Source: Alphaproteobacteria bacterium (GTDB lineage: Bacteria; Pseudomonadota; Alphaproteobacteria; Rhizobiales; JAKIUO01). Taken from it: a stretch of 41,277 bases of DNA. The translations under genes were made by a program, and so were the position numbers. The stretch lies in contig JAJRPI010000038.1 of assembly GCA_024280895.1 (NCBI GenBank), forward strand, positions 1-41,277. Reading direction: 5' to 3'. The notes beneath the pieces are model-generated. The model was not told the origin of the DNA, ran no database searches, and saw only the letters and a program-made list of their open reading frames with translations. Positions 1-41,277 of the stretch are shown here, one piece after another (the stretch's first letter is position 1; every line of letters begins with the position of its first letter).

Positions 1-1
1 A

Positions 2-48
2 GGTGGGCCACCTCTCCCCAACGAGAGGCTAACTATCTGGAAGGATAG
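2..48 (+). promoter_or_regulatory. Structured 5' leader of serC (candidate serC RNA motif)
   Basis: Two hairpins precede serC. One has a 6-bp stem (CCTCTC 11-16 with GAGAGG 23-28). The second (CTATC 33-37 with GATAG 44-48) holds the Shine-Dalgarno region GGAAGG in its loop and 3' arm, a few bases from the ATG at 55. A further palindrome, GGTGG-G-CCACC (2-12), overlaps the 5' arm of the first hairpin and could compete with it. A serC RNA motif with this position is known from alphaproteobacteria; that this is a member is inferred from layout only. The leader may begin before the window. Confidence 0.5.
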
Positions 49-54
49 ACATCT

Positions 55-1233
55 ATGACTGACGTCACAAAACCGGCTACAAGGCCGGATAATCCGCGTT
101 TTTCTTCTGGTCCTTGCACCAAACGGCCAAATTGGTCTCTCAAACATCTCAATACAGATCTACTAGGTCGCTCCCATCGCTCAAAGCGCGGTAAAGCCCG
201 TCTCAAACAAGCGATTGACGAAACTCGCACGGTGCTTGGCATTCCTGACGATTATCTCATTGGCATTGTCCCGGCTTCAGACACCGGCGCAGTTGAAATG
301 GCCATGTGGTCACTCTTGGGTGAACGCGGCGTCGATATCGTATTTTGGGAAAGCTTTGGCAAAGGCTGGGCTGGCGATATAAAAGGCCAGCTCAAACTGA
401 GCGATGTGCGCACTTTGGAAGCTGGCTATGGCGAGCTGCCAGATTTGGCCGCAGTTGATTTTTCCAGAGATGTGATCTTCACCTGGAATGGCACAACCTC
501 TGGTGTACGTGTGCCCAACGGCGACTGGATCGATGCGGACCGGACCGGCCTCACTATTTGTGATGCGACCTCGGCGGTGTTCGCGCAAGATCTTGCATGG
601 GACAAGCTCGATGTCACGACATATTCGTGGCAAAAAGTGCTGGGCGGAGAAGCGGCTCACGGCATGCTCATCCTCTCCCCAAGAGCAGTTGACCGTCTCT
701 TGAGCTACACGCCCCCATGGCCAATGCCGAAAATCTTTCGCCTCACCAAAGCTGGCGCAAACGGCAATGAGTTGATCAAGGGCATCTTTACCGGTGCCAC
801 CATCAATACACCGGGCATGCTGGCGCTCGAAGATTATCTCGATGCCCTTAAATGGGCGACAGAAATTGGTGGCCTGCAAGGCATGATAAAGCGGGCCGAC
901 GATAACGCCGCCGCGATTGCCGACTGGGTGGCGCGCACGCCGTGGATCGACTTCTTGTGTGCGGATGAAAACTTACGCTCCAACACATCGGTCTGTCTGA
1001 AGATTACAGATAGCAAGATCGCAGCTATGGAAAGCGCTGATCAATGGGTGTTCGTCAAGAAAATGGTAGCTATGCTTGAAGAGCAAGATGCCGCTTACGA
1101 TCTTGGCGCCTATAAAGATGCTCCTCCTGGTTTACGCATCTGGGCCGGGTCAACCATTGAGCGCTCGAACCTTGAAGCTTTGTTCCCGTGGCTCGACTGG
1201 GCCTTTGAACGCGCATCAAGCGAGCTGTCTTAA
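55..1233 (+). CDS. serC: Phosphoserine aminotransferase
   Basis: Cytosolic PLP enzyme that transaminates 3-phosphohydroxypyruvate with glutamate to give O-phosphoserine, the second step of serine synthesis; the family often also serves pyridoxal-phosphate synthesis. The 392-residue product has the N-terminal 'SSGPCTKRP' region and the PLP-lysine context '[10 protein letters not shown]' with the Schiff-base lysine at about residue 194. Length fits the alphaproteobacterial form, which is longer than the roughly 360-residue E. coli protein. The ATG follows AAGGA (41-45), part of the hairpin leader. serA lies 82 bp downstream on the same strand, so the two probably form a serine operon. Confidence 0.95.
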
Positions 1234-1241
1234 CTTAAAAC

Positions 1242-1269
1242 CGTCATCCCGGCACCGCCCGGGATGACG
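1242..1269. repeat. Hairpin between serC and serA
   Basis: CGTCATCCCGG (1242-1252) and CCGGGATGACG (1259-1269) form a perfect 11-bp stem around a 6-base loop. No T-run follows, so it is not a classic terminator. It looks like the short palindromic intergenic elements common in alphaproteobacteria and could stabilise the serC message or tune the serC:serA ratio (inference). Confidence 0.6.
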
Positions 1270-1315
1270 CCGATAACAAATTTCACAAAACAATATACTC
1301 CCAAGGAGTTTTCCC

Positions 1316-2911
1316 ATGAGCGATAACAAAACACCTCGCGTCCTGATCTCTGACAAAATGAGCCCGCTTGCTGAAGCCAAATTCAAAGAGCGCGGCATTG
1401 ATGTCGACTATAAGCCCGGCATGAGCAAGGAAGAGCTGCTGGCCTGCATCGGCGAATATAATGGCCTGGCGATCAGATCCTCCACCCGTCCCGATGCCGA
1501 GATCATGAAGGCTGCCAAAAACCTCAAAGTCATTGGCCGCGCTGGTATCGGCGTTGATAATGTCGACCTGACCGCCGCTTCTGGCGCTGGCGTCATTGTC
1601 ATGAACACGCCGTTTGGCAATTCAATCACCACTGCCGAGCACGCTATCACCATGATGCTGGCACTGGCACGCCAGATCCCCGCCGCTGACAAAAGCACCC
1701 ATGAAGGCAAATGGGAAAAATCCCGCTTTATGGGCGTCGAGGTCACGGGCAAAACATTCGGCGTAATCGGTTGTGGTAATATTGGCGGCAATGCTGCCGT
1801 GCGTGCCAAAGGCCTGCAAATGAAAGTGGTCGCTGCGGATCCGTTTCTTTCTCAAGAACGTGCTGATGACCTTGGCATCGAAAAAGTCGAGCTGGACGAG
1901 CTTTATGCGCGGGCTGATTTCATCTCCCTGCATACTCCAAAAACCGACAAAACAGATGGCATGATCAATGCCGATGCGTTCGCCAAAATGAAAGACGGTG
2001 TGTATGTCATAAATTGCGCCAGAGGCGGGCTGATCGTCGAAGCTGACCTCAAAGCCGCCCTTGAAAGCGGCAAAGTGGCAGGCGCTGGCCTTGATGTGTT
2101 TGAAAGCGAACCAGCCAAGGACAATGAACTATTTGGCATGGAAAATGTTTTGTGCACACCGCATCTGGGAGCGTCCACTCTGGAAGCTCAGGAAAATGTG
2201 GCGCTACAAGTTGCCGAGCAACTTTCTGACTATTTGCTCACCGGCGCCATTACCAACGCCATCAACTTCCCCTCGATTTCCGCCGAAGAAGCACCAAAAC
2301 TCAAACCTTATGTGACCCTTGCTGATCAGCTTGGCCTGTTTGTCGGCCAACTGGTACAAAGCGGCTTGAAGAGCGTACATATCGAATATGCCGGTGAAAT
2401 TAGTGATCTCAATACCAAGGCTTTGACCTCTGCAGCGTTGGCCGGTGTCTTGCGCCCCATGCTCAATGACATCAACATGATCAGTGCGCCAGTCCTCGCC
2501 AAGGACAGGGGCATTGATGTTGAGGTAACAACGCGCGGTCAAAAAGGGGCGTTTGAAACCTATATGCGTATAGAAGTCGCAACCGATACTGGCAGCAAAC
2601 GCACAGTTGCCGGCACCGTTTTCGCCGATGGCAAACCGCGGATTATCCAGATCAAGGGCATCGACATGGAAGCCAAGCTGGGGCCGCATATGCTTTATAC
2701 CATCAACCATGACAAGCCCGGCTATATCGGGGCGCTTGGCGATATTCTGGCTGGAGCCGATCTCAATATCGCGACCTTCCATCTTGGTCGCAATAAGGAC
2801 AAGGGCGAAGCCATCGCCTTGATCAAGCTGGACAGTGAAGTGCCTGACGACATCACCAAACAGGTCCGTGATCTCGAACAGGTAAAATATGCAACGCGCC
2901 TGAGCTTTTAA
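1316..2911 (+). CDS. serA: D-3-phosphoglycerate dehydrogenase
   Basis: Catalyses the first step of serine synthesis, NAD-dependent oxidation of 3-phosphoglycerate to 3-phosphohydroxypyruvate. The 531-residue product is the long form: an N-terminal 2-hydroxyacid dehydrogenase domain with Rossmann motif 'GVIGCGNIGG' at about 149-158, the 'NCARGG' arginine region and 'TPHLGAST' catalytic histidine region, an intervening domain (about 320-450), and a C-terminal ACT domain ('NHDKPGYIGALGDILA') of the kind that mediates serine feedback in this family. A strong ribosome binding site, AAGGAG (1303-1308), fixes the ATG. It is downstream of serC in the same direction. Confidence 0.96.
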   Translation: MSDNKTPRVLISDKMSPLAEAKFKERGIDVDYKPGMSKEELLACIGEYNGLAIRSSTRPDAEIMKAAKNLKVIGRAGIGVDNVDLTAASGAGVIVMNTPFGNSITTAEHAITMMLALARQIPAADKSTHEGKWEKSRFMGVEVTGKTFGVIGCGNIGGNAAVRAKGLQMKVVAADPFLSQERADDLGIEKVELDELYARADFISLHTPKTDKTDGMINADAFAKMKDGVYVINCARGGLIVEADLKAALESGKVAGAGLDVFESEPAKDNELFGMENVLCTPHLGASTLEAQENVALQVAEQLSDYLLTGAITNAINFPSISAEEAPKLKPYVTLADQLGLFVGQLVQSGLKSVHIEYAGEISDLNTKALTSAALAGVLRPMLNDINMISAPVLAKDRGIDVEVTTRGQKGAFETYMRIEVATDTGSKRTVAGTVFADGKPRIIQIKGIDMEAKLGPHMLYTINHDKPGYIGALGDILAGADLNIATFHLGRNKDKGEAIALIKLDSEVPDDITKQVRDLEQVKYATRLSF

Positions 2912-2950
2912 AACTAAAACCCCGCGCTCCTCAATCAGAGGAACGCGGGG
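2912..2950 (-). terminator. Minus-strand terminator after the bactofilin gene
   Basis: CCCCGCG (2920-2926) pairs with CGCGGGG (2944-2950), extended inside by TCCTC (2928-2932) with GAGGA (2938-2942) across one mismatch. Read on the minus strand the stem is followed by TTTTAGTTTT, a reasonable rho-independent tail. Read on the plus strand, after serA, there is no T-run. The repeat copy at about 3107-3137 has the same hairpin without the T-run. Confidence 0.6.
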
Positions 2951-3246
2951 CTACAGCTTGGCCTATAAAACCTAACTACGCGAACAAGTGAAAGCTGAAC
3001 AAAATACACTCATGTCAAACGGTGACAGACTATAGGCCCTGCTGCTGATGGGTTATGGCTGCGCAGCCTCTCGGGTGGGTCAATATTTGTCTTGGCTGAT
3101 CTCAACCCCCGCGCTCCTCAATCAGAGGAACGCGGGGCTACAGCGTGGCCTATAAAACCTACTTACGCGAACAAGTGGAAGCTGAACAAAATACACTTAT
3201 GTCAAACGATGGCAGACTATAGGCCCTGCTGCTGATGGGTTATGGC
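2918..3246. repeat. Direct repeat of about 140 bp, two copies 187 bp apart
   Basis: Positions 2918-3059 recur at 3105-3246 with about six or seven mismatches and essentially no indels. Each copy starts with a GC-rich hairpin (CCCCGCG..CGCGGGG) and runs to 'GGGTTATGGC'. In copy 2 the last bases include the TAA stop (minus strand) of the bactofilin gene; copy 1 carries a relic of that gene end. The 45 bp between copies is unrelated. This is a local duplication of the bactofilin 3' end and downstream region. It fills most of the serA-bactofilin gap; I see no gene in it. Confidence 0.85.
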
Positions 3247-3770
3247 CGCACGTCCAGCGCAGGTTTCTCAAGAGGCTTGGCGACACCATTTGAGCGCTTG
3301 CCCTCAAGGTCCGGCGTCAGCATGGAGGCATCTTTTGGCCGATGCACACTGCCTTCAAATTCAGCCCCTTGCGATACCACAAGCGTTTGATGGATCAAAT
3401 CCCCTGAAACTTTTGCATCGGCGTTGAGGCGTATTTCCTGTGCCCGCACGGTGCCCTGCACGCCGCCGTCAATTTCCACACTCTCGGCGCTAATGGTGCC
3501 AACGACCAAGCCGCTAATGCCAATATTGACCCGCTTGCCACTGACATCACCGTGAATTTCGCCATCAATCTGTAAGGAGTCCTTGGAAACAATATTAATG
3601 TTCTCGCCAAGGATCGTCAAATCGGATCCGATTACCGAACCATTGACAATAGTTGGTGGCTCATAAGTTTGAAGTGGCTCAAGGCCGACGGGATGAATGC
3701 GGTCAATGGTGGTCAAGGATTGATCGTCGTGATCATCTTGAAGACTGGTACCTGGTTGTTTGCTGAACAT
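3240..3770 (-). CDS. Bactofilin family protein
   Basis: Bactofilins (DUF583) self-assemble without nucleotide into membrane-associated filaments that scaffold cell-wall enzymes, stalks or polar structures. The product has a charged, low-complexity N-terminus (about residues 1-45), then a right-handed beta-helix-like core with short hydrophobic/glycine repeats ('GSVIGSDLTILGENINIV', 'GEIHGDVSGKRVNIG', 'GTVRAQEIRLNADAKVSG') and a disordered proline/lysine tail ending 'DVRP'. I chose the ATG at 3770 because GGGGAG (3780-3785) sits properly ahead of it; upstream codons to 3908 remain open but lack such a site. The gene end lies inside the direct repeat. The peptidase often coupled to bactofilins is not seen nearby. 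Confidence 0.85.
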   Translation of the reverse strand: MFSKQPGTSLQDDHDDQSLTTIDRIHPVGLEPLQTYEPPTIVNGSVIGSDLTILGENINIVSKDSLQIDGEIHGDVSGKRVNIGISGLVVGTISAESVEIDGGVQGTVRAQEIRLNADAKVSGDLIHQTLVVSQGAEFEGSVHRPKDASMLTPDLEGKRSNGVAKPLEKPALDVRP

Positions 3771-3951
3771 CTGCTGGAACTCCCCTGCTCGTAATACAAT
3801 ACGCGATAATGCTCCCCAGCAACCCTTAGATGCGTTCGTAATGTGTCGAGAAATAGGCTGAGAAACTTTCACCAACAGAGAATTTTTAAAGTGAGGTAAA
3901 AAAAGCACGCCTTTTTAAACACGATAAAATTACTCAAATATCAATTGCTGC

Positions 3952-4806
3952 TTATTTGTCAGCGGATGCGATCCAGGTGGTGCCGGTCATGCGCAAGTGA
4001 TCGCCCTGCTTGAGACCATCGGCGGTTTGTATGACCTGTGCGATATACTCAGCTCGAGCTGTTTCTTCCAACTGACTAACCAACGCCATGATCGGCGCAG
4101 CCAGATCCGAGATGGCATCCCAATAGGCTTGACCATCTGCCACTTCCAGCACGTCAAGTTCGAGTTCCTCCAAAACAATATTGCCAAAGCCTGCTGATGC
4201 GATGACATCGCGCAAGCGGTCTGGGTCAGCAAGCGCGAAGATCCCCGGCGTGCCAGGTGGCGGCACCGGTACATCCATATAGTTGGCCAATGTTTGCACT
4301 AGCAGACCAACAAATGGATTTTTTTCAGGTGCGGCCCAACAAGCCAGACTGAGGCGACCATTTTCCTTGAGCGCCGCACGGGCGGGCACCAAACAATCTC
4401 CCGGTTGGGGCATGAACATCAGTCCCCAGCGGATAGTCACCGCATCAACGGTGCCAGGCGCAACATCAAGAGTTTCAGCATCGCTACATATAAATTCAAT
4501 ATTGTGAAGCCCTGCCAGTGCCGCTTTATCGCGGGCCACCGCAAGCATTTCATCAGCTAGATCAATGCCAACAACCCGCCCTGTCTCACCGGCAATCTTT
4601 GCAGCTGTGATAGCAGGCTCTCCAGTCCCCGAGGCAATATCAAGAACATGGCTGCCAGGTTTGATCTGCGCAAGTTCAAGCATACGCTTTGTGACGGGTG
4701 CCGCTCCTTTTCTCAGCAATTCATCACGCCGCCGCCAACCCTTGGCCGCCGCTGCCCATTGATCATGCTGGATCTGCTTCATCGCGGCATTTTCTGAAAC
4801 TGTCAT
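3952..4806 (-). CDS. Class I SAM-dependent methyltransferase
   Basis: A 284-residue soluble methyltransferase of the UbiE/Methyltransf_11 type. Motif I is 'HVLDIASGTGEPAITAAK' (about residues 53-70), followed by the acidic loop 'VVGIDLADEML' and motif 'TVDAVTIRWGLMFMPQPGDC'. The C-terminal third ('FALADPDRLRDVIASAGFGN') is the substrate-cap region common in these proteins. The substrate cannot be told from sequence; ubiquinone-type, lipid and small-molecule acceptors all occur in the family. ATG at 4806 is preceded by GGGAG (4813-4817). It stands alone between convergent and divergent gaps, so no operon partner helps. Confidence 0.85.
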   Translation of the reverse strand: MTVSENAAMKQIQHDQWAAAAKGWRRRDELLRKGAAPVTKRMLELAQIKPGSHVLDIASGTGEPAITAAKIAGETGRVVGIDLADEMLAVARDKAALAGLHNIEFICSDAETLDVAPGTVDAVTIRWGLMFMPQPGDCLVPARAALKENGRLSLACWAAPEKNPFVGLLVQTLANYMDVPVPPPGTPGIFALADPDRLRDVIASAGFGNIVLEELELDVLEVADGQAYWDAISDLAAPIMALVSQLEETARAEYIAQVIQTADGLKQGDHLRMTGTTWIASADK

Positions 4807-4897
4807 CTTGGCTCTCCCGTGAATGCTCTGCCCAAACCACTTAGTCCGTATGGATTATTAAACCATTTTCAACAAGCAACAATATCGTGAAGTTCAA

Positions 4898-5761
4898 CTA
4901 GATCAGAGCGCGCAACCCTTCTCGATAGGTGGGGTATTGCAGTGTGATGCCGAGCTTTTTCTTGATCTGCTCATTGCGCACGCGCTTGCACTCGCCATAA
5001 AAACTACGTGCCATAGGCGAGAGCTCCGCTTCTGCAAATTTAACCTCGGGCGGAGGATCAATGCCAAGCAGCTCGCAGGCATAACTCACCACATCCTGCG
5101 GCGGCGCTGGTTCATCATCAGAGATATTGAACAAATGCCCAGCCTTTGGTGCAAGCATGGAAGCATACAGGGTTTGCGAAATATCGCTCACATGCACACG
5201 GTTAAAAACCTGTCCCGGCTTAACAAGTCTACGGGCCTTGCCGCGCTTGATCGCCTCTAGCTGATTACGCCCTGGGCCATAGATGCCCGGCAGGCGAAAA
5301 ATATGAGGATCTATGGCCATGTCGCCAAAAAATGCCTGCCAGTCCTGCTCAGCCTTTAATCGCTCCCTTGAGCGAGGGGCAATCGGAGCAGGCTTTGTTT
5401 CCTCGTCCACCCAGTCCCCATGATGCTCACCATAGACGCCCACCGTTGACAACAGACCAAACCATTGCAGGTTGGTACATTGTTTAAGGTCACTGGCATG
5501 ATGGGTAAGAACTGGATCGCTCGAGCCGGGTGGCACGGAATTTAGTACGTGACTGGCGCTTGCAAGTCGGCCCGCAACTCCCCGCTCTCGCTCAAGGCCG
5601 GTGAACAGGCAGGCTTCAAAACCGTCCTCAACAAGCGCCTTGCACCCCGCAACATCGCGCGCCGTACCGATCACCCTCCAACCATCTCCAAGCAGCAAAC
5701 GGCCAAGCGTGCTTCCGACAAAGCCCATACCAAAACAAAATAATGTTTTGTTGCTGGTCAT
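4898..5761 (-). CDS. NAD(P)-binding SDR-like protein coupled to queG
   Basis: A 287-residue Rossmann protein. The N-terminal 'FCFGMGFVGSTLGRLL' is a GxGxxG dinucleotide site, and 'FRLPGIYGPGRNQL' and 'NRVHVSDISQTLYASM' are typical of extended SDR/YeeZ-like epimerase relatives. I do not see a clear YxxxK catalytic pair, so enzymatic activity is unproven. The start is set by a 4-base ATGA overlap with the queG stop (ATG 5761-5759, TGA 5760-5758) with GGGAG just upstream, indicating translational coupling. The same SDR is found next to queG in many Hyphomicrobiales, but its role there is not established to my knowledge. Confidence 0.8.
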   Translation of the reverse strand: MTSNKTLFCFGMGFVGSTLGRLLLGDGWRVIGTARDVAGCKALVEDGFEACLFTGLERERGVAGRLASASHVLNSVPPGSSDPVLTHHASDLKQCTNLQWFGLLSTVGVYGEHHGDWVDEETKPAPIAPRSRERLKAEQDWQAFFGDMAIDPHIFRLPGIYGPGRNQLEAIKRGKARRLVKPGQVFNRVHVSDISQTLYASMLAPKAGHLFNISDDEPAPPQDVVSYACELLGIDPPPEVKFAEAELSPMARSFYGECKRVRNEQIKKKLGITLQYPTYREGLRALI

Positions 5762-6876
5762 TTTATTACTCCCCATTCATGCAAGACATTTTGATCTGTT
5801 TCCCTCGCCATCGCCTCGTCGCGTAGAGGTTTGAATTCCTGCGCCTCCATCAGCTGTGACAAGGCCCAAACGGCCATTGCTCGCACAACGGTCGCGTCAT
5901 CTTCAAGCAAAGGCAAAATAGCGCCAACAAGATCCGCATCCCCAGAATTACCGCAGGCAATTAACACATTGCGCACAAAACAATCGCGACCGGCGCGCTT
6001 GATGGGGGTTCCCTTAAAGCGCTCGCGAAAAGCGGCATCATCCAGCACCAACAGCTCACGCAAGGGAGGATTGTCACATTCCTGACGCGGATGAAAGCGC
6101 TGCTCGTTGGCAAGCTTGGCGAATTTGTTCCAGGGGCACACAGCCAGGCAATCATCGCAACCAAAAATATGATTGCCCATTTTTTCGCGTAATTCCCGCG
6201 TAATATGGCCTTTATATTCTATGGTCAGATAAGAGATGCAGCGCCTTGCATCGAGCTGATAGGGCGCGATGAACGCGTCAGTCGGGCAAATGTCGAGGCA
6301 GCGCTCGCAGCCTCCGCAATGATCGCCGACTGCGTCGCTTGAAGCGAGTTCGGCTGTTGTAAAAATAGCTCCCAGAAACAACCATGAACCATAATCCCGC
6401 GAGACGATATTGGTGTGCTTGCCCTGCCAGCCAAGGCCAGCACTGGCGGCCAATGGTTTTTCAGTCACCGGCGCAGTATCGACAAATATCTTGACCTGCT
6501 CACCGGTGGTTTGCGCCAACCAGCCAGCCACGCGCTTCAACCGCTTGTTGATGATGGAGTGATAGTCCTTGCCTTTGGCATATACAGAAACAACGCCGTT
6601 GGATTTGTCGCCAAGTCCCGCCAACGGATCGCTTTGTGGCCCATAGTTCATGCCAAGCATGATCACGGATCGCACGTCAGACCACAGGCCGGTGGGATGG
6701 GCGCGCCGCTCCAGATGATCGCAAAGCCAGCCCATGTCGCCATGCCGCCCCTCTTGCACAAAATGCTCCAGGGCTTCGCGCAAATCAGTGACATCATCAA
6801 CGCCAACCATGCCAAGACAATCAAATCCGGCTTCTAGCGCCACATCAGTTAGCAGCTTTGAAAGGTCTTGTTTCAA
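5758..6876 (-). CDS. queG: Epoxyqueuosine reductase
   Basis: Cobalamin-dependent iron-sulfur enzyme that reduces epoxyqueuosine to queuosine in tRNAs with GUN anticodons. Visible are the N-terminal DUF1730-like region ('VIMLGMNYGP'), two ferredoxin-type cysteine clusters ('CGGCERCLDICPTDAF' and 'CDDCLAVCPWNKFAK') and a HEAT-like tail ('VVRAMAVWALSQL'), in the order expected of QueG. I favour the TTG at 6876 (GAGGA eight bases ahead, giving 'LKQDLSKLLTDVALEAGF', the usual N-terminus). An ATG at 6933 in frame would add 19 residues, and the frame is open to 6957; a TATAAT-like -10 box lies at 6957-6962 on the minus strand. It overlaps the next gene by 4 bp. Confidence 0.93.
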   Translation of the reverse strand: MKQDLSKLLTDVALEAGFDCLGMVGVDDVTDLREALEHFVQEGRHGDMGWLCDHLERRAHPTGLWSDVRSVIMLGMNYGPQSDPLAGLGDKSNGVVSVYAKGKDYHSIINKRLKRVAGWLAQTTGEQVKIFVDTAPVTEKPLAASAGLGWQGKHTNIVSRDYGSWLFLGAIFTTAELASSDAVGDHCGGCERCLDICPTDAFIAPYQLDARRCISYLTIEYKGHITRELREKMGNHIFGCDDCLAVCPWNKFAKLANEQRFHPRQECDNPPLRELLVLDDAAFRERFKGTPIKRAGRDCFVRNVLIACGNSGDADLVGAILPLLEDDATVVRAMAVWALSQLMEAQEFKPLRDEAMARETDQNVLHEWGVIK

Positions 6877-7116
6877 GCTTACGTTCCTCAATTTATCCCG
6901 CGTGTCATTTTGCGCTTTCCCCCAGGCCAACATATTGGCTATAGAAACAATGTCCAATTATACCAGACCACAAAGCTAGTGACCCATCGGGCGCGTTGCG
7001 GCACTTGCAAGATATCAGTTACTAGCGGCGCACCGCGCCTGCCCGACGAGCCGCTATGAATTGTGTCAAGGATCATTAGTTCTGTAGTCTGGTATCACAA
7101 TCAAGGGGAAGATCAC

Positions 7117-7941
7117 ATGCCGTTGGAACAAATCATCGTCCTGGCTATTTTGCAGGGCATCACCGAATTTTTGCCCATCTCATCTTCTGGCCATCTGGCG
7201 ATTTTGTCTGATCTGACCGGTTGGAGCGATCAGGGCATTGCCATGGATGTGATGATGCATGTGGGGTCCCTGTTTGCAATTATCGTCTATTTCTGGCGTG
7301 ATGTCCTCAACCTTGCAGTGGGCGGCCTCAATCTTCTACGCTTTCGCATGACGGATCATGGTCGTATGGCCATGTATATTGTATTGGCAACGATCCCGGC
7401 CGTGTTGTTTGGTTTGTTTTTAAAGAGTTCGGGCTATCTGGATGCCTTGCGCGCCGACCCCATGGCCAAACTAACGGTCATTGGCTGGACCGCCATCATA
7501 TATGGCATTGTGCTTTATCTTGCCGATCGCTTTGGTCCCGATACCAAACGCATGGAAGATATGAACCTGCCCCCCGCCTTACTGATCGGTATTGCTCAAA
7601 TGTTTGCGCTGATACCTGGCACCAGTCGCTCCGGGATCACCATATCAGCAGCCCGCTTTCTAGGCTTTTCACGCCCCGAAGCCGCTCGTTTTTCTTTCCT
7701 GCTTGGCATGCCCGCCATCGCTGGCGCGGGGCTTTTGACCTTTAAAGAAGCTCATGAAGCGGGGGCCAGTTTTTCACCTGACATCTGGCTAGCGGCCGCT
7801 TTGTCCTTCGTCGTGTCATTTGGCGCTATCGCCTTTTTGATGGCGCTCGTCAAACGCATGAGCTTTGCCCCCTTCGTCCTCTATCGCCTGGCCCTTGGCA
7901 GCTTCTTGCTGACCATCGCCTATGGATATGTGACGATCTAG
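7117..7941 (+). CDS. uppP: Undecaprenyl-diphosphatase (UppP/BacA)
   Basis: Integral inner-membrane phosphatase that converts undecaprenyl diphosphate to the monophosphate lipid carrier for peptidoglycan and other envelope polymers; overproduction gives bacitracin resistance. The 274-residue product has the two signature motifs, 'GITEFLPISSSGHLAIL' near the N-terminus and 'PGTSRSGITISAARFLG' near residue 170, and multiple hydrophobic segments. ATG 7117 is chosen because GGGGAAG precedes it; the frame is open upstream to 7063 but without a site. It is divergent from queG and convergent with the NDUFA9-like gene. Confidence 0.95.
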   Translation: MPLEQIIVLAILQGITEFLPISSSGHLAILSDLTGWSDQGIAMDVMMHVGSLFAIIVYFWRDVLNLAVGGLNLLRFRMTDHGRMAMYIVLATIPAVLFGLFLKSSGYLDALRADPMAKLTVIGWTAIIYGIVLYLADRFGPDTKRMEDMNLPPALLIGIAQMFALIPGTSRSGITISAARFLGFSRPEAARFSFLLGMPAIAGAGLLTFKEAHEAGASFSPDIWLAAALSFVVSFGAIAFLMALVKRMSFAPFVLYRLALGSFLLTIAYGYVTI

Positions 7942-7953
7942 CATCGTTGGCGC

Positions 7954-7988
7954 AGTGTTGAGTGTTTAGTTGATTTTAACTCAACACT
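7954..7988. terminator. Shared hairpin between convergent uppP and NDUFA9-like genes
   Basis: AGTGTTGAGT (7954-7963) and ACTCAACACT (7979-7988) form a perfect 10-bp stem. The flanks are A/T-rich with short repeats of the motif 'CTCAAAACT'. The position between convergent genes suggests a bidirectional terminator; the U-tract is imperfect on either strand. Confidence 0.55.
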
Positions 7989-8012
7989 CAAAACTAAAAA
8001 CTCAAAACTGCA

Positions 8013-8981
8013 TTATCCCTGATAATGCTCATACATGCCTTTGGGTTTGAATTTTTCCAGAAAGACCGGGACCACGGCATCGATGGGGGTTGGATCAATG
8101 CCAAGCCCTTCAAAAGTGCGCTGTTCTTTTTGCGCTTTAGTGCTGACAATGCTGTTGGCGCGCAGCATGCGCACTTGATCAACCGTCAGCACTTTGCCTG
8201 GCAGATATTGCAAAATAACCCCCTGCACCATCGCAATGAAAAACGGGATTGGCAGTGTGCGCCGCTTGCGACCGCTATAGCTCTGCGTCAGGTGCAGTAG
8301 CTCTTTCATCGTATATTGCGCTGGGCCACCAAGCTCATAGATTGTGCCAGCAATAGCGTCACCCTCGAGTGCACGAACAATAACGCGCGCCACATCTGCG
8401 ACATAGACCGGTGCGAATTTTGTGCGGCCAAAGCCAATGGCCGGCAAAAATGGTGACAGGCGCGCCATAGCGGCAAAGCGATTGAAAAACTCGTCTTCTT
8501 CGCCAAAAATCACAGAGGGACGCAAGATCACAGCTGACGGGCAAGCCTGCAGCACCTTGATTTCCGCCAGCGCCTTGCTGCGGGCATATTGGGCTTTTGA
8601 TCGCAGGTCAGCGCCAAGCGCCGAGACATGCACTACATTGGTAATCTCAAATGTTTTTGCCGCCTCGCAAACGCGGCGTGCACCTTCACAATGAACCTCA
8701 TCAAAGGCCTGCTTGCCCGATTGCGCCAAAATCCCGGCAAGATTGACAATGGCATCTGATCCCTTGATCGCGGCACGAAGCGCTCGTGCATCGCAAATAT
8801 TGGCACGCACAGCCTGTATCTGTCCCACACCGCCAAGGGGTTGCAAAAAACCGGCCTGTTCGGTGTTACGGCAGACAATTTTAACCCGCCAGCCTTTTCT
8901 AGCAAGCAACCGCACCACATAACGCCCGACAAAGCCCGAACCGCCAATAATCGTCACAAGTTTTGCAGATTGACCCGCCAA
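8013..8981 (-). CDS. NDUFA9-like NAD(P)-binding protein (complex I-associated SDR family)
   Basis: Atypical SDR homologous to the NDUFA9/39-kDa accessory subunit of mitochondrial complex I; alphaproteobacteria carry it, often unlinked from the nuo operon. The 322-residue product begins with the dinucleotide site 'VTIIGGSGFVGRYVVRLLA', then 'VNLAGILAQSG' and 'VVHVSALGA', followed by 'YARSKALAE' (the YxxxK position). The start is inferred as TTG 8981, eight bases after AAGGAG. A TTG at 9002 would place that ribosome site inside the gene, and a GTG in between is too close to it. It may bind NADPH in complex I assembly, or act as a free reductase. Confidence 0.85.
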   Translation of the reverse strand: MAGQSAKLVTIIGGSGFVGRYVVRLLARKGWRVKIVCRNTEQAGFLQPLGGVGQIQAVRANICDARALRAAIKGSDAIVNLAGILAQSGKQAFDEVHCEGARRVCEAAKTFEITNVVHVSALGADLRSKAQYARSKALAEIKVLQACPSAVILRPSVIFGEEDEFFNRFAAMARLSPFLPAIGFGRTKFAPVYVADVARVIVRALEGDAIAGTIYELGGPAQYTMKELLHLTQSYSGRKRRTLPIPFFIAMVQGVILQYLPGKVLTVDQVRMLRANSIVSTKAQKEQRTFEGLGIDPTPIDAVVPVFLEKFKPKGMYEHYQG

Positions 8982-9452
8982 ATTCACCTCTCCTTGCTGC
9001 AAAAACTATTCAAATACCGCCTCAAGCGCTCCTCGAATGGGAGCCCCAACCATTTGTGAGGCCGATATATGCGGGAAAACTCACCTCAAATCAAGATCTT
9101 ATCAAAGGTCTGGCGAGGGGTTTGAGTATAGTATTAAACAGATTTGATGGTGTTTTTTGTTCTCAGAGCATATTACTTTCAATGCTTATTGCCCCATTTT
9201 CGCCAATTGGTTAAGGTTTTATTGACAATAGAAATGCCCCGATGATGAAAAGGCGCATGTTTTAGGCTATAGTAAACAAAAAGAGCCGCTCATAGGCCTT
9301 AATCAAACGCAAATGCTTATGGTTACTTGCATTTTTTTGGGCGTTGTAGAGTTGGAATAAAGTGGTTTAGGGCTTGAATATCAAGAAACGCTCGTGTTTT
9401 GAGCGCTTCGCGACAAGCCTTTGAAGAGTTTAGTGTGGGTCAGTACATTTAT
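8982..9452. other. Gene-poor stretch upstream of the L,D-transpeptidase gene
   Basis: About 470 bp without a convincing gene. It is A/T-rich and contains a TTGACA hexamer (9222-9227), a TATAGT hexamer (9268-9273) too far from it to make one promoter, and a near-CtrA site TTAA-N7-TTGA (9211-9225) with one mismatch. It probably holds divergent promoters for the two flanking genes; I cannot place them exactly. Confidence 0.4.
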
Positions 9453-10418
9453 ATGCTTCAACGCATTTTAACATTTTCGAGCTTCGCGATCACCGCGCTC
9501 TTGCTGGCGGCGTGTGGCGGCGCCGTCTCTCCTGCCAATTTCCCTATCCCGCAGGAAACCCAAGACCTCATAAAGGCCAAGGGCCTGAAAAACAGCTCTC
9601 CAATCTTCGTACGAATCTTCAAAAAAGAATCAGAACTTGAAGTCTGGAAACGGCGCGATGATGGTCGCTATGCCTTGCTCAAAACCTATCCGATCTGCAA
9701 ATGGTCCGGCGGCCTTGGCCCCAAGCTCAAACAAGGTGACAAACAGGCTCCTGAAGGTTTTTACACCGTCAATGCGCATCAGATGAACCCAAAATCCAGC
9801 TATCACCTGTCGTTCAATCTGGGTTACCCCAACAAACTCGACAAATCTTACCGCCGCACTGGCGATTTCTTGATGGTGCATGGTGATTGCCGCTCTGCGG
9901 GCTGCTATGCGATGACGGACGTGCTGATTGAAGAAATCTATGCCTTGGCCCGTGAGGCCTTTGTCGGCGGGCAAAGCAAGTTCCAGGTGCATGCCATGCC
10001 GTTCCGTATGACCAAACGCAATATGAAAAAATATGCCAAGGGTCGCTGGTCTAAATTCTGGGTAGATTTGAAGCGTGGCTATGACGCCTTTGAGATGACC
10101 GCCATTCCTCCAAAGATTGATGTGTGCGAGCGCCGCTATTTAGTCAATGCCGCCTTCCCGTCCAAAAAAATGCGCTTCGGTGCCAATGAAATCTGCCCGC
10201 CTTACCGAACATTTGTACCTAAAATTATTGAAACCGCTGGCGGACACAAAATCATTCAGGCCTTTGCTGGCACCACTGATTACGACCGAATCATCGCCAA
10301 TCTGGCTGCGCACACATCAAGCGTGGCAAGCACACCGACCTCAAGACATGCGGTCAACCAGACGCTCACCACACGCCAAAATATGGCTTTGCGCAATGCT
10401 ATTCGCGTCTCTCGCTAA
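9453..10418 (+). CDS. L,D-transpeptidase (YkuD) lipoprotein
   Basis: Predicted lipoprotein of about 321 residues in the murein L,D-transpeptidase/YafK-like group. These enzymes form 3-3 peptidoglycan cross-links or attach or trim proteins at the sacculus. The signal peptide ends in a lipobox, 'ALLLAAC', with the acylated Cys at about residue 21. The catalytic region 'MVHGDCRSAGCYAMTD' matches the HGxxxxxGC pattern, with catalytic cysteine in 'SAGC' and conserved histidine ahead of it. I chose ATG 9453 because only this start gives a sensible signal peptide; a TTG at 9399 adds 18 charged residues. The YkuD domain covers roughly residues 60-180; the C-terminal 130 residues are unassigned. Confidence 0.85.
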   Translation: MLQRILTFSSFAITALLLAACGGAVSPANFPIPQETQDLIKAKGLKNSSPIFVRIFKKESELEVWKRRDDGRYALLKTYPICKWSGGLGPKLKQGDKQAPEGFYTVNAHQMNPKSSYHLSFNLGYPNKLDKSYRRTGDFLMVHGDCRSAGCYAMTDVLIEEIYALAREAFVGGQSKFQVHAMPFRMTKRNMKKYAKGRWSKFWVDLKRGYDAFEMTAIPPKIDVCERRYLVNAAFPSKKMRFGANEICPPYRTFVPKIIETAGGHKIIQAFAGTTDYDRIIANLAAHTSSVASTPTSRHAVNQTLTTRQNMALRNAIRVSR

Positions 10419-10453
10419 ACAGCCCTCCTAAAGACCCTCCTTCAAAAACACAG

Positions 10454-10468
10454 TTAAGCGCCTGTTAA
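10454..10468. promoter_or_regulatory. Perfect CtrA box upstream of the barrel protein
   Basis: TTAA (10454-10457), seven bases, TTAA (10465-10468) match the CtrA consensus TTAA-N7-TTAA exactly, 145 bp before the barrel-protein ATG. CtrA itself is encoded at the end of the window. Direct cell-cycle control of this outer-membrane protein is the likely meaning. Confidence 0.65.
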
Positions 10469-10612
10469 GCAAAAGCTGGCAGTGTATCAAATTGAAACAA
10501 GTATCTCGTACTGACTGTAGCTTAGATTTGTCCGCATTTGTCGCGAACTGTCCGCTTGTCGATTAGTTCAATTTTGTCCTTGTCGTTGAGCAGTATGAAG
10601 GAACACATACCC

Positions 10613-11476
10613 ATGTATACACGCGCTGTATTTTTTGCCAGTAGCCTTATTCTTACCGCCGGCACTTCGCCCGCTTTGGCCGCTGACATTTACGCCCCCT
10701 CGGCAGGTGGCCTCAAAGACCCCGTTATCCAGCAAGAAATGATCCTTCCCGAAGCCACCACCTACCAGGAATATGCCGAATGGTATATCCGTGGCGATCT
10801 CGGTGTTGGCCGCTTCACCGATATGGACGGTTATGGCTCAGCTGTGAACGGCGGTGGTTTCGCTGTTGGCGGTCTGGGTTTTGATAGTATTTTTTCTGCT
10901 GGCATTGGATTTGGTCGTTATATAACTCCAAATGTCCGCATTGGCATTGATCTTGATTATCGTCACCGCGCAAACAGTGATGGAGCAGCTGGTGACTACA
11001 CTATTACTGGATCTTTGGCAGCCATTCCCCAGTTAACAAATCTAAATACCATCCCGATAGAGCTGACCACAACATCGATCATGCTCAATGCAGTTTATGA
11101 TTTTGCGCCAAACAGACGCTGGTCTCCCTATGTTGGCGGCGGTATCGGCTGGGCCTTCCACAATATGGATTTTAGCGGCAGCAGCTACACCAATGATGTG
11201 GACCCGTTCGACAATATCAACGAGACGGGGACTATTAGCGGGGCCGACGGGAGTTCCAACAGTTTTGCAGCAAATCTGATGGCCGGTGTCAGTGTCAATA
11301 TCCGTCAAGGACTGTTCATCGATATGGGATACAAATTCTCCTATCTGGGAGATGCAGACTTGAATTTCAACGTCGATCACTCCGGCGCTGGAGGTTACAG
11401 CAGCAATGCAACTCTTGGCATCGACGATATCATGACTCACGAATTCAAAATCGGTCTGCGCTACGATCTTTATTAA
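10613..11476 (+). CDS. Outer-membrane beta-barrel protein (Omp25/Omp31-like)
   Basis: A 287-residue exported protein. The signal peptide 'MYTRAVFFASSLILTAG' ends at 'SPALA|ADIY'. The mature part alternates glycine-rich and amphipathic strands ('WYIRGDLGVGRF', 'SAGIGFGRYITPNVRIGIDLDYR', 'SPYVGGGIGWAF', 'FIDMGYKFSYLGD') and ends 'FKIGLRYDLY', with an aromatic last residue as needed for barrel assembly. It belongs to the porin-like/OMP_b-brl family typical of Hyphomicrobiales and is probably an 8-stranded structural barrel rather than a trimeric porin. AAGGA (10598-10602) precedes ATG 10613; the frame stays open upstream but would bury the signal peptide. A perfect CtrA box is upstream and a strong terminator downstream, so it is monocistronic. 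Confidence 0.88.
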   Translation: MYTRAVFFASSLILTAGTSPALAADIYAPSAGGLKDPVIQQEMILPEATTYQEYAEWYIRGDLGVGRFTDMDGYGSAVNGGGFAVGGLGFDSIFSAGIGFGRYITPNVRIGIDLDYRHRANSDGAAGDYTITGSLAAIPQLTNLNTIPIELTTTSIMLNAVYDFAPNRRWSPYVGGGIGWAFHNMDFSGSSYTNDVDPFDNINETGTISGADGSSNSFAANLMAGVSVNIRQGLFIDMGYKFSYLGDADLNFNVDHSGAGGYSSNATLGIDDIMTHEFKIGLRYDLY

Positions 11477-11542
11477 CCGCAGCCAACACAGTTTACGTTA
11501 TTTGTTGCCCAACGGGTCGCTCTTAACGACATAAAGGCCAAG

Positions 11543-11573
11543 CGGCCCTTCCACAAAGTGGAAGGGCCGTTTT
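11543..11573 (+). terminator. Strong rho-independent terminator of the barrel gene
   Basis: CGGCCCTTCCAC (11543-11554), loop AAA, GTGGAAGGGCCG (11558-11569) is a perfect 12-bp stem followed by TTTTAATT. It also faces the convergent isomerase gene. Confidence 0.92.
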
Positions 11574-11619
11574 AATTCTGCTGGCGACTTTATATATAAG
11601 CCCCTTTACTCAATCGCCC

Positions 11620-12471
11620 CTACTCAATGGCATTGAATTTGGCGGCCAGCGCCTTGTCCAGGACTTCGACCTTGGCGGCTTTGCGCAGATCAGCTGTGAT
11701 CTTGCGGGACCTAGCTTGCACGAGTTGTCCCCTTATTTGATCTTGCAACTCCTCATACGTCGGCGCTTTTGTGAAGCGCTTGCCTTCCAACTTGATGATA
11801 TGCCATCCAAAACTGGACTTCACCGGTGCAGAGACCTCTCCCTTTTTCAATGAGAAAGCAGTTTCCTCAAACTTCTTGCCCATCTGACCCTTTGCGAAAT
11901 ATCCAAGATCGCCACCATTGCGTCCGCTTGGTCCTTGCGAATGCTCGCGTGCCAAAGTGGCAAATTCCTCGCCACGATTGAGCCGCTCGACCATATCAAG
12001 GGCATCTTCTTCCTTTTTCACAAGGATATGACGCGCCCTCACCTCGGGCACGGGTTTAAAATTTTTAATCTCGCGATCAAAGATCTCGCGTAACTGCTTG
12101 TCTGCGATCCCGCCCCGGACATTGTTCTCGAAATAGGTATCGCGCATGGCCTGATTGCGATTATATTGGACCCTTCGCTTGAACGCGGGCGTATTGTCCA
12201 GGCCAGCACTTGCTCCCGCCAGCGCCATCAGGCGCGTATCAATCACATAGCGCAAAAGCAGACCACGGCGCATATCAGCACTGACCTGCTCCAGCTCATC
12301 CTCGATTTCGTTTTCCGCCAGAGCAATTTCCCAGTCATAAACCGGCTGCCCGTTAATGCGCGCTACGACCTTGCCCTCCAATGCCTGCACGGGAGCACTG
12401 AATGCCAATATCGCCGCCAGCAGCGACCCTAGTCCAGCAAGCCAGTGTGAAGATCCCAGATTGTTTTTCAT
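11620..12471 (-). CDS. Exported parvulin-type peptidyl-prolyl isomerase
   Basis: A 283-residue periplasmic foldase of the PpiC/SurA class that helps outer-membrane and secreted proteins fold. It has an N-terminal signal peptide ('GLGSLLAAILAFSAPVQA'), a SurA_N-like helical chaperone part (about 30-140, 'VVARINGQPVYDWEIALAE'), and a parvulin domain (about 140-235) with 'VRARHILVKKEEDA', 'SQGPSGRNGGDLGYF' and 'SSFGWHIIKLEGKR', the standard PPIase motifs. ATG 12471 follows AGGGG; 12 more codons are open upstream but would displace the signal peptide. Its position opposite the barrel gene fits a role in envelope biogenesis but is not proof of partnership. Confidence 0.9.
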   Translation of the reverse strand: MKNNLGSSHWLAGLGSLLAAILAFSAPVQALEGKVVARINGQPVYDWEIALAENEIEDELEQVSADMRRGLLLRYVIDTRLMALAGASAGLDNTPAFKRRVQYNRNQAMRDTYFENNVRGGIADKQLREIFDREIKNFKPVPEVRARHILVKKEEDALDMVERLNRGEEFATLAREHSQGPSGRNGGDLGYFAKGQMGKKFEETAFSLKKGEVSAPVKSSFGWHIIKLEGKRFTKAPTYEELQDQIRGQLVQARSRKITADLRKAAKVEVLDKALAAKFNAIE

Positions 12472-12612
12472 GACAATAAAACCCCTTGTTAGGTCTGATT
12501 TGAGCAAGCGCCATATCTGCCCCTCAAATATGGCAACAAAACCACTTTAGTGGACACATTGACCCGATTCTACATACATGGAAATAAAAGCTCAAAATAT
12601 CAAAACGTCCTG

Positions 12613-12641
12613 TTGACCTTGCCTACCGGGTGAATTATAGT
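12613..12641 (+). promoter_or_regulatory. Sigma70-type promoter of rpsT
   Basis: TTGACC (12613-12618), a 17-base spacer and TATAGT (12636-12641) match the vegetative consensus closely. The predicted transcription start, near 12648, leaves a leader of about 80 bases before the S20 start. Confidence 0.75.
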
Positions 12642-12728
12642 CGGGAACGATTTTACGTCGCTTCTGCACCTTAAAGGTCCGCCGAGGTGGCGTTTGTTTT
12701 TTTGCACCAACCAAGGTTTGCACCAGAT

Positions 12729-12995
12729 ATGGCCAATACCAAATCGGCAAAGAAAGCTGTCCGCGTGATCGCACGCCGCACAGCGATTAATAAAGCCCGC
12801 CGCACGCGCATGAAAACTTTTTTGCGCAAAGTTGAAGAAGCCATCACCGGTGGCAACCAGGAAGAAGCAAGCAAAGCCTTGCGTGATGCCCAGCCAGAAG
12901 TGATGCGCATCGTCAAGTTCGGCATTCTTCATAAAAATACCGCTTCACGCAAGATTTCGCGCCTGCATGCACGTGTGAAAGCCCTGGGTAACTAA
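12729..12995 (+). CDS. rpsT: 30S ribosomal protein S20
   Basis: An 88-residue basic protein that binds 16S rRNA in the body of the 30S subunit. It starts '[18 protein letters not shown]', the family signature, and ends '[11 protein letters not shown]'. The three-helix lysine/arginine-rich composition and length are normal. ATG 12729 follows AAGG; the frame is open upstream but 'MANTKSAKK' is the universal N-terminus. rpsT just upstream of dnaA is a common alphaproteobacterial arrangement. Confidence 0.97.
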
Positions 12996-13080
12996 AAGCC
13001 CCCTTGCCTTCTGCTTCATGACAAGCCTTCAACTTCATGACAAAAGTTGGGCACATCGACAAGTATGTGATGATTTTAGC

Positions 13081-13114
13081 ACAGCTCGACCCTTGGGTCG
13101 GGCTGTTGTTGTTT
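13081..13114 (+). terminator. rpsT terminator
   Basis: ACAGCTCGACCC (13081-13092) pairs with GGGTCGGGCTGT (13095-13106), with one G-T pair and a very tight loop, and is followed by TGTTGTTT. It separates rpsT from the dnaA regulatory region. Confidence 0.75.
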
Positions 13115-13315
13115 GTGCCATCAATCGAAATATTCTGGTATTTTCAATAATTCAATAGCTTACATCTTGCCCCTCGTCCGCCACCTCATCCGAAGCGTAA
13201 AACCTTCCCCCTAGAGCAAACCAGTTAGTCCAAAATAAATATTTTGAGGCGATCGCTGATATTTTAGGAAAAGCTGAATCTGCATTTGTTAAAATCCCGT
13301 ATATATTCAGGCGCT

Positions 13316-13324
13316 TGTGGATAA
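13316..13324 (-). promoter_or_regulatory. DnaA box, perfect
   Basis: TGTGGATAA on the plus strand, i.e. TTATCCACA on the minus strand, is the consensus high-affinity DnaA site. It lies about 700 bp upstream of dnaA next to an A/T-rich stretch. A one-mismatch site, TGTGTATAG, lies at 13428-13436. Confidence 0.7.
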
Positions 13325-13930
13325 AACCATGCTTTTGGCGAAAATCCAATCTCCCTATATCCTCGTCTGTCAAGACGTCGATGCGAGAAAAACCGCATGA
13401 CTACGCTCTTGCCAAGCTTTTTATGCCTGTGTATAGTCGGTGACATACAGTGGATTAAACCACAGAAGAAAAATGTCAGGCCCTCTAACTAGTATTCGCG
13501 TCAGAGGCTAGCCTGAACAATCAGAATAGAGCAAATTTGGATATTCGAGGGAGTTGTACTTTTTCGAGCGGGAAAAGTTTGTTCTTTTTCTGAGCTGGGG
13601 AGCAAATATCATTTCGTGAGGCGTACGGCATGTGGGGTCATCTGTTTTGAACCTCGCAGCCTATCAAGTGATATCTGACACGAGTTTGGCTGTGCCAGAG
13701 AAAAGTCCGTAAAAAACCATGTTCACCAGTTAAGCAAGGTGAACGGAGCTTTACATAAAGCAAGAAGAGGCCCTTGCAAAACGGATGATTTAAATGCGGC
13801 AGGTGAAATCGAATGTGAGAGCTTATACCAGCACAAAATGATGACTTGGCGTGAAAACCAATGGACACAAAAATGCAAACGAGAAGATGACGGCAAATTA
13901 GACAATAGTACCAGTATGGACGTGGAATAC

Positions 13931-13964
13931 AGTTGAACACAGCTTCAACTCGAAGAAATTCGAG
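13931..13964. promoter_or_regulatory. Two adjacent inverted repeats upstream of dnaA
   Basis: AGTTGAA (13931-13937)-N6-TTCAACT (13944-13950) is directly followed by CTCGAA (13949-13954)-N4-TTCGAG (13959-13964). They lie 65-98 bp ahead of the dnaA ATG. They could be a repressor operator or leader-RNA hairpins; the sequence does not match the alphaproteobacterial LexA site (GTTC-N7-GTTC). Confidence 0.5.
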
Positions 13965-14028
13965 AGCTTTCGACATCTGAACCCGAGTCAAAGTGGTCGT
14001 AACAAATCAACAGGTGGGGACCTTAAAG

Positions 14029-15501
14029 ATGGCTAAAAAAACTGATCGTATCATCAGCAAAAACTGGGAGCGAGTGAAGCAGAGGCTGCGCGCAGAACTG
14101 GGTGAAGAGGTTTATTCCAGCTGGTTTGGGCGTGTTGAACTCGTCGGCGTTAATAGTGGCCTGATCCAATTATCGGTTCCAACAAAATTCCTGCAAAAAT
14201 GGCTGCAATCCCATTACGCGACCAAGGTCCTTGAGACTTGCGAAAACGAAATGGCCGATGTTGCCTCTCTGGAATTTATGCTACGCGGCCCCAATACCAT
14301 GATGAATGCCAATAATGAGCTGGCAAATACAATGAGCGAAACCAACAGCGTCGCCGCCGCCTCAAGAGCATCTGGTGGCGTAGGGGGATCAGTTCCGGTG
14401 GCAAATGCCCCTGCTCGCCCTGCAACCAATTTTCGCCCGACCCGCCAAAAGAATGACGGATCGCCGCTAAATCCACGCCAGACCTTCAGCTCTTTTGTGG
14501 TGTCAGCAAGCAATCGCCTGGCTTTTGCAGCTGCCAAGCAGATCGCCGAAAATCTGGCCGCGTATCAGCCCAAATATAATCCATTGTTTTTCCATGCTGA
14601 TGTCGGTCGTGGCAAAACCCATCTGCTGCAGGCGATTGCCTGGGAACTAAAGCAAAATTCACGCGAAACAAAGGTCATCTATCTGACGGCCGAGCGCTTC
14701 ATGGTTGATTTTGCCGATGCCTTGCGTAACCAGGCTGCCCTTAATTTCAAGGAAAAGCTACGCGGTGCCGATGTACTGCTGATTGACGATATTCAGTTCC
14801 TCAAAGGCGAGAACAACCAAAAGGAATTTGATCACACGATCAATGCCCTTATCGATAGCGGTCGCCAGGTCGTGGTTGCTTCTGCCATGACACCGGCCAA
14901 GCTGAAATGCCTCGACCCACGCATGCGTTCGCGTATGGCTGGGGGGCTGGTTACCGAGATCGGTAGTTTTGATCGTGAATTGCGTCTGCGCATTTTACAA
15001 CAACGCGTACAGTTGGAAGCTGGCGAATGTCCCGGTTTTATTGTTCCTGACGAAGTGATGACTTTTCTGACGGACAAGCTCACCAAAAGTGGCCGTGAAC
15101 TGGAAGGCGCCATCACCCGATTGCGCGCCGCGTACCAATTGACGGCGCAACCCGTGACCATGCAGGTTTCAATGGATATTGTTGCCGCCATTGTCGGAGG
15201 GCTGGAGCCTCGCCGTGTTCGCATCGACGACATTTTGCGGACCATCTCCCAGCAATATGCCGTTTCGCGCGGCGATTTGCTGTCGGCAAGGCGCACCAGA
15301 TCGATTGTCCGGCCTCGTCAGATTGGCATGTATCTATCCAAGCAATTGACCTCTCGCTCTCTCCCCGAGATTGGGCGCCGGTTTGGTGGCAGAGACCATA
15401 CAACTGTCATTCATGCGATTCGCAAAATTGAGGAATTAATGAACGCGGACCCCTCACTTCGCGACGAAATCGAAACCCTCAAGAAAGATCTGCACAATTA
15501 G
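14029..15501 (+). CDS. dnaA: Chromosomal replication initiator DnaA
   Basis: AAA+ ATPase that binds DnaA boxes and opens the origin. The 490-residue product has domain I ('WERVKQRLRAELGEEVYSSW', residues 10-80), a variable alanine/asparagine-rich linker (about 85-155), the AAA+ domain with Walker A 'HADVGRGKTHLLQA', Walker B 'VLLIDDIQFLKGE' and sensor region 'DPRMRSRMAGGL', and domain IV with the DNA-binding signature 'FGGRDHTTVIHAIRKIEEL'. The Walker A lead 'HADVG' replaces the usual GGVG, as I recall from other Rhizobiales. I chose ATG 14029 (GGTGGGG upstream); a GTG at 13993 would add 12 residues. A strong terminator follows, so dnaN has its own promoter. Confidence 0.97.
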   Translation: MAKKTDRIISKNWERVKQRLRAELGEEVYSSWFGRVELVGVNSGLIQLSVPTKFLQKWLQSHYATKVLETCENEMADVASLEFMLRGPNTMMNANNELANTMSETNSVAAASRASGGVGGSVPVANAPARPATNFRPTRQKNDGSPLNPRQTFSSFVVSASNRLAFAAAKQIAENLAAYQPKYNPLFFHADVGRGKTHLLQAIAWELKQNSRETKVIYLTAERFMVDFADALRNQAALNFKEKLRGADVLLIDDIQFLKGENNQKEFDHTINALIDSGRQVVVASAMTPAKLKCLDPRMRSRMAGGLVTEIGSFDRELRLRILQQRVQLEAGECPGFIVPDEVMTFLTDKLTKSGRELEGAITRLRAAYQLTAQPVTMQVSMDIVAAIVGGLEPRRVRIDDILRTISQQYAVSRGDLLSARRTRSIVRPRQIGMYLSKQLTSRSLPEIGRRFGGRDHTTVIHAIRKIEELMNADPSLRDEIETLKKDLHN

Positions 15502-15535
15502 ATCCTCACAAGGAAAACAAGAGCAGTAAGAGATC

Positions 15536-15571
15536 AAGGCGTTGTCACCGGGCTGTGACAACGCCTTTTTT
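15536..15571 (+). terminator. dnaA terminator
   Basis: AAGGCGTTGTCAC (15536-15548) and GTGACAACGCCTT (15555-15567) form a perfect 13-bp stem with a 6-base loop, running into six T (15566-15571). Confidence 0.94.
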
Positions 15572-15610
15572 CATCCATTGCCGATCTTTCGCAAAGCGCG
15601 CCAGATACAG

Positions 15611-15725
15611 TTATCCATAGGCAATATCGCTAGCCATTTACCTTTGGGACAATTTGCCTCTATAGTGTGCTCCCGATCAACGATTTTTGAAGTGCTTGCT
15701 GGACAATAAGCAAAACTCAAAATCG
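15611..15725 (+). promoter_or_regulatory. dnaN promoter region with near-DnaA box and leader hairpin
   Basis: The gap holds TTATCCATA (15611-15619, one mismatch from a DnaA box), a TATAGT -10 box (15661-15666) with a weak -35, and then a long hairpin, CGATTTT..AAAATCG (15681-15725) with inner TGCTT/AAGCA pairing, lying in the predicted dnaN leader. DnaA control of dnaN and a structured 5' end are plausible; both are inferred from sequence only. Confidence 0.5.
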
Positions 15726-15793
15726 GCGCTCGGACTAGTGGGAATAAACGAAACTCTTTTCATTCATAAACAGAAACAACAGACTAACACTCT

Positions 15794-16912
15794 ATGCAGA
15801 TAACCATTGAACGAAGCGCTCTCTTGAAAGCGCTGGCCCATGTCACCGGCGTTGTTGAACGTCGCAGCACCATTCCTATTCTCTCAAATGTGCTTTTGAA
15901 AGCGGAGGGCGGCGAATTGACTCTCACCGCCACTGATCTCGATATCGAGGTTGTGGAGCATATTCCCGCAATGGTCACCCAACCTGGCGGCACAACTCTG
16001 CAAGCTGTGATTTTGCATGATATTGTGCGCAAACTGCCCGATGGCGCACAGCTTGAGCTTTCACGCACCGGCGATGACAGCCAGATGAATGTCGTCTCTG
16101 GCAAGGCCCGTTTTGCACTGCAGGCTTTGGCACCCGATGATTTCCCTTCGGTTGAAGCAGGTGACATGTCCCATAGCTTCGAGCTCGATGCCAAGGATCT
16201 CAAACGGCTCATCGACAAAACCCAATTTGCCATCTCCACCGAAGAGACCAGATTCTATCTCAATGGTATTTATCTACACACCGCTGAAAACGAAGATGGA
16301 CCTGTTTTGCGCACTGTTGCCACAGATGGTCATCGGTTGGCACAAGTTGAAATGCCTCTGCCAGAAGGTGCAGCGGGGATGCCGGGCATCATTGTGCCAC
16401 GAAAGACAGTGACCGAGCTAAGAAAGCTTTGCGAAGACAGCGATATGAAAATGCAGGTGGAGCTGTCAGAAAGCAAAATCCGCTTTTCGACGGATGGTTT
16501 GAAACTCACCTCAAAGCTGATTGATGCCAGCTTTCCTGATTATGACCGCGTCATTCCCAAAAACAATGACAAAACAATGAGCGTCTCGAATGCCGATTTT
16601 GCCGCAGCGGTTGACCGCGTTTCAACCCTTTCAACCGACAAGGGCCGCGCTGTCAAACTGCTGATCAGCGGTGATCAACTGACCTTGTCAGTGACCAACC
16701 CTGACAGTGGCAGCGCCGAGGAACAAATTGTTTCCCAATATGATTCGGAGCCGCTGGAAATTGGCTTTAACGCCCGCTATCTGCTGGACATTTCCAGCCA
16801 GGTAGAAAGCGATGAAATGAATTTCCTGATGTCTGATCCAGGTGCTCCTACAATGGTCCGCGATGGCAGCGATATGACGACACTCTATGTCTTGATGCCC
16901 ATGAGAGTATAA
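15794..16912 (+). CDS. dnaN: DNA polymerase III beta subunit (sliding clamp)
   Basis: Ring-shaped dimer that tethers DNA polymerase III and other repair enzymes to DNA. The 372-residue product is full length and starts 'MQITIERSALLKALAHVTGV'. Features include 'TIPILSNVLLKA', 'TDLDIEV', the middle-domain 'TRFYLNGIYLHT' and 'ATDGHRLAQ' signature, and the C-terminal 'YVLMPMRV' (the usual VxPMR(L/V) end). The ribosome site is weak. recF begins eight bases after the stop, so dnaN-recF are cotranscribed. Confidence 0.97.
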   Translation: MQITIERSALLKALAHVTGVVERRSTIPILSNVLLKAEGGELTLTATDLDIEVVEHIPAMVTQPGGTTLQAVILHDIVRKLPDGAQLELSRTGDDSQMNVVSGKARFALQALAPDDFPSVEAGDMSHSFELDAKDLKRLIDKTQFAISTEETRFYLNGIYLHTAENEDGPVLRTVATDGHRLAQVEMPLPEGAAGMPGIIVPRKTVTELRKLCEDSDMKMQVELSESKIRFSTDGLKLTSKLIDASFPDYDRVIPKNNDKTMSVSNADFAAAVDRVSTLSTDKGRAVKLLISGDQLTLSVTNPDSGSAEEQIVSQYDSEPLEIGFNARYLLDISSQVESDEMNFLMSDPGAPTMVRDGSDMTTLYVLMPMRV

Positions 16913-16920
16913 CGGCGCGC

Positions 16921-18132
16921 GTGACAGCAAGCATGACAAAGGCAGAACAAGAAGAAATTCACCCCTTGGACAGTGAAAACAACAAGGTCTGGCTATCGCG
17001 CTTGCGGCTGACCGATTTTCGCAATTACCAACATCTCTCCATCGACCTTGATGGACGCCCCGTTGTGCTCACTGGCGAAAACGGCGCTGGCAAAACCAAT
17101 CTGCTCGAGGCCATTTCTCTACTATCTCCAGGACGCGGCATGCGCGGCACGCCGTTCAACGACCTTGCCCGCTTTGATGGCTCTGGCTTATGGGCTGTTT
17201 CCGCCCAGCTGGAAGGCCCTGACGGCCAGATTAATATTGGTACTGGCTTGGAGCTTTCTCCAGAGGGACAACAGGTATCGGGACGCATTGTCAAAGTGGA
17301 TGGCCACCCTGTCAAAGGATCAGGCAAACTGGCTGATCTGGCGCAGATTGTCTGGCTGACCCCTGCCCTTGATGGCCTGTTCACCGGTCCAGCTTCCGAG
17401 CGCCGGCGCTTTCTCGATCGATTGATCGTCGGGCTCGACCCCGGATTTCGCGCGCTCAGCGGCCAGTTCGAGCGCGCCATGCGCCAGCGCAACAAACTGC
17501 TCGATAGTGGCTCAAATGATCGCACCCAGTTCACCGGCCTTGAGACCTTAATGGCCGAAACGGGCGCCGCACTGGCTGCTACCCGGCTCGAAGCCGTTGA
17601 CCGCCTTGCCCATGCGGTGATTAGCAAATGGCCACAAGCTACAAAAGATGGGGCACCAAGCCCCTTTCCCTGGTCAACCCTGACGCTTGAAGGCGAATTA
17701 GAGCATGATTTGCGCATCATGCCCTCATCTGATGCCGAAGATCACTATCTGCGCGCCCTGCAAGATAATCGCGAACGTGACCGCGCCGCCAAACGCACCC
17801 TCATTGGCCCCCATCGCTCCGACTTTCTAGCGGGCCACGGCCCCAAGAAAATGCCAGCAAAATTTTGCTCCACCGGGGAACAAAAAGCCCTGCTTGTGGG
17901 GCTTATTCTGGCCCATGCTGAATTGCTGAAAGATCAGCATGGCACCGCGCCAATCATCCTGCTTGACGAGATTTCCGCCCATCTAGACCAAACCCGCCGC
18001 GAAGCCCTGTTCGAAGAGATATTATCCCTTTCATCTCAAGCATTTATGACAGGAACGGACACTGATATTTTTTCCCCTTTTGGGCATGGTGCACAGTTCT
18101 ATTCTCTCAACAATGCTGCTATAGTCTCCTGA
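16921..18132 (+). CDS. recF: DNA replication/repair protein RecF
   Basis: SMC-like ATPase that loads RecA at single-strand gaps together with RecO and RecR. It has the N-terminal 'LRLTDFRNYQHL', Walker A 'LTGENGAGKTNLLEA', ABC signature-like 'FCSTGEQKALLVG' and Walker B 'PIILLDEISAHLD'. At about 400 residues it is somewhat longer than the E. coli protein. The first possible start is GTG 16921, eight bases after dnaN; ATG 16933 is an equally good choice and gives 'MTKAEQEE'. Neither has a strong ribosome site, consistent with coupling to dnaN. Confidence 0.95.
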   Translation: MTASMTKAEQEEIHPLDSENNKVWLSRLRLTDFRNYQHLSIDLDGRPVVLTGENGAGKTNLLEAISLLSPGRGMRGTPFNDLARFDGSGLWAVSAQLEGPDGQINIGTGLELSPEGQQVSGRIVKVDGHPVKGSGKLADLAQIVWLTPALDGLFTGPASERRRFLDRLIVGLDPGFRALSGQFERAMRQRNKLLDSGSNDRTQFTGLETLMAETGAALAATRLEAVDRLAHAVISKWPQATKDGAPSPFPWSTLTLEGELEHDLRIMPSSDAEDHYLRALQDNRERDRAAKRTLIGPHRSDFLAGHGPKKMPAKFCSTGEQKALLVGLILAHAELLKDQHGTAPIILLDEISAHLDQTRREALFEEILSLSSQAFMTGTDTDIFSPFGHGAQFYSLNNAAIVS

Positions 18133-18181
18133 GTTTAGAATCACGCCGTTTTACGCGTGAAAATGGAGGCCAAAAAGCAAA

Positions 18182-18793
18182 ATGGCGCTGGAACAGTACT
18201 TGACCTTTGCATTTGCCATGGGAATTTATGTCGCGATCCCTGGATCTGCCGTTATGGCGGTGATCGCGCGTGCCCTGTCGGATGGTTTTTTGGCAACCAC
18301 ACCTCATATTCTGGGCAATGTTATTGGCAATTGGCTTTATTTGCTGGCCAGCATATATGGATTGTTGTGGATCGCCGAACAGATGGGAGAAGCCTTCTTG
18401 ATCGTCAAGCTTTTGGGAGGTGCCTATCTTGTCTATCTTGGCGTCAAACTCTGGCGCTCTGATGGTGAAATATCGACGATCAACAAGCGCCGCCCCAAAA
18501 ACCTGATGGCAAATTTTCTCACAGGGCTGATGATTACGCTCAGCAATCCAAAAGCCATACTGTTTTATATCGCAATTTTGCCTGCCATCATGGATTTGAG
18601 AACCATTTCATTCGCCGCACTGTTGCCAGTGGCCCTGATAAATGGTCTCGTCGTCATGATGATTATCGGCAGCTATTCGGCCCTCGCGGCAAAAGTCAGA
18701 CATTTTTTTACCAACGCAAAATCTATCCGAAAACTAAACAAGGGCGCAGGAGGCGTCATGATAACTGCTGGCGTTGGTATCGCAGCCAGCTAG
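18182..18793 (+). CDS. LysE/RhtB family amino-acid exporter
   Basis: A 203-residue inner-membrane protein with about six hydrophobic segments and family features: 'AIPGSAVMAVIARAL' near the N-terminus (the usual PGP.. motif), 'GGAYLVYLGVKLWRS' and 'LTGLMITLSNPKAILFY'. The family exports amino acids such as lysine, threonine or homoserine lactone; the substrate is not predictable here. GGAGG (18165-18169) lies 12 bases before ATG 18182, a long spacing. A small hairpin, TCACGC/GCGTGA (18141-18160), separates it from recF. Its place between recF and gyrB is an insertion in an otherwise classic dnaA-dnaN-recF-gyrB order. Confidence 0.85.
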   Translation: MALEQYLTFAFAMGIYVAIPGSAVMAVIARALSDGFLATTPHILGNVIGNWLYLLASIYGLLWIAEQMGEAFLIVKLLGGAYLVYLGVKLWRSDGEISTINKRRPKNLMANFLTGLMITLSNPKAILFYIAILPAIMDLRTISFAALLPVALINGLVVMMIIGSYSALAAKVRHFFTNAKSIRKLNKGAGGVMITAGVGIAAS

Positions 18794-18800
18794 CATCTAA

Positions 18801-21284
<2,484 letters not shown>

Positions 21285-21334
21285 AAAGCCTATGGGGTAT
21301 GTCCTCGCCGGACAGGCAGCCTGCGCGGCTGACG

Positions 21335-21352
21335 CCAAGGGCAAGCCCTTGG
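21335..21352. repeat. Perfect palindrome after gyrB
   Basis: CCAAGGGC-AA-GCCCTTGG is an 8-bp perfect inverted repeat about 50 bp after gyrB. No T-run follows. It may be a weak terminator or a message-stabilising hairpin. Confidence 0.45.
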
Positions 21353-21433
21353 AACCCAATTTTGAATAGTTATTGGATTGATAAATGCCTGTAAATGGCC
21401 TCTGGTCCAAACACTAAATAAGGAAGCATAAAG

Positions 21434-21745
21434 ATGCTATTTCACCTGGACATTGTTGTCGAATACTCCGCGCAGATGTCGCAAAATGACCTTTTTAAAA
21501 TTTGGTCAAAAGAGGCCGAAGCCGCCCTTGAGGCGAAGAAGGCGGGTGTTGTTGTTGATTTGTGGAAAGTCGTTGGGGCCCGCCGCGTCATCGTCATTAT
21601 AGATGTCGGCTCGTTTGAACTACTGGATCAGATCCTGCTCGATCTTCCTATCATGAAACAAATGGGTCAGCATGTTCAAGTGACCACAACCGCCCTTCGT
21701 ACCTATGAGGGCTTTGCCGCTGACGTCAATAAGCGGCTGGAATAG
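21434..21745 (+). CDS. Muconolactone delta-isomerase-like small protein
   Basis: A 103-residue protein resembling the muconolactone isomerase (MIase) family, ferredoxin-like small barrels best known from the beta-ketoadipate pathway: 'MLFHLDIVVEYSAQMSQNDL' at the start and 'LDQILLDLPIMKQM' and 'VQVTTTALRTYEGF' later. No other catechol-pathway gene is near, so a true CatC role is doubtful; it may be a stand-alone relative of unknown substrate. AAGGAAG (21420-21426) gives a well-spaced ribosome site for ATG 21434. Confidence 0.7.
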   Translation: MLFHLDIVVEYSAQMSQNDLFKIWSKEAEAALEAKKAGVVVDLWKVVGARRVIVIIDVGSFELLDQILLDLPIMKQMGQHVQVTTTALRTYEGFAADVNKRLE

Positions 21746-21851
21746 CGGGACCGAGATCAACAAAAAACATTTTAGTGCAGCGCATTGAGCGGCGTGCTCC
21801 CCTAATAGCAAGACCCAGATTTGGGGCGAGAGCTATCCCGCCCCATCTAGC

Positions 21852-22835
21852 CTAGCTACCCAGCAAACTCTCAACCGCTTGACGCTCTTCGCGCAGCTCG
21901 GTTTCGGTTTCGTTCATGCGGGCGCGTGAAAATTGCGAGATTTCCAAGCCTTGCACGATTTCATATTTTCCATCTTTGCAAGTAACAGGGTGGCCATAAA
22001 TGATGCCTGGCTCAATGCCATAGGAACCGTTCGACGGGATGCCCATAGATACCCAGTCGCCGTCCGCCGTGCCTTGTGCCCAAGTGCTCATATGATCGAT
22101 CGCAGCACTCGCGGCGCTGGCTGCAGAGGATGCCCCTCTCGCTTCAATGATCGCAGCACCGCGCTTTTGCACGTCGGGAATGAATATGCCGTCATACCAG
22201 TCAGCATCGATCTTGCTCATAGCAGTCTCACCGCTAACCGTTGCATGGTGCAAATCCGGATATTGTGTAGAGCTATGATTGCCCCAAATGATCACCTTTT
22301 TGATATCTGTAGAATGAGCGCCGGTTTTTTCCGCCAGCATGGACATGGCACGGTTATGATCGAGACGCACCATCGCCGTAAAGCAATTGGGATCAAGATC
22401 AGGGGCACTTGCCTGGGCGATCAAGGCATTGGTATTGGCCGGATTACCGACAACAAGCACCTTCACATCGCGCTTGGCGTGATCGTTGAGCGCCTTGCCC
22501 TGGGGGCCAAATATCGCGCCATTAGCCTGCAATAGATCACTGCGCTCCATACCTGGTCCGCGCGGGCGCGACCCGACCAGCATCGCATAATCAATATCTT
22601 TGAACGCAATATTCGCGTCGTCTGTCGCGACAATGCCCGCCAAAAGCGGAAATGCGCAATCGTTCAATTCCATCACCACACCATCAAGGGCGCCAAGCGC
22701 TGGCGTGATCTCCAACAGATGCAGGATCACCGGTTGATCCGGCCCCAGCATGTCGCCTGCTGCAATACGAAAAAGCAAAGCATAGCCAATTTGGCCTGCT
22801 GCCCCGGAAATCGCTATTTTTACTGGTTGTTTCAT
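21852..22835 (-). CDS. mdh: Malate dehydrogenase (cytosolic-like type)
   Basis: NAD-dependent oxidation of malate to oxaloacetate. The 327-residue product starts '[20 protein letters not shown]' (Rossmann motif GAAGQIG), then '[17 protein letters not shown]' (mobile substrate loop with arginines), '[13 protein letters not shown]', 'RLDHNRA' and '[13 protein letters not shown]' (catalytic histidine). This resembles the MDH type shared with the eukaryotic cytosolic enzyme, rather than the LDH-like MDH usual in alphaproteobacteria. ATG 22835 with GAGG upstream is preferred over TTG 22841. It stands alone, not in a suc operon. A 7-bp GC hairpin (21822-21845) lies just beyond its stop. Confidence 0.92.
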
Positions 22836-23041
22836 AGTCAAAATCGCCTCTTATTATGATTGATTGATCTAGACGATTTGAACTTAGACAATTGCCGCAA
22901 GTCTGCAAAGCAACAAATGGTTAAACAGCCTACCAGACAGCAAAAAGGAGATGGCTGCGATTGCAGCTCATCCCCTTTTATTTGTTTGCACCTGTGAAAA
23001 TCTTTCACCAAAATGGTGTGAAAGTTAGTCCGGTCAATCTC

Positions 23042-24673
23042 TTAACCTGTAACGATCGCGTGCAATTTATCACCCTGACCTTCAGCCTTCAAGGTCAACT
23101 CGTCATGATTTACGCCATTGTCGCCAATCAGTAATGAGAGAACGCTGTTGACAGTCGTCAGCGTCTCGATATCCGTTACGCCAGCACTTGGATCTTGTAT
23201 ACCAGCTCCCTCACCATGTTCGACACGCGCCGTATCGATTTCATTCCTGAGCTGGGACAAAAGCGTATTAATTCTTTCCGAAGAAGGATTTGGCTGAACG
23301 CGGGGCTCTACTAACAGGTGTCGCATTTTCATTTGTTCACCATTCAGATCGACAACATCGCTCTTCAACTCATGCAAAAGACCGTGAATATTCTGGACTT
23401 GTGAACTAAAAGCCAACTCGACAGACTTCATTTGCTCATCTTTGAGGTTTTCAATATCCTCTTTGAGGCTGCTGAGGATCGGATTAATATCGCTAGCCGC
23501 CCCGCTGGAAGGTTTGTCGAGCGTTTCAAAATTAATTTTCTTTAGTTCAGAGAATTCACCCTGGAGTTCAACAAACATTTCCAGGATCGCATTGTCTGAT
23601 ACCATCGAATTTCTTGTTTGCTCTGCTTTAAGCTCACGGATTTCAGCTTTCAATTCGGCAAAAAGACCGATGAGTTCACTTTCGCTCGAAAGAGCGGCGT
23701 TCTCTTGATCTCTCCTGACAATCGAAATATCCGCCTTAAGCTCAGCCAAAAGCCCAAGCAACTCGCTATCTTCACGAACAGATGGCGATTTCTGCTCTGC
23801 TTTCAGAGCAGAAACATCTGCCTTCAATTCGGACAATAAAGCATGAACGTCACCAGAGCTATCGATGGATGGGCGCGCCTGCCCCTCTTTGAGTGCTGAA
23901 ATTTCACCCTTTAATTCGCTCAGAAGGCTTAGCACCTCCCCTTGCTCAATCGTCGAGCGCTGAATTTCTTCTTCCCTCAACGAGGCATAATCTTTAGGGG
24001 TATCAGTAACAAATTCACGCCGCTTTTGCCTGAAATTTTCGACCTTGAAAGATCGATTATCACTGAGCTCAGAATTTTCTCGTTGCGATATTGCCTTTTG
24101 TGAATCGGATGCAGTTTCGCCAACAGCTTCAATAGAAATTTGATCCGCCTTCAGATAAGGTTCACCCAACTGACTGCCTGCTGGAGCCTTTGAACCGCTC
24201 CGTATAGGGGGTTCTTTGCCAAAAAGACCTGAAAGATCACCACGAAGTCCGGACAAACTTTCATCCTCATCGCCTTCAGGTATTCTCTCTTCACGAGCGG
24301 TCTCTTCTTTAAGGCTGGCAATATCGTTTCTAAGTTTGTCGAGAAGATCGTGGTCCGCATCATCAACAGCAATTTCAGCCGCCAAAACTCGGGATTCCGT
24401 ATTTTCTTCATTTTTCCAGGAACCGATTTGATTTCTCAGATCACTCAAGCCCTGATGATCTGCGACACTCTCGGCGATGATTAGCTTGCGTGCCTGTAAT
24501 ACACTGTCTGTCCGGCTAGTCCCCATTGTATCTGGACCAAAATTTTTCAGTCGCTCAATACGTTCGGCTCGTTCTTTATTGAGTTTTCCAAAAAAAGAAA
24601 TTTTTCCAAAAAGTGACGGACTATTCTGTGATCCCTCGGGCTTTTCCGATATGCGCTGTCCAAAATTTCTCAT
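23042..24673 (-). CDS. Repeat-containing coiled-coil protein, unknown function
   Basis: I do not recognise this 543-residue acidic, soluble protein. It has no signal peptide or membrane segment. From about residue 240 to 490 a unit of roughly 29 residues repeats about eight times, each with a core like 'LLSELKGEISALKEGQ', 'LLSELKADVSALKAEQ', 'LLAELKADISIVRRDQ', 'LFAELKAEIRELKAEQ', 'ILSSLKEDIENLKDEQ', 'LLHELKSDVVDLNGEQ'. Three more diverged copies lie in the N-terminal part ('LLDKLRNDIASLKEE', 'LSGLRGDLSGLFGKE'). The heptad-like spacing predicts coiled coil interrupted by Ser/Pro linkers. The next gene upstream carries the same motif. ATG 24673 follows GGGGA; a TTG at 24679 is less likely. A structural or scaffold role is a guess. 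Confidence 0.75.
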   Translation of the reverse strand: MRNFGQRISEKPEGSQNSPSLFGKISFFGKLNKERAERIERLKNFGPDTMGTSRTDSVLQARKLIIAESVADHQGLSDLRNQIGSWKNEENTESRVLAAEIAVDDADHDLLDKLRNDIASLKEETAREERIPEGDEDESLSGLRGDLSGLFGKEPPIRSGSKAPAGSQLGEPYLKADQISIEAVGETASDSQKAISQRENSELSDNRSFKVENFRQKRREFVTDTPKDYASLREEEIQRSTIEQGEVLSLLSELKGEISALKEGQARPSIDSSGDVHALLSELKADVSALKAEQKSPSVREDSELLGLLAELKADISIVRRDQENAALSSESELIGLFAELKAEIRELKAEQTRNSMVSDNAILEMFVELQGEFSELKKINFETLDKPSSGAASDINPILSSLKEDIENLKDEQMKSVELAFSSQVQNIHGLLHELKSDVVDLNGEQMKMRHLLVEPRVQPNPSSERINTLLSQLRNEIDTARVEHGEGAGIQDPSAGVTDIETLTTVNSVLSLLIGDNGVNHDELTLKAEGQGDKLHAIVTG

Positions 24674-24999
24674 TCCCAATTCCCCAAATAAAAATACTTG
24701 TCACGCCAATTCATACTGCCGTTCAGTCGCTTGATCAGGCATGCACTAGCAGATTTGCCACTATGAAAATAGCAAAAGAAAACTAAGATTAGATTGAGAT
24801 ATCCCTAACTATCTACTTGAAATTATTAATGATTAATTTTTTACTAAGACGTATATTCTTGAATAGAACAGCCCTTAAATAGGATAATCCTACCGGCCCA
24901 GAGCTGGTTAGCCCCAAAGACAAAAAAAGGAAAACCTACCCGGCCTCCCTTCTTCTCATTTGTCATACTTCCATCAATACCAAAATGCGCTGGTGCAAT
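24674..24999. other. Gap between the two repeat-protein genes
   Basis: About 325 bp, A/T-rich in the middle (24780-24880). I see no gene, no clear terminator and no perfect promoter. The length suggests the two genes are transcribed separately or have an internal promoter. Confidence 0.5.
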
Positions 25000-26664
25000 T
25001 TAGCCAGGAGTGCGCCGAAGTTCGGCAAGGCGCTTGGCAGCGGCCTGATGCCCTTGTCTGGCAGCTGAATAATACAACACCTTGGCACGCGTCAGATCGG
25101 GCTCAACACTTAGCACGCTAGCCATATTAGCAAGATGTAACGGATCGAACGTTTGAGCAAGCTTGTAGGCAGCTTCAGCGCTTTGCTGGCTCATGGCATA
25201 TTCAAGCATCTGCCTTGCCGACACAAGATCACCAAGCTCGATCAGATTGGCGGCATCTGCCAATAGAGCCTTAACTTCATCTGACTCAAGCTTTGGTCGT
25301 TTGACAACGATCTTGGGAAGCGCCGGTGGTCGGGCCGGAGCGACGGCAGCCACTTTTACTTTTGGTTTTTCTTTTACTGCTTTGCGAGCAGTCACAACTG
25401 CAACTCTCTTCGCGCTCGCAGCAGCCTCCAAAGCGGCCACTTTCTGGCTGTTCTCTTTTTGTAATCCCAGCAAGGCCAACAGGTTTTCATTGTTCTGGTC
25501 ATTAATGCTATTGGCATAATATATACCACCAGCCGTCGCGCCGCCCACCAGTGCAAGCAGCCCAACTGTCATCAAGAAAGCTTGACCAACCGAGGTTCTA
25601 CGGCCTCCTCGAGGCGAATTGTAAAAGGTTTTCAGGCTGTCATTTTCCTGGCGAAGGCCTGAAATATCACCCTGCAACTGGGCCAGCAATCCCGAAAGCT
25701 CGCCTCCGCCGCCTGGCACTTTATTACGAAGCGTATCATTTTCCTGACGAAGACCTGCAATATCTCCTTGCAGCTGATTCAACAGCAAGGTCACTTCCGC
25801 CCCCTGCCCGGCCATCACTGTGGGAACTTTATATTGCACTTTCAAAGTGTCATTTTCGGACCGCAGAGCCGAGATATCCCCTTGTAATTCGGCCAGCAAT
25901 GTCTGCACTTCTGGAGCAGCAGAATCAATCACTGACGGCATATTGAACTTCTCACGTGCCGACAAATTACCTTTTTCAAGCGAGCTAATGTCAGATTTCA
26001 ACTGGTTCAGCAAATCGGCAATCGTCGAACCGGTAGCAGCGGCAACAACACTCGTCGTCGCGGCCAAGCTGCTCTCACCATCGGCGGCAGACTCATTGGA
26101 TTGCGATATATCCTGCTCATCGTCCGTCAGCAGTGGCAAAAGGTCGGAGATCGCATTGCTGGCAACTTCATTCTTACTGTCTTGAGGTGCCGGCGTAATT
26201 AAGGCTCTTGAGGGAACAGGTTTCGCTTCGAGTGGATTAACTGGCGCGGCCGCAGCTAGCGGATTAACTGGCACGGCCGCAGCTATTGGCGGCTGTATCT
26301 CGGCGGGCTCCACTTCTTCTTCATATTCCTCACCAATCACAGCCATGATAGACTGCAAGCCTTGCGTGACGGTCGAGCCCTCATCTTGCTGAAGCCTGGC
26401 AGCATCGATCTTGTCTGTCAGCTTTGAAGCCGAGGCAGCATTGATTGGAGGCGTTGGCATTGCAGCCTTGTCAGGACCTCCACTAACAGAAGGATCATAA
26501 TTATCGCCAATAACTGCCATCACTGATTGCAACCCTTGGGCAACAGCTGGGGTGGCAGCGGCAGCAGCAACATCGCGCGCCTTGGCTGCATCGGGATGAC
26601 CAATGCCAGCCTTTGGATTTTTGGGCGGCTCGTTTGACGAACCCCTTTTTGTACTGTCACTCAT
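25000..26664 (-). CDS. Membrane-anchored repeat protein with Sel1/TPR-like C-terminus
   Basis: A 554-residue protein with four visible parts. (1) A disordered Ala/Pro-rich N-terminus has a duplicated peptide ('GLQSVMAVIGDNYDPSV' and 'GLQSIMAVIGEEYEEEV') and a short tandem 'VNPLAAAAPVNPLEAKP'. (2) Residues of about 215-340 hold four copies of the LLxxLxxDIxxLRxEN motif ('LLAELQGDISALRSEN', 'LLNQLQGDIAGLRQEN', 'LLAQLQGDISGLRQEN') shared with the downstream gene. (3) A single membrane helix 'FLMTVGLLALVGGATAGGIYY' follows at about 365-385. (4) A Lys/Ala-rich stalk leads to a Sel1/TPR-like tail ('ALLADAANLIELGDLVSA', 'DLTRAKVLYYSAARQGHQAA'). This places the repeats in the cytoplasm and the tail in the periplasm. 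GGGAG precedes ATG 26664. Function unknown. Confidence 0.78.
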   Translation of the reverse strand: MSDSTKRGSSNEPPKNPKAGIGHPDAAKARDVAAAAATPAVAQGLQSVMAVIGDNYDPSVSGGPDKAAMPTPPINAASASKLTDKIDAARLQQDEGSTVTQGLQSIMAVIGEEYEEEVEPAEIQPPIAAAVPVNPLAAAAPVNPLEAKPVPSRALITPAPQDSKNEVASNAISDLLPLLTDDEQDISQSNESAADGESSLAATTSVVAAATGSTIADLLNQLKSDISSLEKGNLSAREKFNMPSVIDSAAPEVQTLLAELQGDISALRSENDTLKVQYKVPTVMAGQGAEVTLLLNQLQGDIAGLRQENDTLRNKVPGGGGELSGLLAQLQGDISGLRQENDSLKTFYNSPRGGRRTSVGQAFLMTVGLLALVGGATAGGIYYANSINDQNNENLLALLGLQKENSQKVAALEAAASAKRVAVVTARKAVKEKPKVKVAAVAPARPPALPKIVVKRPKLESDEVKALLADAANLIELGDLVSARQMLEYAMSQQSAEAAYKLAQTFDPLHLANMASVLSVEPDLTRAKVLYYSAARQGHQAAAKRLAELRRTPG

Positions 26665-26760
26665 ACCTAAACTCCCTTAACCGAAACTGTGACCGCTCCA
26701 GTCGCTACGCTTTATTTTTCTTACATTCCCATCCAGCTTTGGATGGCCCACATTTTGTTG

Positions 26761-26919
26761 CCGCAGCTTCGAGGCGAAAACCGGTGCCCACTTTTCCTGA
26801 GGCTGCTCTCTTCTACCGCAGCTTCCGGGCGGAAAACCGGTACCCACTTTTCCTGAGGCTGCTCTCTTCTACCGCAGCTTCCGGGCGGAAAACCGGCACC
26901 CACTTTTCCTGAGGCTGCT
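26761..26919. repeat. Three tandem copies of a 55-56 bp REP-like unit
   Basis: Units at 26761-26815, 26816-26871 and 26872-26919 (the last cut short) share 'CCGCAGCTTC', then 'GGAAAACCGG' and 'CCCACTTTTCCTGAGGCTGC'. Units 2 and 3 are nearly identical; unit 1 differs in a few bases. The core AAAACCGG-N4-CCACTTTTCC resembles the palindromic intergenic repeats widespread in Rhizobiales genomes. The array abuts the stop codon of the TAXI gene and may act in transcription termination or message end formation. Confidence 0.85.
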
Positions 26920-26920
26920 A

Positions 26921-27949
26921 TTAAGTCCCGTTCTTGCGTTTTTTTAATTCAACACTCAATCTTTCTTGTGCGGGCGGGAATCTATTCCACCCTGGCACTT
27001 CAGCCGCAATATTCATTTCTCGCCATTTTGGATGGCGTGGCACCTTTTTCAGCTCCTTATAGTGCGAGAAAAAAGCATCGATAAATTGTTTGACCTTTTG
27101 ATTCCTGACGCTGCGCCGACCAATCCGGCTTGACGTCCAGTTATAAACGGCCATGATCGTGCCAACCGATATGGATTGAACCCGATCTCCTTTGCCGATC
27201 AGCCCTGGATAATCACCATAGCTGAAAAACGCTGGAAAATATGTGCCTCGCAACGGCTTGGCATAATCTACGGAGATGAACTGCAAACCATCGCTCCGCT
27301 TCAATGCCGCAATCACACTGGTCGGCTTACCCGATACATAAGCCATGGCAGCGATCTTGCCGCTCTTGACCTGCTGCACGGCGAGGTCGAAATCCAGATT
27401 AACAGGCTTCACCTTGATACCGAGCCGATCAAAAACGATGGAAGCTGTGACAGATGTACCGCTTCCCTCGACCCCAAAGCTCACCGTTTTACCAGCTAGC
27501 TGCTCAATTGATTGTACCTTAGTTCCACCAATTAAATGAAACTCAACATTAAACAATTTAGCAATATAGTTTACGGACTGGACAATGTCGGCACGCTTAC
27601 CTGTCTTTTTGAACACCTCAAATACATCTGATTGCACAATGCCCACATCAATGCCCTTGAGATAAAGAATATCATCAATGTTTTGTACCGAGCCTTGCCC
27701 GATCATCGGCAACAGACGCAATTTGTGTTTTTTGTTTAGAACGGTTGCCAGATCAGCAACAATACGCAGATTGGTGCTCCCGAACCCACCCGATATCAAG
27801 CCAACAGTACCTTGATTGGCGGTCACTACCTGTTTCGATCTTTTTGGCTTGGCGTGAGAGCTGGAACTTACAAGAACAAGCGCCACTGCTGCCAGCAAAG
27901 AAATACAGACATAAGTCAAATCTTGTTTCAATCGAAATAACGGTCTCAT
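26921..27949 (-). CDS. TAXI-family TRAP transporter solute-binding protein (orphan)
   Basis: A 342-residue exported protein of the TAXI (TRAP-associated extracytoplasmic immunogenic) group, which binds carboxylates or glutamate-like ligands for a fused TRAP permease. A signal peptide ('LTYVCISLLAAVALVLVSSS', cleaved near 'SHA|KPK') precedes a periplasmic-binding fold with 'GLISGGFGSTNLRIVADLA', 'GIDVGIVQSDVFEVFKK' and 'SFGVEGSGTSVTASIVFDRL', all typical. No TRAP permease gene is in the window, so it may serve a distant permease or be a sensor. ATG 27949 follows GGAG at a short spacing; GTG 27961 is the alternative. Confidence 0.85.
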   Translation of the reverse strand: MRPLFRLKQDLTYVCISLLAAVALVLVSSSSHAKPKRSKQVVTANQGTVGLISGGFGSTNLRIVADLATVLNKKHKLRLLPMIGQGSVQNIDDILYLKGIDVGIVQSDVFEVFKKTGKRADIVQSVNYIAKLFNVEFHLIGGTKVQSIEQLAGKTVSFGVEGSGTSVTASIVFDRLGIKVKPVNLDFDLAVQQVKSGKIAAMAYVSGKPTSVIAALKRSDGLQFISVDYAKPLRGTYFPAFFSYGDYPGLIGKGDRVQSISVGTIMAVYNWTSSRIGRRSVRNQKVKQFIDAFFSHYKELKKVPRHPKWREMNIAAEVPGWNRFPPAQERLSVELKKRKNGT

Positions 27950-28214
27950 CTTACTCCACACCTGACCATTTCAGTCAGTTTTTGTTCAGGCTTCCATGTA
28001 ATATAATCCGAACCTCAATATTCGAAAAATCTATACGTCTATATTACAATTACAAATGGCATTTTTATGTTTGAAAGCCCCTATTTTTTCATTAATCTTT
28101 ACTATGTATCAGATCATTACGCCAGATCATATTCGCGATAGCGCATGCCTTTTCCTATTAATCAATAATTGATGCAATCCAACACCAATCCAGCTGGTTC
28201 AAAGCGCTCTGCTA

Positions 28215-31200
28215 TCAACTGCCCTTCTTGCCCAGCAGCTTGCCCAGCAGTTTTGATTTCAGCGGACTTTTCTCGCGCTTGCGTATTTTGGCTTCTTCAT
28301 CAAACAAGTCCCACAAATTGGTTCCTTCTGTTTGATGGGTCTGTTCTCCAAGAACAGCCAGTTCAAATTCGGATTTAGGCTGAAACAAAACCGGATCTTT
28401 CATAGATTCCAAATCCACCTCGATCGCCACCAGATTGCTGCGTGCCCGCTGCACCCAGGGATGAGCCTCGGGCAATTGACGTTCCAATATTTCCAGCGCC
28501 CGACGTGCGTAAGGTTCCGCCTCATCACAGCGCCCCGATATCTTCAACAATAATGAAAGATTATTGAAGTCCCGGGCAATCGTATGATGCTCAAGGCCAA
28601 AATTGTTCTCGTCAATTTTCAAGGCACGGCGATATAGTGTTTCCGCCTCGTCAAAGCGTTCGGTCTCGCGCAATAGATCGGCGAGGTTATTGAGCGTCGT
28701 TGCCACATTTTGATGTTCGGGCCCAAGGGTTTTTTCAAAAATATCGATGACCCGGCGCATCGCTGGCTCGGCCTCTTTCAGGCGATTGGTCGCCTTCAGC
28801 AGCAAGGCAAGATTATTGAGATCGCGCGCCACACTTGGATGATTTGGCCCATAGTAAAGCTCATCAATCCGTAAAGCGCGGCGTTTCAATATTTCCGATT
28901 GCCCATATTCACCTCGGTTCTCTTCAAGTAATACAGCAAGATTATTGAGATTGGCCGCAATATCTGGATGATCTGGCCCAAGCGTGCGTTCATCAATCAA
29001 CAATACTTTATGAAACAAGGGTTCAGCCTCAACATGGCGGTCAAGGGTCACAAGCAGTTTGGCCAAAGCTTCCATGTCGCGCGCCACATAAGGATGCTTT
29101 TCGCCATAAAAACTTTTATCGATGGCCAGAGCACGGCGATAGAGGGGCTCCGCATCCGCCCCTTGATCGCTTTGCTCATATAACTGCCCCATGCTATTGA
29201 GAATAATAGCAATATTGACATGGTTGCGGCCGAAATTTTTAACATTTATCTGCAAGGAACGATGATACAGGGCCTCTACATCATCGTCACGGCCCATGGC
29301 CTGAAACAATTGTCCAAGGTTAAACAAATCGCGCGCCACATTGCCATGATGGCGCCCCTTGCGATTTTCGTCGATTTTGAGCGCTTCCATAAACAAGGGT
29401 TCCGCCTCAAACAAGACCTCCTTGTCCTGTAACGTCGCGGCCAGATTATTAAGCGATATGGCAACATTTTCATGATTGTCACCATAGGTGATTTTATTGA
29501 TCTCAAGGCCTCGACGCAGGAGTTTTTCCGCCTCATCCACATCTCCGCGCGCCTTTAAAAACAGGCCTGCCTGATTAAGTAGAATGGCCACTTCGCGCCC
29601 GCCCATACCGGCTTTTTGCTGCGCTGATTTCGGCATTGAAAGCTCACCATTTTCGGGGATATGCTCAAACAGGGCCATGGCATGAGGCAAAAGCTGCTCG
29701 CAACGCGGCCAGGAAGCGGCGACACCAGGATCATTTTCTTCCCCTGCCCCACCTGGAAAAGCTTCTGCAAGCAGTCCGGTCGCCAATCCCGCCATCGCAT
29801 CATCATGGCTTTCTTCAGCAAGCCGTGCGCGCATCATTTCTTGCACAAGCCAATGAACGCGCAAGCCGGGTTCGCCGCCCTGCATCTCCACCTGCGTCAA
29901 CAATCCCATATCAACGAGCGCTATGATCACATCCGCCAGATCTTTTGGATCTATGGAAAAAATGATCGGGGCTGCAGCAGTAGTCTCATCGCCATCAAAA
30001 AGGGCAATAGAGCGGCTTACATGGCTATTGAAATTGCGCGATGAATGAGAACAGGTTGTACTGGAAGCCGACAGCGTCCCTGGGAAAGTTGGCAACGAGA
30101 CCTGAAACAGATCAAGAGGAATATTGTCGGGGGCATAAAAAGCCATGACGCCCATAAGAATGGATGCCAAAGGCAGCGGCCCGACATTGTTTTCAATATC
30201 GCCCTTTACGATCGCATCAAGGGCCAGATTAAAGGCCACATACAAACTGTCAGAATGTTTCCACGGCACGTCAACAAGGCGAGGGCGCTCGCTCATCATC
30301 ACATTGAACATTTTATGATAAGCATTCAATCGCAGATTACGGGTCTTGCAATAGCTCCCAGCCAGCCTCAACGAAAGTGGCAGATAGCCAAGTTCACTGG
30401 CCAGGCCACTCGCCAGTTCAGGATCATTTTCTCCCGACAGATTACCCAGATACCAAACAGCAAGTTCCGGCGAAAAAACATCAACATCGACTTTTTGGTG
30501 ATAACCGTAAAGATCAGCCCAACGGGTGGTAATCAAAACTTCGGCACCCTCGCGCGGCACCAGATTTTCCAGTTCGCGATTAGTTGCCACATTATCGTAA
30601 ATCAACAGCCACGGCTTATCATAGGGCCGCGTCTCAAGCGCTTCAATTACCATTTTGGCGGCACCTTCGCGGCTCTCAATCGCATGCACGGGCGGCGACA
30701 GGCGTTCACCCAGATCGATCAGCCCTTGAACAATGCTGGAGCGATCGCCAGCCGAAATCCACCAGACACCGGTATAGTTTGCCCGTTGACGCCAGGCGAA
30801 CTCGCGCGCCAGGGTCGATTTGCCAATACCGGCCAATCCGCTGTCGCCCTTGGCGACTTCTTGCGTATTGCTCAAAATGGTTGGTGTCCCGGGCTTGGGC
30901 GCACTTGCTCCCGTCATCTCGGTAATCAGATTATTACGACCGGTAAACCAGCGGTCATAATGAATTTCAGGATGCAGGATCGTGGTTTTGACCAAGTGAT
31001 TTCCCTGCGGCAAGGGCGGCATAAAATCAAGCCGCGCCTTATTGCTGGAACCCAGCGTTTTAAGCACGGTCTCGGCAACTTTGCGGGCATCTTGCTGCTG
31101 CAAAATAGGCACGAGGTCGGTAAAGGCGATATTTGCCAGCTTTCCGCTGGCCCGGCAACTGTCAACCCGGAACATGATCAAGCGCTGCTTTTTGTTGAGC

Positions 31201-31466
31201 GGATCGCCTTTAATGACCTCATGGGCTTCTCGCAAGCAGGCTTCATTGCTCAAAAATTCGCTCGATAAAAGGGCCACCATTTTTGTCTGGCCCTCAAGCG
31301 CGTCCTCGATCAGGTGCAAGAAATCTTGATGCTGATAGAACTCGTCCTGCAAGGTGATTGTACGCCCCTGCATTTCGATCAGGCCAGCAATCCACGCAGC
31401 GAGGTCTTTGTTCTCAACCGCACGTGAGATAACAAAATCTGAATATGTGCTTTTTTCGTGGAGCAT
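28215..31466 (-). CDS. TIR-NB-ARC-TPR protein (NLR-like STAND ATPase, candidate anti-phage)
   Basis: A 1083-residue multidomain protein. Residues 8-115 form a TIR domain ('DFVISRAVENKDLAAWIAGL', 'LLSSEFLSNEACLREAHEV'); E80 fits the catalytic glutamate of NADase TIRs. Residues of about 170-420 form an NB-ARC/STAND NTPase: Walker A 'GLAGIGKSTLA' (210-220), Walker B 'WLLIYDNV' (286-293), 'VLITTRWADL' (310-319) and 'LGYLPLSLRLAG' (the GLPL-like motif). A winged-helix-like part follows ('GLRVHWLVQEMMRARL', 535-550). From about 623 to 1015 there are about nine 42-residue TPRs of the kinesin-light-chain type ('NNLAxLLxxxxxxxEAEPL..RAL.ID'). In the STAND model TPRs sense, NB-ARC oligomerises and TIR degrades NAD; this is inference here. 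ATG 31466. Confidence 0.88.
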   Translation of the reverse strand: MLHEKSTYSDFVISRAVENKDLAAWIAGLIEMQGRTITLQDEFYQHQDFLHLIEDALEGQTKMVALLSSEFLSNEACLREAHEVIKGDPLNKKQRLIMFRVDSCRASGKLANIAFTDLVPILQQQDARKVAETVLKTLGSSNKARLDFMPPLPQGNHLVKTTILHPEIHYDRWFTGRNNLITEMTGASAPKPGTPTILSNTQEVAKGDSGLAGIGKSTLAREFAWRQRANYTGVWWISAGDRSSIVQGLIDLGERLSPPVHAIESREGAAKMVIEALETRPYDKPWLLIYDNVATNRELENLVPREGAEVLITTRWADLYGYHQKVDVDVFSPELAVWYLGNLSGENDPELASGLASELGYLPLSLRLAGSYCKTRNLRLNAYHKMFNVMMSERPRLVDVPWKHSDSLYVAFNLALDAIVKGDIENNVGPLPLASILMGVMAFYAPDNIPLDLFQVSLPTFPGTLSASSTTCSHSSRNFNSHVSRSIALFDGDETTAAAPIIFSIDPKDLADVIIALVDMGLLTQVEMQGGEPGLRVHWLVQEMMRARLAEESHDDAMAGLATGLLAEAFPGGAGEENDPGVAASWPRCEQLLPHAMALFEHIPENGELSMPKSAQQKAGMGGREVAILLNQAGLFLKARGDVDEAEKLLRRGLEINKITYGDNHENVAISLNNLAATLQDKEVLFEAEPLFMEALKIDENRKGRHHGNVARDLFNLGQLFQAMGRDDDVEALYHRSLQINVKNFGRNHVNIAIILNSMGQLYEQSDQGADAEPLYRRALAIDKSFYGEKHPYVARDMEALAKLLVTLDRHVEAEPLFHKVLLIDERTLGPDHPDIAANLNNLAVLLEENRGEYGQSEILKRRALRIDELYYGPNHPSVARDLNNLALLLKATNRLKEAEPAMRRVIDIFEKTLGPEHQNVATTLNNLADLLRETERFDEAETLYRRALKIDENNFGLEHHTIARDFNNLSLLLKISGRCDEAEPYARRALEILERQLPEAHPWVQRARSNLVAIEVDLESMKDPVLFQPKSEFELAVLGEQTHQTEGTNLWDLFDEEAKIRKREKSPLKSKLLGKLLGKKGS

Positions 31467-31752
31467 TTATATCCGAACTTCCTTGCAAAGGACCATTATT
31501 CTTTTAAGAAAAAGAACCGATATTGGCTTTTGCAAGTCCGGCTCTTGTCACATTTTAATTCAAGATCAAAAACAGGTTTCCACTTTCAAAGCCCAGCTTA
31601 GTCCAGCAGCATCGAAAAAGCAGAAAATAATCTGGATCCCCCTTCATCCCAACAAAATACACACCACAAACAAAACCATCGATTGCACTTGGCGTGAATA
31701 GTCATTAGCGATCAATTAGATCCAAATTCTGTCCTTTTTGCATTAAATTCTA
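31467..31752. other. Gap between the ParA pair and the TIR gene
   Basis: About 285 bp, A/T-rich, without a convincing gene. It should hold the promoter of the TIR-NLR gene (minus strand): AAGGAAG lies about 13 bases before the ATG at 31466. I cannot identify a clear -35/-10 pair. Confidence 0.45.
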
Positions 31753-32118
31753 TTATTCGACGTAGTTGCGCGTTCTTGTTTCCGCAAAAGCCCTGCCGAT
31801 TTCCTGTTCATTTGTCGGGCAAAGCGCCAAGGCAATCTTGATAGCCTCAGCCAAATCAACCTGCTCACCGGTCTGACGGCGAACAAGTTCCATAATTTTC
31901 TCGCCATATTGCCGATCAACGCCATCAAGTGTCACGCTAATTTCTCGTTTCTCCCCACCCAGCTGCTCCAAAGGCTCGTCTTCATCATCGTCGAACAGCC
32001 CCGACAGAATATCTTCTGGATCCGGCCCGGTATCCTTTTGTGGAACGCGCGTCTTTAGCGCCTCAAACAAAGCATCATCCATATCTGTGGTTCGATTGAG
32101 GCGCTTTTGCTTTGCCAT
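31753..32118 (-). CDS. Small acidic partner protein of the ParA-like ATPase
   Basis: I do not recognise this 121-residue protein. It has a basic start ('MAKQKRLNRT'), a very acidic middle ('LFDDDEDEPLEQL'), and a C-terminal part with one predicted strand ('EISVTLDGVD') followed by two helices ('EKIMELVRRQTG', 'DLAEAIKIALAL'). That strand-helix-helix order resembles a ribbon-helix-helix DNA-binding fold (tentative). It lies 26 bp downstream of the ParA-like gene, with GGAG well spaced before its ATG, so the two form an operon like small plasmid-type partition cassettes in which a RHH protein replaces ParB. Confidence 0.65.
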   Translation of the reverse strand: MAKQKRLNRTTDMDDALFEALKTRVPQKDTGPDPEDILSGLFDDDEDEPLEQLGGEKREISVTLDGVDRQYGEKIMELVRRQTGEQVDLAEAIKIALALCPTNEQEIGRAFAETRTRNYVE

Positions 32119-32144
32119 AAAAACTCCGAATTCGGGTTATGCCG

Positions 32145-32726
32145 CTATTTTGGTGTGGATACGATATCATAGACAACCTGGGAGAGCTCCAGTCTTGCAG
32201 CATTGCCAAGCGCCGCATACCCCTGCAGAAAGAGATATTCATAGTCAGACATGTAGGACAGATGGTGTGGCAAAGGTGTGCCGCCGACCTTGGCAGCTTT
32301 CTCCATCAGATTCTGGGAATGACCCTTGCGCTGATCGACATGATTAAACAAAAGATAGAGCGGCAGATCGGGCCGGCAATATTTAGTCAGATATTCGATG
32401 GTCTCCTGGGTACTCAACAGATTGGGCGGGGCTGTCTTGGTGACCATGACAACCCGATCCGAGATATCAGCGGCCTTGACCTGCTTTTTATTGAGATTTG
32501 GAGCCGTATCGATCAGCACATAATCAAAGCCCTTGGCTTTTGTGGTGATTTCGATATTGGTCTGGTTGTTGGCTCGCAGATAATATAAAAACCGAGTGCT
32601 CGTTTTCTGGCTATCCATATCGATAATACCAACACGCTCACCAGCGCGCTCCAATGTCAGAGCAACACCCAATGTGACACTGGTTTTGCCAACACCACCC
32701 TTTTGATTCATAAATGAAATAATCAT
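32145..32726 (-). CDS. ParA/MinD-like ATPase
   Basis: A 193-residue P-loop ATPase with the deviant Walker A motif 'MNQKGGVGKTSVTLG' at residues 7-21, the motif 'GIIDMDSQKTST' (usually DxDPQ) and 'YVLIDTAPNLNKKQ' (Walker B). It is short for chromosomal ParA and lacks an N-terminal DNA-binding extension, like the small ParA proteins of type Ib plasmid partition or of cargo-positioning systems. It is the first gene of a two-gene operon with the small acidic protein. The ribosome site is weak. A TATAGT -10-like box exists upstream on the minus strand but no clear -35. No parS-like iterons are evident. Confidence 0.85.
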   Translation of the reverse strand: MIISFMNQKGGVGKTSVTLGVALTLERAGERVGIIDMDSQKTSTRFLYYLRANNQTNIEITTKAKGFDYVLIDTAPNLNKKQVKAADISDRVVMVTKTAPPNLLSTQETIEYLTKYCRPDLPLYLLFNHVDQRKGHSQNLMEKAAKVGGTPLPHHLSYMSDYEYLFLQGYAALGNAARLELSQVVYDIVSTPK

Positions 32727-32943
32727 TTTACTACGCTAACCCACATTCATTTTTGTTGATTTTTTATCACTCTACTATACGAAAACCGCCAATTCAACGC
32801 AGGTTTATATGTTTGGGTACTTCAATACATGACCGGTGCAAAAATGAACCTATGAAAAAATCGAGGCATCATCGTGTTGACGCCTTTCAATGATTGCAGA
32901 TCCCATATTGCCAGAAACACAAGCTGCACGAATTGGCAGGCTA

Positions 32944-33747
32944 TCACAGATGCCTGCCAAGGTCGGTGATATTCACAGATTTACCGTTAAGGGGATTATT
33001 CTTGTCCCAGCCGTAATTGATGGTGGTAAAACGCGGGGCCAATGCGTCATAAATCATCAAGCGGCCAATCAATCCATCTCCAAGCCCGATCAGCTCCTTT
33101 AAAACCTCCATCGCAGCCAGCGTTCCCATGACCCCGACCACCGCTCCAAGGATACCTGTTTGCGAACAATTAGGGACACTATCGTCGCTTGGCGCTTTAG
33201 GAAACAGGCAGCGATAGCTGGGATTTGGATCGCCCGTCGGCCCATTTTCAAACGGTTTAAACAGGCTCAATTGCCCATCGAATGGGCCAACAGCGGCAGA
33301 AACCAGCGGTTTTTTGGCCAAAAAACAGGCATCATTGACGAGATAACGCGTCGCAAAATTATCTGACCCATCTACCACAAGATCAAATTGTTGCAATATT
33401 TCCAAAGCATTTTGTGCATCGAACCGCACTTGATGGGCAATCACCTTTACATGGGGGTTGATACGTTCAATCGCCTTTGTGGCGCTCAATGTTTTGGCGG
33501 ACCCCACCAGATCGGTTGCGTGAATGATTTGGCGCTGAAGATTGGACAAAGACACCACATCATCATCGATAATACCGAGCGTTCCGACCCCAGCCGCTGC
33601 CAGATAGCAAAGAACCGGCGACCCCAGCCCCCCTGCTCCCACAACGAGCACACGAGCTTTTTGAAGTTTTTGTTGTCCAGGGCCGCCTACATCCTTGAGA
33701 ATCAAATGGCGCTTGTAGCGGCTTATTTCCTCATCTGAAAACGACAT
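32944..33747 (-). CDS. moeB: HesA/MoeB/ThiF-family E1-like adenylyltransferase
   Basis: E1-like enzyme that adenylates the C-terminal glycine of a ubiquitin-like sulfur carrier (MoaD, ThiS or a cysteine-synthesis carrier). The 267-residue product has 'RYKRHLILKDVGGPGQQKL', the nucleotide site 'VLVVGAGGLGSPVLCYLAAAG', 'DDDVVSLSNLQRQIIH' and 'DLVVDGSDNFATRYLVNDAC', all standard. The structural zinc site is degraded: CYRC is 'SYRC', and the later CPxC is 'NPLN', leaving one of four cysteines. The gene starts at the base after the cysK stop (TAA 33750-33748, ATG 33747), so the two are coupled. The symbol moeB is by similarity; the true carrier is unknown. Confidence 0.82.
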   Translation of the reverse strand: MSFSDEEISRYKRHLILKDVGGPGQQKLQKARVLVVGAGGLGSPVLCYLAAAGVGTLGIIDDDVVSLSNLQRQIIHATDLVGSAKTLSATKAIERINPHVKVIAHQVRFDAQNALEILQQFDLVVDGSDNFATRYLVNDACFLAKKPLVSAAVGPFDGQLSLFKPFENGPTGDPNPSYRCLFPKAPSDDSVPNCSQTGILGAVVGVMGTLAAMEVLKELIGLGDGLIGRLMIYDALAPRFTTINYGWDKNNPLNGKSVNITDLGRHL

Positions 33748-34779
33748 TTAGACATCCCCATCCACTTTTTCATCGGCAAACAATGCGGTCGAGAGATATC
33801 GATCGGCACTGGACGGGGCGAATGTTACAATATTCTTGCCCGCAAATTCTTCCCTGGTCGCCAACATCATGCTTGCAGCCACATTAGCTCCAGTTGAAAT
33901 ACCGCCGGCGATGCCTTCGATTTTGGCCAGTACGCGGGCGGTATCAAAAGCCGTCTCATCAGGAATAGTCACGACCTCATCGATCAATTCCATGTCCAGA
34001 ACATTGGGCACAAAACCAGCACCTATACCTTGTATCTTATGAGGACCGGGCGGGTTGCCAGACAATATGGCGCTGTTTTCGGGTTCCACGGCAATCACCT
34101 TTAAATCACTCTTTTTGGCCTTTAGTGCCCGCCCACAACCAGTAATGGTGCCACCTGTACCAACACCTGCGACCAGCACATCGACGCTCCCCGCCGTATC
34201 GCGCCAGATTTCCTGCGCTGTTGTTTCTTCATGCACCAGCGGATTGGCCGGATTGGCAAACTGGCGAGCCATAATGGCCCCGGGAATTTCATTGATCAGC
34301 TCTTCGGCGCGCATGATCGCGCCTTTCATGCCCTGCGATGCCGGGGTCAGAACCAGTTCCGCGCCCAGATGGGTCAACAACTTACGCCGCTCGACACTCA
34401 TGCTTTCAGGCATTACCAGAACGAGATTATAGGCCCTGCGAGCGCACACAAAGGCCAGAGCAATACCGGTATTGCCAGACGTTGGCTCAACGATAACCGA
34501 GCCTGGTTTAAGCTCACTGGTTTCCTCCAACGCATCTATCATCGAGACGCCGATCCGATCCTTGACGCTGGATAACGGATTGAAAAACTCCAGTTTCAGC
34601 AAAATATCAGCATGAATACTGGTGGCGTGCCTTAACTGAGAAAGGCGCACTAATGGCGTATTGCCAATGGTCTGGCTGATATCATCGTAAATACGCCCTC
34701 GGCCCCAGTCTCCCACCTTGTTGATGGTCGAAAGGCCCGCCCGAACGGAGGGATCATTTGGCGGCGTTTGATTGGTCAT
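33748..34779 (-). CDS. cysK: Cysteine synthase (O-acetylserine sulfhydrylase)
   Basis: PLP enzyme that makes cysteine from O-acetylserine and sulfide. The 343-residue product has 'IYDDISQTIGNTPLVRL', the PLP-lysine motif 'NPLSSVKDRIG' (Lys73), 'EPTSGNTGIALA' and 'VAGVGTGGTITGCGRALK'. About 28 residues precede the usual CysK N-terminus ('MTNQTPPNDPSVRAGLSTIN..'), an extension not needed for the fold. The next gene is the E1-like moeB homologue with no intergenic base, hinting that sulfur may be delivered as a carrier thiocarboxylate, as in the CysM-CysO system, rather than as free sulfide (inference). Confidence 0.93.
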   Translation of the reverse strand: MTNQTPPNDPSVRAGLSTINKVGDWGRGRIYDDISQTIGNTPLVRLSQLRHATSIHADILLKLEFFNPLSSVKDRIGVSMIDALEETSELKPGSVIVEPTSGNTGIALAFVCARRAYNLVLVMPESMSVERRKLLTHLGAELVLTPASQGMKGAIMRAEELINEIPGAIMARQFANPANPLVHEETTAQEIWRDTAGSVDVLVAGVGTGGTITGCGRALKAKKSDLKVIAVEPENSAILSGNPPGPHKIQGIGAGFVPNVLDMELIDEVVTIPDETAFDTARVLAKIEGIAGGISTGANVAASMMLATREEFAGKNIVTFAPSSADRYLSTALFADEKVDGDV

Positions 34780-34950
34780 GGCAGTTTTCCAGATGAGTTA
34801 TCGCGGATCATTCTATCAGTCTGATTGCAGCCTAACCCAAATACAAGACAATCTCAAAATAGTGATGTCATTGCGCCAAGAAACGGGTCGACATTCATAA
34901 TGAGACGTCTCTAATGAAACCAGCAACATCACAGAAAAAGCGACCATAAT

Positions 34951-35877
34951 ATGCCGCCAAAGACCGAAACAAACAAAGTCATGACCCCGCTGGAATGGGG
35001 CTTCTTGCTGATCTTGTCCCTGCTTTGGGGGGGATCTTTTTTCTTTACCGGCATTGCCGTTCGCGAACTACCCACATTAACAATCGTCGTCTGCCGCGTT
35101 GGACTGGCGGCATTAATATTATATTTGATAATGAGAATCAAAGGCCTGCAATTTCCTCGCTCACGCGCCGTCTGGGGCACCTTTGTTGCAATGGGCGTTT
35201 TGAACAATGCCATACCGTTCAGCCTCATCGTCTGGGGCCAATCTTATATCACATCTGGCGCCGCCTCCATTCTCAATGCCACCACGCCTTTGTTCACCAT
35301 CATCATCGCCCACTTTTTGACCAGTGATGAAAAAATGACGAAAAGCCGCCTGTTTGGCGTATTCGCGGGGCTGATGGGCGTGAGTATCATGATTGGCGTT
35401 GATGTTCTGCACACGATGAGCGGCAATGCTCTTGCACAACTCGCCATTCTGGGGGCTGCCCTCTCTTATGCTTTTGCTGGGATTTATGGTCGGGTATTCA
35501 CGAAAATGGCGCTTCATCCGGTGACCACAGCCACAGGTCAGGTCACCGCATCGACCCTCATGCTGGCACCCATTGCACTCTATATTGACAAGCCCTGGAC
35601 ACTATCAACTCCCACTCCCCAAACCATTGCAGCACTGTTCGGGCTGGCGGCTTTGTCCACCGCCCTCGCCTATATCCTCTATTTCAAAATACTGGCATCT
35701 GCCGGGGCGACAAACCTGTTGCTGGTGACGTTCCTCATACCGATCAGCGCCATTATTCTTGGCATCGGCTTGCTGGATGAAAGCTTACTGCTCCAACATT
35801 TAGCAGGCATGGCAATGATTGGCGTAGGACTGGCCGCTATTGATGGAAGAATATGGAATTTCAGAAGTACTAAATAA
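34951..35877 (+). CDS. EamA/DMT superfamily exporter
   Basis: A 308-residue inner-membrane protein with about ten hydrophobic helices arranged as two EamA halves ('LLILSLLWGGSFFFTGIAV' begins the first; 'LAQLAILGAALSYAFAGIYG' the second). The drug/metabolite transporter family exports amino acids, nucleosides or other metabolites; the substrate cannot be told. The ATG at 34951 lacks a strong ribosome site; an ATG ten codons further in is possible. It is divergent from cysK, with about 170 bp between them. Confidence 0.87.
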   Translation: MPPKTETNKVMTPLEWGFLLILSLLWGGSFFFTGIAVRELPTLTIVVCRVGLAALILYLIMRIKGLQFPRSRAVWGTFVAMGVLNNAIPFSLIVWGQSYITSGAASILNATTPLFTIIIAHFLTSDEKMTKSRLFGVFAGLMGVSIMIGVDVLHTMSGNALAQLAILGAALSYAFAGIYGRVFTKMALHPVTTATGQVTASTLMLAPIALYIDKPWTLSTPTPQTIAALFGLAALSTALAYILYFKILASAGATNLLLVTFLIPISAIILGIGLLDESLLLQHLAGMAMIGVGLAAIDGRIWNFRSTK

Positions 35878-35936
35878 AATATACAAATATATACCAACCA
35901 AATAAAATATAATTAAAATTTACACTTTAGTTAAGA

Positions 35937-35971
35937 GGTAATATTATACATAATACACACGCGTTATTACC
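35937..35971. promoter_or_regulatory. Inverted repeat in the A/T-rich leader of the CXXCH gene
   Basis: GGTAATA (35937-35943) and TATTACC (35965-35971) flank an A/T-rich core with 'ATTATACATAATA', about 30-60 bp before the ATG at 35999. It could be an operator or promoter region; it resembles no site I can name. Confidence 0.35.
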
Positions 35972-35998
35972 TGGCAACTCCATAGTCAGGAGAATTAA

Positions 35999-36286
35999 AT
36001 GCTGAACAAAACAACCGCAGTCATAAGCTCAATCCTCGCAATAGCCCTCTTTGCTCTATACTCTGTATCCGCATCGGCCCACCCGGTATTTGCTCAAAAA
36101 CACAATATGAGATGTTCTGGATGCCACATTACCCCGATCACCGATGGCGCCCTCAACAGCAATGGCTGGTCGTTTAAGAAAAACGGCTATAAATTTCCAA
36201 ACTGGCGGGATCCGGGAAATGGGAATGGCAACAGGAACGGCAACCAAAATTGCATAAAAATCGGCAAAATTACTATTTGCCAGTAA
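35999..36286 (+). CDS. Small secreted c-type-heme-like (CXXCH) protein
   Basis: A 95-residue protein. The signal peptide 'ISSILAIALFALYSVSASA' is followed by a mature part of about 68 residues starting 'HPVFAQKHNMRCSGCHITP'. CSGCH is a CXXCH heme-attachment motif, preceded by a histidine. The rest is 'NSNGWSFKKNGYKFPNW', then a Gly/Asn run 'DPGNGNGNRNGNQNC' and 'IKIGKITICQ', with two more cysteines that could form a disulfide. No conventional cytochrome c methionine loop is visible, so the sixth heme ligand is unknown. AGGAG precedes ATG 35999. I do not recognise a named family. Confidence 0.7.
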   Translation: MLNKTTAVISSILAIALFALYSVSASAHPVFAQKHNMRCSGCHITPITDGALNSNGWSFKKNGYKFPNWRDPGNGNGNRNGNQNCIKIGKITICQ

Positions 36287-36334
36287 GATCCAGCTCATCG
36301 CTTTCAGACGGATGTCGTTTGTGAGGGAATGATG

Positions 36335-36787
36335 TCAGGATCCGGTCGAGCCAAATCCGCCAGCGCCGCGATCGCTATCGTCGAGTTCAATGACAAGAGA
36401 AAACTGCGCTGTTGTAACAGGGGCGACAACCATCTGCGCGATACGCATGCCGCGGGTGATCTCGAATGGCTTGGAGCCATGATTGATCAACAGCACTTTG
36501 ACCTCACCGCGATAGTCGGCGTCAATAGTGCCAGGGGCATTCAAAACGGTGATCCCGTGCTTGAACGCAAGACCCGAACGGGGGCGAATTTGCGCCTCAT
36601 ACCCCGCTGGCAATGCCATCGCAAACCCGCCAGGCACCAAGGAAAATTGCCCTGGCGCCAGCACCAGGGGTTCATCATCAAGAACAGCAGCTTGCAAATC
36701 AGCCCCCGCAGCCTGATCCGAATGATAGGTAGGTAATTGCAATCCCTCAAAGTGAGGCAGTGGTTTGATCTTTATCGCGACGCTCAT
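36335..36787 (-). CDS. dut: Deoxyuridine 5'-triphosphate nucleotidohydrolase
   Basis: Trimeric dUTPase that hydrolyses dUTP to dUMP, preventing uracil incorporation into DNA. The 150-residue product contains the conserved motifs in order: 'AGADLQA', '[12 protein letters not shown]', '[14 protein letters not shown]', 'RIAQMVV' and the C-terminal P-loop-like '[11 protein letters not shown]'. The ATG (36787-36785) overlaps the coaBC stop in an ATGA, so dut is translated from the coaBC message; this coaBC-dut pairing is common in proteobacteria. Confidence 0.96.
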
Positions 36788-38055
36788 TCAGCGGCCTGCT
36801 TGTTATTTGTTAGATGATCAGCCGCCTCAAGCATTAGACGCCGCGCCACTTCTTGCTTGTCTAGAGAGGGCCATTTCTCCACTTCTTGATCAATGACCAG
36901 CGTCACCTGATTGCGATCACCGCCAAAGGTGCCCGATGATGGAGACACATCATTGGCGACAATCCAGTCACATCCTTTAGCTTTTAGTTTTTTGCGGGCG
37001 TTCGCAATCAGATCTTGCGTTTCGGCTGCAAAACCAATCACCAGTTGCGGGCGCTTTCGCCCTTTGGCGGACAGCGTCTTCAAGATATCGACATTCTCAA
37101 CAAGCCCCAGAACAGGGGGTTTTGATCCGATTTTCTTGATCTTATGGTCAGCATTTTGGGCCACACGCCAATCCCCAACTGCGGCTGCGCAAACGGCGAT
37201 ATCAACAGGTAGGGATTTTTGGGCTGCGGTCAGCATCTGTTCGGCTGTTTCCACACGCACTATTTCAATACCCTCTGGCACCGGCAAACTTGTAGGGCCA
37301 GAGATCAGCGTGACCGATGCCCCAAGGTCTCTTGCGGCCATCGCGATTGCATAGCCCTGTTTTCCAGACGAGTGGTTGGCGATATATCGAACCGGATCAA
37401 TCGGCTCATGGGTTGGACCAGCCGTCACCAGCACATGACGCCCCTCCAGTAAAAGATCGCGGGGGCTATCACTATGACCAGCTAGCAGCAAGCTTTTGGG
37501 GCCTTCAATTTTTTTCTGGCTTAGCAGCGCATCTATTTTTTCCAAAATAAGGGCGGGTTCGAGCATGCGTCCCTCGCCCTCTTCACCGCAGGCCATGTCA
37601 CCGATGGCAGGTCCAGCAAAATGAACACCGTCTTCGATGAGCTGAGCGCGATTGCGTTGTGTGGCTTTGGCCTCATACATAAAGGGGTTCATGGCTGGGG
37701 CGATCAATATGGGACTATTGGCCGCCAGCAAACAGGTCGTCGCAAGATCATTGGCCAGCCCATTGGCTATTTTTGCCATAAGATCAGCCGTCGCTGGCGC
37801 CACAACAATGAGATCAGCGTCACGAGCCAGCTGGATATGACCGATTTTCGCTTCATCATCCAGATCAAACAGATCGGTAAAGGTTTTTTCGCCCGCCAGC
37901 GTGGAAACCGACAAGGGCGTCACAAATTCAGCCCCGCCTCTGGTAAAAATAACGCGCATGTTTGCGTCGCGCTTTTTTAAAAGGCGGATCAATTCCAGCG
38001 ATTTATAAGCGGCAATACCACCGCCAATGATCAGCAATATGGATTTATCGTGCAT
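36784..38055 (-). CDS. coaBC: Bifunctional phosphopantothenoylcysteine decarboxylase/synthetase
   Basis: Makes 4'-phosphopantetheine for coenzyme A in two steps: CoaB joins 4'-phosphopantothenate and cysteine, and CoaC decarboxylates the product with FMN. The N-terminal CoaC half has '[18 protein letters not shown]', 'PALNPFMY'-like '[10 protein letters not shown]' and the catalytic-cysteine loop '[12 protein letters not shown]'. The C-terminal CoaB half has '[18 protein letters not shown]' and '[14 protein letters not shown]', then '[15 protein letters not shown]'. 423 residues is the usual length. The end overlaps dut by 4 bp. Confidence 0.96.
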
Positions 38056-38139
38056 GTCTTAAGCTCTACTGATTGAAAAGTTTTGAAGACTTTAGCAGTT
38101 TATAGCGCTCGGGGCTAATTTTAGCGCTCAATATTTTTG

Positions 38140-38481
38140 CGCTCACGGCTACTCCTCGCTGCGCTCAGGCCTGCGCGGACGCGCGCAATGCGCGGCGCGT
38201 AGTCACGCTTGCCTCCCAAGAGCTCGGATTGTTTCGCTCACGGCTAATCATCGCTGCGCTCAGGCCTGCTTCCCCATTGCCCTATCGCTTCGCTATTTGA
38301 GGGCTATGACACGCGCAAAACGCTGCGCGTGGTTACACCTGCCGAAGCGGTGCTTCGGAATTCTTCATTCTCGTAAAATCTCACAGAGAAAAAGAATTCC
38401 GACCAACGGGAAGGCAAGCGTGACTACGCGCCACGCTTTGCGTGCCCTATTGGAGGCCCGCCGTCAGGCGGAATAGCCGTG
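38140..38481. repeat. Large nested inverted-repeat element between coaBC and fliJ
   Basis: No gene is seen in this 430-bp gap. It is bounded by CACGGCTA (38144-38151) and TAGCCGTG (38474-38481). Inside, GGCGCGTAGTCACGCTTGCC (38194-38213) has a perfect 20-bp inverted copy at 38413-38432, and TCGGAATTCTT (38355-38365) an inverted copy at 38392-38402, with the hairpin CCGAAGC..GCTTCGG between. A 35-bp direct repeat (38140-38174 and 38235-38269, two mismatches) is also present. The nested arms fold into one long hairpin. It could be a non-autonomous mobile element, a structured RNA or a replication/transcription barrier. Confidence 0.7.
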
Positions 38482-38488
38482 AAATATA

Positions 38489-38902
38489 TTAAGCCTGTCT
38501 ATGATGGCGTGAGCTGGCGATTTCGTCCAGTTCGTCACGCTCTTCTGCATCACGTGCTTCCAGCACCCGTGCGGTTTCGCGTTCCCCGACTTTTTCGACC
38601 TTTTTCAGCTCTTCAAAAGAAGCAGCGAGATCGTCACGGGCTCCATTGAGCTTGCCTTCAAGTTCAGACACGCTGTCGACAATACGCTCGCGTCGGGTAA
38701 TGGCGTCCTTGGCCCATAAAGGATAGCGGCAATCATTCATGTCAGATGTGCCAGCGCGCTGCTGTTCCACTTCTACCTGGCGATCAAGATCGCGCGCCAT
38801 GCGTTGAAAATCGTCGATCATTGATTCAAGATCGGCAACTTTTTGGCGGCGCTCGTCTACTTCAAATTTGCGCAGGCGAATAAGACTGTCATGTGATTTC
38901 AT
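38489..38902 (-). CDS. fliJ: Flagellar export chaperone FliJ
   Basis: A 137-residue, highly charged coiled-coil protein ('LIRLRKFEVDERRQKVADLE' at the start, then long Glu/Lys/Arg-rich helices to 'EERDELDEIAS'). FliJ forms the stalk in the FliI ATPase ring of the flagellar type III export apparatus and recycles chaperones. The assignment rests on position directly downstream of fliI and on length and composition, since FliJ is poorly conserved. The 106-bp spacer from fliI is longer than usual and A/T-rich. Confidence 0.82.
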   Translation of the reverse strand: MKSHDSLIRLRKFEVDERRQKVADLESMIDDFQRMARDLDRQVEVEQQRAGTSDMNDCRYPLWAKDAITRRERIVDSVSELEGKLNGARDDLAASFEELKKVEKVGERETARVLEARDAEERDELDEIASSRHHRQA

Positions 38903-39008
38903 CGTTCGGTACCCCTTACTATTTACGAACTACGGATAAACAATATAATTGAATTAGGTAAAATCGCCGTTAAGCACCCAATTTTTTATTGCAGCAAAAA
39001 TTTTATGC

Positions 39009-40358
39009 CTAACTTTGCGTTAAGCGTTCCTCTTCACTACCTGCATTAAGGTTATTCAAGACTTGTGCCAGCTGGGCATACCCCTCTTCCAGCGAACAGG
39101 CCTCGTCTTTTTGCTGGCTGAGAAACGCTTCCAGCAAGGGGTGGTAGACAATGGATTCATCCACTTCCGCGTTAGAGCCCTTCCTATAGGCTCCCAACCG
39201 TATCAGCTCTTCCATGTCAGAATAGGTCGACATGAGCTGCTTGGCGCGCTTGATAAGCGGTAAAAATTGCGGTTCGACACATCCTGGCATGGTGCGAGAA
39301 ATCGATTTCAGGACATTAATGGCGGGATAGCGTCCCGTTTCGGCAATGGAGCGTTCCATAACGATATGCCCATCGAGAATACCGCGTACCGCGTCCGCTA
39401 CCGGTTCATTATGATCATCACCCGTGACAAGCACCGTGAACAGGCCTGTTATACTGCCCTCGCCAACGCCCGGCCCGGCCCGCTCCAGCAAGCGCGGCAG
39501 TTCGGTAAAGACGGTTGGTGTGTAGCCTTTGGTGGTTGGAGGCTCCCCCCCTGCCAGGCCGATTTCGCGTTGAGCAATGGCAAAACGGGTGATGCTGTCC
39601 ATCATGCAAAGAACCTGCTGGCCCTGATCTCGGAAATATTCCGACAATGCCATCGTCAACCAGGTCGCCTGACGACGCATTAATGCCGCTTCATCCGAGG
39701 TCGCCACGACAACAATGGAGCGCGCCAACCCCTCTTCCCCCAGATCATCTTCAATAAATTCCTGTACCTCGCGGCCACGCTCGCCGATCAGACCGATCAC
39801 CGCCACGTCAGAAGAGGTATTGCGCGCCAGCATGGACATCAGGACCGATTTACCAACGCCGGATCCCGCAAAAATCCCCATGCGCTGCCCAGCGCAGCAA
39901 GTGATGAAACTATTGAGCGCTTTGACACCCAGATTAATTGGCGGCCCGACCCGCGAGCGATCACCGGCTGCCGGAGGCGAGCGGCGCAATGGAGCTGCAA
40001 CGAGCCCTTGCGGCAAGGGTCCCTTACCATCAATGGGATGACCAAGAGCATTGACCACACGGCCCAACCACTCTTTTGTTGGAAAAACGGCTGGTTCTGC
40101 GCTCTCCAGCACGGCGCGATCACCCATATGAACGCCATCAAGATCGCTAAACGGCATGGCAACAGCCGCGCCGTTCTTGAAACCAACAATTTCGCAAAGC
40201 CGCTGATTGCCGCGACCAGCTTCAATAACAATGCGCGAACCAAGCCCCATCGCCCGCACCGGCCCAACAATTTCGACCAGCAACCCCTGCACGCCATTGA
40301 CGCGCCCGTAAATCTGTCGCTCGGGGATAGACTTTATATCTGCGATCAATGCGTCCAT
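39009..40358 (-). CDS. fliI: Flagellum-specific ATP synthase FliI
   Basis: Hexameric ATPase of the flagellar export apparatus, related to F1 beta. The 449-residue product contains Walker A '[17 protein letters not shown]', '[19 protein letters not shown]', Walker B '[20 protein letters not shown]' and '[19 protein letters not shown]'. ATG 40358 starts '[20 protein letters not shown]'; a TTG at 40418 would add 20 residues and seems less likely. It heads a minus-strand fliI-fliJ unit divergent from ctrA, with a CtrA box between them, consistent with the known CtrA control of early flagellar genes. Confidence 0.95.
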
Positions 40359-40396
40359 GAGCTCGCCTATTGCTATAATTTGTTCGTATGCGCCGC

Positions 40397-40631
40397 GAAT
40401 CAGCACATGACTGTGCAATAATTAACGCGCGATTCGATCATCACGTCTAGCAATTAAGGGTTCGTTAAGGGTTTGATTAATATAAGGCCGGTATGCGATC
40501 AGTTACAAAACTGCTTGACGTGACCCTCGCAAGGGGTGTTCGCACCTATTTTGTAACCCGTGTGCAACAGTTAAGTTTTCTAGCACAAACGGGGTTTGAC
40601 CAGATCGTTGGTAAGGGTTTAGTAATGATTC
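40397..40631. promoter_or_regulatory. GANTC (CcrM) sites and inverted repeat in the ctrA leader
   Basis: GANTC methylation sites lie at 40397-40401 (GAATC), 40431-40435 (GATTC) and 40627-40631 (GATTC). GTTACAAAA (40502-40510) and TTTTGTAAC (40549-40557) form a perfect 9-bp inverted repeat around a smaller ACCCTCGCAAGGGGT hairpin. In Caulobacter, ctrA transcription is sensitive to CcrM methylation; the same may apply here. I see no gene in the 390 bp between fliI and ctrA. Confidence 0.55.
40454..40468. promoter_or_regulatory. Perfect CtrA box between fliI and ctrA
   Basis: TTAA (40454-40457), GGGTTCG, TTAA (40465-40468) is an exact TTAA-N7-TTAA site, about 96 bp before the fliI ATG and 280 bp before ctrA. 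It is placed for CtrA autoregulation and for control of fliI-fliJ. Confidence 0.75.
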
Positions 40632-40749
40632 GTCTGTAATTTCTTGGTTCGAGTTAATAAAAAACTATTTTTGAATTTTGGCGCGCCGACCTAGTCCTCA
40701 GTACGGCGATTTGGGGGTCTCTTAGGACCAATCCAAGAGAGGACGACAG

Positions 40750-41277
40750 ATGCGGGTTCTCCTTATCGAAGACGATAGCGCAACAGCGCAGAGCATTGAA
40801 CTAATGCTCAAGAGTGACGGGTTCAACGTTTACACGACGGACCTTGGAGAAGAGGGTGTCGATCTCGGCAAGCTCTATGACTATGATATTATCCTTCTGG
40901 ATATCGGCTTGCCCGATATGAGCGGCTATGATGTCTTGAAGACTTTGCGAGTGGCAAAGGTCGAAACGCCGATCCTGATCTTGTCAGGTCACAGCGGTAT
41001 CGATGACAAGGTTAAAGGTCTGGGCTTTGGTGCCGATGACTATATGACCAAGCCATTCCACAAGGATGAGCTGGTCGCGCGGATCAACGCGATTGTCCGG
41101 CGCTCCAAAGGTCACTCACAATCCATACTCAATACAGGTCTGCTGGCCGTCAATTTTGACGCCAAGACCGTGCAGGTCGATGGACAGCCCGTTCATCTGA
41201 CTGGCAAAGAATATCAAATGCTCGAATTATTGTCGCTGCGCAAAGGCACGACACTAACCAAGGAAATGTTCCTCAAC
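40750..41277 (+). CDS. ctrA: Cell-cycle response regulator CtrA (cut by window end)
   Basis: OmpR-type response regulator that controls DNA replication, division and flagellum genes in alphaproteobacteria. The 176 codons shown hold the receiver domain ('[20 protein letters not shown]', phospho-acceptor D51 in '[15 protein letters not shown]', conserved Lys in '[10 protein letters not shown]') and the start of the DNA-binding domain ('[20 protein letters not shown]'). Identity with the CtrA family is very high in these regions. GAGAGGA (40737-40743) fixes the ATG. The 3' end lies beyond the window. CtrA boxes at 10454 and 40454 are its likely targets. Confidence 0.97.

What the first reader, a model, noticed from the sequence alone, without database searches (positions are those of the whole stretch)
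28215..31466. TIR-NB-ARC-TPR protein with an intact catalytic glutamate and P-loop
One gene joins a TIR domain (E80 at the NADase position in 'SNEACLREA'), a complete NB-ARC/STAND NTPase and about nine kinesin-light-chain-type TPRs. This is the architecture of plant and animal innate-immune receptors and of bacterial NLR-related anti-phage proteins. All key motifs are intact, so it is likely active. I recognise the domains but not a named defence family with exactly this layout.
Basis: partly seen in the sequence, partly recalled or inferred. Interest (0 to 1): 0.7.

Follow-up and report, generated by a model that had tools for sequence, protein, structure and literature searches.

The report
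Origin-linked bacterial immune-receptor look-alike gene
A bacterial gene built like plant immune receptors (a TIR signalling domain, an ATP-driven switch and a sensor made of repeats) sits at one fixed chromosomal place and changes about as slowly as core replication genes, so it looks more like a settled gene of its genus than a mobile phage-defence gene.

Summary
The gene is real: minus strand, 28215-31466, 1083 aa, TIR_2 + NB-ARC + nine kinesin-light-chain-type TPRs. E80 and the P-loop are invariant in five of five orthologs. Two inferences need correction. (1) 'All key motifs intact' fails at one place: the aromatic residue four before E80 (WxxxE motif) is Ala in four and Thr in one ortholog; 30 of 39 other Glu-bearing TIRs examined have W/Y/F there. 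NADase activity, above all cyclic-ADPR production, is therefore uncertain. (2) It does not evolve like a mobile defence gene: it is in all five held genomes of the genus, in the same gene order (one assembly is broken there), near dnaA/dnaN/gyrB, with dN/dS about 0.03-0.04. Its dN is 11th lowest of 58 sampled orthologs, next to DnaA. A 41%-identical paralog is intact in one genome, a remnant in another and absent from its place in a third. The architecture is known (plant TNPs, bacterial TIR-NB-TPR). NCBIfam would call it FxSxx_TPR, but no FxsB passed its cut-off in five genomes. New variant of a known kind; function untested.

The parts
28215..31466 (-). TIR-NB-ARC-TPR gene, 1083 aa (called TNP here), stop codon included
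   Evidence: ORF and translation; Pfam; five genomes
31110..31436 (-). TIR_2 domain, residues 11-119
   Evidence: Pfam E 2.1e-11; same place; a profile of eight TIRs (four of this genus, four others) matches solved TIRs
31227..31229 (-). codon of E80, the NADase-position glutamate
   Evidence: invariant in five of five orthologs
31239..31241 (-). codon of A76, position of the missing WxxxE aromatic
   Evidence: A in four orthologs, T in one; W/Y/F in 30 of 39 other Glu-bearing TIRs
30309..30842 (-). NB-ARC domain, residues 209-386
   Evidence: Pfam E 2.4e-7
30813..30839 (-). P-loop GLAGIGKST, residues 210-218
   Evidence: G210, G213, G215, K216 and S217 invariant in five orthologs
29907..30056 (-). 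Ser/Thr-rich fast-evolving loop, residues 471-520
   Evidence: 21 of 50 positions invariant against 824 of 1060 for residues 1-1060; dN 0.05-0.38
28455..29591 (-). nine kinesin-light-chain-type TPRs, residues 626-1004
   Evidence: Pfam TPR_12; KLC1 by sequence and fold
28218..28436 (-). C-terminal tail after the TPRs, residues 1011-1083, basic end
   Evidence: translation; dN 0.030-0.212, above the TPR value in each of four pairs
31467..31752 (-). 286-bp spacer upstream of the gene, suggesting its own transcription unit (inference)
   Evidence: ORF coordinates; the aligned upstream stretch of about 350 nt, which includes the end of p121, is 71-77% identical in three orthologs and 43% in G003
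31753..32118 (-). p121, fast-evolving 121-aa neighbour without a family; link to the gene not shown
   Evidence: 48-60% identical in orthologs; strong matches only in the genus
32145..32726 (-). small ParA-type ATPase, 193 aa; link to the gene not shown
   Evidence: Pfam and NCBIfam, below the NF041546 cut-off; 89-97% in the genus, the best-scoring matches elsewhere in the order 30-36% over about 100 residues

Best explanation
It is an NLR-type molecular switch that has become a core gene of one uncultured alphaproteobacterial genus. Inferred mechanism: the nine-TPR array holds the protein inactive and recognises a constant ligand; binding lets the NB-ARC domain exchange ADP for ATP and assemble an oligomer; this brings TIR domains together, and they cleave NAD+ (probably giving linear ADP-ribose rather than the cyclic isomer) and arrest the cell. 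Shown here: architecture, motif residues, fixed syntenic place, strong purifying selection on TIR, NB-ARC and TPR alike, and absence of the WxxxE aromatic. Inferred: ligand, oligomerisation, enzymatic output and purpose. The conservation suggests a constant trigger, either a host-cell signal or a near-invariant phage protein.
For: Domains and motif residues invariant in 5 of 5 orthologs. A TIR profile, half of whose rows come from this genus, matches solved bacterial and plant TIRs that I recall as NADases: AbTir (2.9e-5), PdTIR (5.8e-5), RPP1 (2.8e-4). Present in all 5 held genomes of the genus; same gene order in four, the fifth consistent but broken by a contig end. dN/dS 0.027/0.70, 0.020/0.73 and 0.043/1.01 against three species; TIR dN 0.003-0.031, TPR dN 0.015-0.031 in those three. 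dN 11th lowest of 58 sampled orthologs, 25 of them from this window. The plant TNP ZmTNP-IIa, of the same architecture, causes cell death through its TIR catalytic site and P-loop (PMC9806590, passages). AbTir W204, the WxxxE tryptophan, is essential there and needed for 2'cADPR (PMC11374754, passages), hence the linear-product guess.
Against: The Glu also occurs in TIRs without reported activity (PMC7075850), and with A/T at the WxxxE position the TIR could be a scaffold; in TcpC the Trp is present but not needed, so its absence cannot be read with certainty either way. The same TIR profile matches TLR and MyD88 TIRs with better E-values than the NADases, and the window protein alone matched no solved TIR at E <= 0.001. 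Structure models are weak (pLDDT 56 and 60); no Foldseek match of the TIR model reached E 0.001 and no VIA match Z 5, so the pocket could not be examined. No ligand, partner or phenotype is known.
Confidence: 0.5

Rival explanations
1. An anti-phage NLR of the ordinary kind (Avs-like logic): TPRs bind a conserved phage protein, NB-ARC oligomerises, TIR depletes NAD+, infected cells die. Vertical conservation would reflect recognition of an invariant phage feature.
For: Relatives of the same architecture on plasmids, one near a restriction endonuclease gene and one beside a DUF4231/SLATT gene; the paralog in this genus is patchy, as I expect of defence genes; five viral-contig loci encode remote relatives, one of them (L126) from the TIR end on.
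Against: Present in all five held genus genomes, fixed place beside origin genes, dN like DnaA; no phage-record match; no convincing defence genes among 23 window proteins scanned with PADLOC; WxxxE aromatic absent.
Confidence: 0.27
2. A regulator whose TIR is a scaffold and not an enzyme: NB-ARC-TPR is an AfsR/MalT-like signalling ATPase and the TIR only drives assembly.
For: WxxxE aromatic absent; low TIR_2 score, 44.8 bits against 76 in the paralog, 121 in the Prosthecochloris and 70 in the Methylobacterium relative; E75 also occurs in TIRs without reported activity.
Against: E80, S14, D21, E42, S68 and F71 invariant in five orthologs; no DNA-binding domain among the Pfam matches.
Confidence: 0.17
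3. It is the FxsT component of an FxSxx-COOH peptide system.
For: NCBIfam NF040586 337.9 bits, above its 300 cut-off; such systems do encode a TIR-AP-ATPase beside the peptide-processing genes (PMC7159879, passages).
Against: FxsB radical SAM enzyme: 0 of 5 genus genomes over the cut-off, best 28.9 bits against 370; 4 of 5 have weak matches, as do 11 of 14 control genomes. No radical SAM gene among the window proteins scanned. Plasmid relatives called fxsT lie beside other genes.
Confidence: 0.03
4. parA, p121 and this gene form one module that arrived together, perhaps from an integrated plasmid, with ParA/p121 positioning the receptor.
For: All three are adjacent and, as close relatives, confined to this genus among 61 genomes; parA resembles plasmid ParA proteins distantly (about 25-30%); relatives of the receptor occur on plasmids; fetched TAXI loci of seven outgroup genomes lack all three.
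Against: Genus restriction is weak evidence, since the family shows only this genus in the search; p121 evolves fast while the other two do not; 286-bp gap before the receptor gene; p121 has no plasmid match at E <= 0.01.
Confidence: 0.15

Closest known systems
Plant TNP proteins (TIR-NBARC-TPR; XTNX), e.g. ZmTNP-IIa
   Same: Same domain order; TIR catalytic site and P-loop; [quoted passage not shown]
   Different: That paper says the similarity of selected bacterial proteins to TNPs lies in the nucleotide-binding domain, not TIR or TPR. I did not compare plant sequences.
Bacterial TIR-NB-ARC-TPR proteins annotated fxsT (Prosthecochloris pPAES01 WP_012509576.1; Methylobacterium pVL1_5 WP_207184165.1)
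   Same: 35% and 28% identity over 92% of the query; TIR_2 and TPRs in both, NB-ARC by Pfam in the first only, a P-loop ATPase match in the second.
   Different: On plasmids, near recombinase and restriction genes or a SLATT-type gene; Tyr at the WxxxE position.
Same-genus paralog, 877 aa, G002:C93 (L044)
   Same: TIR_2, STAND-type NTPase and TPRs; 41% identical in the alignment.
   Different: Intact in one genome, remnant in another, absent from its place in a third; Tyr at the WxxxE position; beside a membrane protein with a sub-threshold SLATT_3 match.
FxSxx-COOH system TPR protein (NCBIfam NF040586)
   Same: Scores above the curated cut-off.
   Different: No FxsB over its cut-off in five genus genomes.
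Avs and other bacterial NLR-related defence proteins (recalled; bacterial NLR-like proteins that sense phage proteins through TPRs are mentioned in PMC9806590, passages)
   Same: STAND-type NTPase with C-terminal repeats as probable sensor.
   Different: No Avs model of PADLOC matches; N-terminal TIR.

Membership tests
TIR-NB-ARC-TPR (NLR-like) proteins | N-terminal TIR, central NB-ARC, C-terminal TPRs in one chain | tested here: met
   Pfam above cut-offs
TIR-NB-ARC-TPR (NLR-like) proteins | NB-ARC motif residues (P-loop, Walker B, TTR, GLPL, MHD-like) | tested here: met
   present and invariant in five orthologs; nucleotide binding itself not tested
TIR NADases | Glu in the alpha-C helix | tested here: met
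   E80 invariant, in helix 75-87 after strand 62-68 of a low-confidence model
TIR NADases | WxxxE aromatic | tested here: not met
   A/T in five of five orthologs; present in 30 of 39 others, so common but not universal
TIR NADases | fold match to TIR NADases around the pocket | tested here: inconclusive
   Foldseek's first five rows are TIRs but no row has E <= 0.001; no VIA match with Z >= 5
TIR NADases | NAD+ cleavage | not testable with these tools
   needs an enzyme assay
FxSxx-COOH system (FxsT) | NF040586 over the curated cut-off | tested here: met
   337.9 against 300 bits
FxSxx-COOH system (FxsT) | FxsB radical SAM enzyme in the genome | tested here: not met
   0 of 5 genomes over the cut-off; none of the 14 control genomes passed it either, so there was no positive control
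FxSxx-COOH system (FxsT) | FxSxx-COOH peptide and metallopeptidase genes | not tested
   not searched
Known anti-phage systems (PADLOC) | match to a specific defence model | tested here: not met
   only a generic TPR model, E 4.3e-5
Mobile defence genes | patchy presence, variable place, mobile context | tested here: not met
   in all 5 held genus genomes, syntenic; dN like core genes
Anti-phage NLR | protection against phage | not testable with these tools
   needs phage plating

The most novel reading that the evidence does not exclude
An NLR-architecture protein (TIR-NB-ARC-TPR) has been domesticated as a housekeeping or developmental switch of a bacterial genus: fixed near the replication-origin genes, evolving like DnaA, with a TIR whose altered WxxxE motif marks a changed output (linear product, another nucleotide, or scaffold), and perhaps coupled to the adjacent ParA/p121 pair.
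Probability: 0.3. Interest if true: 0.75.

Novelty: new variant of a known kind. Interest (0 to 1): 0.48.

Why it matters
Bacterial NLR-like proteins are usually read as disposable, mobile phage defences. A member of that architecture under core-gene constraint is a natural case for asking whether such switches also serve ordinary bacterial physiology, and what a TIR does when the catalytic Glu is kept but the WxxxE aromatic is not. It also warns against calling defence from architecture alone, and shows the FxsT name applied to proteins without evidence of an FxSxx system.

Tried and rejected
FxSxx-COOH system: the family score is above cut-off but no FxsB passes its cut-off in five genomes. 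Not accepted as a membership; limits: no positive control, and the peptide and peptidase were not searched.

Amphipathic membrane helix at the C-terminus: hydrophobic moment at most 0.28 in the 14-residue windows from residue 1056 on, against about 0.7 for the best TPR helices. Dropped.

Structure: two AlphaFold jobs with shallow alignments (5 and 6 sequences) gave pLDDT 56 and 60. The order of strands and helices fits a TIR and E80 sits in the expected helix, but Foldseek gave no row with E <= 0.001, and in VIA-align the TIR rows do not stand out from unrelated rows, all with Z under 4. Inconclusive. NB-ARC folds did not appear among the 50 rows of the full-length VIA list, which the TPR region fills; that absence says nothing.

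Phage origin: no match in 50,697 phage records at E <= 1e-5. The viral-contig scan gave five remote loci from 241 candidate stretches.

p121 as a plasmid protein: no match at E <= 0.01. RNA element at the gene: the only Rfam match in the window at gathering scores is a serC leader at 1-53. tRNA-linked insertion: no tRNA in the window. Promoter/terminator scan: 11 promoter-like sites against a shuffle mean of 6.2 (sd 2.8) and 6 terminator-like against 4.9 (sd 2.2); not used.

Local defence context: PADLOC on 23 window proteins in all. Results against 'no defence context': the ThiF protein (32944-33747) matches 33 models, the 25 shown all E1-E2 (best 2.8e-23), in the E1 part only, and 3952-4806 matches mad2 (1.9e-22) over 126 residues. 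I take both as generic domain matches, because the ThiF gene abuts a PALP-family cysK-like gene and both matches are partial. The ParA protein had four weak matches (best 0.0018).

Literature: ten searches. In the listings I saw, which are capped, no title or abstract start reported a bacterial TIR-NB-ARC-TPR with a tested function or a core-gene pattern. The library lacks most subscription papers, so this is weak evidence of absence. Sections read in full: PMC7075850 sections 10 and 61. Passages only: PMC13142454, PMC9806590, PMC7159879, PMC8195603, PMC11374754, and further places of PMC7075850.

Rows dropped or doubtful: L079-L081 appear in the alignment but were not matched by the TIR query, and were not counted at the WxxxE position; L126 (Tyr there) was also not among the rows. 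In one search I kept loci with several matches (L248, L265, L266) and with doubtful register (L254, L258, L263, L264), so 30 of 39 is approximate. One search uses ORFs of at least 120 aa, chosen longest first, and counts only reciprocal best hits covering 70% of both.

Full report
Observation. The stretch 28215-31466 holds one open reading frame of 1083 aa, on the minus strand. Pfam finds TIR_2 at residues 11-119 (44.8 bits, cut-off 28), NB-ARC at 209-386 (30.7 bits, cut-off 23.5) and eight TPR_12 stretches (277 bits). Nine TPR units of 42-43 residues can be laid out from about 626 to 1004. Their nearest solved relatives are kinesin light chains, by sequence (E 3.3e-38) and by fold (KLC1, Z 23.8, 243 residues aligned, 3.6 A; other TPR proteins are tied with it).

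Motifs. E80 falls at the catalytic position: S68, F71 and E80 have the spacing of S63, F66 and E75 of the general TIR consensus (PMC7075850 section 10, read), and in the low-confidence TIR model E80 lies in the helix after the third strand. P-loop, Walker B Asp, TTR, GLPL-like and MHD-like His residues are present; all those checked are invariant in the five orthologs. One motif residue is not intact. In the WxxxE motif the aromatic four residues before the Glu is Ala in four orthologs and Thr in the fifth. I compared 41 other TIR matches: 34 from the 30 loci of a class-wide TIR_2 search (142 genomes; one locus is another TIR of the window's own genome) and seven relatives from the earlier searches. 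Of these 41, 39 keep the Glu, and 30 of the 39 have W (13), Y (9) or F (8) at that position; all seven relatives have Y or F. A few rows are probably out of register, so the share is approximate. In AbTir the corresponding Trp is essential for NADase activity and needed to make 2'cADPR; in TcpC it is present but not needed (PMC11374754, passages). E75 itself is also frequent in TLR1, 2, 6 and 10 (PMC7075850). Hence E80 alone does not show activity, and a linear product or a scaffold role is possible.

Distribution and place. In 61 genomes (own, 4 of the same genus, 56 of the same order) the full-length protein is in all five of the genus, the four others at 82-96% identity. Outside the genus only one match covers both TIR and NB-ARC (G040:C78, 33% over residues 9-465, cut by a contig end); the others are mostly TPR matches. 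A 423-residue N-terminal query gave matches in 14 of 289 class genomes and 16 of 398 phylum genomes, the own genome included in both; outside its own locus no match exceeded 37% identity over more than 100 residues. In G001, G002 and G004 the order dfp, cyt, DMT, cysK, thiF, parA, p121, TNP, TAXI, sel554 is the same as in the window, although G001 has no cc545 match before mdh and in G004 the DMT match is partial. In G003 cysK, thiF, parA, p121 and TNP are on one contig and TAXI, sel554 and cc545 on another, the break falling between TNP and TAXI; there TNP is cut after residue 1063. The window also carries dnaA, dnaN and gyrB, about 7 to 14 kb from the gene. In seven genomes of other families that have a TAXI relative, the stretches fetched hold no TNP, parA or p121 match at E <= 1e-6, and five of the seven have a sel554-like gene downstream; several of these contigs are short.

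Selection. Own Nei-Gojobori script: dN/dS of TNP is 0.027/0.70 (G001), 0.020/0.73 (G002), 0.043/1.01 (G004); G003 is near saturation (0.118/2.20). TIR, NB-ARC and TPR parts are all low (TPR dN 0.015-0.031 for the first three). The Ser/Thr-rich loop 471-520 is clearly faster (0.054-0.383) and the C-terminal tail mostly so (0.030-0.212); against G004 the NB-ARC (0.060) is close to the tail (0.067). dS is within the range of the neighbouring genes, so the low dN is constraint on the protein. In a sample of 14 stretches of the own genome (254,386 bases) against 81 stretches of G004 (1,085,601 bases), 58 reciprocal best pairs were found; TNP has the 11th lowest dN (0.043; median 0.116), near DnaN (0.031) and DnaA (0.039) and below the SMC_N protein at 16921 (0.060; RecF by its place, an inference). 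Among pairs of 300 residues or more it is 7th of 33. Twenty-five of the 58 pairs come from this window, so the sample leans towards the origin region.

An internal contrast. The genus has a second TIR-STAND-TPR gene, 41% identical to the first. It is intact in G002 (877 aa). In the window's genome only a 145-residue stretch is recognisable (77% identical; two stops inside the match). In G004 the flanking polysaccharide-synthesis membrane protein (Pfam in G002) is separated by about 65 bp from a shortened match to the SLATT-like neighbour. G001 and G003 show no further TIR or NB-ARC match to the query. This is how I would expect a dispensable conflict gene to behave; the gene of the finding does not behave so.

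Known kinds. NCBIfam NF040586 (FxSxx-COOH system TPR protein) scores above its cut-off, and a TIR-AP-ATPase gene does accompany FxSxx peptide-processing systems (PMC7159879, passages). But the FxsB family has no match over its cut-off in the five genomes (best 28.9 of 370 bits; weak matches in 4 of 5, and in 11 of 14 control genomes), and plasmid relatives called fxsT sit beside a recombinase gene near a restriction endonuclease gene or beside a DUF4231/SLATT_1 gene. The name describes sequence similarity, not the system. PADLOC gives the protein only a generic TPR match, and its matches among the other window proteins are partial and generic (told in full under Tried and rejected). The layout itself is published: plant TNPs, with bacterial TIR-NB-TPR proteins noted; maize ZmTNP-IIa causes cell death depending on its TIR catalytic site and P-loop (PMC9806590, passages).

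Neighbours. parA (193 aa) and p121 (121 aa) lie upstream on the same strand; their close relatives are likewise confined to the genus in the 61-genome set (one p121 match at E 0.003 in G012 is taken as chance). parA evolves slowly and p121 fast. A joint arrival or a functional link is possible but not shown: the search shows only this genus in its family, so genus restriction is weak evidence, and a 286-bp spacer separates p121 from TNP.

Mechanism. Most likely the protein works as NLRs do: TPR ligand sensing, nucleotide-driven assembly, TIR output. What is shown is anatomy and constraint. Ligand, assembly and output are inferred by analogy. I put 0.5 on an NLR-type switch with a nucleotide-cleaving TIR in a core role, 0.27 on ordinary phage defence, 0.17 on a scaffold TIR and 0.03 on an FxSxx system; the module idea (0.15) can overlap with any of them.

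Verdict. Observation confirmed; 'likely active anti-phage protein' only partly supported. New variant of a known kind, moderately interesting because of its core-gene evolution.

Noticed in passing
window 31753-32726: A slowly evolving 193-aa ParA-type ATPase beside a fast-evolving 121-aa protein without family; close relatives of both are confined to the genus in 61 genomes. Could be a small partition or positioning pair.
   Followed up: partly
window 23042-26664: Two long proteins (545 and 554 aa) share, by eye, repeated 'LLxELxxDIxxLRxEN'-like segments; the second lies beside a TAXI-type solute-binding gene, and a similar C-terminal part follows TAXI in 5 of 7 outgroup loci.
   Followed up: partly
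L045 5883-12225 (G000:C41) and L044 (G002:C93): A polysaccharide-synthesis membrane protein, a decayed or intact TIR-STAND-TPR gene and a weakly SLATT_3-like membrane protein form a conflict-type locus; beside it in G000 is a caspase-FGE protein.
   Followed up: partly
L078 2478-8805 (Methylobacterium indicum pVL1_5): Two genes annotated fxsT flank a DUF4231/SLATT_1 gene on a small plasmid, a possible two-receptor, one-pore arrangement.
   Followed up: no
G000: The window's 3.36 Mb genome has seven TIR_2 matches, joint highest in the 142-genome sample (G095 also seven); two of the seven are adjacent on one contig.
   Followed up: no
window 32944-33747 and 3952-4806: A ThiF protein beside a cysK-like gene resembles the E1 part of E1-E2 defence models, and 126 residues of a 284-aa protein resemble mad2; probably generic domains.
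   Followed up: no
window 1-53: Rfam serC leader (67.5 bits) at the very start of the window, before the ORF at 55.
   Followed up: no
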